This document shows, in pieces, positions 1-42,858 of a stretch of DNA of 42,858 bases. The stretch's first letter is position 1, and each line of letters begins with the position of its first letter. Origin of the DNA: Geodermatophilus chilensis. GTDB lineage: Bacteria > Actinomycetota > Actinomycetes > Mycobacteriales > Geodermatophilaceae. A program made the translations under genes and the position numbers. The notes under the pieces were generated by a model. It was not told the origin of the DNA. It did not search any database and was given only the letters and a program-made list of their open reading frames with translations. The stretch lies in the NCBI RefSeq assembly GCF_002802985.1, contig NZ_NVPT01000020.1, positions 1 to 42,858 on the forward strand, read 5' to 3'.

Positions 1-497
1 ACAGGCTCAAGATCATGTCCTCGACGTTGCCCAGCCGCCGCTTCCGCTTGGGCACGATCAGCGGCTCGAAGCTGCCGTTGCGGTCGCGCGGGACCTCCAA
101 CTCGACCGGGCCGGCGGTGGTGTGCACGGTCTTGCGGCCGTGCCCATTGCGGGAATTGCCCGACCCGATCCCGGCCGGATCACCGGTCTCATAGCCGAGG
201 TGGTCGGCGATCTCCACGTCCAAGGCCCGCTCGAGAACGGCCTTGGTCATCCGGGCCAGCAGCCCGTCCGGGCCGTCGATCGCCGTGCCGGCGGCCTCGG
301 CGTCGGCCAAGAGCCCGTCGATCGCCTGCGGGGACAGCATCCCGGCCAGCCGCTCGGCGGGGCCGGGGGCGCCCGACACCGGTTCCGGCGCCGAGGCGTT
401 GCTCATCGTGCTCAAGGGTGCTCCTGTTCCAGCTGCCGGGTCAGCCCGGACAGCTATCTCAGGCCACGCCCCTTACACAGCTGATGAGACACGCCCG
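1..497 (-). mobile_element. Terminal part of an IS256-family insertion sequence
   Basis: The stretch holds the 5' part of a Mutator/IS256-type transposase on the minus strand plus about 90 bp between its start codon and a probable element end. The proposed end lies near 485-497, where the minus strand reads GTGTCTCATCAGCTGTGTAA, a layout I associate with actinobacterial IS256 termini. The exact boundary is an inference because the other end is off the contig. The relaxase reading frame is open right up to this point, which fits an insertion into that gene. Contigs often break in such multicopy elements. Confidence 0.7.
2..406 (-). CDS. IS256 family (Mutator-type) transposase, N-terminal fragment
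   Basis: This is the first 135 codons of a DDE transposase that runs off the left edge, starting at an ATG at 406. The translation has the family's N-terminal signature in order: a segment with GPDGLLARMTKAVLERAL near residue 45, then DHLGYE, then a NSRNGHGRKTV segment, then VELEVPRDRNGSFEP and a VPKRKRRLGNVEDMILSL stretch at the edge. Full-length IS256 transposases are about 400-430 residues, so roughly a third is present and the catalytic DDE residues are outside the window. The family call is firm. An AGGAG lies about 13 nt upstream of the ATG. Confidence 0.9.
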   Translation of the reverse strand, partial: MSNASAPEPVSGAPGPAERLAGMLSPQAIDGLLADAEAAGTAIDGPDGLLARMTKAVLERALDVEIADHLGYETGDPAGIGSGNSRNGHGRKTVHTTAGPVELEVPRDRNGSFEPLIVPKRKRRLGNVEDMILSL

Positions 498-547
498 CCC
501 GGACAAGGTCACCCCGCAACCCGGGTGCGGACCTCACCGCCCGGTGG

Positions 548-3337
548 GTGGGCGAGCTGGCCGCCCTGGGCTACCGCGACCGCCACCACCCCGTGGACCT
601 GGCACCGACACCGGTCGGCACCCTCGACCGTGAAGACGCCGTGGGCACAGTGCTGACCCGGCTGGCTGCCGGCCGCTCGGCGTGGAACGCCGCCGACGTC
701 CGCGGCGAGGTCGAGCAGCTGATCGCCGCCGCGGGCATCGTCGTCGACGCCGCGGTCCGCCTCGAGCTTGCGGAGGACCTCACCGCCCGGGCGATGGCCC
801 GCTGTGTGCCGCTGCAGGACCGGCAGGGAGTTCCGGAGCACATCCGGGCGTGGACCTCCCAGCCGGTGCTCGACGTCGAGGACGACCTCACCAGCCGGTT
901 CGCCGCCCGCAGCACTCACCTCGCGGCCGATCCGCAGCCAGGGCCGGAGCCGGCGCTGCCGCTGTCCGCGCTCGCGCGGCTGGACCCCGGCCAGGCAGCC
1001 GCGGCCGCCGCACTGGCCGGCGACCGGCCGCTGCTCGTGGTCGAGGGCGCGGCCGGCGCGGGCAAGACCACCCTGCTGGCCGCCGCCCGCGACCTGCTCG
1101 AGACCCAAGGCCGCCGGCTGATCGTGGTGACCCCAACGCTGAAGGCCGCCCGGGTCGCCGCCGCCGAGGTCGGCACCGCCACCGGGTCGGCGGCGTGGCT
1201 GGCCTTCCAGCACGGCTGGCGGTGGAGCACCCACGGCGCCTGGACTCGGCTGGCCGCCGGTGCCACCGACCCGCCCACCGGGGGCGTCTACGCCGGGCCG
1301 GCGCAGGCAGCCCGGCTGCGCGCGGGAGATCTGCTGGTGATCGACGAGGCCGGGATGCTCGACCAGGACACCGCCCGCGCCCTGCTCACCATCGCCGACG
1401 AGCACCAGGTGCGAGTGGCGCTGCTCGGTGACCGCCACCAGCTGGCCGCCGTCGGCCGCGGCGGCGTGCTGGACCTCGCCGTGCGCGAAGTCGACCCGCT
1501 TGGGCATCTGATCCTCGAGGAGGTGCACCGCTTCACCCGCACCGAGGGCACCGGCCGACCCACCCCCGATGTCGAGTACGCCGAGCTGACCCTGGCCATG
1601 CGCACCGGGACCGACCCGGGCGCGGTCTTCGACGCACTGGCCGCCCGCGGCCAGATCCGCCTGCACCCCGATGCCGCCGCGCTGCAGCAGGCGCTGGCCG
1701 CTCTCACCGCCGCCCATCACCGCGACGGCGAGCGCGTGGCGGTGGTGGTGAACACCCGCGAGCAGGCCGCCGAGCTGAGTTCGGCCACTCGGGACCAACT
1801 GGTCGCCGACGGCCGCGTCGACGACCGCGCCCCGGTCACGACCCGGGCTGGTCAGCGGATCGGCGCCGGCGACCGGGTCGCCACCCGCCGCAACGACCGC
1901 GACCTGGGCGTGGCCAACCGCGACACCTGGACCGTCACCGCCATCAACGAGCACGGGAACATCACCGTCACCCCCGATGTCACCCCCGCACGCACAGCCG
2001 CGGGCCGTGTCACCGGTGATGCCACCCCCACCGACGTCACCCCCGCTGACGACGTCTCCGTCAGTACGGAGAGGCGGGTGCTGCCCGCGGACTATGTCGC
2101 CCGCCATGTCGAGCTGGCATACGCCTCCACTGCGCACGGCGTACAGGGTGAGACCGTGCCTACCGCGCACGTGCTGATCGGCGAGCGCACCGGCGCGGCG
2201 GCCGCCTACGTGGGCATGACCCGCGGCCGCGAGGCGAACACCGCCCACCTCGTCGCCGACGACCTGGGCCAGGCGCGGGAGCAGTGGATGGCGGTGTTCG
2301 CCCGCGAGCGGGCCGACCTCGGCCCCGCCCACGCCGCCGAGCTGGCCGCCAAGGAGGCCGCCCGCTACGCCCGACCCCAACCGCTCGAGCAGGTGCTCGC
2401 CGAGCTGCACGCCGGGTGGACGGCCGAGCAGCGCTGCCAGGACCGGCTCGATGTCCTGAAGGTGCGGCGCGAGGTGCTGCGCTCGGTCGTCGCGGTCGAT
2501 GCCGACCACGCAGACCAGCTGAGCGGACTGGAGGACCGGCACCGGGAAACGACGATCGCCGCACAGGAGGCAACGGATCGGGCCGCGGCTGCCGGTGCAA
2601 TCGTCATCGGCGAGGCCGACCGCCTCCGTGACACGCTGCTCGACCGGTGGGACGCCCAGCGGGAGGACGCCCGCCAGGCCGCTCGGATCGTTCTCACCGG
2701 CCCGGGCCGACTCGGGCTCCGCCGCGCCGCCGTCCACCGCGCGGAGCAGCAGCTGACCGACTGGGCAGACCCCTGGCGGCCGTACCTGCCCACCCTGCCC
2801 ACCAATCCCCGCCAGCTCGCCGCCGTCGCCTCCTCGGCCGACGACCGGCCGAGGCTGCGAGCCAGGCTGGACGACGTCGCCCGCCGTCGGGCCGAGACGA
2901 CCCACCCCGAGCACGCCCGGCTGCGGGCAGCCGCTGACGCTGCCCAAGCCGCACACGACCACGTGTCCTGTGCCCTGCAGGACGCCCGCCGCCGGCAGGA
3001 GGACCGGCTCACCCGCCTCGCCGCTCACGACTACCTCGCCCCCGCCGCGCAGCTGGCCAGTGCCGGGCGGGACGTCACCGCGACCGAGCGTGAGCTGGCG
3101 GCCGCCCGCCTTCGCATCGCGGAGCTGGCGGCAGACCCGGCTCTGCTCGCCCAGCCGGCCGCCCGGTTGGCCCGGGAGCGCGACGCCTGGCGCACCCGTC
3201 GTGACGCCGTACAGGCCGCCCGCCGGACGGCAGCCTCCACGGCGTCCTCGCCCCGACCGACCCCCAGCGGGCGACCGTCGGAGCCGGCCTTCCACCGGAC
3301 GCCGTCTCCCGGCACTGGCCCCGGCATCGGGCGATGA
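548..3337 (+). CDS. MobF/TraA-type conjugative relaxase, helicase part only (5' truncated)
   Basis: This is a 929-residue remnant of a conjugal-transfer nickase-helicase. A superfamily 1 helicase core is visible: Walker A (EGAAGAGKTT, about residue 165), Walker B (LLVIDEAGML, about 262), the ALLGDRHQLAAVGRGG motif near 293, and late motifs AYASTAHGVQGE (about 522) and AYVGMTRGREANTAH. An Arg/Ala-rich, probably coiled-coil tail follows. The N-terminal TrwC relaxase domain with its nicking tyrosine and His triad, usual for this family, is missing. The frame is open leftward from the GTG at 548 to 488, the IS256 end, so 548 is probably only an internal GTG. The remnant is unlikely to nick DNA by itself. 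It precedes the xis, toxin-antitoxin and int genes of the same element. Confidence 0.85.
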   Translation: MGELAALGYRDRHHPVDLAPTPVGTLDREDAVGTVLTRLAAGRSAWNAADVRGEVEQLIAAAGIVVDAAVRLELAEDLTARAMARCVPLQDRQGVPEHIRAWTSQPVLDVEDDLTSRFAARSTHLAADPQPGPEPALPLSALARLDPGQAAAAAALAGDRPLLVVEGAAGAGKTTLLAAARDLLETQGRRLIVVTPTLKAARVAAAEVGTATGSAAWLAFQHGWRWSTHGAWTRLAAGATDPPTGGVYAGPAQAARLRAGDLLVIDEAGMLDQDTARALLTIADEHQVRVALLGDRHQLAAVGRGGVLDLAVREVDPLGHLILEEVHRFTRTEGTGRPTPDVEYAELTLAMRTGTDPGAVFDALAARGQIRLHPDAAALQQALAALTAAHHRDGERVAVVVNTREQAAELSSATRDQLVADGRVDDRAPVTTRAGQRIGAGDRVATRRNDRDLGVANRDTWTVTAINEHGNITVTPDVTPARTAAGRVTGDATPTDVTPADDVSVSTERRVLPADYVARHVELAYASTAHGVQGETVPTAHVLIGERTGAAAAYVGMTRGREANTAHLVADDLGQAREQWMAVFARERADLGPAHAAELAAKEAARYARPQPLEQVLAELHAGWTAEQRCQDRLDVLKVRREVLRSVVAVDADHADQLSGLEDRHRETTIAAQEATDRAAAAGAIVIGEADRLRDTLLDRWDAQREDARQAARIVLTGPGRLGLRRAAVHRAEQQLTDWADPWRPYLPTLPTNPRQLAAVASSADDRPRLRARLDDVARRRAETTHPEHARLRAAADAAQAAHDHVSCALQDARRRQEDRLTRLAAHDYLAPAAQLASAGRDVTATERELAAARLRIAELAADPALLAQPAARLARERDAWRTRRDAVQAARRTAASTASSPRPTPSGRPSEPAFHRTPSPGTGPGIGR

Positions 3338-3498
3338 CCTCGGGCGCCCCGCCTCCCGTGCCGTGGGCACGGGAGCCCAACTGGAGGAAAGCAGGAGAAA
3401 GACCGGAGCCGTTGGCTGTGGGCTGTCACAGATGGCCGCGAAATGACGCCTTCTGCAGGTGGACCCCCGCCCACGCCCGTCGAGCCCCGGAGACAGCC

Positions 3499-3732
3499 AT
3501 GCCCGATCAGACACCCGGCCGTGATCACGCCGCCGAGCCCGCGTCCGAGCTGCTCACCATCGCCGAAGCGGCCCAGCTACTGCGCGCCCCCGTCGCCACC
3601 CTCCGGTACTGGCGCCACCTGGGCACCGGCCCGCGCAGCTTCCGACTCGGCCGCCGCGTTGTCTACCGCCGCGACGACCTGCACACCTGGATCGACGTCC
3701 AGCGCCGGCAGGCCGGCACCGGCCGTCCTTGA
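3499..3732 (+). CDS. Excisionase-like helix-turn-helix DNA-binding protein
   Basis: This 77-residue protein of the MerR-like/AlpA excisionase group starts LLTIAEAAQLLRAPVATLRYW, which I describe in pieces: an AEAAQLL helix, a turn, then VATLRYWRH as recognition helix. The wing RLGRRVVYRRDDLHTWID follows. This layout is typical of small Xis/HTH_17 proteins that bind attachment-site DNA and set recombination direction. The ATG at 3499 has GGAG upstream. An alternative ATG at 3334 overlaps the helicase stop and would add 55 unlike residues, so I prefer 3499. The gene sits between the transfer gene and the integrase. Its stop overlaps the TTG at 3729. Confidence 0.75.
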   Translation: MPDQTPGRDHAAEPASELLTIAEAAQLLRAPVATLRYWRHLGTGPRSFRLGRRVVYRRDDLHTWIDVQRRQAGTGRP

Positions 3733-4010
3733 CCGGAGCCATTGTGTCGGACAATAGTGACCGGGGGGAGATCCGGTTCACCCAGTCGGCGAGGAAGCAC
3801 CGCATCGGCCGGGCCTCCGCCCGGCACGTGCTGGCCAGCACCGAGGCCACGCCGGTCACCACCAGCAGCGGCGCCGACGCCTGGCTCTACGTCGGACCCG
3901 ACGAACGAGGGCGAGAGCTGGAGATCATCGCGCTCGAGGTTCAGCCGGCCGACGCCGGGCAGCCGTACCTGCTCGTCATCCACGTCATGCCCACCCAGCT
4001 CCGAGGATGA
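3729..4010 (+). CDS. Small hypothetical protein, putative toxin of a TA pair
   Basis: This 93-residue (or 88-residue) protein has the pattern FTQSARKHRIGRASARHVL, then a DAWLYVGPD segment, then GRELEIIALE and a C-terminal LLVIHVMP. I recognise the pattern as a family of short actinobacterial proteins often paired with CopG-type proteins, but I do not know a proven activity for it. The first possible start is a TTG at 3729 overlapping the xis stop. A GTG at 3744 (MSDNSDRGE...) is equally likely. Its stop overlaps the next gene's ATG (ATGA at 4007-4010), so the two are translationally coupled. The toxin role is inferred from size, coupling and the antitoxin-like partner. Confidence 0.55.
   Translation: MTGAIVSDNSDRGEIRFTQSARKHRIGRASARHVLASTEATPVTTSSGADAWLYVGPDERGRELEIIALEVQPADAGQPYLLVIHVMPTQLRG
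3741..3755. promoter_or_regulatory. Perfect inverted repeat at the start of the toxin-antitoxin pair
   Basis: The sequence ATTGT-GTCGG-ACAAT is a perfect 5-bp inverted repeat with a 5-nt spacer, and its centre also reads TGTCGGACA. It covers the GTG at 3744, one of two possible starts of the first gene. A small operator for the ribbon-helix-helix protein is plausible. Binding is an inference only. Confidence 0.35.
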
Positions 4011-4339
4011 GCCCCATGTCCGACCGCACCCCGCCCGCCGTCACCCCGACCACGCCCATCGGCCCCGACGTCGACCTCGAAGCGGAGGACCTCCGGCTGG
4101 TCGACGGAACCCGGCTGACCGAGGACAGGGCGGCAGAGATCGTCGACGAGGTCCGCCGCCGCGTCGGGCGACCGTCCCTGACCGGCGAGGCCGCCGCCTC
4201 GCCGCGCATCGCCTTCCGGATCTCTCCCAGCGTCCGCGACCGGGCCGCCGAGATCGCCGCCCGAGAGGGCAAAACCATCTCCCAGCTCGCCCGCGAGGCA
4301 CTCGAGGAGCGGGTCGCCGCGGGAGAACGACGAGCATGA
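4007..4339 (+). CDS. Ribbon-helix-helix (CopG-like) putative antitoxin
   Basis: This 110-residue protein has a disordered acidic N-terminal half and a C-terminal segment IAFRISPSVRDRAAEIAA followed by GKTISQLAREALEERV. That is the beta-strand, helix, helix arrangement of RHH repressors. RHH proteins commonly act as antitoxins that also repress their own operon. In most classical RHH antitoxins the RHH domain is N-terminal, so the reversed order here is a slight oddity. The ATG at 4007 overlaps the upstream stop by 4 bp. A second ATG at 4016 would shorten it by three residues. It lies 18 bp before the integrase. Confidence 0.65.
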   Translation: MSPMSDRTPPAVTPTTPIGPDVDLEAEDLRLVDGTRLTEDRAAEIVDEVRRRVGRPSLTGEAAASPRIAFRISPSVRDRAAEIAAREGKTISQLAREALEERVAAGERRA

Positions 4340-4357
4340 GAGCGAGGCGATAGCGCA

Positions 4358-5450
4358 ATGGCATCGATCGCCAGACGGCCTGACGGCACGTACCGGCCGC
4401 GCTTCCGCGACGCGTCCGGCAAGGAGCACGCCCGGCACTTCAAGCGGAAGGTCGACGCCCAGCGTTGGCTCGACGAGATGACCGCCGCGATGGTCACCGG
4501 GCAGTACGTCGACCCCGCGGCCGGCCGGGTGACCTTCCGCGAGTACGCCGAACGGTGGCGGGCCACCCAGGTGCATCGGCCGACCACCGCCGCCCACGTC
4601 GAGACCATGCTGCGCCGCCACGTCTACCCCAGCCTCGGCGACAAGCGGCTCGGCTCGGTGCTGCCCAGCGACATCCAGTCCGTCGTCAAGCAGCTTTCCC
4701 TGAGCCTCGCCCCGGCGACCGTGGGGGTGGTCCACCGGATCCTCGCAGGGATCTTCAAGGCCGCGGTCCGCGACCGCCGGATTGTCGCCTCACCGTGCGA
4801 GGGCACCAAGCTGCCGAAGATCCACCGGCAACGCATCGAACCGATGACGCTCGAGGCGGTGGAGGCGTTGACCGAGGCCATGCCGGAGAGGTACCGGGCG
4901 TTGGTCACCCTCGCGGCGGGCACGGGGCTCCGGCAGGGGGAGATATTCGGTGTCACCGTCGACCGCATCGACTTTCTGCGCCGGCAGCTCGCCGTGGACC
5001 GGCAGTTGGTCACCATGCCGGACCGTGCGCCACCTCGCGCCGCCCAAGACGCAGGCCTCCGTCCGGGTCGTGCCGGTCCCCCAGGTCGTCGTCGACGCCG
5101 TGGCAGTCCACCTCGTTACCTGGCCGACCGACCAGTTTGTCTTCACCACGGAGCTCGGAGATCCGATCCGCCGCACGGCGTTCTCGGAGCGCATCTGGCG
5201 CCCGGCGGTGAAGCGGGCCGGCCTCAGCGGCGTCACCATGCACGGCCTCCGGCACTTCTACGCCAGCCTGCTCATCCGGCACGGGGAGTCGGTGAAGACC
5301 GTCCAAGCCCGGCTCGGGCACGCCAGCGCCGCCGAGACGCTCGACACCTACAGCCATCTCTGGCCCGACTCGGACGACCGGACGAGGGCCGCCGTCGACT
5401 CCGTCCTCGGCCGAGTTGCGGACTCCCTGCGGACTGGCGCCGCACGCTGA
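4358..5450 (+). pseudogene. Tyrosine recombinase (integrase) with an apparent +1 frameshift
   Basis: The reading frame begins at an ATG at 4358 and shows an Arm-type N-terminus (RRPDGTYRPRFRDASGKEH), a SAM-like core-binding domain, and the first half of the catalytic domain with GTGLRQGEIFG. At about 5021-5025 the reading must move by one base, as if one C of the CC at 5023-5024 were extra. Translation then resumes in the next frame as HLAPPKTQASVRVVPVP and continues through the box II motif MHGLRHFYASLL, then LGHASAAETLDTYSHLW with the nucleophilic Tyr. All R-H-R-H-Y elements are present across the two frames, and the total is about 363 residues, normal for the family. Either the gene is inactivated or the assembly has a one-base error. 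The gene ends next to rnpB. Confidence 0.85.
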
Positions 5451-5477
5451 ACACAAACCTGCAGGTCAGCGGCGGGC

Positions 5478-5887
5478 GACGGACGAGTCGGCCTGTACGC
5501 CGGGTTCTGTCCCCGGGTGCCTCGCGGCATCCCGATGGGCGGCCATCCATCTAGGCCTGCCGTTGCCGGCAGGCTCCAGCGGTCCACCCGCAGGCATCGG
5601 GCGGGCAGCCCTCGAACGCCTGCGCAGGACGGCGGTGCGACCGCCGTCCCTCTCGACCTTGCTCCGGGTGGGGTTTACCGAGCCACACCGGTCACCCGGT
5701 GTGCGGTGGTCTCTTACACCGCCGTTTCACCCTTACCAGCGCGAGCGCTGGCGGTCTGTTCTCTGTGGCACTGTCCCGCGGGTCACCCCGGGTCGCCGTT
5801 AGCGACCACCCTGCCCTGTGGAGCCCGGACGTTCCTCGGCGGCGGGGTCTCCCCCGCCGACGCGACCGCCCGGCCGACTCGTCCGTC
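5478..5887 (-). ncRNA. rnpB: RNase P RNA, bacterial type A
   Basis: This is the catalytic RNA of ribonuclease P, which cleaves 5' leaders from pre-tRNA. On the minus strand the conserved core is clear: a 5' region reading CACAGGGCAGGGTGGTCGCT followed by AACGGCGACC, then AGTGCCACAGAGAACAGACC, then GGTAAGGGTGAAACGG, then a CGGTAAACCCCACCCGGAGC stretch and AAGGTCGAGAGG. The 3' part has a GACAGAACCCGGCGTACAGG element. The ends pair perfectly over 16 bp as helix P1 (5872-5887 with 5478-5493), and this sets my boundaries. The length of about 410 nt is normal. The 3' end faces the integrase of the left element. Confidence 0.93.
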
Positions 5888-5911
5888 GTGCCGTCAGTCT
5901 AGTGACCGGCC

Positions 5912-6634
5912 TCAACCCCAGTAGAGGCGGAAGCCCACCCGGCGCTCGCCGTCCTCGGTCAGGGTCCCCATGTCGATCTGTCGACGTGTCTGCTCGTCGA
6001 CCGGCTCGTCGGAGAGGGCCTCCAGGTAGCGGCGGTGCTCGGTCAGCGAGGCCACGGCCTTGTCGACCCCCGCGCTCACGTCCATCACGTGCGGCGGGTC
6101 GGGGTCGATCGTGTGCACCGCGACGTACTGGACGCCGGACCACCGCTCCTCGGTCAGCTCCGGGAAGATCCACTCGTTGGCGGCGTCGGCCACCGCGTCG
6201 AGCACGCTCTGGGTCAGCGCCCGGTGGTCGGCGGAGTTCAGGTAGCCCGGGGTGACGCCGGGCGGGGTCCACGTCGGGCCGCCGTACATGGTCAGCACCA
6301 GCTCGGGCCGGTGCCGGCGGATCGCGGCGGCCAGGTCGCGGCGCAGCGCCACCCCGGCCTCCAGCACGCCGTCCCGGTGGCCGAGGAACTCCACCTCCGA
6401 CACCCCGACGACGGCGGCCGAACGGCGCTCCTCGTCCTCGCGCAGCGCTCCCGCCTCGGCCGGCGGCATGCCCGCGATGCCGGCCTCCCCGCGGGTGGCC
6501 AGCAGGTAGTGCACCTCCTTGCCGGCCGCCGTCCAGACGGCGACGGCCGCGGCGGCGCCGTACTCGATGTCGTCGGGGTGCGCGGCCACGACCAGGGCGC
6601 GCTGCCAGTCGTCGGGCATCGGGAGCGGGGGCAT
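5912..6634 (-). CDS. PIG-L family deacetylase
   Basis: This 240-residue LmbE/PIG-L-fold enzyme is probably a zinc-dependent N-deacetylase of GlcNAc-type or mycothiol-related substrates. The metal-binding AHPDD motif is at about residues 18-22 (VVAAHPDDIEYGA), and the second conserved block is at NSADHRALTQSV (about 133-144). MshB and Mca of the mycothiol pathway belong to this superfamily, but those are nearer 280-300 residues, so the substrate is left open. An AGTCTG at 6642-6647 reads as the -10 hexamer CAGACT on the minus strand 7 nt before the ATG at 6634, supporting a leaderless start there. The gene is divergent from the deaminase gene. Confidence 0.85.
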   Translation of the reverse strand: MPPLPMPDDWQRALVVAAHPDDIEYGAAAAVAVWTAAGKEVHYLLATRGEAGIAGMPPAEAGALREDEERRSAAVVGVSEVEFLGHRDGVLEAGVALRRDLAAAIRRHRPELVLTMYGGPTWTPPGVTPGYLNSADHRALTQSVLDAVADAANEWIFPELTEERWSGVQYVAVHTIDPDPPHVMDVSAGVDKAVASLTEHRRYLEALSDEPVDEQTRRQIDMGTLTEDGERRVGFRLYWG

Positions 6635-6641
6635 GCCCGGG

Positions 6642-6647
6642 AGTCTG
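6642..6647 (-). promoter_or_regulatory. -10 element for a leaderless transcript of the PIG-L gene
   Basis: The minus strand reads CAGACT, 7 nt upstream of the ATG at 6634. No Shine-Dalgarno sequence lies between. This matches the NANNNT -10 pattern of leaderless actinobacterial genes. No clear -35 box is seen. Confidence 0.5.
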
Positions 6648-6677
6648 CTCCCGCGGGACGGCGGCCCGCGAGGTCGT

Positions 6678-6683
6678 CAGGAT
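6678..6683 (+). promoter_or_regulatory. -10 element for a leaderless transcript of the deaminase gene
   Basis: CAGGAT lies exactly 6 nt before the ATG at 6690, which would put the transcription start at the A of the start codon. The same spacing recurs at several other genes in the window. Confidence 0.5.
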
Positions 6684-6689
6684 GGCCGC

Positions 6690-7181
6690 ATGGTCGACGA
6701 CACGGACCTCGCCCACCTGCGCCGCTGCGTGGAGCTCGCCCGTGCGGCGCTCGACGCCGGTGACGAACCGTTCGGGTCGGTGCTCGTCGACGCCGAGGGG
6801 CGGGTCCGCTTCGAGGACGCCAACCACGTGGCCGGCGGCGACCGCACGCAGCACCCGGAGTTCGCCATCGCCCGCTGGGCCGCCGCGCACCTGAGCCCCG
6901 ACGAGCGGGCAGCGGCGACCGTCTACACCTCCGGCGAGCACTGCCCCATGTGCGCCGCCGCCCACGGCTGGGTGGGGCTCGGCCGGATCGTGTACGCCAG
7001 CTCGTCGGCCCAGCTCGTCTCCTGGCTGACCGAGCTCGGTGTCCCGCCGGCGCCGGTCCGCCCGCTGCCGATCAACGAGGTGGCCTCGGGCGTGCCGGTC
7101 GAGGGGCCGGTGCCCGGCCTCGACGAGGAGGTCCACGAGCTGCACCGGCGCCGCCACGACCGGCCGGGTGGTACCGCCTGA
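6690..7181 (+). CDS. CDA-fold nucleoside/base deaminase
   Basis: This 163-residue zinc-dependent cytidine/guanine-deaminase-like protein has a first zinc site at THPEF (about residues 55-58), with HPE in place of the usual HAE, and a second at GEHCPMCAAA (PCxxC-type, about 80-88). The substrate could be cytosine, guanine or another amino-heterocycle. TadA itself is less likely because the C-terminal half is different. The catalytic Glu is retained in HPE, so activity is expected. The ATG at 6690 is placed by the -10 hexamer CAGGAT 6 nt upstream. It is divergent from the PIG-L gene. Confidence 0.75.
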   Translation: MVDDTDLAHLRRCVELARAALDAGDEPFGSVLVDAEGRVRFEDANHVAGGDRTQHPEFAIARWAAAHLSPDERAAATVYTSGEHCPMCAAAHGWVGLGRIVYASSSAQLVSWLTELGVPPAPVRPLPINEVASGVPVEGPVPGLDEEVHELHRRRHDRPGGTA

Positions 7182-7223
7182 CGACGTGGCGCGGCCGGCC
7201 GCCCACCCGGGTCTCGCTGGAGG

Positions 7224-7538
7224 TCAGGCCGCGAGCAGGACCACACCCTGGACCGCTGCCGGCAGGAGCCCGAGGGCGAGGAGGGGCAGCCGCGCGCGTC
7301 GGGCGAGCGCCTTCAGCAGGCAGGCCATGGCCGCCACGCCGCAGAACGCCGAGACGCCGAGGCCGGCCACGGTGCCGCCTAGCCAGGCGCTCGTCCGGGG
7401 CGGTCCACCGGAACCGGCCAGGAAGGCGTAGAGGAGCGACCCGGACCCGAGGGCGAGGGCGAACAGCGCGGCGAGGACGCGTCCGTGACTGTCGTCGGGG
7501 GGCGGCTGCCCGGACGCGACGAGGTGGTCATCCGGCAC
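7224..7538 (-). CDS. Small membrane protein, three predicted TM segments
   Basis: This 104-residue protein of unknown function has a polar N-terminus rich in Pro and Asp (about 18 residues), then hydrophobic segments at about 21-41, 53-75 and 84-104. The last runs to the very C-terminus. A short Arg-rich loop (KALARRARLP) separates TM2 and TM3. The GTG at 7538 is my start choice because upstream codons in frame lose coherent composition. A later internal start is possible. It is followed by nothing recognisable before the deaminase stop on the other strand. Confidence 0.5.
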   Translation of the reverse strand: MPDDHLVASGQPPPDDSHGRVLAALFALALGSGSLLYAFLAGSGGPPRTSAWLGGTVAGLGVSAFCGVAAMACLLKALARRARLPLLALGLLPAAVQGVVLLAA

Positions 7539-7612
7539 GAGGTGGCGCCTCTCGACGAGGTGTGGAGACGGAACTCCGCAGCACCCGGGACAACGAGGAC
7601 CGCGGCACGTGG

Positions 7613-8394
7613 TCACGCAGCCCCCGCACCTGCGGGTCCTCCGTGCGCGGACCGGGCGGCGCCCTGCCGGCAGCACGGCCACCGCCCCGCCTGGCGTCCG
7701 GCGACCTCCAGCAGGACAGCGACCAGCTCGTCCGGCGCGCTCACCATCGGGTCGTGGCCGGTGGCCAGCTCGACCAGCTCCCACCCCGGCTGCGACCGCA
7801 CGAGCCGGCGCGAGAGGTCGATGGTCGGCAGCGCCGGCGCGGTGCAGTCGACGTACGTGCGCGGCCGGGTGGCCCACCGTCCGCCGTCGAAGTGCAGCGC
7901 CTCCTCGTAGGTCCCGCCCGGCTGAGGCGTCTGCCGCCGCTCCACCCAGGCCGCGTCGTCCCCGGTGAGCCGTAGACCGACGCCGGCGGTGGCGGGATGT
8001 GCCCGCGCTCGGCGATCGCCGCCCGGCGGGCGGCCCGCGTCTCCGGCGGGTTGCCGTCGGCCCAGCTCTCTCCGGGCGTCGGGACGACGGCGTCGACGTA
8101 CACCAGCCGGCCGACCTCCTCGCCCAGCCGGTCGGCCGTCCCGGTGACGACGAGGCCGCCGTAGCTGTGCCCGACCAGCACCGCGCCCCGGCAACCGGCC
8201 TCGCGCACCGCGGTGACGACGTCCGACACGTGCGTGGCCAGCCTGATCGAGGGCGACAGCTCGGCCGCCCGCTCCCCCAGGCCGGACAGCGTCACCGGGA
8301 CGACGCGGTGCCCGGCCTCCTCCAGCACCGGCATCACCCGGCGCCAGCACCACGCCCCGTGCCAGGCGCCGTGCACCAGGACGACGGTGGTCAC
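7613..8394 (-). pseudogene. Alpha/beta hydrolase (EstC/salicylate-esterase-like) with a frameshift
   Basis: The N-terminal frame from the GTG at 8394 has TTVVLVHGAWHGAWCW, with the HG oxyanion motif, and the nucleophile elbow GHSYGG at about residue 78. It keeps family similarity up to ERGHIPPPP (about 8000). The similarity then continues in another frame as GLRLTGDDAAWVERRQTPQP, down to the catalytic-His region ELATGHDPM. One base appears to be missing near 7980-7992, inside a CCACCGCCGGCG run on the minus strand. Repaired, the protein is about 260 residues. The start overlaps the stop of the upstream DoxX-like gene by GTGA, so the pair is an operon. It may be a real pseudogene or an assembly error. 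Confidence 0.7.
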
Positions 8395-8750
8395 CGGCCC
8401 TGCGCCACCTTCAGCGCGATGCGGATCAGCGGCACTTGCAGCGGCAGCCGCGCGGCGGCCACCGTCATGGGCAGCGCGCGCCGCGGCACCACCCGGAAGG
8501 TGTGCAGGTGCGCCGGCACGAAGGCGACCAGCAGCGCCGCCGCGGCCCAGCCCCCGGCCCGCCGCGTCGCCGGCACCGCCATCAGCCCGGCGGCCCCGAT
8601 CTCGGCGACCCCGCTGGCGAGCACCCAGGCGCGCGCGTCGCCCAGCTCCGGCGGCACCAGCCACTCGTAGGTGCGCGGCCGGACGAGGTGCAGCACCCCG
8701 GACCCGCCGAGCGCCGCCGCCAGGACCTTCGCCGTCCGGGTGAGTTCCAC
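8391..8750 (-). CDS. DoxX-like small integral membrane protein
   Basis: This 119-residue protein has four likely membrane segments (about 5-25, 41-60, 68-86 and 92-110), a conserved-looking GVLHLVRP near the start, and GVAEIGAAGLMAVPATRR in TM2-TM3. That resembles the DoxX/DUF4267 group of four-helix membrane proteins. A precise role is not known to me. The GTG at 8750 starts the coherent region. The stop overlaps the hydrolase start by 4 bp, so the two genes are coupled. The divergent transporter gene begins 24 bp away. Confidence 0.65.
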   Translation of the reverse strand: MELTRTAKVLAAALGGSGVLHLVRPRTYEWLVPPELGDARAWVLASGVAEIGAAGLMAVPATRRAGGWAAAALLVAFVPAHLHTFRVVPRRALPMTVAAARLPLQVPLIRIALKVAQGR

Positions 8751-8774
8751 GCCGTCACCGTAGGCTCGCCGTTC

Positions 8775-9530
8775 GTGTCCGCCCTCGACCTGGCCATCGC
8801 GGCGGGCGTCGCCCTCGTCGCCGGCGCGATCAACTCCGTCGCCGGCGGCGGCTCGCTGATCCTCTTCCCCACGCTCGTCGCGCTGGGCCTGGGGACGGTG
8901 GCCGCCAACGTCACCAACTCGATCGCCCAGTGGCCGGGCTACCTCGGCGGCGTCCTGGGCTTCCGGGCGGAGTACGCCGGCCAGCGCGGCCGGCTGCTCC
9001 GCTTCGGCCTGGTCGCGCTGCTCGGCGGGGTCGCCGGCAGCGTGCTGCTGCTGACGACACCCACCGCGGCCTTCGACGTCGTCGTCCCCGTGCTGGTGCT
9101 GCTGGCCAGCCTCCTGCTGGCCGTGCAGCCGCTGCTCACCCGGCGGCTGAAGCAGGCCGAGGACGGCGGCCCGCGGCGCGACCCGGCGTGGCTGTACGCG
9201 GCGCTGTTCCTGGCCACCGTCTACGGCGGCTACTTCGGCGGCGCGCTCGGCGTCATCCTGGTCGGCGTCCTCGGGGTGGGCCTGCACCGGCTCAAGCTGG
9301 CCAACGCGCTGAAGTCGGCGCTCTCGGCGGTCACCGCCACCGTCACGCTCGTCGTCTTCGGCCTGTTCGGGCCGGTCGACTGGCTGGTCGTCGCCGTCGC
9401 CGCCCCGGCCAGCCTGCTCGGCGGCTTCCTCGGCGCCCGCATCGCCACCCGCATCCCGGCCACGCCGTTGCGGGTCTTCATCGTCGCGTTCGGCGTCGCG
9501 GTGTCGATCTACCTGTTCACGCGGATCTGA
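8775..9530 (+). CDS. Sulfite exporter TauE/SafE (TSUP) family transporter
   Basis: This 251-residue membrane protein has the duplicated TSUP layout. The first repeat has GAINSVAGGGSLILFPTLV, with the conserved N-x(2)-AGGG-S motif. The second has VYGGYFGGALGVILVGVLG, then LKLANALKSALS and a final LGARIATRIP segment. About eight TM helices are expected. Family members export sulfite, sulfoacetate or related organosulfur anions, and the substrate here is unknown. The GTG at 8775 is preceded by TAGGCT at 8761-8766, 8 nt upstream, suggesting a leaderless transcript. The gene is divergent from the DoxX-like gene. Confidence 0.85.
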   Translation: MSALDLAIAAGVALVAGAINSVAGGGSLILFPTLVALGLGTVAANVTNSIAQWPGYLGGVLGFRAEYAGQRGRLLRFGLVALLGGVAGSVLLLTTPTAAFDVVVPVLVLLASLLLAVQPLLTRRLKQAEDGGPRRDPAWLYAALFLATVYGGYFGGALGVILVGVLGVGLHRLKLANALKSALSAVTATVTLVVFGLFGPVDWLVVAVAAPASLLGGFLGARIATRIPATPLRVFIVAFGVAVSIYLFTRI

Positions 9531-9543
9531 CCGCTGCCCAGAT

Positions 9544-9564
9544 GGGGTGAACCCCGTTCACCCC
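9544..9564. promoter_or_regulatory. Perfect 9-bp inverted repeat upstream of the GGDEF-EAL gene
   Basis: GGGGTGAAC and GTTCACCCC are perfect complements separated by CCC. The site lies between the transporter stop (9530) and the preferred ATG at 9592. No T-run follows, so an operator is at least as likely as a terminator. No binding protein is identified. Confidence 0.4.
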
Positions 9565-9591
9565 AGCGGCCCGCCGTCCGATCAGGGGTAC

Positions 9592-11871
9592 ATGCCGCCC
9601 CGTCTGCACGTCCGGCTCCTGCCGGGTACCCCCCGCGGGGCGCTGCGGGTCACGCTGGTGCTCTCGGTCGCCGCGATCGTGGTCACCGCCGCCCTGGGCC
9701 CGGCCGTGGCCACCGGCTCCGATGGTGCCGCGCCGGGCCGGTTCACGCTCGTGCTCGCACTGCACGGGGCGATGGTGGGTCTGCTGGTGTGGCGGGCCCG
9801 GACCCTGCCCCAGGAACGGGCCGTCTGGTCGCGGATCGCCCTGGCCGGCCTCGTGTTCGCCGCCGGCGCGCTCGCCGCCGGTGTGCTCGCCGTGATCCCG
9901 GCGACGCGGTCCTTCACCGCCGTGCCCATGGAATGGGCACCGGTGGCGGCCTTCCCGTTGATCCACAGCGGCCTGGTCCGCTGGAACCGGTACACCACCG
10001 GCCTGGCCGACCCCAGCGACGTCCTCAACGGCATCTCCGGGGTCCTGGCGGCCCTGGCCGCGCTCAACGTCGTCCTCTCCGGCAGCGCGCTGACGGCCGG
10101 GCCCTGGTGGGAGGTCCAGGCCCTGCTGGCGCAGGTGGCGGTCGACGTCGTCCTGCTGGGCACCGCCCTGTCCGTGGTGGGCCTCGGCGCGATGGGCCGC
10201 GACCCCCGCAGCTGGCTGGTCGTCGCGGCGTTCGGGATCTCCGTGGTCGGGGACGGCGCGAGGTTGCTGGCCGAGGGGGCGCCGGTCGCGTGGGCGGCGA
10301 CCGCGGAGCCGGTGGGCGCCGCGCTGCTGTGCCTGGCCGCGATCCTGCGTCCGGCGCGGACCACGCCCCAAGCCACCGACCCGGCGGGGTCGACGATCGG
10401 CTCGTTCGTCGTCATCACCGCCTCCACGGCCGTGCTGGTCGCTGGCGCGACGACCGGCGCGGCCGGGCCGGCCACCTGGTGTGCCGCCCTGGCCGCGCTC
10501 GGCGCGAGCGTGCGCCTGCTGGTCAACGTGCAGGAGCTCGCCCAGCTGGCGGTCACGCGCAAGGAGGCACTGACCGACGAGCTCACCGGGCTGGCCAACC
10601 GCCGCGCCGTCCTCCACCGGGTGGAGCAACTGTGCGCCGAGCAGGTGCCGTTCACCTTCGCCCTCCTCGACCTGGACAAGTTCAAGGAGGTCAACGACGG
10701 CCTGGGTCACGCCGCCGGCGACGACCTGCTCCGACTGGTCGCCGACCGCCTGACCCCGGCACTGCGCACCGGCGACCTGCTGGGCCGGCTCGGCGGGGAC
10801 GAGTTCGCCGTGATCGCCGTCGCCGACCACGCGACCGCCCCGGACGCCGAGGTCCTCGGCCACCGGGTGCTGAAGAGCCTGCAGCGGCCCTTCCTCATCC
10901 GGGGCATGTCCATCCACGTCACAGCCAGCATCGGTCTCACCCGCTCCGGCAGCGGCGACCGCACCGAGCTGCTCCGTCAGGCCGACGCCGCCATGTACGC
11001 CGCCAAGCGCTCGGGCACGGGGCTGGCGGTGTACGACCCGTCCCGGCACGCGGACAGCAGCGGCCACCTCGCACTGGTCGAGGAGCTCCGCGCCGCCCTG
11101 TCCACCGGCCAGCTGGTGCTGCACCACCAGCCGCAGGTCGACGTCCGCACCGGCCGGACCCTCGGGGCCGAGGCGCTGGTCCGCTGGGCACACCCGGTCC
11201 GGGGTCTGCTCGCCCCCGCGCAGTTCCTCCCCCTGGCCGAGGCGCACGGGCTCATGGGCGCGGTCACCGACGAGGTCCTCCGCCAGGCCGTCGTCCAGGC
11301 CGCCGACTGGCGACGCCGCGGGCTGGACCTGCGGATCTCGGTCAACCTGTCGGCCAGCAACCTGCTCGACACCGACCTGCCGTCCCGCATCGCCGTCCTG
11401 CTGGCGGCCGCCGGGCTGCCGGCGGAGAGCCTGGTGCTCGAGGTGACCGAGACGGTGCTCATGGGTGAGGCCGAACGCAGTCAGGCCGTCGTCACGGCCC
11501 TGACCGAGCTCGGCCTCACGGTCAGCATCGACGACTTCGGCACCGGCTACTCGTCCCTGTCCTACCTGCGCGACCTACCGGTCGCCGAACTCAAGCTCGA
11601 CCGGTCCTTCACCACCGACCTGCTCGTCGACGCCCGGACCGAGGCAATCGTCGCCTCCACCATCGACCTCGCCCACCGGCTGGGCCTGCGGGTGGTCGCC
11701 GAGGGCGTGGAGCGCGAGGAGACGCTGGCGCGCCTGGCCGACCTCGGCTGCGACGAGAGCCAGGGCCACCTGCATGCCGCCGCACTGCCAGCCGCCCGGT
11801 TCCACGACTGGCTGGACCGCGCCGGGACGACGGCACCGCCGGCCGGGACGCCCGAGCTGGTGGGTTCGTGA
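9592..11871 (+). CDS. Membrane-anchored GGDEF-EAL protein (c-di-GMP cyclase/phosphodiesterase)
   Basis: This is a 759-residue bifunctional second-messenger enzyme. The N-terminal 320 residues carry about nine or ten hydrophobic helices. A linker and then a GGDEF domain follow, with DELTGLANRR and an intact RLGGDEFAVIAV (about residue 400). The product-inhibition I-site RTGD sits five residues before GGDEF. The EAL domain has GAEALVRWAHP (about 525), NLSASNLLD, LEVTETVLM, DDFGTGYSSLSYL, LKLDRSF and AEGVEREE, so both catalytic sites look complete. The ATG at 9592 has AGGGG just upstream. A GTG at 9547 inside the palindrome would add 15 residues. It is a single gene with no obvious operon partner. 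Confidence 0.88.
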   Translation: MPPRLHVRLLPGTPRGALRVTLVLSVAAIVVTAALGPAVATGSDGAAPGRFTLVLALHGAMVGLLVWRARTLPQERAVWSRIALAGLVFAAGALAAGVLAVIPATRSFTAVPMEWAPVAAFPLIHSGLVRWNRYTTGLADPSDVLNGISGVLAALAALNVVLSGSALTAGPWWEVQALLAQVAVDVVLLGTALSVVGLGAMGRDPRSWLVVAAFGISVVGDGARLLAEGAPVAWAATAEPVGAALLCLAAILRPARTTPQATDPAGSTIGSFVVITASTAVLVAGATTGAAGPATWCAALAALGASVRLLVNVQELAQLAVTRKEALTDELTGLANRRAVLHRVEQLCAEQVPFTFALLDLDKFKEVNDGLGHAAGDDLLRLVADRLTPALRTGDLLGRLGGDEFAVIAVADHATAPDAEVLGHRVLKSLQRPFLIRGMSIHVTASIGLTRSGSGDRTELLRQADAAMYAAKRSGTGLAVYDPSRHADSSGHLALVEELRAALSTGQLVLHHQPQVDVRTGRTLGAEALVRWAHPVRGLLAPAQFLPLAEAHGLMGAVTDEVLRQAVVQAADWRRRGLDLRISVNLSASNLLDTDLPSRIAVLLAAAGLPAESLVLEVTETVLMGEAERSQAVVTALTELGLTVSIDDFGTGYSSLSYLRDLPVAELKLDRSFTTDLLVDARTEAIVASTIDLAHRLGLRVVAEGVEREETLARLADLGCDESQGHLHAAALPAARFHDWLDRAGTTAPPAGTPELVGS

Positions 11872-11988
11872 CCCGCACCGTCCGGCCCCGACGGAGTGGC
11901 CTGGGGCACCGCTGAGGCGGGTGTGACGGAGGGGTCCACCCGGCCGTGGACACGCCCTCGACCTCCCCGCGGAGCCCGCGGCCCTGCC

Positions 11989-11994
11989 TAGCGT
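11989..11994 (+). promoter_or_regulatory. -10 element for a leaderless small gene
   Basis: TAGCGT ends 6 nt before the ATG at 12001. Transcription would start at or next to the start codon. No ribosome-binding site is present. Confidence 0.5.
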
Positions 11995-12000
11995 CGGGCC

Positions 12001-12213
12001 ATGCGCGAGAACCGACTCTCCCCGGTCCGGAACGCGAACGACACCGCCCGGGTGCAGCAGCTGCACCTGATCGCCGCCGCGCGGGCCGCGGCCGTGCGGC
12101 CGACGTCCGCGCAGCAGGTCTCCGACATCGTCCGCGTCACCGTGGACGACGAGGTCGACACCCGCACCTTCCGGGCGATCGTCACCGACATCTCCGACGA
12201 CCTGCTCCGCTGA
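12001..12213 (+). CDS. Small hypothetical protein
   Basis: This 70-residue soluble protein has no family I can name. It has an N-terminal basic stretch (MRENRLSPVRNAND), a helical Ala-rich middle (HLIAAARAAAVRP) and an acidic C-terminal half rich in Val, Asp and Thr. The frame is supported by a -10-like TAGCGT spaced as for leaderless transcripts and by a strong palindromic terminator 4 bp after its stop. It is convergent with nadA. Confidence 0.55.
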   Translation: MRENRLSPVRNANDTARVQQLHLIAAARAAAVRPTSAQQVSDIVRVTVDDEVDTRTFRAIVTDISDDLLR

Positions 12214-12216
12214 ACC

Positions 12217-12246
12217 CCCCGGCGATTTCCGCGGAAATCGCCGGGG
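12217..12246. terminator. Perfect 30-bp palindrome, bidirectional terminator
   Basis: The sequence is a perfect palindrome with half-site CCCCGGCGATTTCCG. It sits between two convergent stops (12213 plus and 12248 minus). No T-tract follows, which is common for GC-rich actinobacterial terminators. Confidence 0.65.
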
Positions 12247-12247
12247 C

Positions 12248-13279
12248 TCACTCGCCGCCGCGGCCGGGCTCTCCGATCGCGATCATCGCTTCGACCGCCC
12301 GCCGTGCCCGGGCGGCGGTCTCCGGGTCGACGTCCACCGCGCCCTCGCCGGTGCGCAGCGTCCGCAGCAGCTTGGCCGGCGTGATCATCTTCATGTAGCG
12401 GCAGGCGGCGCGGTCGTTCATCGGGATGAACTGCGTGCCGGAGTTCAGCGCCCGCAGCTGGTGCAGGATGCCGACCTCGGTGGCCACCAGCACCTGGCCG
12501 GCCGTCGTGGTGGCCGCCTGCTCGACCATGCCGCCGGTGGACAGCACGCGGGTGCGCTCGGCCGGCAGGTCGCCGTGGCTGACCAGGTCGAGCACCGACG
12601 TGGTGCAGCCGCACTCGGGGTGCACGAGGATCTCGGCGTCCGGGTGGGCGGCCACCTGCGCGCGGACGTCGGACGGGCTGATGCCGGCGTGCACGTGGCA
12701 CTCCCCCGCCCACACGTGGATGTTGCTGCGCCCGGTGACCCGCTTGACGTGCGCGCCGAGGAACTGGTCGGGGCAGAAGAGGATGTCGCGGTCCTCGGGG
12801 ATCGAGCGGACCACGTCGGCGGCGTTGGACGACGTGCAGCAGATGTCGGTCTCGGCCTTCACCGCCGCGGTGGTGTTCACGTAGCTGACGACGACCGCGC
12901 CGGGGTGCTCGGCCTTCCACTCGCGCAGCTGCTCGGCGGTGATCGAGTCGGCCAGCGAGCAGCCGGCCTCGTGGTCGGGCAGCAGCACGGTCTTGTCCGG
13001 CGACAGGATCTTCGCCGTCTCCGCCATGAAGTGGACGCCGCAGAAGACGATCTCGCGGGCGTCGGTCTGCGCCGCGACCCGCGACAGGTACAGCGAGTCG
13101 CCGGTGAAGTGGGCGACGTCCTGGATCTCGGGGACCTGGTAGTTGTGCGCCAGGATCACCGCGCCGCGCTCCTCGGCCAGCCGGCGGACCTCCGCCGCCC
13201 ACGTCTCGTACTCGGCCGGCGAGAGGGTGCGCTCGTCGCCGGCGACGGCGGGGGTGGCGGGCGCGATGGTGGCGGTCAC
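12248..13279 (-). CDS. nadA: Quinolinate synthase
   Basis: This 343-residue enzyme condenses iminoaspartate with dihydroxyacetone phosphate to quinolinate in de novo NAD synthesis. Family blocks are all visible: [13 protein letters not shown] (about residue 40), [65 protein letters not shown] and [17 protein letters not shown]. The three Cys expected to bind the [4Fe-4S] cluster are those in FCGVHF, HPEC and ACRYM. The GTG at 13279 has GAGGAG a few bases upstream. An ATG further upstream would add 11 residues. The usual partners nadB and nadC do not follow within the window. Confidence 0.95.
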
Positions 13280-13448
13280 GGAGCTCCTCGGCTGGGTGGG
13301 GGGCGGCCACATGATCCCCCGCGCCGGACGGCGGCTGTGGCGCGGGGCACCCTGCTCAACATCCGCCGGGCCGCACCCCTTCCCGCGGCCGGCCTGCCGC
13401 GGCCGGGCAGGATGCCGCCAGGAACGTCGGAGCACCCGTGGAGGTCCG

Positions 13449-14351
13449 GTGACCAGTCCGCTCGAGTCCGTCGCGTGGATCCACGGCGCTCGGGACTGCT
13501 CGCGGACGAGCGACCCGCTGATCCAGGTCCATCGCCTGGACCGCGACACGTTCGTCCTGCGGCTGAGCAAGTGCTACAGCTTCGAGGCGAACTTCCTCTA
13601 CCTGCTGTTAGCCCGGGAGCGGGGCCTCCTGCTGGACACGGGCGCCCGTCCCGACGCCGGCGCGCGCGACCGGAGCCTGCCGCTGCGCCGCACCGTGGAC
13701 GACGTCATCACCGGCTGGTCGACGGAGCGCGGCCTGCCCGAGCCGGACCTGGTCGTCGCCCACACCCACGCCCACGGAGACCATGTGTCCGGCGACCACC
13801 AGTTCACCAACAGGCCGCAGACCCGCGTGGTGGCGCCCACGCTCCCCGAGGTGACCGGTTTCTTGGGCCTGCCGGACTGGCCGGACGGTCGGGCCGACCT
13901 CGACCTCGGCGGCCGGCGGGTGACCGTCCTCCCGATCCCCGGGCACGAGCCGACGCACATCGCCGTCCACGACTCCCGGACCCGGGCCCTGTTCACCGGC
14001 GACATGCTCTATCCCGGCCTCCTCACCGTGCGGGACTGGCCCGCCTACCGGCGCAGCGCCGCTCGGCTCGCGGACCTCGTGCGGCAGGAGGGGGTCTCCG
14101 TCGTCCTGGGCGCCCACATCGAGATGACCAGGACACCGGGCGAGCTCTACCCGCTGGGGACGACGCACCAGCCCGACGAGCACCCCCTCCCCCTCACGCC
14201 GGCCCACGTCCTCGAGTTCCACGAGGCCTGCGAGGCGATGGCCGAGGCGCCGCACCTCGACGTCCACGACGACTTCGTCATCCGCCCACCCCTCCCGGAC
14301 GAGCCGCGGTCCGGCGCGGTCGACGGCTCAGCACTGCCCCGGAGTGGGTGA
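13449..14351 (+). CDS. Metallo-beta-lactamase fold hydrolase
   Basis: This 300-residue protein has the MBL metal site HTHAHGDH (about residues 101-108), preceded by [17 protein letters not shown]. Later ligands are in [24 protein letters not shown] (the Asp bridging ligand) and a terminal GAHIEMT. It belongs to the large hydroxyacylglutathione-hydrolase-like group, and a specific substrate cannot be assigned. The GTG at 13449 has GTGGAGG at good spacing. The 3' end overlaps the PucR gene on the other strand by 24 bp, so the two are convergent. It may belong with the neighbouring catabolic genes, but nothing proves this. Confidence 0.8.
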
Positions 14352-15872
14352 GGAGCCCGCCGGCCCCCCGGCGAGCGGGGCCCGCAGCACCGCCGCACGG
14401 GCCTGGAGGGCCAGCCACAGCTCCATCCGCTGGTCCGCACGCTCGAGCGGCCGGCCGGTCAGCGCCGCCACGCGGGCTATCCGGTTGCGGACGGTGTTGC
14501 GGTGCACCGACAGAGCGGCGGCCGCGACCTCCCAGGCGCCATTGGCCTGCAACCACCCCTCGAGGGTGTGGAGCAACTCCACCCGCTCTCGCCCGTCGAG
14601 GGAGTCGAGGGGGGCCAGGACGGCGTCGCTGTAGGACGAGAGGAGCTCCGGCGGCCCCAGTTGGAGGAGCAGCTGCGTCGCGCTGCTCTCCTCTGCCTGC
14701 ACCGCCCGACCGAGGTGGGCGCTGACCTGGGCGAGCGAGTCGGCCTGCCGGGCGCTGACGTGAAGTTCGCCGAGCCGGGTGAGGGCGCTGATGCCGATGG
14801 GCCGGCCCCGCGCGGCCCGCTCGAGCGCAGGGACCAGCTCCGGCACATCGGGCACCAGGAGGTCGACCGCCGACGCACGGGGGCGGGCCACGGCCTGGTG
14901 CAGGGCCGACGTGAGCACGGCCGCCACCTCCTGGGACCGCTCCTGTTCCGCCAGCCGAACCACGACCACCCGCAGCGGCCCGGGCGGCAGGCCGATGCTC
15001 GCGGCCAGTCGGGGTGCCTGGTGCGGCCGCAGTCCGGAGGAGAGCAGCTGGGCGACGACGTGCGCGCGACGCCGCCGCTCGGGGTCGCCCGCGGCGTGCC
15101 GGTGGTCCAGCTCGAGCGAGAGAAGGGAGACCAGCACCGCGAGGGCGTGCATGGCCCGGGCGTCGCCGCTGCGCTCGAGGAGCAGCAGGCCGCGAGGACT
15201 CGACGCGCCGAGAGTGAGGACCTGCACGTCCTCCACCTCTCCCGATCCCGGAGGCGGCAGGGAGCCGCCCAACGCCTCCTCCAGTGCCGGCCCCGCGCGC
15301 CCGGCGAGCTGGTCGGCCCCCACCCCGGCCGACGCGACCGGGTCCCCACGCAGGTCGGTGACCACCACGGCCGTGCCCAGCGCCGATGCCCATGCGTCGA
15401 CCACCGCACCGAGGGGATCGGCACCGGCCGCTGCAGCGGTGAGGTCGCGGGTGATCGCGACGGCGTCCTGCCACTCACGGCGCTCGGCCTCGGCGAGCTG
15501 CGCGAAGACCCACTTGGTGACCGCGATGAAGGGGACCGGGTCCGGCAGCAGCAACAGTGGCAGCCCGTGCTCGTCGGCGGCGCGCGCCAGTGCGGCCGGG
15601 GCCCCCTGGTGCGGCAGATCCCGGCCGAGTCCCAGGACCAGGGCGCTGACGCCGCCGTGGACGCAGTCCTCGACGTACTGGTGGCAGCCGGGCAGGTCCT
15701 CGGGCAGGAACAGCCCCACCGTCATGAGCAGCTCGCCACCCTGGAGCCATGCGCTCGGCCGGGTGAGCTCTGAGACGTGGGCGGCCACCACGGCACGCTC
15801 CAGGCCCTGCCGCCCGGCCGCGAGCGTCAGCTGCAGGGACGGCTCGGCGAGCAGCTCACGGACCGTGATCAC
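14328..15872 (-). CDS. PucR family transcriptional regulator
   Basis: This 514-residue regulator has the family's three-part layout. The N-terminal PucR sensing domain starts [14 protein letters not shown], with [20 protein letters not shown] at about residue 40. A middle CdaR/GGDEF-like domain follows. The C-terminal helix-turn-helix is [19 protein letters not shown] near residue 465, then an [19 protein letters not shown] segment. PucR-type proteins usually control nitrogen-compound catabolism. Here it is divergent from the ureohydrolase operon, so it is the likely regulator. I chose the GTG at 15872 because a perfect -10 TACAAT lies 7 nt upstream. An ATG at 15893 would overlap that promoter. 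Confidence 0.88.
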
Positions 15873-15879
15873 GGGCGGG

Positions 15880-15885
15880 ATTGTA
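15880..15885 (-). promoter_or_regulatory. -10 element TACAAT of the PucR regulator gene
   Basis: The minus strand reads TACAAT, 7 nt before the GTG at 15872, which indicates a leaderless mRNA and decides the start. The 155-bp divergent region to 16027 must also hold the promoter and operators of the ureohydrolase operon. I could not identify those operators. No guanidine-riboswitch-like fold was recognised. Confidence 0.6.
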
Positions 15886-16027
15886 CGAAACATCCAACGA
15901 TTCGGAGCAGACGGTACAGATCCGTTCTAGGCGCGGGCCTATCTCGCCCCTACCGTGTCGGCGGACGCTGTGCCGTTTATCACACGCCGACCGGCGTGCC
16001 GTCCCCCGTCGCCAGGAGGCTTTACCC

Positions 16028-17020
16028 GTGACCCAGCCGCGAGGCCCCGTCGACGCCAGCCGCGTCCCCCGGTACGCCGGCCCGGCGACCTTCGCCCGGC
16101 TGCCCCGGCTGGACGAGGTGAGCTCCTTCGACGTGGCCGTGGTCGGCGTGCCCTTCGACTCGGGGGTCTCCTACCGGCCCGGCGCCCGGTTCGGCCCCTC
16201 CCACGTGCGCGAGTCCTCCCGCCTGCTGCGCCCGTACAACCCCGTGCAGCGGGTGTCCCCCTTCGCCGAGCAGCAGGTCGTCGACGCCGCCGACATCGCG
16301 GTCAACCCCTTCGACATCCAGCACGCCGTGCGGGAGGTGCAGGCCGCGGCGACCGACCTGAGCAGCGGTGGCGGCCGGCTGGTCACGATCGGCGGGGACC
16401 ACACCATCGCGCTGCCGCTGCTGCGCGCCGCGGCGGAGCGGCACGGGCCGGTGGCCGTCGTGCACTTCGACGCCCACCTGGACACGTGGGACACCTACTT
16501 CGGCGAGCCGTACACCCACGGCACGCCGTTCCGCCGGGCCGCCGAGGAGGGGATCATCGACGCCACCGCCTGCGCGCACGTCGGCATCCGTGGCCCGCTG
16601 TACTCCGACCAGGACCTGGTCGAGGACGAGGTCCTCGGTTTCCAGGTCGTGGCCGCCCACGAGACCGAGGACATCGGCTGGCGCGGCATTGCCGAGCGGG
16701 TCCGCCGCCGGGTCGGCGACCGGCCCGTCTACGTGTCGGTGGACATCGACGTCCTCGACCCCGCCTTCGCGCCCGGCACGGGGACGCCGGAGGCCGGCGG
16801 GCTGACCAGCCGCGAGCTGCTGCAGGTGCTGCGCTCCTTCGCCGATCTGCGCCTCGTCGGCGCCGACGTCGTCGAGGTGGCGCCCGCCTACGACCACGCC
16901 CAGATCACCGGCGTCGCCGCCGCCCACGTGGCCTACGAGCTGGTCTCCGCCATGGCGCCGCGCTCGCGAGCGGACAGCCGCGACCGGCTGGCGGTGGCAG
17001 AGGAGCTGGCCCAGGCATGA
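16028..17020 (+). CDS. Ureohydrolase (agmatinase/guanidinobutyrase family)
   Basis: This 330-residue Mn-dependent arginase-superfamily enzyme releases urea from a guanidino compound. Metal ligands are in [11 protein letters not shown] (about residue 124), FDAHLDTWD (about 149) and [16 protein letters not shown] (about 239). The EAGGLTSRE and [14 protein letters not shown] segments are typical of the agmatinase branch rather than true arginase. An AGGAGG is 8 nt before the GTG at 16028. The next gene overlaps by ATGA and encodes an AruI-like ThDP enzyme. That favours 4-guanidinobutyrate over agmatine as substrate, but this is an inference from context. It is the first gene of a five-gene operon. 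Confidence 0.88.
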
Positions 17021-18648
17021 CCGCGGTGCACAACGGGGGCTCGGCCGTCGTCGGCGCCCTCGTCTCCGAGGGGGTCGACGTCGTCTTCGGCATCCCCGGC
17101 ACCCACAGCCTCGAGCTGTACCGAGCGCTGGCCTGCAGCACCCTGCGCCACGTCACCACGCGGTCCGAGCAGGGCGCCGGGTACGCCGCCGACGGGTACG
17201 CCCGCGCCACGGGCCGGCCGGGCGTCTGCTTCGTCACCAGCGGGCCCGCGGTCAACAACGTCGCCGCCCCGGTGGGCACCGCCCACGCGGACTCCGTACC
17301 GCTGCTCGTGGTGGCTCCCGGCCCCCCGCGCGGGCTCGAGGGCGCCGACGTCGGTGAGCTGCACGAGATGCGGGACCAGCGAGGACACATGGCCGCGGTG
17401 GCCGAGCGCGCGGTGCGGGTCTCCTGTCCCGGAGAGGCGGTCGCCGCCGTCCACGAGTCCTTCGCGCACTGGCGCACCCACCGGCAGCGCCCGCACTTCC
17501 TCGAGGTCCCACTCGACGTCCTCAGCGAGGCCTGGAACGGCGAGGACACCGGACCGCTGACCGCTCCCGTCCACCCCGGCCCCGACGCCGACGACCTCGT
17601 CCTCGCCACCCGTCGGCTGGCCGGGGCCGAACGCCCCGCCCTGCTGCTCGGCCGTGGCGCGGTCGCCGCCGCCGAGGCCGTCCGTGCGCTCGCCGAGCTG
17701 CTGCAGGCGCCGGTGGTCACGACCGTGAACGGCAAGGGCGTGCTGTCCGAGACGCACCCCCTCTCGGTGGGGGCTTCGGTGCGGCTGGAGCCCGCGCAGC
17801 GCCTGTTGACCGCCGCCGATGTGGTGCTCGTCGTCGGCACGGCCCTGTCCGACGCCGAGCTGTGGGGCTGGGAGCCGGATCTGCCCGGCACGGTCATCCG
17901 GGTGGACGTCGAGGCCGGTCAACTGCGGAAGCGGCTGACCCCCACCATCGGCCTGCACGGTGACGCGGCGACCGTCCTCCGCCGCCTGACCCGATTGCTG
18001 GTCGCCGATCCCGCGGTCGTCGCCCGCCCCCGGTCGGACGGCCCCGCGCGGGCCCAGCGGACCCGGCAGGACTGCGCGGCGGCTGCCGCGCCCGACGCGG
18101 GACCCTGGGCCGAGCTCAACCGCGCGCTGGCCGCCGCCGTCCCGCCGGGGACGATCGTGGCCGGGGACAGCTCCCAGGTGACCTACTACGGAACGGCACA
18201 CTTCTGGCCCGTGCCCGAGCCGGCGCGGCTGCTGTACCCCACCGTCTACGCGACCCTCGGCTACGGCCTACCCGCGGCCATCGGGGCCAAGATCGGCGAC
18301 CCGGGACGCCCGGTGCTCGCCCTGGTGGGGGACGGCGCGCTGATGTTCTCGCTCGCCGAGCTGGCCACGGCGGTCGAGCAACGCCTGCCCCTGCCCGTCG
18401 TCGTCGTCAACGACCACGGCTACACCGAGATCCGGGACGGCATGTACCGGGCCGGCATCCCCCCGCTCGCGGTCGACCTGCACACCCCCGACTTCGCCGC
18501 GGTCGGCCGCGCCATGGGGGCGCGGGGCGTACAGGTCCGCTCGGTGGAGGACGCCGTCTCCGCCGTCCTGCAGGCTCTCAACGCCGACGGGCCGTCGGTG
18601 GTCGAGATCGACGCCGGTGCACTGGCCGCCGCGACCGGAGGGCCCTGA
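17017..18648 (+). CDS. ThDP-dependent decarboxylase/synthase, AruI-like
   Basis: This 543-residue thiamine-diphosphate enzyme has the three-domain acetolactate-synthase fold. The catalytic Glu is in [19 protein letters not shown] (about residue 50), and the Pyr domain has [14 protein letters not shown]. The ThDP/Mg motif is [17 protein letters not shown], ending in VVVVNDHGY (about 448-470). Pseudomonas AruI, a 2-ketoarginine decarboxylase of the arginine transaminase route, belongs to this group and has similar length. Coupling to a ureohydrolase and a basic/polar amino-acid transporter makes that role attractive. A generic acetolactate-synthase-like enzyme cannot be excluded. The ATG at 17017 overlaps the upstream stop. 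Confidence 0.75.
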
Positions 18649-18789
18649 TGCCCTACCGACTGCGGCCCCGGGGCCACGACCCGGTCACGGTCCGGTCGCG
18701 ATCCACCGTGGCGCCTGCCCTTCCCGGCGGGGAGTCCACACCATCTGCCACCAGAGCACACCCCCAGTCCACCCACCCGAGGAGATCCG

Positions 18790-19755
18790 ATGTCCGCTCG
18801 CCGCTCGTCCCTGACGTCCCGCCCGTTCCCCGGCGCCGCCCTGGTACTGGCCGTCGCGGCGTTCACGGCCGCCTGTGGCGGCGGGTCCAACAGCGGGGGT
18901 GAGGAGGGCGCGGCGGCCGGGTCCACGGCGGGGTCCACGGCCGGCGGGGAGGCCGTGGCGGAGGTGGAGGCCGACCCGGAGCTCAACGCCATGCTCCCGG
19001 CCGACATCAGCGACGCCGGCACGCTCGAGGTCGGCACCGAAGCCCTCTACCCGCCCTACGAGTACCTGGATGAGGACGGCCAGACGATCATCGGGCTCGA
19101 CCCGGACCTCCTGGACGCGATCACCAGCCGTCTGGGTGTCGAGTACACGCTCACCAACACCGCGTTCGACGGGCTGCTGCCGGCGTTGGACGGCGACCGG
19201 TTCGACGTGGTCGCCGCCGCCGTGACCGACACGACTGCCCGGCAGCAGAACTACGACTTCGTGGACTACTTCCTGGCCGGCCAGGCGATCGTCGTCGCCG
19301 CGGGCAACCCGGAGGGCATCGCGGGTGTCGAGGACCTCTGCGGCCAGCCGGTCTCCGTGCTGATCTCCTCGGCGCAGGAGGAGCTGCTCAACCGGTTCAA
19401 CCAGGAGGAGTGTGCCGCCGACCCGATCGAGATCACGGCCCTTCCGACCGACCAGGACGCCCTGCTCCAGGTGCAGAGCGGGCGGGCGGTGGCCAGCTTC
19501 ACCCAGGAGCCGGTCGGCCGCTACAACGCCGCGCAGATCGCCGGCGGCAACGCCTTCGAGGTGGCCAACACCGCGCCCCTCTTCCCGAGCCCGCTCGGCT
19601 ACGTCTTCGACAAGGAAGACACCCAACTGCGCAACGCCTGGCAGGCCGCGCTGCAGTCCCTGATCGAGGACGGGACCTACACCGAGATCCTGGAGTCCCA
19701 CGGGTTGGAGTCCGGCGCGGTCGACGAGGCCACGATCAACGCCGGCACGCAGTGA
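18790..19755 (+). CDS. Amino-acid ABC transporter substrate-binding lipoprotein
   Basis: This is a 321-residue secreted lipoprotein of SBP family 3. The signal peptide is followed by the lipobox FTAAC with Cys at about residue 29, then a Gly/Ala/Ser-rich linker. The ligand-binding fold starts [20 protein letters not shown], with [15 protein letters not shown] and [16 protein letters not shown]. It should capture the substrate outside the membrane for the permease and ATPase that follow. GAGGAG lies 5 nt before the ATG. A 141-bp gap separates it from the ThDP gene, and a promoter or processing site there is possible. The substrate is inferred to be arginine or a guanidino acid from the operon. 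Confidence 0.88.
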
Positions 19756-20723
19756 CCGCGGCCACGCCGTCGCGCACCCCGACGGCCGCCACGGGACCGG
19801 GCGCACTGAAGGCCGTCCCGGTCCGCCACTACGGGCAGTGGGTGGCCGGCGCGGTGTGCGTGGCGCTCCTGGCCCTACTGGTCCGCGCCGTGGCGACGAA
19901 CGAGACGATCCAGTGGGACGTCATCGGGTCCCGGATCTTCTTCGACGCGATCCTCGACGGCCTGGTCACCACGATCTGGCTGACCGTGGCCAGCATGGTC
20001 CTGGGCGTCGTCGGTGGCGTGGTCGTCGCCGTCATGCGGCTGTCGGACAACCTGCTGCTCAGGAGCATCAGCGGCGCCTTCGTGTGGCTGTTCCGCGGCA
20101 CCCCGGTGCTGGTGCAGATCCTCATCTGGTTCAACCTGGCGCTGTTCTTCCCGCAGCTCGGGTTCGGCAGCCTCAGCGTCTCGACCAACGACCTCATCAC
20201 CCCGTTCACGGCCGCGCTGCTGGCGCTGGCCCTCAACGAGGCGGCGTACATGTCCGAGATCGTCCGCGGCGGCATCCTCGCCGTGGACAGTGGCCAGCGG
20301 GAGGCCGCCGAGGCACTCGGGATGACCGGTGGCCTGGTACTGCGGCGGATCGTCCTGCCCCAGGCGATGAAGGTGATCATCCCGCCGACGGGCAACGAGC
20401 TGGTGACGCTGCTGAAGACGACCTCGCTCGTCGCGGTCATCGGTGCCGGCGACCTGCTCACCCAGGCCCAGGCCGTGGGCGCCACCGACTTCACCCGCCT
20501 GGAGATGCTGATCGTCGCCAGCATCTGGTATTTGGTCCTGACGACGATCGCCAGTGCCGGGCAGGCGCTGCTCGAGCGCCGCTTCCTGCGGGGCAGTGCG
20601 CACGCCAAGGGCCGGTCGTCGGTCCTCCGGCGGATCGCCACGGACCTGCGGCCGGGCCGCAACCACGACGCCGGCGCGATCGCGGCGCCGGTGCCGCCGT
20701 CCGAGGAGAGGGGGGCACGCTGA
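19752..20723 (+). CDS. Amino-acid ABC transporter permease (HisM/GlnP type)
   Basis: This 323-residue inner-membrane permease has an N-terminal TM at about 33-52, followed by the HEQRO-type domain. Visible features are [57 protein letters not shown] and the EAA loop [22 protein letters not shown], which docks the ATPase. A Pro/Arg-rich cytoplasmic tail of about 50 residues is longer than usual. The GTG at 19752 overlaps the SBP stop (GTGA), and the stop overlaps the ATPase ATG (TGATG). The three transporter genes are therefore translationally coupled. As only one permease gene is present, a homodimer is expected. Confidence 0.9.
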
Positions 20724-21529
20724 TGACGACCGGTTTGACTGCGGAGGCCGCCACGGGGTCGGGAGACGAGCGCCTCATGGTGGAGGCGCTCGGCATCCAC
20801 AAGTCCTACGGGTCCCTGGAGGTCCTCAAGGGGGTCGACCTGCGGGTACGTCCCGGCGAGGTCACCTGCCTGCTCGGCCCCTCGGGGTCGGGCAAGTCCA
20901 CCCTGCTGCGCTGTCTGAACCACCTCGAACGGGTCGACGCCGGGACCGTCCGGATCGACGGGGACCTCGTCGGTTACCGGGTGAAGGGCGAAAAGGTGTA
21001 CGAGCTCCCCAAGCACGAGGTGGCCCACCAGCGCCGGGGGGTGGGCATGGTGTTCCAGCGCTTCAACCTGTTCCCCCACATGACGGTGTTGCAGAACGTC
21101 ATCGAGGCGCCCACCCGGGTCCTGCGCCAGCCCAAGGCCGAGGCCCGGGAGCGCGCGCGGGAGCTGCTGGCCCAGGTCGGTCTGGCCGACAAGGCCTCCG
21201 CCTACCCGCTCCAGCTGTCCGGGGGGCAGCAGCAGCGGGTCGCGATCGCCCGCGCCCTCGCGATGCAGCCCAAGCTGATGCTCTTCGACGAGCCGACCTC
21301 GGCCCTGGACCCGGAGCTGGTCGGGGAGGTGCTCGACGTCATGCGCCGCCTGGCCGCCGGCGGGATGACGATGGTCGTGGTGACGCACGAGATCGGCTTC
21401 GCCCGCGAGGTCGGCGACACGGTCGTCTTCATGGACGGCGGGGTCGTCGTCGAGGAGGGCACGCCCGCCGACGTCCTGGGCCGGCCACAGCATGAGCGCA
21501 CCCGCTCGTTCCTCAGCAAGGTGCTGTGA
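20723..21529 (+). CDS. Amino-acid ABC transporter ATP-binding protein
   Basis: This 268-residue ATPase of the GlnQ/HisP type has Walker [10 protein letters not shown] (about 54), the Q-loop [16 protein letters not shown], signature [15 protein letters not shown] (about 159), Walker [15 protein letters not shown] and the H-loop VTHEIGFA. An insertion [12 protein letters not shown] after strand 3 is common in this subfamily. It energises uptake with the preceding permease and lipoprotein. It is the last gene of the operon. A strong hairpin lies just after the stop. Confidence 0.93.
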
Positions 21530-21534
21530 CGGCT

Positions 21535-21568
21535 CCGCCCGCCTGCCGGTGCACCGCCGGGCGGGCGG
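21535..21568. terminator. Hairpin terminator between convergent genes
   Basis: CCGCCCGCC (21535-21543) pairs with GGCGGGCGG (21560-21568). The loop contains the inner palindrome CGGTGCACCG. It lies 5 bp after the ABC ATPase stop and just before the stop of the convergent kinase gene. Confidence 0.6.
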
Positions 21569-21570
21569 GG

Positions 21571-22650
21571 TCAGGCGCGGGTCAGCCGGTGGACCTCGGC
21601 GGCCACGGCGTCCCGGTCGGCGGCCAACAGCGCCTGAAGGGCCGGCACCGACCGCGCGGAGCGGGCGGCCGCGTAAGCGGCCCGCGTCCCGGACGAGCGG
21701 GCGGCCCACACCGTGGCGTTGACCGCCAGCCGGGTCCGGGCCAGCGGCAGGACGACCTGCGCCTCCGCCTCGCTCAGGGACGCCTCCCTCCCCCAGCCCG
21801 CCACCACGTCGAGCAGCCCCTGCAGCGGATCGCCGGTGAGCCGGGCCGCGTAGCCCGCTGCCACCGCCAGCTCCGCCACCCGCAGCCCGTCCAGCATGTC
21901 GCCGAAGTCCAGGACACCGGTCACCCGAGGGCGTCCGTCGACCTGCCCGACGAGGAGGTTGGCGTCGTGGAGGTCCTGGTGCACGACGGTGCGCGGCAGC
22001 TCGGCCAGCTGCGGCGCCACGTCGGCGGCGAACCCCTCGGCGGCCGCGACGGCGAGGTCGCGGGTGGCCGGGTCGGGGACGTCCGGCAGCGCCTCCAGGA
22101 TCGTGCGCTGCCCGCGCGAGGCCTCCCACACGTGGGTCAGGCCGGGGGGCGGCGGAGGCGCCGCGGCGAGCGCTGCGGACAGGCGGGCGGCGGTGGTGCC
22201 GATCTCGTGCAGCAGGGTCCGGTCGACCTCGGCGGCGTGCAGCGGGAGGCCGGTCAGCCACTCCTCGACGACCACCAGGACGGGGGTCCCCCCGACATGG
22301 GTCACGGAGACGGCCGACCCGCTGCGGTCGGTGAGGATGCCGGGGACAGGCTGCCCCTGTCCGGCCAGCCGGGCCATCACGGCCGTGCGCCACTCGACCG
22401 CCGCGCGCTGCTCCCCCTCGTCACGGCTGACCTTGACCGCGAAGCCGCGGCCGGCGTCGTCCTCCAGCCGGCAGATGGTGGCCAGCTCACCCTCGACGCG
22501 CTCGATCCGCTGCGGCCGCAGGCCGTACCGCTCCCGGACGAGGCCCCGCACCTGCTCGACGGGGAGGTCGAGGACGCGCCCGGCCGCCGGCTCCGGGCAG
22601 GGCTCACCCGCGACCGCGCCCACGGGCCCCCCGCCGGTCGAGCCTGACAC
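21571..22650 (-). CDS. APH-fold phosphotransferase (hydroxylysine-kinase-like)
   Basis: This 359-residue kinase-fold protein has a Lys-containing GFAVKVSRDEGE strand near 75. It also has the Brenner motif VVHQDLHDANLLVG (about 217) and the metal-binding LDFGDMLDG (about 237). It belongs to the aminoglycoside/choline kinase superfamily. Its neighbour across a 56-bp divergent gap is an AGXT2L-like class III PLP enzyme. In animals HYKK and PHYKPL are such a kinase-lyase pair, and fused bacterial versions are known. A small hydroxyamine is therefore a likely substrate, and antibiotic resistance is unlikely. I chose the GTG at 22650. A TTG at 22662 is an alternative, and a CAGGAT 12 nt before the GTG may be the -10. 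Confidence 0.72.
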   Translation of the reverse strand: MSGSTGGGPVGAVAGEPCPEPAAGRVLDLPVEQVRGLVRERYGLRPQRIERVEGELATICRLEDDAGRGFAVKVSRDEGEQRAAVEWRTAVMARLAGQGQPVPGILTDRSGSAVSVTHVGGTPVLVVVEEWLTGLPLHAAEVDRTLLHEIGTTAARLSAALAAAPPPPPGLTHVWEASRGQRTILEALPDVPDPATRDLAVAAAEGFAADVAPQLAELPRTVVHQDLHDANLLVGQVDGRPRVTGVLDFGDMLDGLRVAELAVAAGYAARLTGDPLQGLLDVVAGWGREASLSEAEAQVVLPLARTRLAVNATVWAARSSGTRAAYAAARSARSVPALQALLAADRDAVAAEVHRLTRA

Positions 22651-22706
22651 ACTGTCGATCAACGATCCTGCCCGTCGCGCACGGGAGGGGCAATCCCGGA
22701 GAGCCC

Positions 22707-24053
22707 ATGACGCCGCAGCGCATGCACATGGCCAACAGCTACGACCCCTCTGCCCCCCGGAGCACCCTGCCGCCCTCGGCCGCCGCGCTCCTGGAGCGAC
22801 GGGAGCGCGTGCTGGGCGCTCCCTACCGGCTCTTCTACGAGGAACCACTGGAAGCGGTGCGGGGCGAGGGAACGCTGCTGTTCGACGCCGCGGGGCGCGA
22901 CCACCTCGACGTCTACAACAACGTGCCGGCCGTAGGGCACTCCAACCCGCGGGTGCAGCAGGCGGTGGCCGACCAGCTCGGCCGGCTCAACACGCACACC
23001 CGGTACCTGACCCACGGGGTCGTCGACTACGCCGAGCGCCTGACTGCCCTCTTCCCCCCACACCTGCAGCAGGTCATCTTCTGCTGCAGCGGCAGCGAGG
23101 CAGTCGACCTGGCCCTGCGGATCGCCGAGCACCACACGAAAGCCGACGGCTGGATCGTGACGAGCCACGCCTACCACGGCACGACCCGGGCCGCGGCCGC
23201 TGTCTCACCCAGCCTCGGCCCGAACAACCCGATCCCCCGGCACGTCGTCCTCGTCGACGCCCCCGACCAGCTCAGGGAGGATCCGGCCACGATCGAACAG
23301 GCCTTCGCCGCCCGGGTCGCCGAGGGCATCGAGACCCTGCGGCAGCGGGGCGCGGCCCTGGCCGGGCTGCTGGTCGACTCCTGCCTGTCCAGCGACGGTC
23401 TCCAGCTGGACCCCGCCGGCTTCCTGCGCTCGGCCGTCGACCTGGTGCACCGAAAGGGAGGCGTCTACGTCGCGGACGAGGTCCAGCCGGGTTACGGCCG
23501 ACTGGGCACCGGGTGGTGGGGGTTCCCCCGCCACGCCGTCGCCCCCGACCTGGTGGTCCTCGGCAAGCCGATGGGCAACGGCCTCCCCATCTCGGCCGTG
23601 GTGGGTCAGCCGTCCCTGTTCGACCGCTTCGGCCGCGACGTGCGCTACTTCAACACGTTCGCCGGGAACCCGGTGAGCATCGCGGCAGCCACCGCCGTGC
23701 TGGACGAGATCGAGACCCGGGACCTGATCCCGCACACGGCCCGGGTCGGCCGGTACCTCCTCGACGAGCTGCGGCGGCTCACGGTGGACCACGAGCGGAT
23801 CGGCGAGGTCCGAGGAGCCGGCCTCTTCCTCGCCGTCGAGCTGGTGCGGGACCGGACCGGCCGCACACCGGACGCCGGAGCAGCCGCCTTCCTGGTCAAC
23901 GAACTGCGCCGGCGACGGGTCCTGATCAGCGCATCCGGTCGGCACGGCAACGTGCTCAAGATCAGGCCGCCGCTGGTCTTCGACAATCCGCATGCCGAGC
24001 GCTTCCTGACGGAGTTCAGCGCGGCGCTCTCCATGCTGGAGACGCCGGGCTGA
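22707..24053 (+). CDS. Class III PLP enzyme, AGXT2L-like (amine phospho-lyase or aminotransferase)
   Basis: This 448-residue fold-type I PLP enzyme begins with a segment typical of AGXT2L-type phospho-lyases: PYRLFYEEPLEAVRGEG, then YNNVPAVGHSNPRV and LNTHTRYLTHGVVDYAERL. PLP contacts include CSGSEAVDLALRIA, SHAYHGTT, VADEVQPGYGRLG and the Schiff-base Lys in VLGKPMGNGLP (about residue 289). Members of this branch remove phosphate and ammonia from phosphoethanolamine or phosphohydroxylysine rather than transaminate. The divergent kinase gene would supply such a phospho-amine. An ordinary omega-transaminase for 4-guanidinobutyrate/GABA metabolism is the alternative, given the nearby ureohydrolase operon. 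GGAG precedes the ATG at 22707. ATGs at 22722 and 22728 are possible. Confidence 0.8.
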   Translation: MTPQRMHMANSYDPSAPRSTLPPSAAALLERRERVLGAPYRLFYEEPLEAVRGEGTLLFDAAGRDHLDVYNNVPAVGHSNPRVQQAVADQLGRLNTHTRYLTHGVVDYAERLTALFPPHLQQVIFCCSGSEAVDLALRIAEHHTKADGWIVTSHAYHGTTRAAAAVSPSLGPNNPIPRHVVLVDAPDQLREDPATIEQAFAARVAEGIETLRQRGAALAGLLVDSCLSSDGLQLDPAGFLRSAVDLVHRKGGVYVADEVQPGYGRLGTGWWGFPRHAVAPDLVVLGKPMGNGLPISAVVGQPSLFDRFGRDVRYFNTFAGNPVSIAAATAVLDEIETRDLIPHTARVGRYLLDELRRLTVDHERIGEVRGAGLFLAVELVRDRTGRTPDAGAAAFLVNELRRRRVLISASGRHGNVLKIRPPLVFDNPHAERFLTEFSAALSMLETPG

Positions 24054-24054
24054 T

Positions 24055-24069
24055 CCCGCGCCGCGCGGG
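24055..24069. terminator. Short hairpin between convergent stops
   Basis: CCCGCG and CGCGGG flank a 3-nt loop and fill the 18-bp gap between the PLP enzyme and the RNase H-phosphatase gene. It could end transcription in both directions. Confidence 0.45.
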
Positions 24070-24071
24070 GC

Positions 24072-25166
24072 TCACCTCAGGTGGCCGGTGTCGTTGACCA
24101 GCCGGACGGCGGCGTGCCCGTCGGAGCGCCAGGCGATGGTGCTGAACGACGCCGCCTCGAGGAACACCCGGTGGACGACGTCGTCGGGTACGTCGAGCCC
24201 GGCGGCCAGCAGCAGCTTGATCGGCGTGACGTGGGAGACGACGAGCACCGTCTTCCCGGCGTGCCCGCGCAGGATGCGGGCCCGGGCACGGGCCACCCGC
24301 TCGCTGACGTCGGCGATCGACTCCCCGCCCGGTGCGGCGACGGTGATGTCCCCGGCGAACCGTCGGGCGGCCAGCGGGTGCCGCTGCTTCGCCTCCCCGG
24401 CGGTGAGGCCCTCGAAGTCGCCGAAGTCGAGCTCGACCAGGTCGTCGTCGTACTGCACGGGCAGCCCCAGCTCCGCGCCGACGACCTCGGCGGTCTCCTG
24501 GGTGCGGCGCAGCGGCGAGGCCACGATCACGTCGATGCCGAGCTCGCCGGCCCGTTTCGCCGCCGCCTCGGCCTCGGCGCGGCCGGTGGCCGACAGCGGC
24601 AGGTCGTTGCGGCCGCTGTACCGGCGTTCCGGCGTGTGCTCGGTGCGGCCGTGCCGCAGCAGGTGCGTGACGGTGGTAACGGCGGGCGCGCGCGGGGCCA
24701 CCGGCTGGACGTCGTCCCCCGCGGTGGTGGGCTCCGCGGCGGCGTCGCGGTGCACCGGCCGGCCGTCCATCGCGCTGTTGGCCAGCGCGTCGGCGGCGCC
24801 GTTCTGCGCCCGCGGCACCCAGGTGTAGCGCACGCTGCCCAGCTGCCGGGCGATCTGCTGGGCCTGCAGCGCCAGCTTCTGCATGTCGGGGTGCTTGACC
24901 TTCCAGCGACCCGACATCTGCTCGACGACGAGCTTGGAGTCCATCCGCACCTCGACGTCGGCGGTGGGGTCGAGGTCGAGCGCGGCCTGCAGCCCGGCGA
25001 CCAGGCCGCCGTACTCGGCGACGTTGTTGGTCGCCCGGCCCACCGACTCCGCCCGCTCGGCGAGCACCTTCCCGGTGCGGGCGTCGCGCACCAGGGCGCC
25101 GTAGCCGGCCGGGCCGGGGTTGCCCCGCGACCCGCCGTCGGCCTCCACGACGAAGCGGCGGGTCAC
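24072..25166 (-). CDS. Bifunctional RNase H / histidine phosphatase
   Basis: This 364-residue fusion corresponds to mycobacterial Rv2228c. The N-terminal RNase HI domain (residues 1-140) has EADGGSRGNPGPAGYGA, NNVAEYGGL, RMDSKLVVEQ and GAADALANSA, giving the catalytic D-E-D-D set. A 30-residue Ala/Pro linker leads to a phosphoglycerate-mutase-like acid phosphatase with LLRHGRTEHT and the second catalytic His in VVSHVTPIKLLL. In related proteins the phosphatase half acts on alpha-ribazole phosphate or similar substrates, and I cannot tell the substrate here. AGGAGG lies 6 nt before the GTG at 25166. The gene follows the zinc-ribbon protein gene on the same strand. Confidence 0.92.
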   Translation of the reverse strand: MTRRFVVEADGGSRGNPGPAGYGALVRDARTGKVLAERAESVGRATNNVAEYGGLVAGLQAALDLDPTADVEVRMDSKLVVEQMSGRWKVKHPDMQKLALQAQQIARQLGSVRYTWVPRAQNGAADALANSAMDGRPVHRDAAAEPTTAGDDVQPVAPRAPAVTTVTHLLRHGRTEHTPERRYSGRNDLPLSATGRAEAEAAAKRAGELGIDVIVASPLRRTQETAEVVGAELGLPVQYDDDLVELDFGDFEGLTAGEAKQRHPLAARRFAGDITVAAPGGESIADVSERVARARARILRGHAGKTVLVVSHVTPIKLLLAAGLDVPDDVVHRVFLEAASFSTIAWRSDGHAAVRLVNDTGHLR

Positions 25167-25194
25167 CGGCGGCCCTCCTTCCGCGGGAACGGGG

Positions 25195-25935
25195 TCACAG
25201 GCCGCTCTCCGCCGTGCGCACGAGGACCCGGCCGCAGTTCTCGCACCGCACCACCTCGTGCGGGTCGGCGTTGCGCACGGCGGCCAGCTCACGGCCGTTC
25301 AGCTCGATGCGGCAGCCCTGGCACTGGCGCGCCTTGAGCACCGCCGCGCCGGTACCGCCGGTCTGGGTGCGGATCCGCTCGTAGAGCGCCAGCAGGTCGG
25401 CCGGGATGCGGGCGGCGGCGTCGGCGCGGGCGGCCTCGTGCTGCGCCGTCCCGTCGGCGATGTCGGCCAGGGCGTCGTCGCGCAGCTGCTCGGCGCGCTC
25501 CAACTCGGCCCGCGCCGCCTCGTGCCCCTGCCGGGCCTCGGCGAGGGCGGCCTCGGCGGTCTCCAGCTGCTCCATCAGCTCGAGCTCCTGGTCCTCCAGG
25601 TCCGACTGCCGCCGCGCCAGCGACTGCATCTCGTGCTGCAGGTCGGTCATCTGCTTGGCCGAGACGCTGCCGGAGTCCAGCAGCCCCTGGTCGCGGGCCG
25701 CCCGCGCCCGCACCGTCTCGACGTCGCCCTCGAGCCGCTTGACCTCCCGCTGCAGGTCGCGCGCCTCGGTCTCGGCGCGCACCACGGCGGCGGCCAGCTC
25801 CCGCTCCTTCTCGGCCGCGGACGTGACCGCGGCGTTCTCCGGGAGCGTGCGCCGGCGGTGGGCCAGCTGCCCCAGGGCGATGTCCTCCGCGGCGAGGGCC
25901 AGCAGCTTCTGCTGGTCGAAGTGGTCGGCCTTCAC
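25195..25935 (-). CDS. DUF164 coiled-coil protein with C4 zinc ribbon
   Basis: This 246-residue protein is a homologue of mycobacterial Rv2229c. Residues 5-175 form a long antiparallel coiled coil rich in Glu, Ala, Arg and Gln (for example KRLEGDVETVRARAARDQ). The C-terminus is a zinc ribbon with CQGCRIELN and CENCGRVLV. Proteins of this group are linked to nucleic-acid or secretion-related roles, but no reaction is established. The GTG at 25935 starts the conserved region. It sits directly upstream of the RNase H fusion, a pairing conserved in actinobacteria, and 9 bp after the symporter stop. Confidence 0.88.
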   Translation of the reverse strand: MKADHFDQQKLLALAAEDIALGQLAHRRRTLPENAAVTSAAEKERELAAAVVRAETEARDLQREVKRLEGDVETVRARAARDQGLLDSGSVSAKQMTDLQHEMQSLARRQSDLEDQELELMEQLETAEAALAEARQGHEAARAELERAEQLRDDALADIADGTAQHEAARADAAARIPADLLALYERIRTQTGGTGAAVLKARQCQGCRIELNGRELAAVRNADPHEVVRCENCGRVLVRTAESGL

Positions 25936-25944
25936 CCGCTCAAC

Positions 25945-27582
25945 CTACCTGCGGGCAGTGGGCTCCCCCGTCGCTCCCGGCGGCGCCGACTCCAGCGGGT
26001 CGGGCAGCTCCCGGAAGGTCGGGTCCCCTCGCTCGGCGGTGTAGTCCGTCTCCGCCGTCCCGTCGATGCCGGCGTCGACCTTCATCGCCCGCAGCAGCAC
26101 GGTGACGAGGACGACGACCACCAGGTTGGCCAGCAGCGCCAGGAAGCCGGCGTAGATGGTGCCCGTCACGTCCAGACCCAGCTTGGCCAAGGCGAACGAC
26201 GAACCGCCGAAGTGCTCGCGCACGACCGTGCCGTCCGGACCGAGCCGCGGGATGTTGTAGAGCATCACCAGGCCCGCGGCCATGCCCGCGAACCAGCCGG
26301 CGATCAGCCCACCGCGGTGGAACCAGCGGGTGTAGAGGCCCAGCGCCACCGCCGGGAGCGTCTGCAGGATGATTACGCCGCCGATCAGCTGCAGGTCGAT
26401 GGAGAACTGCGGATCGATGAAGAGGATGGCCGCCACCGCGCCGACCTTCACCACCAGCGAGGTCACCTTGGCGACCTGCGCCTCCTGGTGCGGGGTGGCG
26501 TCCTTCTTGAGGAACTCCTTGTAGATGTTGCGGGTGAACAGGTTGGCCGCGGCGATCGACATGATCGCCGCCGGGACCAGCGCGCCGATGCCGATGGCGG
26601 CGAAGGCGATGCCGGCGAACCAGCTGGGGAACATCTGCTGGAAGAGCACCGGCACCACCGTGTTGCCGTCCCCGCCGATCGGCGTGACGCCGGCGGCGAT
26701 CGCCATGTACCCGAGCAGCGCGATGAGCCCGAGCGCGAGGCTGTAGACCGGCAGCGCGCTCATGTTCCGCTTGAGCACGTCGCGGCCACTGGCGGCCAGG
26801 ACGCCGGTGAGGGTGTGCGGGTACAGGAACAGCGCCAGCGCGGAGCCGAGGGCCAGCGTGGCGTAGCCCAGCTGACCGGTCGCCGGCAGGAGCACCCCAG
26901 CGCCTGCGGAGAACTTCTCCTCGGCCGCGCCGAAGATGGCGTCCCAGCCGCCCAGCTTCACCGGGATCACGATCACCGCGACGATGATCGTCAGGTAGAT
27001 CAGCGTGTCCTTGACGAAGGCGATGAGCGCGGGGGCGCGCAGTCCGGAGTTGTAGGTGTAGAGCGCCAGGATGACGAAGGCGACGATGAGGGGCAGCTCG
27101 CCCTCGACGCCCATCGCCTTGAGGATCGCCTCGATCCCGACCAGCTGCAGGGCGATGTAGGGCATCGTCGCGACGATGCCGGTCAGTGCGACGAGCAGCG
27201 CCATGCCCGGGGAGTCGAACCGGGAGCGGACGAAGTCGGCCGGGGTGACGAACCCGCGCACGTGGCTGACCGACCAGAGCCGGATCACCACCAGGAAGAC
27301 CAGCGGGTAGATGACGACGGTGTACGGGACGGCGAAGAAGCCCGCCGCACCGGCACCGAACATCAGCGCCGGCACGGCGACGAAGGTGTAGGCGGTGTAG
27401 AGGTCGCCACCCAGCAGGAACCAGGTGACCCAAGTGCCGAAGTTGCGGCCGCCCAGGCCCCACTCGTCCAGGTGCATGAGGTCCTCGGCCCGGCGCCACC
27501 GGGCGGCGACGAACCCCATCACCGTCACGACGAGGAACAGGGCGATGACGATGCTCAGCTCGACGACGTTCACTCCGTCCAC
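25945..27582 (-). CDS. Sodium:solute symporter, monocarboxylate (MctP/MctC) type
   Basis: This 545-residue SSS-family permease has about 13 TM helices. Characteristic segments are WGLGGRNFGTWVTWFLLGGDLYT in pieces, GFVTPADFVRSRF, NSGLRAPALIAFVKD, then GFLALLANLVVVV near the end and a charged cytoplasmic tail. MctP/MctC proteins take up short monocarboxylates such as acetate, pyruvate or propionate. The tiny DUF3311 gene 3 bp upstream is the usual accompanying subunit of this transporter type, which strengthens the call. The GTG at 27582 follows the DUF3311 stop immediately. Confidence 0.85.
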   Translation of the reverse strand: MDGVNVVELSIVIALFLVVTVMGFVAARWRRAEDLMHLDEWGLGGRNFGTWVTWFLLGGDLYTAYTFVAVPALMFGAGAAGFFAVPYTVVIYPLVFLVVIRLWSVSHVRGFVTPADFVRSRFDSPGMALLVALTGIVATMPYIALQLVGIEAILKAMGVEGELPLIVAFVILALYTYNSGLRAPALIAFVKDTLIYLTIIVAVIVIPVKLGGWDAIFGAAEEKFSAGAGVLLPATGQLGYATLALGSALALFLYPHTLTGVLAASGRDVLKRNMSALPVYSLALGLIALLGYMAIAAGVTPIGGDGNTVVPVLFQQMFPSWFAGIAFAAIGIGALVPAAIMSIAAANLFTRNIYKEFLKKDATPHQEAQVAKVTSLVVKVGAVAAILFIDPQFSIDLQLIGGVIILQTLPAVALGLYTRWFHRGGLIAGWFAGMAAGLVMLYNIPRLGPDGTVVREHFGGSSFALAKLGLDVTGTIYAGFLALLANLVVVVLVTVLLRAMKVDAGIDGTAETDYTAERGDPTFRELPDPLESAPPGATGEPTARR

Positions 27583-27585
27583 GGA

Positions 27586-27882
27586 TCAGCGCTCCTGGTC
27601 TCGTGCGTCGCCGCCGCGCGTGGTGGCGGAGTCGGTCCGGCCGCGACGGGTGGCCCGGTAGACCACCACGGTGGTGAGGACGCCGAGGCCGACGAACAGC
27701 AGCTGCATCCAGTAGAAGAAGGGCCAGCCGAACAGCGTCGGCTCCTCGCGGTTGTAGAGCGGGACCAGCAGCGGCACCACGATCGGGACCAGCAGGAGCC
27801 AGTTCCACGGGCTGCGGTCGCTGCGGACGGGCGCGAGGTCCCGCGTACGCGGATCCGTCGGCGGTCTGGTCCCCGCGCTCAT
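27586..27882 (-). CDS. DUF3311 small membrane protein, symporter partner
   Basis: This 98-residue protein has a basic N-terminus and two TM helices. The first is WNWLLLVPIVVPLLVPLYN and the second is PFFYWMQLLFVGLGVLTTVV, followed by an Arg-rich tail. DUF3311 proteins are encoded next to monocarboxylate-type sodium symporters and may stabilise or regulate them. The role is inferred from this association. The ATG at 27882 has a strong GGAGGAGG upstream. The stop is 3 bp from the symporter GTG. Confidence 0.82.
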   Translation of the reverse strand: MSAGTRPPTDPRTRDLAPVRSDRSPWNWLLLVPIVVPLLVPLYNREEPTLFGWPFFYWMQLLFVGLGVLTTVVVYRATRRGRTDSATTRGGDARDQER

Positions 27883-27947
27883 CGGCCGGCCTCCTCCTCC
27901 GGGGGCCGGCCCCCGGACGTCGTCGTCCGGTCGCGGCTGCGACCGGG

Positions 27948-28769
27948 TCAGCGGCTGGCCCCGGCGTGCATCGTCCACGGATCGGTGCGCCGCCGGGACA
28001 CGGCGACCTCCACCCGGCCGGAGAGGTCGCGGGCGAGGACGTCGGCCGCGACGGGCAGCCAGGGCCACTCGGAGGCGAAGTGTGCCACGTCACACAGTGC
28101 CGGGCCTAGTTTCTCCTGCGCCTCCGACGCGGGATGATGCCGGAGGTCGCTGGTCAGGAGGACGTCGGCCCCCGCGGCGGCCGCCGCCGGGAGCAGCGAG
28201 CCGCCGCTGCCACCGCACACGGCGACGGTCTCGATCCGGCGTCCGGGGTCCCCGGCCGCGCGGACTCCGCCGGCGGTGCCGGGCAGGGCCGCGGCCACCC
28301 GTTCGGTGAACTCCGCGAGGGTCACCGGCTCGGGCAGTCGGCCGACGCGGCCGAGCCCGGCGCGGGGGTCGGTGGCGGCCGGCTGGAGTGGGGCCGTGCC
28401 GGTGAGGCCGAGCGCGGCGGCGAGGGCGTCGTTCACGCCGGAGTCGGGCGCGCGGTCGGCGTTGGTGTGTGCGACGAACAGGCCGGCGCCGGCCCGGACC
28501 AGGCGGTGCACCAGGCGACCCTTGGGGTCGTCCGCGGGTACGCCGTGGACCGGGGTCAGGAAGAGCGGGTGGTGGGTGACGAGCAGCTGGGCACCGGTCC
28601 CGACGACCTCGTCGACGACGGCGGCCACCGGGTCGACGGCGAACAGCACCCGCTCCACCGGGTCGTCCGGATCGCCGCAGACCAGCCCGACGGCGTCCCA
28701 GTCCTCGGCCAGCGCGGGGTCGTAGCGCGCCTCCAGCGCGGCGACGGCCTCCCCCAGTGTCACGGTCAC
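27948..28769 (-). CDS. Nif3-like dinuclear metal-centre protein
   Basis: This 273-residue protein of the NIF3/YbgI family, homologous to mycobacterial Rv2230c, has the conserved blocks DWDAVGLVCGDP near residue 23, LLVTHHPLFLTPV (metal His pair, about 64), FVAHTNADRAPDSGVNDALA, VAVCGGSGGSLL, LLTSDLRHHPASEA and VAHFASEWPWLPV. The molecular function is not settled, and GTP cyclohydrolase-like activity has been discussed for relatives. TAGTCT is 7 nt before the GTG at 28769, which supports a leaderless start. A second GTG at 28763 is the alternative. Confidence 0.9.
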   Translation of the reverse strand: MTVTLGEAVAALEARYDPALAEDWDAVGLVCGDPDDPVERVLFAVDPVAAVVDEVVGTGAQLLVTHHPLFLTPVHGVPADDPKGRLVHRLVRAGAGLFVAHTNADRAPDSGVNDALAAALGLTGTAPLQPAATDPRAGLGRVGRLPEPVTLAEFTERVAAALPGTAGGVRAAGDPGRRIETVAVCGGSGGSLLPAAAAAGADVLLTSDLRHHPASEAQEKLGPALCDVAHFASEWPWLPVAADVLARDLSGRVEVAVSRRRTDPWTMHAGASR

Positions 28770-28776
28770 CGGCCGG

Positions 28777-28782
28777 AGACTA
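28777..28782 (-). promoter_or_regulatory. -10 element of the Nif3-like gene
   Basis: The minus strand reads TAGTCT, 7 nt before the GTG at 28769. No ribosome-binding site intervenes. It fits the leaderless pattern seen elsewhere in the window. Confidence 0.5.
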
Positions 28783-28816
28783 GGCCAGCCGACGGGCCCG
28801 GCCGCCGGACCGGGGG

Positions 28817-29320
28817 CTACACGGACCGGGGCTGCACCGGCCGGGCCATGGCGACGCGGCGGCCGTGCCGGGTCAGGCCCAGCTCCACCTCGTGCTCGGC
28901 GAGCGCCCGCAGCTCGGGTCCGAGGTCGTCGGTCACCTGCCACCCGTGCCGGGCGTACCAGGGCGCGTTCCACGGCACGTCGGCATAGGTCAACAGCGTG
29001 ACCCGCCGCGCGCCGACCACCCAGGCCATCGACACCGTGGCCTCGAGCAGTGCCCTGCCGACACCCTGCCGCATGGCCGACGGGTGCACCGACAGCTGCT
29101 CGAGGTGCACCTCGCCGTCCACCCGCTCCAGGACGGCGAACCCGACCACCGGCCGCCCGACGACCAGCACCCGCCACGCCCCGGCACGCAGGGCTGCGGG
29201 AGCCGCGGCCGGCAGGTCGAGCACGCCGCGCTCCCGGAACAGCTCGTCGGCCGCCGCCTCGACGGCGGGCACCTCCAGCAGGTCCGCGGCCGACGCGACC
29301 CGGACGACGACACCGCCCAC
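28817..29320 (-). CDS. GNAT family N-acetyltransferase
   Basis: This 167-residue acetyltransferase has the strand-helix VHLEQLSVHPSAMRQGVGRALL (in pieces: LSVHP then RQGVGRALLEA). That is motif A with the acetyl-CoA pyrophosphate loop Q-G-V-G-R-A. The C-terminal motif B is APWYARHGWQV. The substrate is unknown. The GTG at 29320 starts the domain, and the usual GNAT N-terminal helix is present. It is divergent from the FUSC gene. Confidence 0.82.
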   Translation of the reverse strand: MGGVVVRVASAADLLEVPAVEAAADELFRERGVLDLPAAAPAALRAGAWRVLVVGRPVVGFAVLERVDGEVHLEQLSVHPSAMRQGVGRALLEATVSMAWVVGARRVTLLTYADVPWNAPWYARHGWQVTDDLGPELRALAEHEVELGLTRHGRRVAMARPVQPRSV

Positions 29321-29460
29321 GCGCGGAGCATCCCAGGGGTGGGGCCGCGGGAGGGCACTGCGCGACGGCGGCCTCCCCCGGGCGAGGCAGGCACCGCGAC
29401 CACACCCCACCGGCCGGTCGCCCCGGGACGACGGTCCGCGGGGTGGAAAGCTGGGACACC

Positions 29461-31425
29461 GTGGCGGAGCGGGGGTTGCGTGCACCGGCCTGGCTCGAGG
29501 AGCTGGTGCGCACGACGCCTCCCCCGGTGCCCTGGCGGGACGTCGTCCGCTTCGCCGTGACCGTGCCCGCGCCCCTCGCCGTGGCGGTCGCCGTCGAGGG
29601 CGGCATCGAGCCCGGCCCGGTGCTCGGGGCGGGCGTGTTCGCCACCACGGGCGCGCTCGCCGCCAGCCTCGCCCCGCAGGGCGGCCCCCTGCGCGACCGG
29701 CTGCGCCGCACCGCCGCGGCCACGGTCTTCGGCGGCATCGGGCTGGTCGTCGGCCAGTTCGCCTCCGGCGGCGGGTGGCTGCCGGTGGTCGTCGTCGCCC
29801 TCGCCGCCGCGCTGGCGGCCTTCGTCAGCGCGGTCAACGCCGCGCTGTCCCTCGGCGCCCTCCAGCTGCTCGTCTACACGGCCCTCGCCTCGGGTCTGGT
29901 CACCCCGCTCTCCCCCGCCGCCGAGGTCGGCTGCTTCGTCGCCGGGGCGGCGTGGGCCACGCTCACCACGCTCGTCCAGTACGCGACCGAGCCCAACGAC
30001 CCCGACCGGACGGCGGTCGCCACCGTGTTCACCCGCATCGGCGAGCTGCTCGCCGCGGCCGGGACGCCGCAGGCCGAGGAGGCGCGGCGGGAGCTGACCA
30101 CCGCGCTCAACGACGCCTACGACCGGGTGATCCGCTCGCGCAGCCGCACCGCCGGACGCAGCCGCGAGCTCTCCGAGCTGGCCGGCGTCCTCAACGCGGC
30201 CGCGCCCCTGGTCGAGGGCACGGTCGCCACCGCGCGCGCCGGGGCGCCCGCCGACCCGCAGGACGTCGGCGCCGTGCACGCCCTCGCTGCCGCGGTGGCC
30301 GGCAGGCAGGAGCTGCCCGGCGAGCGGCCGGAGCCCCTGGAGGAGGGCGAGCCCACCCGGCGGGCGGTGCGCCACGGGCTGCGGCTGGCGTGGAACGTCG
30401 TCGGCGACCCCGAGGAGCGGGCCGGCGCCGCGGTGCCCCAGCCGCGCCTGGACCTGCGCTCCCGCCTCCGCGAGCTCGCCGACCGCACCCTGGGCAGCCC
30501 CGACACCCGCGCGTTCGCCGTCCGCCTGGCGCTGTGCATGACGATCGCCGAGATCGCCCGCCAGTACCTGCCCATCGAGCGGCCGTACTGGGTCCTGCTG
30601 ACCGTCGCGATCGTGCTCAAGCCCGACTTCGGGTCGGTGTTCACCCGGGCGGTCCAGCGCGGCGCCGGCACGCTGGTCGGCGTCCTCATCGGCTCGCTGT
30701 TGCTCGCCGTGCTGCCGCGCGACGCGTGGGTGCTGGTCGCCATGGCCGCGGCCGCCGCGCTGCTGCCGTGGGCCCGCGGCGCCAACTTCGGCCTGTTCTC
30801 CGTCTTCCAGACGCCGCTGATCATCCTGCTGCTCGACGTCGCCCTGCCCGGCGGTCCGGGGCTGGTCGGCGCGCGGCTGCTGGACACCCTCATCGGCTGC
30901 GCGATCGTGCTGGTCTTCGGCTACCTGCTGTGGCCGCAGACCTGGCGGGCGCCGCTGGACGAGGCGCTGCGCGACGCCGCCCACGCGCTCGACGAGTTCG
31001 TGGAGGCCGCCTTCACCGGCAGCCCGGCCGAGCGGCGCCGCGCCCGCCGCCGCAGCTACCGCACGCTCACCGAGCTGCACACCCAGCTGCAGCGCCGACT
31101 GGCCGAGCCGCCGCCGGTGAGCACCCGCGCGGCCGCATTCTGGCCGGTCATCGTGCAGCTGGAACGGACGTCGGACGCCGTGACCGAGGCCGTCATCGCC
31201 ATCCGGCACGGCGAGCCGGCGCCCGACCTCGCCCAGGTCGCGGTCCTACGCCGCGCCATCCGCGAGCTTGAGGAGGACATCCGCGCCCACCGGCCGCCGG
31301 ACGACGCCGAGATCCACGCCGACGGGGTGCTCGCGCCGGTCGCCCGCGAGGTGGACGCCGCCCGCCGGCTGGTCCGCGACGCCGCCCCCGGCCGCCGTCC
31401 CGGCACCGCCGTCGCCGACGAGTAG
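29461..31425 (+). CDS. FUSC family integral membrane protein
   Basis: This 654-residue protein has two membrane blocks (about residues 25-170 and 355-500), each followed by a helical cytoplasmic domain. This is the duplicated layout of fusaric-acid-resistance/aromatic-carboxylate efflux-like proteins. Typical segments are RPYWVLLTVAIVLKPDFGSVF and then TRAVQRGAGTLVGVLIG in the second block, and FVSAVNAALSLGALQLLVYT in the first. The last 150 residues are charged helices. A transport role is expected, but the substrate is unknown. The GTG at 29461 has no clear Shine-Dalgarno sequence, so a leaderless start is possible. Confidence 0.83.
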   Translation: MAERGLRAPAWLEELVRTTPPPVPWRDVVRFAVTVPAPLAVAVAVEGGIEPGPVLGAGVFATTGALAASLAPQGGPLRDRLRRTAAATVFGGIGLVVGQFASGGGWLPVVVVALAAALAAFVSAVNAALSLGALQLLVYTALASGLVTPLSPAAEVGCFVAGAAWATLTTLVQYATEPNDPDRTAVATVFTRIGELLAAAGTPQAEEARRELTTALNDAYDRVIRSRSRTAGRSRELSELAGVLNAAAPLVEGTVATARAGAPADPQDVGAVHALAAAVAGRQELPGERPEPLEEGEPTRRAVRHGLRLAWNVVGDPEERAGAAVPQPRLDLRSRLRELADRTLGSPDTRAFAVRLALCMTIAEIARQYLPIERPYWVLLTVAIVLKPDFGSVFTRAVQRGAGTLVGVLIGSLLLAVLPRDAWVLVAMAAAAALLPWARGANFGLFSVFQTPLIILLLDVALPGGPGLVGARLLDTLIGCAIVLVFGYLLWPQTWRAPLDEALRDAAHALDEFVEAAFTGSPAERRRARRRSYRTLTELHTQLQRRLAEPPPVSTRAAAFWPVIVQLERTSDAVTEAVIAIRHGEPAPDLAQVAVLRRAIRELEEDIRAHRPPDDAEIHADGVLAPVAREVDAARRLVRDAAPGRRPGTAVADE

Positions 31426-31442
31426 GCCGGCCGCACCCGGGT

Positions 31443-31448
31443 GAGGAT
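31443..31448 (+). promoter_or_regulatory. -10 element of an alpha/beta hydrolase gene
   Basis: GAGGAT ends 6 nt before the GTG at 31455. The sequence and spacing match the promoter at 6678-6683 almost exactly (AGGATGGCCG in both). Confidence 0.45.
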
Positions 31449-31454
31449 GGCCGG

Positions 31455-32369
31455 GTGACCACGCGCGAGCTGACCGTCCGCACCGACGACGGCGTCGACC
31501 TGCACGTCGAGGTGGACGGTGTCCAGAACGCCGCCCTGACCGTCGTCCTCAGCCACGGGTTCACCGCCCGGCTCGGCGAGTGGGACCTGCAGCGCGAGGC
31601 CCTGCGCGGCCGGGCCCGGCTGGTGCTGTGGGACCAGCGCGGGCACGGTCGCTCCGGCTGGACACCGCTGACCCGCGCCACGATCGACCGCACCGGCCGC
31701 GACCTGGGCCAGGTGCTCGACGCCGTCGTCCCCGAGGGGCCGGTGGTGCTGGCCGGCCACTCGATGGGCGGGATGAGCGTCCTGGCCCTGGCCCGGCAGC
31801 GCCCCGAGCTGTTCAGCAGCCGCGTCGTCGGCGCCTTCCTGCTGGCCACCTCCGCCGGCGGGCTGGTGAGCGACGGGCCGGTCGGGCTCGGCGTCCGGGT
31901 GCTGCGTGCGCTCGGCCTGCTGCCGGTCTACCTCTGGCTGCTGCAGCTGTGGGCGCCGCTGCTGGAGCGCTTCCGCCGCCGCGGCACCCGGATCGGGCGC
32001 TGGTACACCCGCCGCTACCTGTTCGGCAGGGACGACGCCGACCCGGAGCAGGTCCGGAAGGTGCAGGACCTGCTGGAGGAGACGCCGCTGCCGGTCACGA
32101 TGGCGTTCTACGCGACCCTCCTCGACCACGACGAGTACGCCGCGCTGCCGGTGCTGGGCCGCGTGCCGGTCACCGTCGTCGCCGCCACCCACGACCGGCT
32201 CACCCCGCTCGGCCACGGACGCCGGCTGGCGGAGGAGATCGGCCCGTCGGCCGAGCTCGTCGTCGTCGACGGCGCCGGCCACAGCGTCAACCTGACCCGC
32301 ACCGCGACCGTCGACGCGGCCTTCCTCCGGCTGCTCGACCGCGCGGAGCACGCGGCCCGGGCAGCCTGA
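31455..32369 (+). CDS. Alpha/beta hydrolase
   Basis: This 304-residue alpha/beta-hydrolase-fold enzyme has an oxyanion strand VVLSHGFTARLGEW (about 31), then WDQRGHGRSGW and the nucleophile elbow LAGHSMGGMS (Ser near 102). The catalytic Asp region is VVAATHDRLTP, and the catalytic His is in GAGHSVN (about 276). A helical cap of roughly 75 residues (VYLWLLQLWAPLLERFRRR) is inserted. It resembles mycobacterial serine hydrolases of lipid metabolism. It stands before a wax-ester/triacylglycerol synthase gene, but with its own promoter. Confidence 0.85.
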   Translation: MTTRELTVRTDDGVDLHVEVDGVQNAALTVVLSHGFTARLGEWDLQREALRGRARLVLWDQRGHGRSGWTPLTRATIDRTGRDLGQVLDAVVPEGPVVLAGHSMGGMSVLALARQRPELFSSRVVGAFLLATSAGGLVSDGPVGLGVRVLRALGLLPVYLWLLQLWAPLLERFRRRGTRIGRWYTRRYLFGRDDADPEQVRKVQDLLEETPLPVTMAFYATLLDHDEYAALPVLGRVPVTVVAATHDRLTPLGHGRRLAEEIGPSAELVVVDGAGHSVNLTRTATVDAAFLRLLDRAEHAARAA

Positions 32370-32500
32370 CCTCCGGTGGACGTGACCGCGACCACGTGGT
32401 CGGGTAGGGGCCACCCCGAGGGGGCGACGGCGTTCCCGTGGCCCCCCGCGGAGCTGGGACGACGGCCGGCCCGGACGAGGCGGGGTGGGAGGAGCTGACC

Positions 32501-33913
32501 GTGGACCGCATGAGTCCGACCGATGCCGGGTTCTACTACGCGGAGAGCGAGGACACGCCGCTGCACGTGGGCTCCGTCGCGGTGTTCGAGGGGCCCGCAC
32601 CCTCCTACGGCGACGTCGTGCGGCTGCTGCTCAGCAAGCTCCCGATGGTGCCCCGCTACCGGCAGCGGGTCCGACGGGTGCCGCTGGACCTGGGCCGGCC
32701 GCTGTGGATCGACGATCCCCACTTCCAGATCCTCTACCACGTCCGGCACACCGCGGTCCCGAGCCCGGGCGGCGAGGAACAGCTGCGCAACTTGGCCGGC
32801 CGCGTCCTCGGCCAGCGCCTGGACCTGGCGAAGCCGCTGTGGGAGCTGTGGTTGGTCGAGGGGCTGGAGGACGGCCGCTGGGCGCTGATCTCCAAGGTGC
32901 ACCACTGCATGGTCGACGGCGTCGCCGGCAGCGAGCTCATGCAGCTGATGTTCGACCTGACGCCCGACGCCACCCACAGTGAGCCGCAGGACTGGACTCC
33001 GCAGCGCAGCCCGTCGTCCCTCGAGGTGGTCGCCGGCGCGGTCCAGGACGCCGTCACCCACCCGCTGCGCGAGCTCACCCGGCTGCCGGGCGCGGGCGGG
33101 GTCCGCGGTGCCGGCCGCACCGCCGTGAAGGCCGGCCGTTCGCTGGCCGCCACCATGCCCAGGACGGCCCGCCAGGTGGCCACCCCGACCGCCCGTTCGC
33201 TCAACGGGCCGATCGGCCCGCACCGGCGCTGGGCCTGGGCCGACGCCGAGTTCGAGGACCTCCGGCGGGTCCGGACTGCGCTCGGCGGCACCGTCAACGA
33301 CGTCGTCCTCGCCGCCATCACCCGTGGCTTCCGCGACCTGCTCGAGCGGCGCGGGTCCCTGCGGGACGGGCTGGTGGTCCGCTCGATGGTGCCCGTGTCG
33401 GTCCGGCGACCCGACCAGCACGGGCAGCTGGACAACCAGATCTCCGCGGTCTTCGTCGACCTGCCCGTCAGCGAGCCCGACCCGGTGGCGCGGCTGACCT
33501 CGGTCCGCCGGCAGATGGACGAGCACAAGAGGCGCATGCAGACCGTCGACGCCCGCTCGATCATCGCGATGGGCGACTTCGTGGCGCCGACGATGCTCGC
33601 CCTCGGCGTGCGGGCCGCGCTGGCCGCCGGGCAGATGTGGTGCCAGGCGGTCACGACCAACGTGCCCGGGCCGCGGGTGCCGCTCTACGTGCTGGGCCGC
33701 CGGATGTGCTCGGCGCACGCCTACGTGCCGATCGCCGGCGGCACCCGGGTCTCCATCGGGATCTTCTCCTACCTGAGCTCGATGACCTTCGGGATCAACG
33801 CCGACTTCGACGCCTTCCCCGACGTCGACGTCCTCTCCCGTGGCATCTGCACGGGCGTGAGCGAGCTGCTCGAGGCAGCCTCAGCGGCCACCCCCGCCAG
33901 CGCCGCGACCTGA
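32501..33913 (+). CDS. Wax ester synthase / diacylglycerol acyltransferase (WS/DGAT)
   Basis: This 470-residue acyltransferase makes triacylglycerol or wax ester from acyl-CoA. The catalytic HHxxxDG motif is VHHCMVDGVAGSE (about residues 134-140). The N-terminus MSPTDAGFYYAESEDTPLH, the block PLWELWLVEGL, the NDVVLAAITRGFRDLL helix and the C-terminal TTNVPGPRVPLYVLG and GINADFD are family signatures. I chose the GTG at 32501 because GGGAGGAG lies 7 nt before it. A GTG at 32438 would add 21 unlike residues. Neighbouring hydrolases and an SDR suggest storage-lipid turnover. Confidence 0.92.
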   Translation: MDRMSPTDAGFYYAESEDTPLHVGSVAVFEGPAPSYGDVVRLLLSKLPMVPRYRQRVRRVPLDLGRPLWIDDPHFQILYHVRHTAVPSPGGEEQLRNLAGRVLGQRLDLAKPLWELWLVEGLEDGRWALISKVHHCMVDGVAGSELMQLMFDLTPDATHSEPQDWTPQRSPSSLEVVAGAVQDAVTHPLRELTRLPGAGGVRGAGRTAVKAGRSLAATMPRTARQVATPTARSLNGPIGPHRRWAWADAEFEDLRRVRTALGGTVNDVVLAAITRGFRDLLERRGSLRDGLVVRSMVPVSVRRPDQHGQLDNQISAVFVDLPVSEPDPVARLTSVRRQMDEHKRRMQTVDARSIIAMGDFVAPTMLALGVRAALAAGQMWCQAVTTNVPGPRVPLYVLGRRMCSAHAYVPIAGGTRVSIGIFSYLSSMTFGINADFDAFPDVDVLSRGICTGVSELLEAASAATPASAAT

Positions 33914-33971
33914 CCGGTCGGCCGCCGCGATCCGCCGGTTCGCTGCCGCGACGGCCGGGTAGCCGGTCGGC

Positions 33972-34970
33972 GTGGCAGCCCCCGAGACCGACCTCACCGT
34001 CGCCGTCACCGGTCCCACGGGGACCTTCGGCAACGGCCTCGTCCCGCTCCTGCAGGCCGACGACCGCGTGACGCGCATCGTCGGCATCGCCCGCCGGCCG
34101 TTCGACCCGGCCGAGCGGGGCTGGACGAAGATGGAGTACCGGCGGGGCGACGTCCGCGACCCCGCGGCCCTGGAGGAGGCCTTCGCCGGCGCCGACGTCG
34201 TCGTCCACCTGGCGTTCCTCATCACCGGCAACGCCTCCCGGCAGACCACCCGGGCGATCAACGTCGACGGCACGCTGAACGTCTTCCGCGCCGCGGCGAG
34301 CGCCGGCGCCCGGCGGTTCGTCTACGCCTCCTCGGTGGCCGCCTACGGCTGGCACCCCGACAACCCCGAGCCGATCCCCGAGGACTGGCCGGTGCGCCCT
34401 GCCGCCCGGCTGTTCTACGCGCAGGAGAAGGCCGAGCTCGAGCAGCTGCTCGGCGCCGAGTCGGCCACCACGCCCGGCCTCGCGCTGTACCTGCTGCGCC
34501 CGTCGATCGTCCTGGGTCCGAACGCCGTCGGCGCCAAGGACGTCCTGCCCGGCCCGCTCGCACCGCTCGGCCGACGGCTCTTCGGCCGGCCGCGGCGGCT
34601 GCCGGTGACCATCCCGGTGGTCGCCCCGGGGCTGCGGCTGCAGGTCGTGCACGAGGAGGACGTCGGCCGCGCGCTGCAGCTGTGCGTTGTCGCCGCCGGC
34701 CCGCCCGGCGCCTACAACATCGCCGGGGACGGCGTGCTGACCGTCGCCGACGTGGCCCGCGAGTTCGGCGCGCTGCCGATCCCCGTGCCCGCCGCGCCCG
34801 CCGAGCTGGCCGCCCGCGCCGTGGCCCGGCTGCCGTTCCTGCCGCCGGCCGCCGAGTGGGTGGAGGCGGCCAGCCGCCCGGTGATCATGGACACCGCCAA
34901 GGCCAAGCAGCAGCTGGGCTGGCGGCCGCGCTACACCGGGTGGGAGGCCCTCCGGGCGACGCTGGCCTGA
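33972..34970 (+). CDS. NAD-dependent epimerase/dehydratase-like SDR
   Basis: This 332-residue extended short-chain dehydrogenase has the Rossmann glycine motif VTGPTGTFGNGLV (about 12), then DVRDPAALEEAFAGADVVVHLA, the Ser/Thr region FVYASSVAAYG and the catalytic YxxxK in FYAQEKAE (about 154). The substrate-binding half carries LRPSIVLGPN and VVHEEDVGRAL. The substrate is unknown. Related actinobacterial proteins are often near lipid enzymes, as here. The GTG at 33972 starts the frame. The 3' end is convergent with the next hydrolase, 3 bp away. Confidence 0.83.
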   Translation: MAAPETDLTVAVTGPTGTFGNGLVPLLQADDRVTRIVGIARRPFDPAERGWTKMEYRRGDVRDPAALEEAFAGADVVVHLAFLITGNASRQTTRAINVDGTLNVFRAAASAGARRFVYASSVAAYGWHPDNPEPIPEDWPVRPAARLFYAQEKAELEQLLGAESATTPGLALYLLRPSIVLGPNAVGAKDVLPGPLAPLGRRLFGRPRRLPVTIPVVAPGLRLQVVHEEDVGRALQLCVVAAGPPGAYNIAGDGVLTVADVAREFGALPIPVPAAPAELAARAVARLPFLPPAAEWVEAASRPVIMDTAKAKQQLGWRPRYTGWEALRATLA

Positions 34971-34973
34971 GCC

Positions 34974-35888
34974 TCAGGGCGCCGGCGCGACCGCCGGCAA
35001 CCACGCCAGCACGTGCTCGGCCAGCAGCTCGGGGCACTGCAGCTGCGGCACGTGCCCGACGCCGGACAGCTCGACGTAGCGCCAGTCCGGGTGCCGCCGG
35101 GCGACGTCGCGCGCCACCGAGACCGGTACCAGCCGGTCGCGGTCGCCGTGCACGAGCAGCACCGGCACCTGCACGCCGGCCATGGCGCGGCGCAGCAGCC
35201 GCGGGTCGGCCAGCAGCAGGAGCAGCGACCGCGCCGCGGTGAGGAACGCGCGGTCCATGCCGGCGACGTCACGTCGCTGGTCGACCAGCGCGACCGAGCG
35301 GTCGACGAGCGACGGCGGGACGGCGTCGGGGTCGACGCCGCACAGCTCGAGCAGCTCGCGGACCGTGGCCCGCGCCCCCCGCTCCCGGCGCCGGGAGGCC
35401 AGGTAGCGCTCCCCCACGCCGGGCAGGGCGTAGAGCCCGAACGCCGCCGCGACCCGGGGGTCCGGACGCCCCCGCGGACCGGGCAGCGCAGGGTCGACCA
35501 GCACCAGGCCACTGACCTTCGCCGGCGAGCGCTGCGCCTCGAGCACCGAGACCATCCCGCCCATCGAGTTGCCGACCAGCACCACCGGCCCGCCGGTCAC
35601 CTCGCGGATGAAGCGGTCGAGGACCACGACGTTGTCGCGCACGTTGGCCGTCCGCTCCCCCGGCTCGCTGCGGCCGAAGCCGGGCAGGTCCAGGGCGTGC
35701 ACCCGCGCGTGCGGGGTGAGCAGCGGGGCGAACAGGTCCCAGTTGAGGTGCGAGCCGCCCAGCCCGTGCACCAGGACGACGGTGGGGCCGTCCTCGCGAC
35801 CGCCGAAGTCGACGTGGTGCACCGGGCCGTCGAGGTCCACGGTGCGGCTGTGCCCGGGGGTGCCCCCAGCCTCGGTCTGGGCGTCCAT
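34974..35888 (-). CDS. Alpha/beta hydrolase
   Basis: This 304-residue alpha/beta-hydrolase enzyme has VVLVHGLGGSHLNW (about 38), LDLPGFGRSEPG, the nucleophile elbow LVGNSMGGMVS with GNSMGG (about 109), the LLVHGDRDRLVP Asp region and the GVGHVPQLQ catalytic His. The residue before the nucleophile is Asn, as in meta-cleavage-product-hydrolase-type relatives. The substrate is unknown. A minus-strand CACGGT (35895-35900) ends 6 nt before the ATG at 35888, supporting a leaderless start. It is divergent from the next hydrolase gene. Confidence 0.85.
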   Translation of the reverse strand: MDAQTEAGGTPGHSRTVDLDGPVHHVDFGGREDGPTVVLVHGLGGSHLNWDLFAPLLTPHARVHALDLPGFGRSEPGERTANVRDNVVVLDRFIREVTGGPVVLVGNSMGGMVSVLEAQRSPAKVSGLVLVDPALPGPRGRPDPRVAAAFGLYALPGVGERYLASRRRERGARATVRELLELCGVDPDAVPPSLVDRSVALVDQRRDVAGMDRAFLTAARSLLLLLADPRLLRRAMAGVQVPVLLVHGDRDRLVPVSVARDVARRHPDWRYVELSGVGHVPQLQCPELLAEHVLAWLPAVAPAP

Positions 35889-36071
35889 GCCTGTACCGTG
35901 CCACGCCGACGTCGCCATCCCCGCCCCGGGGCCCGGGGCGGCCAGATGTGTCACACCCCACAGCCAGGCTGCCGATGGGTGTATCAGGGGCCGCCCCGGA
36001 GTGTCAGGAGCAGTACCCGGTGGTACCTGCACGGCGGCCGCCCACGACGGCCGGCTGACGAGGAGGACGAC

Positions 36072-36866
36072 GTGACGCGAGGCGATGGACCGGCCCTGCC
36101 GCTCTACCTGAGCGAACCCGGCCGGGCGGTGGCCGACTTCGGCCTGTACCTGGCGGCGCGGCCGCTGATGCCGCGGCTGCCGCACGGTGACGGGCACCCG
36201 GTGCTCGTGCTGCCGGGGTTCATGGCCGACGACGCCTCGACGCGGGTGCTGCGTGCGACGCTGCGCCGGCTGGGCTACCGCGTGCACGGCTGGCGGCTGG
36301 GCCGCAACATCGGCCCGACCGCCGCCTGCGTGGCCGGCATGCGCGACCGCATCGACGACCTCAGCGACCGCTACGGCCGGCCGCTGTCCCTGGTCGGCTG
36401 GAGCCTGGGCGGCATCTTCGCCCGCGACCTCGCCCGCCGGACGCCGGACTCGGTGCGCCAGGTGATCACCCTGGGCAGCCCGTTCCGGCTCACCCGGCAC
36501 AGCCAGAGCCGCGCCTCGCGGGTCTTCGACCGGTACTCGCACCTGCACGTCGAGCACCGCTCGCTGCCGCTGGAGGCCGACGGTTCACCCCTCCCGGTGC
36601 CCGCGACGTCGATCTACTCGCACTACGACGGCATCGTGCACTGGCAGACCTGCCTGGAGACCCCCGGCCGGCGCTCGGAGAACATCGCCGTCATGGCCAG
36701 CCACCTGGGCCTCGGCCACCACCCGGCCGCCCTCTGGGCCATCGCCGACCGGCTCGCCCAGCCCGAGGGCACCTGGGAGCCGTTCCGGCCGCCGGTGTTC
36801 CTGCGCCCGGCCTTCCCGCGCCCCGACGTCCCGGCGCCGCTGACCGACGCGGCCGCCGCAGCCTGA
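36072..36866 (+). CDS. Alpha/beta hydrolase, lipase-like
   Basis: This 264-residue serine hydrolase has HPVLVLPGFMADDAST (about 40-55), GYRVHGWRLGRNIGPT and the nucleophile elbow LVGWSLGGIFARDLA (Ser near 118). VITLGSPFRLTRHS and IYSHYDGIVHWQTCL (Asp region) follow, and the catalytic His is probably in SHLGLGHHPAALW. The pattern with LGSP after the elbow resembles class I.4/lecithin-type lipases. GAGGAGGAC lies just before the GTG at 36072. No signal peptide is seen, so a cytoplasmic or membrane-associated role is expected. It is the last chromosomal gene before the tRNA attachment site. Confidence 0.85.
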   Translation: MTRGDGPALPLYLSEPGRAVADFGLYLAARPLMPRLPHGDGHPVLVLPGFMADDASTRVLRATLRRLGYRVHGWRLGRNIGPTAACVAGMRDRIDDLSDRYGRPLSLVGWSLGGIFARDLARRTPDSVRQVITLGSPFRLTRHSQSRASRVFDRYSHLHVEHRSLPLEADGSPLPVPATSIYSHYDGIVHWQTCLETPGRRSENIAVMASHLGLGHHPAALWAIADRLAQPEGTWEPFRPPVFLRPAFPRPDVPAPLTDAAAAA

Positions 36867-36883
36867 GCTCGTGCGCACGACGT

Positions 36884-36940
36884 CGAGTGGTGAGCTGTCG
36901 TGGTCTCCACGGGCGTGGGACCACTGCAACTCGCCACTCG
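36884..36940. terminator. Long two-stage hairpin after the lipase-like gene
   Basis: CGAGTGGTGAG (36884-36894) pairs with CTCGCCACTCG (36930-36940) with one G-U wobble. Inside it, TGGTCTCC pairs with GGGACCA-type sequence. It is placed 18 bp after the stop at 36866, as expected for a rho-independent terminator. Confidence 0.5.
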
Positions 36941-36956
36941 GCGGGCGGGTACACGG

Positions 36957-36998
36957 TGGGCGCGGCCGGGATCGAACCGGCGACCGCTCGCTTGTAAG
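36957..36998 (-). repeat. 3' half of tRNA-Val(TAC): attachment site of the right-hand element
   Basis: Read on the minus strand, this is the 3' part of a tRNA. It runs from the anticodon loop CTTACAA (anticodon TAC), through 3' stem GCGAG, variable CGGTC, and T arm GCCGG-TTCGATC-CCGGC, to acceptor strand CGCGCCC plus A. The 5' half is absent: the base just before the loop (36999) already fails to pair. This is the footprint of a tyrosine-recombinase element integrated at the anticodon loop, with the intact tRNA at the far end outside the window. It is not itself a functional tRNA. Confidence 0.75.
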
Positions 36999-37135
36999 CA
37001 GTACCGGCGTAAGCGCTGTGCTGACCTCGGAGTTTACAGGTGACCGGGGAGCGAAAGCGGCACTGTTACGTGGTCGCTCGGCGCCGGAGGGCGGACCTCG
37101 GCGGCCCAGCCCTCCTGGTGCGACGGTCAGGACGA

Positions 37136-37312
37136 CTACTGGACCTCGTCCGCCGTGTACATGCAGTTGTTCGCACAGAACCGGCGCTCGGCGGCCCAGC
37201 CCACCGGCTCGGACTGCTCGGCCACGGTGATTGCTCGTTCCCTCACCTGAAGCGGATCGCCACAGCGCGGGCAGGCGGTGTCGGTCGGGCGGACGCGGGT
37301 GTTGTTCTGCAT
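37136..37312 (-). CDS. Small zinc-ribbon-like protein
   Basis: This 58-residue protein has two Cys pairs, ACPRCGDPL near residue 14 and FCANNCMY near 50, a likely single zinc site of C2-C2 type with an uneven second pair (CxxxC). I know no function, and such mini-proteins are common in actinobacterial prophage-like islands. The ATG at 37312 gives the compact form. An ATG at 37384 would add 24 residues without recognisable pattern. It is the gene nearest to the attachment site. Confidence 0.5.
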   Translation of the reverse strand: MQNNTRVRPTDTACPRCGDPLQVRERAITVAEQSEPVGWAAERRFCANNCMYTADEVQ

Positions 37313-37578
37313 CTTGGGCACACTACTGGTGACCTGACGGCACCGTTCCGTTACTCCGGTCCCAATCTGAGTCGGTCGCCGCATGGGGCGCTGCCCCTCC
37401 CAGGCGGGTCCTGTCTCAATCGTTCAGACACGCGGTGTATCTGATTCAGTCACAATCGGTGACCTTCGTCTCTGTTGATGGTCGGTGGCCGCGGGCACGA
37501 TCGAGGGCGGCCCCGCCCGGTGCGTGACCACCTGAGCGGGGCCTTGATCCCCAACCCCGCACGAGAGTCGAGGACCCA
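37313..37578. promoter_or_regulatory. Divergent intergenic region of the island
   Basis: This 266-bp non-coding stretch separates two divergent small genes. It is less GC-rich than the rest and holds short inverted repeats such as TGTCT...AGACA near 37407-37426 and CTGATTCAG near 37441. Such a region is where a prophage-type regulatory switch would be expected. No specific promoter or repressor gene is identified. Confidence 0.3.
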
Positions 37579-37863
37579 ATGAGCACCGTAGACACCACCC
37601 ACACCCCCGCCGATGCCGTCGCCGCGGTGCAGCAGCTCGCGGACGACCGTGACCGCCTCCTCGGGCTGCTCGCCGACGTCCTCGCCGGCCACGTACAGAC
37701 CAGCTGCGACGACACGGCGCTGATCCTGCTGTCCGCCGAGGCGCTGGACGGGATCAGGGCCGCGCTGGAGACCCGCTGTGCGACCTGCGGGGAGCTCACG
37801 TGGCGGCCCGGCCCGTGCGACCTGTGCACGTTGGGCCAGCTGGACGCGAGCTCAGCGGCCTGA
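37579..37863 (+). CDS. Small protein with C-terminal zinc-site Cys pairs
   Basis: This 94-residue protein is helical and acidic over residues 1-65 (AVQQLADDRDRLLGLLADVLAG). It is followed by RCATCGELTWRPGPCDLC, whose two CxxC pairs suggest a zinc ribbon. No family is recognised. GAGGAC lies 5 nt before the ATG. It is the only gene of the island on the plus strand, and it is convergent with the next small gene 16 bp away. Confidence 0.6.
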   Translation: MSTVDTTHTPADAVAAVQQLADDRDRLLGLLADVLAGHVQTSCDDTALILLSAEALDGIRAALETRCATCGELTWRPGPCDLCTLGQLDASSAA

Positions 37864-37879
37864 CCCCGGCCGGCGCGGC

Positions 37880-38146
37880 TCAGCGCGGGAAGAACCGCAG
37901 CCGCGCGGGTTCGGGTGCGTCGATGCCGGCGCCGATGCGGCGGACGAGCTGCATGACCTCGTCCGCGGCGAACACGCTCAGCCCTTGGTCCTTGGCGTCG
38001 TCGAACCATGCCCGTGCGACCGTCCGGGTGGCCTGGGCCAGCGGGACTCCGCGCTCGTCGCGGACGGCGAGGATCGCACGGACCACGGCCGGGGTCAGCT
38101 CACGCTCGAGGTCGGCGAGGCGCTGGGGGCGCTGCCGGAAGGTCAT
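37880..38146 (-). CDS. Small hypothetical phage-island protein
   Basis: This 88-residue helical protein starts with MTFRQRPQRLADLERELTP and contains AILAVRDERGVPLAQATRTVARAWFDDA. The pattern of two or three amphipathic helices without Cys suggests a small soluble protein. I cannot name a family. The ATG at 38146 was preferred to a longer form reaching into the strong hairpin at 38183-38223. It is separated from the capsid operon by that hairpin. Confidence 0.5.
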   Translation of the reverse strand: MTFRQRPQRLADLERELTPAVVRAILAVRDERGVPLAQATRTVARAWFDDAKDQGLSVFAADEVMQLVRRIGAGIDAPEPARLRFFPR

Positions 38147-38475
38147 GTGTCCAGCATGGCCCCGGCCGCCGGGACCGGGCACGCACCGGGCCCCGCCGTC
38201 ATCACGACGGCGGGGCCCGGTGCTGTGTGGGTGGGTGCCCCGGCCCGGCGGGCGGCGACGACGACAGAGGCCGCCCGCCGGGTGGGTTGTGCCCGGGGCC
38301 CGCCCGCGCGGCACGCACCACGCACGCGGACGCCCCCGGGTCGTACCCCGCGGCGCTGGACGGATCGCCGGGGGGCTGAAGGATCCCCTCCCCGACCATC
38401 GATCCCGCGGCCCCCGACTGATGGATGCCGAGACCGAAGGGGCGCAGGTGACGTTGACGCCGCGGAGGACTCCTG
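38147..38475. other. Gene-free stretch with a strong hairpin
   Basis: Between two minus-strand genes there are 329 bp in which I see no supportable gene. Open frames exist, but they lack start signals and run through the 18-bp stem at 38183-38223. The remainder is proline/glycine-codon-like GC-rich sequence without repeats that I could define. Confidence 0.5.
38183..38223. terminator. Hairpin with an 18-bp perfect stem and 5-nt loop
   Basis: GCACCGGGCCCCGCCGTC (38183-38200) is followed by loop ATCAC and its exact complement (38206-38223). It lies downstream of the capsid gene cluster on the minus strand and upstream of the next small gene. It probably ends the structural transcript. Confidence 0.65.
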
Positions 38476-38706
38476 TCAGTCGCCGGAGCCGAGCCCGGCC
38501 CCGCCGACCGCGACGCCGAGCACCTGCGTCCCGTCGGCCAGGTCGGGCGTGACCGCCTTCACCGCCGCGGCCCGGTCCTTCGCGCGGACCCGGTGGACCG
38601 TGCGGTGCCCGTTGGGCGCCTCGGTGAGCACCTCGAACACCTCCCCGGACTCGTCGGTCTGCGTCTGCCGGTCGCCGGACTCCGGCGCCTTCGTCCTGCT
38701 CGCCAT
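38476..38706 (-). CDS. Small protein downstream of the capsid gene
   Basis: This 76-residue acidic protein starts MASRTKAPESGDRQTQTDE and has a central beta-like segment FEVLTEAPNGHRTVHRVRAK, then AAAVKAVTPDLADGTQVLGVA. The position right after a capsid gene fits a small head-associated or decoration protein, but no family match is claimed. AGAGG lies 8 nt before the ATG at 38706. The gap to the capsid stop is 11 bp, so the two share a transcript. Confidence 0.6.
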   Translation of the reverse strand: MASRTKAPESGDRQTQTDESGEVFEVLTEAPNGHRTVHRVRAKDRAAAVKAVTPDLADGTQVLGVAVGGAGLGSGD

Positions 38707-38717
38707 GATGTGACCTC

Positions 38718-40151
38718 TCAGCCGGAGTAGTTCGTCAGACGGAACGCGTCGGGGATGAGCACGTCCGCGCCGGTCCGCCAGTGCATGTAGAACCCGCGGG
38801 CGCCGATCGGTGTCCGCCCGGGACCCATGAGGTGGGGGATCACCTCGACGGTCGTACCGATCCTGTCCACGATGGCGTACTGCGTGAAGTCCCCGCTCAG
38901 CAGCGCATAGTCGGGGGAGGTGGCGGTCAGGGCGCCGTCCATGTGCGAGTTCTCCACCACCTGCCAGCCGGCCATCCGCGGCACCGGCCCGGAGTCGTCC
39001 ACCAGGCTGTCATTCAGCCCCGCGGCCACCGGCAGCTGCCGGAAGCCGTTGAGCACGCTCAAGTTGCACATGAACCGCGCCCGGGGGCGCCACCGCGCCG
39101 GCAGGGCGGCCTGGTTGGCGAACACGTCGGCCGCGGCCAGCGCGTTGGTGCCGGTGGCGAGCACCGACCCGGGCACCGCCGACACCGCGGTGATCACGCC
39201 GCGGGGCTGGCCGGTGCCGGTGCCGAGGGTGAACGCGGCCGCCTCCAGCTGGGCCTTCGCGTCGGTGAACAGCGCGCCGATCTGCTGGCCGAGGTCGGCC
39301 GAGTCCTCGAACAGCTCGATCGACACCGGCACGAACGCCGCACCCTTGTGGACGGTCACGGCCGGGTTGAGCAGGCTCGGGCTGTCGTCGCCGACCTCGG
39401 CCAGCTCCGCATCCCACGAGGCGGTGACCCCGGCGCTGGTGACGAACCGCTTCTCACTGCTCGCGGTCGTTGTCACCCGCGCCACCTGCCGCATGGGGCT
39501 CGCCGACCCGGCCGAGCTGATCAAGATCGCCGGGTCGAGCTCGTACGGCACCAGGTAGCCACCCGCGCCGGGCACGCCCAGCGACATGGCCCGGGACAGG
39601 GTGGACACGCGGCGCACCGCGGCCCGCTCCTCCGGGCTCCACTCGTAGTGCCCGTGCTGGGGATCGGCCAGCCAGCGCAGGAAGGCGCTCCTGTAGGCCG
39701 GCTGGGACAGCTCCACCGTGGCCCGGGCCAGACCGGCGGCCGGGTCGTCGTCGGCCTCCACGTCCACCGTCACCCGCTGCCGGACGGCGTCGGGCAGGGC
39801 CTCACACCGCTCGATCGCCGTGAGGGCCTGACCGCGCAGCACCCCGGGCTTGACCCCGGCGCGCAGCTCGGCCACCGGCTCGGCCCACGGGTCGCCGGTG
39901 AACTTCCCGGCGCGGGCGGGGGTCCTCGGCGGGACGCCGTAGTCGTCGCCGCCGGACATGACGGTCGCAGTCTTGGAACGGCCCGCGACCACCTGGGCCA
40001 GCGCGTCCTCCCGCTCGAGCTTGTACAGCTCGGCGTGTGCCTCGCGGCTCCGGGCCTCCTGGGCGGCCGTCAGCCGCTCATAGCCGGCGAGCCGGATCGT
40101 TTCGTGCCGCAGCTCGCCGATCCGGCGGTCGCGGTCTTCCTGGGTCAACAC
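38718..40151 (-). CDS. HK97-fold phage major capsid protein
   Basis: This 477-residue protein has an N-terminal helical region (MLTQEDRDRRIGELRHETIR and following, about 1-195) that may serve as a scaffold/delta domain. The HK97 core starts near SLGVPGAGGYLVPYELDPAIL. Core features are SPMRQVARV, the E-loop/strand region VTASWDAELAEVGDD, KGAAFVPVSIELFEDSADLG, TLGTGTGQPRGVITAV and the C-terminal YALLSGDFTQYAIVDRIGTTVEV with GFYMHWRTGADV. The length matches phiRv-type capsids of about 475 residues. No protease gene lies next to it, so maturation of the N-terminal region is an open question. The GTG at 40151 has AGGAGGG 8 nt upstream. Confidence 0.9.
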   Translation of the reverse strand: MLTQEDRDRRIGELRHETIRLAGYERLTAAQEARSREAHAELYKLEREDALAQVVAGRSKTATVMSGGDDYGVPPRTPARAGKFTGDPWAEPVAELRAGVKPGVLRGQALTAIERCEALPDAVRQRVTVDVEADDDPAAGLARATVELSQPAYRSAFLRWLADPQHGHYEWSPEERAAVRRVSTLSRAMSLGVPGAGGYLVPYELDPAILISSAGSASPMRQVARVTTTASSEKRFVTSAGVTASWDAELAEVGDDSPSLLNPAVTVHKGAAFVPVSIELFEDSADLGQQIGALFTDAKAQLEAAAFTLGTGTGQPRGVITAVSAVPGSVLATGTNALAAADVFANQAALPARWRPRARFMCNLSVLNGFRQLPVAAGLNDSLVDDSGPVPRMAGWQVVENSHMDGALTATSPDYALLSGDFTQYAIVDRIGTTVEVIPHLMGPGRTPIGARGFYMHWRTGADVLIPDAFRLTNYSG

Positions 40152-40369
40152 AGGGGGTCCCTCCTACGGGGAGTCGGAATGGGGCGCGCGTCATCGCTGC
40201 GCCTCTCGATCCGGCGGCCCCGCGGGAGGCTGGACGCCACATGGGCGCCACGGCTCCGGCGGCTCGGACGCCCCATGGGGCGCCCTGGTCGGCGGTGCAC
40301 TGCCGGTCCGCCGACCCCTGGGCCGGAGACCTCGCCGTGATCATAGACGAGGGCGCCGACAGGACCAGG

Positions 40370-40389
40370 TGGGGGCGGATCCGCCCCCA
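40370..40389. terminator. Perfect 20-bp palindrome between terminase-type genes and capsid
   Basis: The half-site is TGGGGGCGGA, and both halves meet without a loop. It lies 11 bp after the stop of the small gene at 40401 and about 220 bp before the capsid start on the minus strand. It could end or attenuate transcription into the capsid gene. The nearby CGCCCCATGGGGCG (about 40267-40280) is another palindrome. Confidence 0.45.
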
Positions 40390-40400
40390 ACCGGTGAGCC

Positions 40401-40586
40401 CTACACGTCGTCGTCGTCGGCGGCCAGCTCCAACAGGGCGACCTCGGCCGACAGACTGACCATGCGCTCGGCCATGACGACGGCCAGCTCCCTCGCCCGC
40501 GGCCCGTCCCCGGCGGCCAGGGCCTCGGTCATCTCGTGCACCAGGGCCTCGCCGTCGGGCGGCAGCCACTCCACCGGCCCCGTCAC
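40401..40586 (-). CDS. Small acidic hypothetical protein
   Basis: This 61-residue acidic helical protein (EALVHEMTEALAAGDGPRAREL and MAERMVSLSAEVALLELAADDDDV, read in parts) has no known family. The GTG at 40586 overlaps the stop of the upstream gene by 4 bp (GTGA), so it is coupled to it. The run of Asp at the C-terminus is unusual. It ends the terminase-like operon before a palindromic terminator. Confidence 0.6.
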   Translation of the reverse strand: MTGPVEWLPPDGEALVHEMTEALAAGDGPRARELAVVMAERMVSLSAEVALLELAADDDDV

Positions 40587-40915
40587 CGTCGTTCCCTCCG
40601 TCGCCGTTCGACGTACTCGATCCATTCCGCCCACGGCCCGACCGTCGGGTCCGGGGTGCGCGCCGGTGTCGGGAGCTGCCACGGGCACTCGCCCGGCATG
40701 TAGGACCAGTGCACGGCCCGGAACACGTCCAGGCTCGACACCCCGGCGGCGGCGCACCACGCACGCCACGCGGCCCGCCACCGTTGGAACCGCTCGCGGT
40801 CGTTCTCGCCGGCCGCCACCTCCTCGGCCGTCCGCGGATAGACGCGCATCCCCGGCGGCACCAGGCGGACGAACTCCTCCGGGCTCAGCGGCTTCCGCCG
40901 CCTCGTCGACTTCAC
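40583..40915 (-). CDS. Hypothetical phage-island protein
   Basis: This 110-residue basic protein begins MKSTRRRKPLSPEEFVRLVP and contains RERFQRWRAAWRAWCAAAGVSSLDVFRAVHWSY in parts. A Trp-rich helical middle and a C-terminal EWIEYVERRRRERR are notable. No family is recognised. Its ATG overlaps the stop of the small-terminase-like gene (ATGA at 40912-40915), and its own stop overlaps the next start, so three genes form a tight operon. Interaction with nucleic acid is possible from its charge only. Confidence 0.6.
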   Translation of the reverse strand: MKSTRRRKPLSPEEFVRLVPPGMRVYPRTAEEVAAGENDRERFQRWRAAWRAWCAAAGVSSLDVFRAVHWSYMPGECPWQLPTPARTPDPTVGPWAEWIEYVERRRRERR

Positions 40916-41256
40916 GACTGCACCCCGTACACGCCGCGGGCCGCGCGGCGCTGCAACCGCGGCCGGGCCTCCGGCGCCTCGTCGTCGTCCTCGTAGGGCA
41001 CCCGCAGCGCGGCGATCAGCCGGGCCAACGTGATGCGCTGCTGCCGGGCCTCGACCAGCAGCCCCCGGGCCCGCGGCCAGTCGGCCAGGTCCACCGCGGC
41101 GACCTCGGCCTCCAGCCGCTCCAGGACGTCGGCGGTGCGGCAGGCGGCCAACAGCACGGCCCGCTCGTGCTCGGCCAGGTCGTAGTCGGCGGTGACCTTC
41201 CGCCAGAGCCGTCGGCCAGCCGGTGCGAGGCCGCTCACGGGCGATTTGGCGCTCAT
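40912..41256 (-). CDS. Probable phage terminase small subunit
   Basis: This 114-residue protein has the order GLAPAGRRLWRKVTADYDL, HERAVLLAACRTADVLERLEAEV and LLVEARQQRITLARLIAAL, read in parts, plus a basic C-terminal tail. The arrangement of helices and the EARQQR-LARL block match the small terminases (P27-like) I know from actinobacterial phages. Those proteins recognise viral DNA for packaging. The large subunit gene, which normally follows, is absent. The ATG at 41256 has GGGAGGA at good spacing. The gene starts the three-gene operon leading to the capsid. Confidence 0.6.
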   Translation of the reverse strand: MSAKSPVSGLAPAGRRLWRKVTADYDLAEHERAVLLAACRTADVLERLEAEVAAVDLADWPRARGLLVEARQQRITLARLIAALRVPYEDDDEAPEARPRLQRRAARGVYGVQS

Positions 41257-41383
41257 GGGTCCTCCCAGGACGGTTTCAGGTCTGTGTGTGTGGTTCGCGG
41301 GACCGGCGGGGTCGGCCGGGGCGCGCGTGATCACGTCGCGACCCCACCCCCCGGGGGGCTCCTGTGCACCCCGGGCCGGTTGG

Positions 41384-41731
41384 TCAGTGGCCGGGCCGGC
41401 GCGCCCACCGGTCCGCGGCGAGGCTGTCGGCCTGCTCGGCGGGGACGCGGCGAGAGCGGCGGCGGCCGAGGCCAGCACGGCAGTCGGGACACCGGGCGTC
41501 CCGCCGCAGTCGCGGGTGCCGGTCGAGTGGCGCGTAGCAGGTCGGGCAGCACGCCCCGAGGTGTCGGCGGGTGGCCTGGGCGTCCTGGGACCCGAGGTCG
41601 GCCGTGTCGGGCCCGAGGGAGCGTCCGAGGTCCGGCGGGTGGTGGCCCGGTTGCCCGGCGTCCTCCGGCTGGGGCTGCTGGGCCTCGCGCTCGGCTCGGG
41701 CTCGGCGATTACCTCTTGGTGATCTTGTCAT
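41384..41731 (-). CDS. Small protein with two Cys pairs
   Basis: This 115-residue protein has a Gln/Arg-rich low-complexity N-terminus (MTRSPRGNRRARAEREAQQ) and then CCPTCYAPLDRHPRLRRDARCPDCRAG in parts. The two CxxC pairs are spaced by about 17 residues, as in zinc ribbons. It could be a small endonuclease-like or DNA-binding factor, but no HNH motif is complete. GAAGGA lies about 9 nt before the ATG at 41731. It precedes the small-terminase-like gene by about 130 bp. Confidence 0.5.
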   Translation of the reverse strand: MTRSPRGNRRARAEREAQQPQPEDAGQPGHHPPDLGRSLGPDTADLGSQDAQATRRHLGACCPTCYAPLDRHPRLRRDARCPDCRAGLGRRRSRRVPAEQADSLAADRWARRPGH

Positions 41732-42132
41732 CGTCGGCGTCCTTCGTAGTCAGCTGTCCGAAATCGGACAGCTGTCGTCGCTGTCGCTGTCGTGGTCGCT
41801 GTCGTGGTCGTCGTGATCGGCTGCGTGGCAAGTCGCTGTCGTCGTCGCTCGGTCGCTGTCGCACTCGCGTCGCGCTGCGCTGGTGCTGCTCGCTGCGAGA
41901 TCCAGGTCTCGTCGAGACATCGATCTCGCAGCGGCTCGCGCTGCTGCTGGTGCTGGTCGCGCTGCTCGTCGTGCTGCTGCTGCTGCGCGTCGTCGTCGTC
42001 GTGGTGTCTCGTGTCGTCGGCGTGTCGCCGTGATGTGCCTCGCCTGCCCGCTGTGCGGGCCGCTGCCTGTCCGTGGGGTGCACGCCGGTACCTGGGGCGC
42101 CAGCCGCCCCTCTACTTCCGTCACGTGACGCA
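41732..42132. repeat. GTC-rich low-complexity region with palindromes
   Basis: These 401 bp show no convincing gene in any frame, although frames stay open and would encode Ser/Thr/Asp/Arg-only strings. The sequence is built of GTC, GCT and GTG triplets, with a tandem 12-mer GCTGTCGTGGTC repeated at 41786-41809. A 24-bp palindrome at 41751-41774 has half-site CAGCTGTCCGA around AA. A hairpin at 41892-41932 has outer arms GCTGCGAGAT and ATCTCGCAGC. A packaging site, replication origin or operator is possible, given the position upstream of the small-terminase-like gene. The function is not shown by sequence alone. Confidence 0.55.
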
Positions 42133-42456
42133 TCACCGGGCGCCCCTGGTCTCGTCGGGCCGCATCCACCCGCACGTCGGGCAGCGCAGGCGGGCCTCCC
42201 GGGCCTCCGCCCAGGCGATCAGCTCGGCCACGAACCGCGCCGCGGCCCGCAGGTTGTCGATCTCGAACGCCCGCGCGCACTCCGGCGGATTCAGCTCGGC
42301 CGGGTCGTACTCGGCCATCAGGTGCGGGATGTCCTCGTAGCCGCCGTAGAGGCCGACGACCTGCACGGCCCTGGCGATGCCGGTGTAGAGGTCCGACCGG
42401 GCGCGGCGCTCCTCCTCCGCCGGGTCCCGCGGCGTGCGCGGCCTGCGGGCGGTCAC
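42133..42456 (-). CDS. Hypothetical phage-island protein
   Basis: This 107-residue protein has a basic N-terminus (MTARRPRTPRDPAEEERRA), a central SDLYTGIARAVQVVGLYGGYEDIPHLM in parts, NPPECARAFEIDNLRAAARFVAELIAWAEA and a C-terminal LRCPTCGWMRPD. Only one CxxC pair is present. No family is recognised. The GTG at 42456 overlaps the stop of the upstream winged-helix gene (GTGA), so the two are coupled. Confidence 0.6.
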   Translation of the reverse strand: MTARRPRTPRDPAEEERRARSDLYTGIARAVQVVGLYGGYEDIPHLMAEYDPAELNPPECARAFEIDNLRAAARFVAELIAWAEAREARLRCPTCGWMRPDETRGAR

Positions 42457-42775
42457 AGCTCGACCCCGGGCCGGGGGTCGGTGAGGACCACAACGCGGGT
42501 GCCGTCGGCGGTGGCCCCCCGCTTCACCCATCCGGCCGCGACCAACGCAGTGAGGCTCCGCAGCACCATGCTGTGACTGGTCTCGGCCGCCTCGGCGAGG
42601 TCGAGTGTCGGCGGCATCGGGATCGCCGTGTCGGTGTCGACGCCGAAGTCGGTCAGCCGGGCGGCGACGACCTTGACGTCGCGCGGCAGGCCGCTGTCGG
42701 CGACCGCCCGGCGCCACTGGACGGCGGGGAGGACGGGCAGCGGGTCGGGCTCGACGGCGGCGGGCGGTCGCCGAC
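42453..42775 (-). CDS. Winged-helix DNA-binding protein, 5' truncated by contig end
   Basis: The last 107 codons of a protein are present. They include WRRAVADSGLPRDVKVVAARL and then LDLAEAAETSHSMVLRSLTALVAAGWVKRG, followed by ADGTRVVVLTDP. The second part is a helix-turn-helix plus wing as in MarR/DnaD-like or replication-associated proteins. It is cut at 42775, where adapter sequence begins, so the N-terminus and exact family are unknown. A regulator or replication initiator of the island is plausible. Confidence 0.6.
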
Positions 42776-42858
42776 CTGTCTCCTATACCCATCTCCGAGC
42801 CCACGAGACCGTACTACAACTCGTATGCACTCGTCTGCCTGAAAAAAAAAACAGTCTA
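42776..42858 (+). other. Sequencing adapter read-through (non-genomic)
   Basis: From 42776 the sequence follows the Nextera read-2 adapter: CTGTCTC, then a copy of TTATACACATCTCC with two base differences, then GAGCCCACGAGAC exact to 42809. Next come an index-like CGTACTAC, a degraded copy of the flow-cell sequence (CTCGTATGC) and a poly-A run at 42842-42851. Frames through it give the familiar artefact peptide CLLYPSPSPRD. This part should be trimmed. Confidence 0.95.

What the first reader, a model, noticed from the sequence alone, without database searches (positions are those of the whole stretch)
36957..42775. Tailless capsid island at tRNA-Val: possible capsid-forming satellite or phiRv-like element
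The sequence shows a complete HK97-type capsid gene, a likely small terminase and several tiny coupled genes. No portal, prohead protease, large terminase or tail gene is visible, and the island starts at a tRNA-Val half-gene. Established knowledge: the M. tuberculosis elements phiRv1/phiRv2 are small tailless prophage-like islands with an HK97 capsid, and phiRv2 uses a tRNA-Val site. Capsid-forming satellites also pair their own capsid with helper-phage tails. Inference: this is an actinobacterial island of that kind, stripped even of an adjacent protease.
Basis: partly seen in the sequence, partly recalled or inferred. Interest (0 to 1): 0.75.

Follow-up and report, generated by a model that had tools for sequence, protein, structure and literature searches.

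The report
Tailless phage satellite carrying own capsid
A soil actinobacterium carries a roughly 9-kb mobile island that has a phage head gene but no tail, DNA-pumping motor, portal or head-maturing protease that we could find, so it probably spreads by borrowing those parts from a helper phage.

Summary
Window 36955-42775 is one end of an island in tRNA-Val(TAC). The other end is contig C204 of the same genome, with the intact tRNA, a tyrosine integrase and a replication-type gene. In a sister island the genes at the two contig ends are adjacent, so the island is about 9.1 kb with practically nothing missing (inferred from gene order). It encodes an HK97 capsid protein (MCP) and a small terminase. 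No TerL, HK97-type portal or S78 protease was found in it or in the host genome. Of 29 mapped neighbourhoods of related MCPs, 12 are such islands with an intact MCP, 8 of them without protease. Eleven of the 12 island MCPs group apart from 15 prophage and 6 phage MCPs (support 94/97, not starred) and share a motif that the other 22 rows lack. Plan and size match phiRv-like candidate PICIs; the cf-PICI definition is not met. Most likely it is a satellite that makes its own head protein and borrows portal, TerL, protease and tail. No transfer or particle has been shown. New variant of a known kind.

The parts
36955..36998 (-). attR: 3' 44 nt of tRNA-Val(TAC), the native end of the split host tRNA
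   Evidence: 44 of 44 nt identical to the tRNA in four same-genus loci (three of them confirmed by ARAGORN); in G023 flank gene and tRNA form one match
37136..37312 (-). 58-aa Cys-rich protein, no confident family
   Evidence: weak hits below cut-off only
37579..37863 (+). 94-aa protein; relatives in sister islands L118 and L119
   Evidence: E 2e-5 and 3e-5
37880..38146 (-). 88-aa protein, no family
38476..38706 (-). Z, 76 aa, right behind the MCP in all four Geodermatophilaceae islands; predicted beta-beta-alpha-beta
38718..40151 (-). HK97-type major capsid protein, 477 aa, with a pro-domain of about 189 aa
40401..40574 (-). 57-aa protein, no family
40583..40915 (-). 110-aa Trp-rich protein, overlaps TerS by 4 nt; a similar small Trp-rich protein follows TerS in L011 and L012 (by position; those two match each other)
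40912..41238 (-). small terminase subunit (TerS)
   Evidence: phrog_1496 E 1.1e-16
41751..41774 (.). 24-bp perfect palindrome upstream of TerS with the same core in L011; candidate operator or packaging site (inference)
42133..42456 (-). 107-aa protein with a CPTC motif, no family (a 119-aa reading was scanned)
42453..42775 (-). winged-HTH protein, 5' end off the contig; its relative in L118 directly follows the relative of C204's replication-type gene
42776..42858 (.). sequencing adapter, not genome
   Evidence: letters; adapter sequence recalled

Best explanation
It is an integrated phage satellite of the phiRv-like / candidate-PICI kind. Shown by sequence: integration in tRNA-Val, integrase, replication-type and HTH genes, TerS, an MCP with its pro-domain kept, and no other head, motor or tail gene found. 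Inferred: on infection by (or induction of) a helper phage the island excises and replicates; its TerS steers the helper's TerL to island DNA; small heads form with the island MCP, alone or mixed with helper capsid protein as SaPIbov5 Ccm does; the helper's protease cuts the pro-domain near the RAM/SL boundary; helper portal and tail complete the particle.
For: Integration: the tRNA half matches tRNAs beside the same host gene in relatives, and C204 carries the intact tRNA plus integrase. Completeness: gene adjacency in L118. Absence. Same plan with different integrases and sites: integrase in 12 of 12 intact-MCP islands (7 tyrosine and 4 serine, L046); att-type repeats found in 5 of the 12: 10,345 bp (tRNA-Ala), 9,537 bp (tRNA-Lys), 9,910 bp, 9,998 bp and 14,695 bp (tRNA-Arg, L075). 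MCP lineage and motif. Boundary MSL kept in 6 of 8 protease-less MCPs. MCP dN 0.29, dS 0.65 between window and L011. Precedent: Ccm, a satellite-encoded MCP homologue with delta domain (PMC8569155, PMC5052747); PICI PmCI172 also has an MCP homologue and makes small heads (PMC6092414 passages).
Against: No transfer, particle or helper was seen. TerS was detected by profile in only 5 of 12 islands, and three of those were in the profile's own training set. TerS dN and dS are about equal on 92-93 codons: no sign of selection. L075 falls outside the MCP group; all 12 as one clade is rejected, p-AU 9e-130. The 11-row group is not starred (94/97). Pro-domain length differs weakly (p 0.034, kinship not corrected). 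L057 has a broken MCP, so some islands decay.
Confidence: 0.72

Rival explanations
1. Anti-phage island: the MCP chiefly poisons helper head assembly (a Ccm-like decoy), with little or no transfer of the island itself.
For: Expression of Ccm alone lowers helper titre (PMC5052747 passages). An MCP without protease could co-assemble. TerS was not detected in 7 of 12 islands.
Against: Integrases and, in 5 of 12, att-type repeats are kept, and the window island keeps TerS and a replication-type gene. These fit a mobile element better. Ccm itself does both.
Confidence: 0.13
2. Decayed prophage: a normal temperate phage that lost its tail, portal and motor genes and is now inert.
For: The MCP family is also found in full prophages (14 of 29 neighbourhoods). 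L057 has a broken MCP.
Against: The same reduced plan recurs at 9.5-10.3 kb in several families with different integrases and sites. Eleven island MCPs group together apart from prophages. MCP dN is below dS. Independent decay would not keep the same genes.
Confidence: 0.08
3. Ordinary prophage cut by the contig end, with terL, portal and tail in an unassembled middle.
For: No read joins C204 and the window; the assembly has 374 contigs.
Against: Gene order in L118 leaves practically no room; no PF04860, PF20441, PF03354 or PF04586 match in the whole genome.
Confidence: 0.03
4. Domesticated shell: the MCP forms an encapsulin-like compartment or gene transfer particle serving the host.
For: An HK97-fold protein without portal or motor could do so (recalled knowledge of encapsulins).
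Against: Carried on integrase islands with TerS and a kept pro-domain; scattered distribution (3 of 112 family genomes).
Confidence: 0.04

Closest known systems
phiRv1/phiRv2 and other candidate PICIs of Mycobacterium (PMC10654092; PMC3986857)
   Same: Integrase plus MCP in a tailless island; listed at 9.3 and 10.8 kb, phiRv2 in tRNA-Val; phiBN42_1 listed with integrase, excisionase, primase, prohead protease and MCP (passages)
   Different: Geodermatophilaceae host, no prohead protease, extra small genes such as Z. Direct sequence comparison with phiRv not run.
Capsid-forming PICIs (cf-PICI)
   Same: Satellite-type island with its own HK97 MCP and TerS
   Different: cf-PICIs also bring protease, portal, connectors, TerL and HNH (PMC10690885 passage); none of protease, portal or TerL is found here
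SaPIbov5 and its Ccm capsid homologue (PMC8569155, PMC5052747)
   Same: An island encodes an MCP homologue with delta domain and relies on the helper for other head parts
   Different: Ccm is 355 residues and sits at pentons of a mixed T = 4 shell; here the MCP is 477 aa and its role is unknown. No sequence comparison with Ccm was run.
Gordonia and Mycobacterium phages Madeline, Eyre, Brujita, Sbash, Mcklovin
   Same: Related MCP: 36% identity to Madeline over 99% of the window MCP
   Different: Full tailed phages with TerL, portal and protease around the MCP

Membership tests
candidate PICI / phiRv-like island | phage-like region with integrase and MCP (definition in PMC10654092) | tested here: met
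   PF00589 E 1.8e-26 on C204; PF05065 E 1.3e-35; C204 link
candidate PICI / phiRv-like island | prohead protease next to the MCP (phiBN42_1-type list) | tested here: not met
candidate PICI / phiRv-like island | sequence kinship to phiRv1/phiRv2 capsids | not tested
   phiRv sequences not fetched
cf-PICI | own MCP and TerS | tested here: met
cf-PICI | own head maturation protease | tested here: not met
   six-frame profile; PF04586 absent from G000
cf-PICI | own portal | tested here: not met
   PF04860 absent from G000
cf-PICI | own TerL | tested here: not met
   PF20441 and PF03354 absent from G000
cf-PICI | head-tail connectors and HNH | tested here: inconclusive
   no such Pfam or PHROGs hit in the ten window ORFs scanned nor, for Pfam, in 4 of 5 called C204 ORFs; no hit of the Gordonia adaptor or stopper by phmmer; no dedicated profiles used
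PICI / satellite | helper-dependent induction, packaging and transfer | not testable with these tools
   needs cultures and phage
Ccm-type capsid redirection | MCP homologue with delta domain in an island without own protease or portal | tested here: met
Ccm-type capsid redirection | incorporation into helper capsids and smaller heads | not testable with these tools
   needs particles
ordinary prophage | TerL, portal and tail genes in the element | tested here: not met
   tail genes judged from the gene list only

The most novel reading that the evidence does not exclude
The island MCPs are a satellite-dedicated capsid lineage of Actinobacteria that builds T = 3 (or smaller) HK97 shells around a unit-length 9-10 kb genome, and has repeatedly handed its maturation protease over to the helper while keeping the cleavage site. 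That would be the missing small tailed-phage head, reached by satellites rather than phages.
Probability: 0.22. Interest if true: 0.75.

Novelty: new variant of a known kind. Interest (0 to 1): 0.5.

Why it matters
Satellites with a capsid gene are known, but the reference kind (cf-PICI) brings a full head kit. Here a lineage found in several actinobacterial families keeps the MCP, sometimes with TerS, and in 8 of 12 cases not even the protease, though pro-domain and boundary motif are mostly kept. That makes two questions testable: whether a helper can mature a satellite's head in trans, and whether 9-10 kb HK97-fold heads exist (predicted T = 3 mean 11.78 kb, range 8.1-17.1 kb; PMC7762592). 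It also offers environmental relatives for studying phiRv-like islands.

Tried and rejected
Viral contigs: the MCP and Z alignments found no relative (129 and 34 pattern stretches, none confirmed). Z across the class: 3 of 394 genomes at E <= 1e-3, and the two besides our own have no capsid hit in my gene calls. Z in phages: no match at E <= 1. AlphaFold of the MCP failed (mean pLDDT 35.1), so no fold search was made with it. The Z model (mean pLDDT 75.8) had no viral fold match at E <= 1e-3. The palindrome core of window and L011 was not found in 11 other loci.

Considered and rejected: ordinary prophage cut by the contig end; protease fused to the MCP as in phage REQ1 (the window MCP has no protease hit); one single loss of the protease (8 protease-less MCPs as one clade rejected, p-AU 4e-6).

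Rows left out: L057 (MCP with a stop), L059 and L062 (unclear) and L018 (weak MCP beside a portal) were not put in the tree. Weak family matches in G013, G034 and G070 (E 2e-4 to 3.4e-4) were not looked at. My notebook gives L057's length as 8,958; the right figure is 8,910.
Full report
What is there. On the minus strand, from the contig end towards the tRNA half, the window holds: a winged-HTH gene that runs off the contig, a 107-aa protein with a CPTC motif, a repeat-rich stretch with a perfect 24-bp palindrome (41751-41774), TerS, a Trp-rich 110-aa protein that overlaps TerS by 4 nt, a 57-aa protein, the MCP and a 76-aa protein Z. Three small genes follow, one of them on the plus strand, and then 44 nt of tRNA-Val. 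Gene calls come from a codon-usage script of mine trained on the window. The last 83 bases of the window look like sequencing adapter (adapter recalled).

The other end. A DNA search of the window's own genome found the tRNA half again on contig C204. C204 has an intact tRNA-Val(TAC) at 134-207, a tyrosine integrase (PF00589 E 1.8e-26) and a gene row ending in a 343-aa gene that I call replication-type from its setting; it has no confident family. In same-genus genomes the window's flank gene and an intact tRNA-Val(TAC) lie together (for example G023, one match over 1-519 of 521). C204's short host flank matches the upstream side of the tRNA over 37-42 bp in 3 of 25 loci. The C204 tRNA differs from the window half at two T-arm positions, as expected if the island brought its own 3' end (inference).

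No hidden middle. In genome G018 (L118) relatives of C204 2049-2402, C204 2399-3430 and the window HTH gene follow one another, the last two overlapping. C204 ends 16 bases into an open frame that overlaps the stop of its 343-aa gene, and the window frame runs off at 42775. So the island is 3,279 + 5,821 bp plus an unread gap that I judge to be tens of bases. This is inferred from gene order, not from a joining read.

What is missing. Profiles for S78 protease, portal and TerL (16 rows each, from prophage loci and a Gordonia phage) were run on all six frames. Eight islands (window with C204, L011, L012, L017, L048, L049, L072, L073) have none of the three at E < 0.05. Four islands (L046, L047, L050, L075), not in the training rows, have the protease only. 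Three prophage loci had all three, but they were also training rows. Whole-genome Pfam searches: portal PF04860 in 0 of 3 genomes, TerL nuclease PF20441 in 0 of 3, TerL ATPase PF03354 in 0 of 6, S78 PF04586 in 1 of 7, there (G654) on another contig than the island. These searches rang in 3 or 4 of 14 control genomes. G000 was in all four searches and had no match. Other portal or TerL families were not sought. The host thus shows no resident helper of this type.

A family of islands. The MCP matched in 8 of 112 family genomes at E <= 1e-3, 18 of 394 class genomes at E <= 1e-30 and 16 of 397 order genomes at E <= 1e-70, our own included each time; the sets overlap. I mapped 29 neighbourhoods: 12 islands with intact MCP (8 without, 4 with protease), 1 island with a broken MCP (L057), 14 full prophages with portal and protease called beside the MCP and a TerL called or in place, and 2 unclear (L059, L062). 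Two weaker family matches were also mapped: L018 (portal beside a weak MCP) and L019, a prophage that serves as the 15th prophage row. Three weaker ones were not. An integrase is present in 12 of 12 islands: 7 tyrosine and 4 serine, and L046 only in the six-frame check. Att-type repeats were found in 5 of the 12: 10,345 bp (L012, tRNA-Ala, 46-50 bp repeat), 9,537 bp (L072, tRNA-Lys, 35 bp), 9,910 bp (L046, 28 bp), 9,998 bp (L047, 21 bp, at the end of a gene that reads to me like a main sigma factor) and 14,695 bp (L075, tRNA-Arg, 22 bp); broken L057 spans 8,910 bp (tRNA-Gly, 26 bp), with no integrase found in it. In the other 6 loci no such pair was found or sought by tRNA; in L011, L048 and L073 the script listed other repeats that I did not take for att sites.

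MCP lineage. In a 33-row tree (12 islands, 15 prophages, 6 phages) 11 of the 12 island MCPs are one side of a branch (94/97, not starred). L075 sits with Gordonia and Mycobacterium phages, and all 12 as one clade is rejected (p-AU 9e-130). The 8 protease-less MCPs as one clade is rejected (p-AU 4e-6), so the protease was lost more than once or regained. The rows were found with a profile of island MCPs, so nearer relatives were favoured. The 11 share the motif P-x-x-G-x(2-3)-W/F before the boundary; none of the 21 phage and prophage MCPs nor L075 does. I noticed the motif in a subset and then checked it on all 33. All 6 phages read have a protease upstream of or fused to the MCP. The profile of four island MCPs matches solved chain 9lw6_A over 7-470 of 471 positions (E 5.5e-106), a sequence nearly identical to phage Sbash's MCP.

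Is the protease still needed? The protease-less MCPs keep a pro-domain (189 aa in the window; 171-252 in the eight), and MSL at the boundary in 6 of 8; L012 and L073 differ. That this is the cleavage site rests on recalled HK97 knowledge. Pro-domain length is shorter in islands (median 185.5, n = 12) than in 5 phages (249; REQ1 left out) or 15 prophages (199); p = 0.034 against phages and prophages together, without correction for kinship and with gene starts called automatically. I treat that as weak. MCP codon changes suggest purifying selection (dN 0.29, dS 0.65 window-L011; 0.42, 0.67 L012-L017; 0.24, 0.95 L046-L047). Z gives 0.33, 0.49. TerS shows none (0.54, 0.45 on 93 codons; 0.76, 0.74 on 92).

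Mechanism. The gene list fits a satellite that needs a helper for TerL, portal, maturation and tail. The closest experimental parallel that I read is SaPIbov5 Ccm, an MCP homologue with a delta domain that takes the pentons of small T = 4 shells (PMC8569155 abstract and passages; PMC5052747 passages). PICI PmCI172 encodes an MCP homologue and yields small heads (PMC6092414 passages). Islands of 9-10 kb fall in the length range predicted for T = 3 (mean 11.78 kb, 8.1-17.1) and below that for T = 4 (13.2-24.5) in PMC7762592 (abstract, results section part 1, passages). The same paper notes that satellite P4 (11.6 kb) uses a T = 4 shell, so length alone does not settle it.

Known or new. Candidate PICIs defined by integrase plus MCP, including phiRv1/2, are published for Mycobacterium (PMC10654092 passages; PMC3986857 passages). 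The cf-PICI definition (PMC10690885 passage; similar list in PMC13230959 passage) is not met. The listing for Geodermatophilus, prophage and satellite (20 of 639 papers shown, titles and abstract starts) showed no paper on such islands there, and the listings showed no title on a protease-less form. That library omits most subscription journals.

Noticed in passing
window 42776-42858: The contig end carries what looks like Nextera adapter sequence; an assembly artefact (adapter recalled).
   Followed up: partly
window 41751-41774; L011 12431-12456: Perfect palindromes with the same core TGTCCGA-NN-TCGGACA, some hundreds of bases upstream of TerS in two islands; candidate operator, origin or packaging site. 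Not found in 11 other loci searched.
   Followed up: partly
window 40370-40389: 20-bp perfect palindrome between the MCP and the 57-aa gene.
   Followed up: no
L118 8227-9315; L119 7382-8506: Sister islands with the same replication-type gene carry much more distant, shorter capsid-like proteins (362 aa, PF05065 E 3.3e-8; 374 aa, only phrog_10 E 0.0096), so the head gene looks exchangeable.
   Followed up: partly
L021 (OR387121.1), L022 (OR387116.1): About 11-kb records called phages of Mycolicibacterium aichiense have a TerS-like terminase, connectors, MCP and serine integrase but no annotated large terminase or portal; they look like satellites isolated from soil.
   Followed up: partly
tRNA-Val site in same-genus genomes: Copies of the tRNA half lie about 1 to 15 kb from the flank gene in several relatives (for example G001, G002, G008, G018), so the site may be an integration hot spot.
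   Followed up: no
L075 3740-18508: A 14.7-kb island in tRNA-Arg with protease, a phage-like MCP and a 1301-aa gene; apparently a separate capture of a phage head gene.
   Followed up: partly
L057 5295-14230: An 8.9-kb island-like stretch at tRNA-Gly whose MCP is broken by a stop: one such island in decay.
   Followed up: partly
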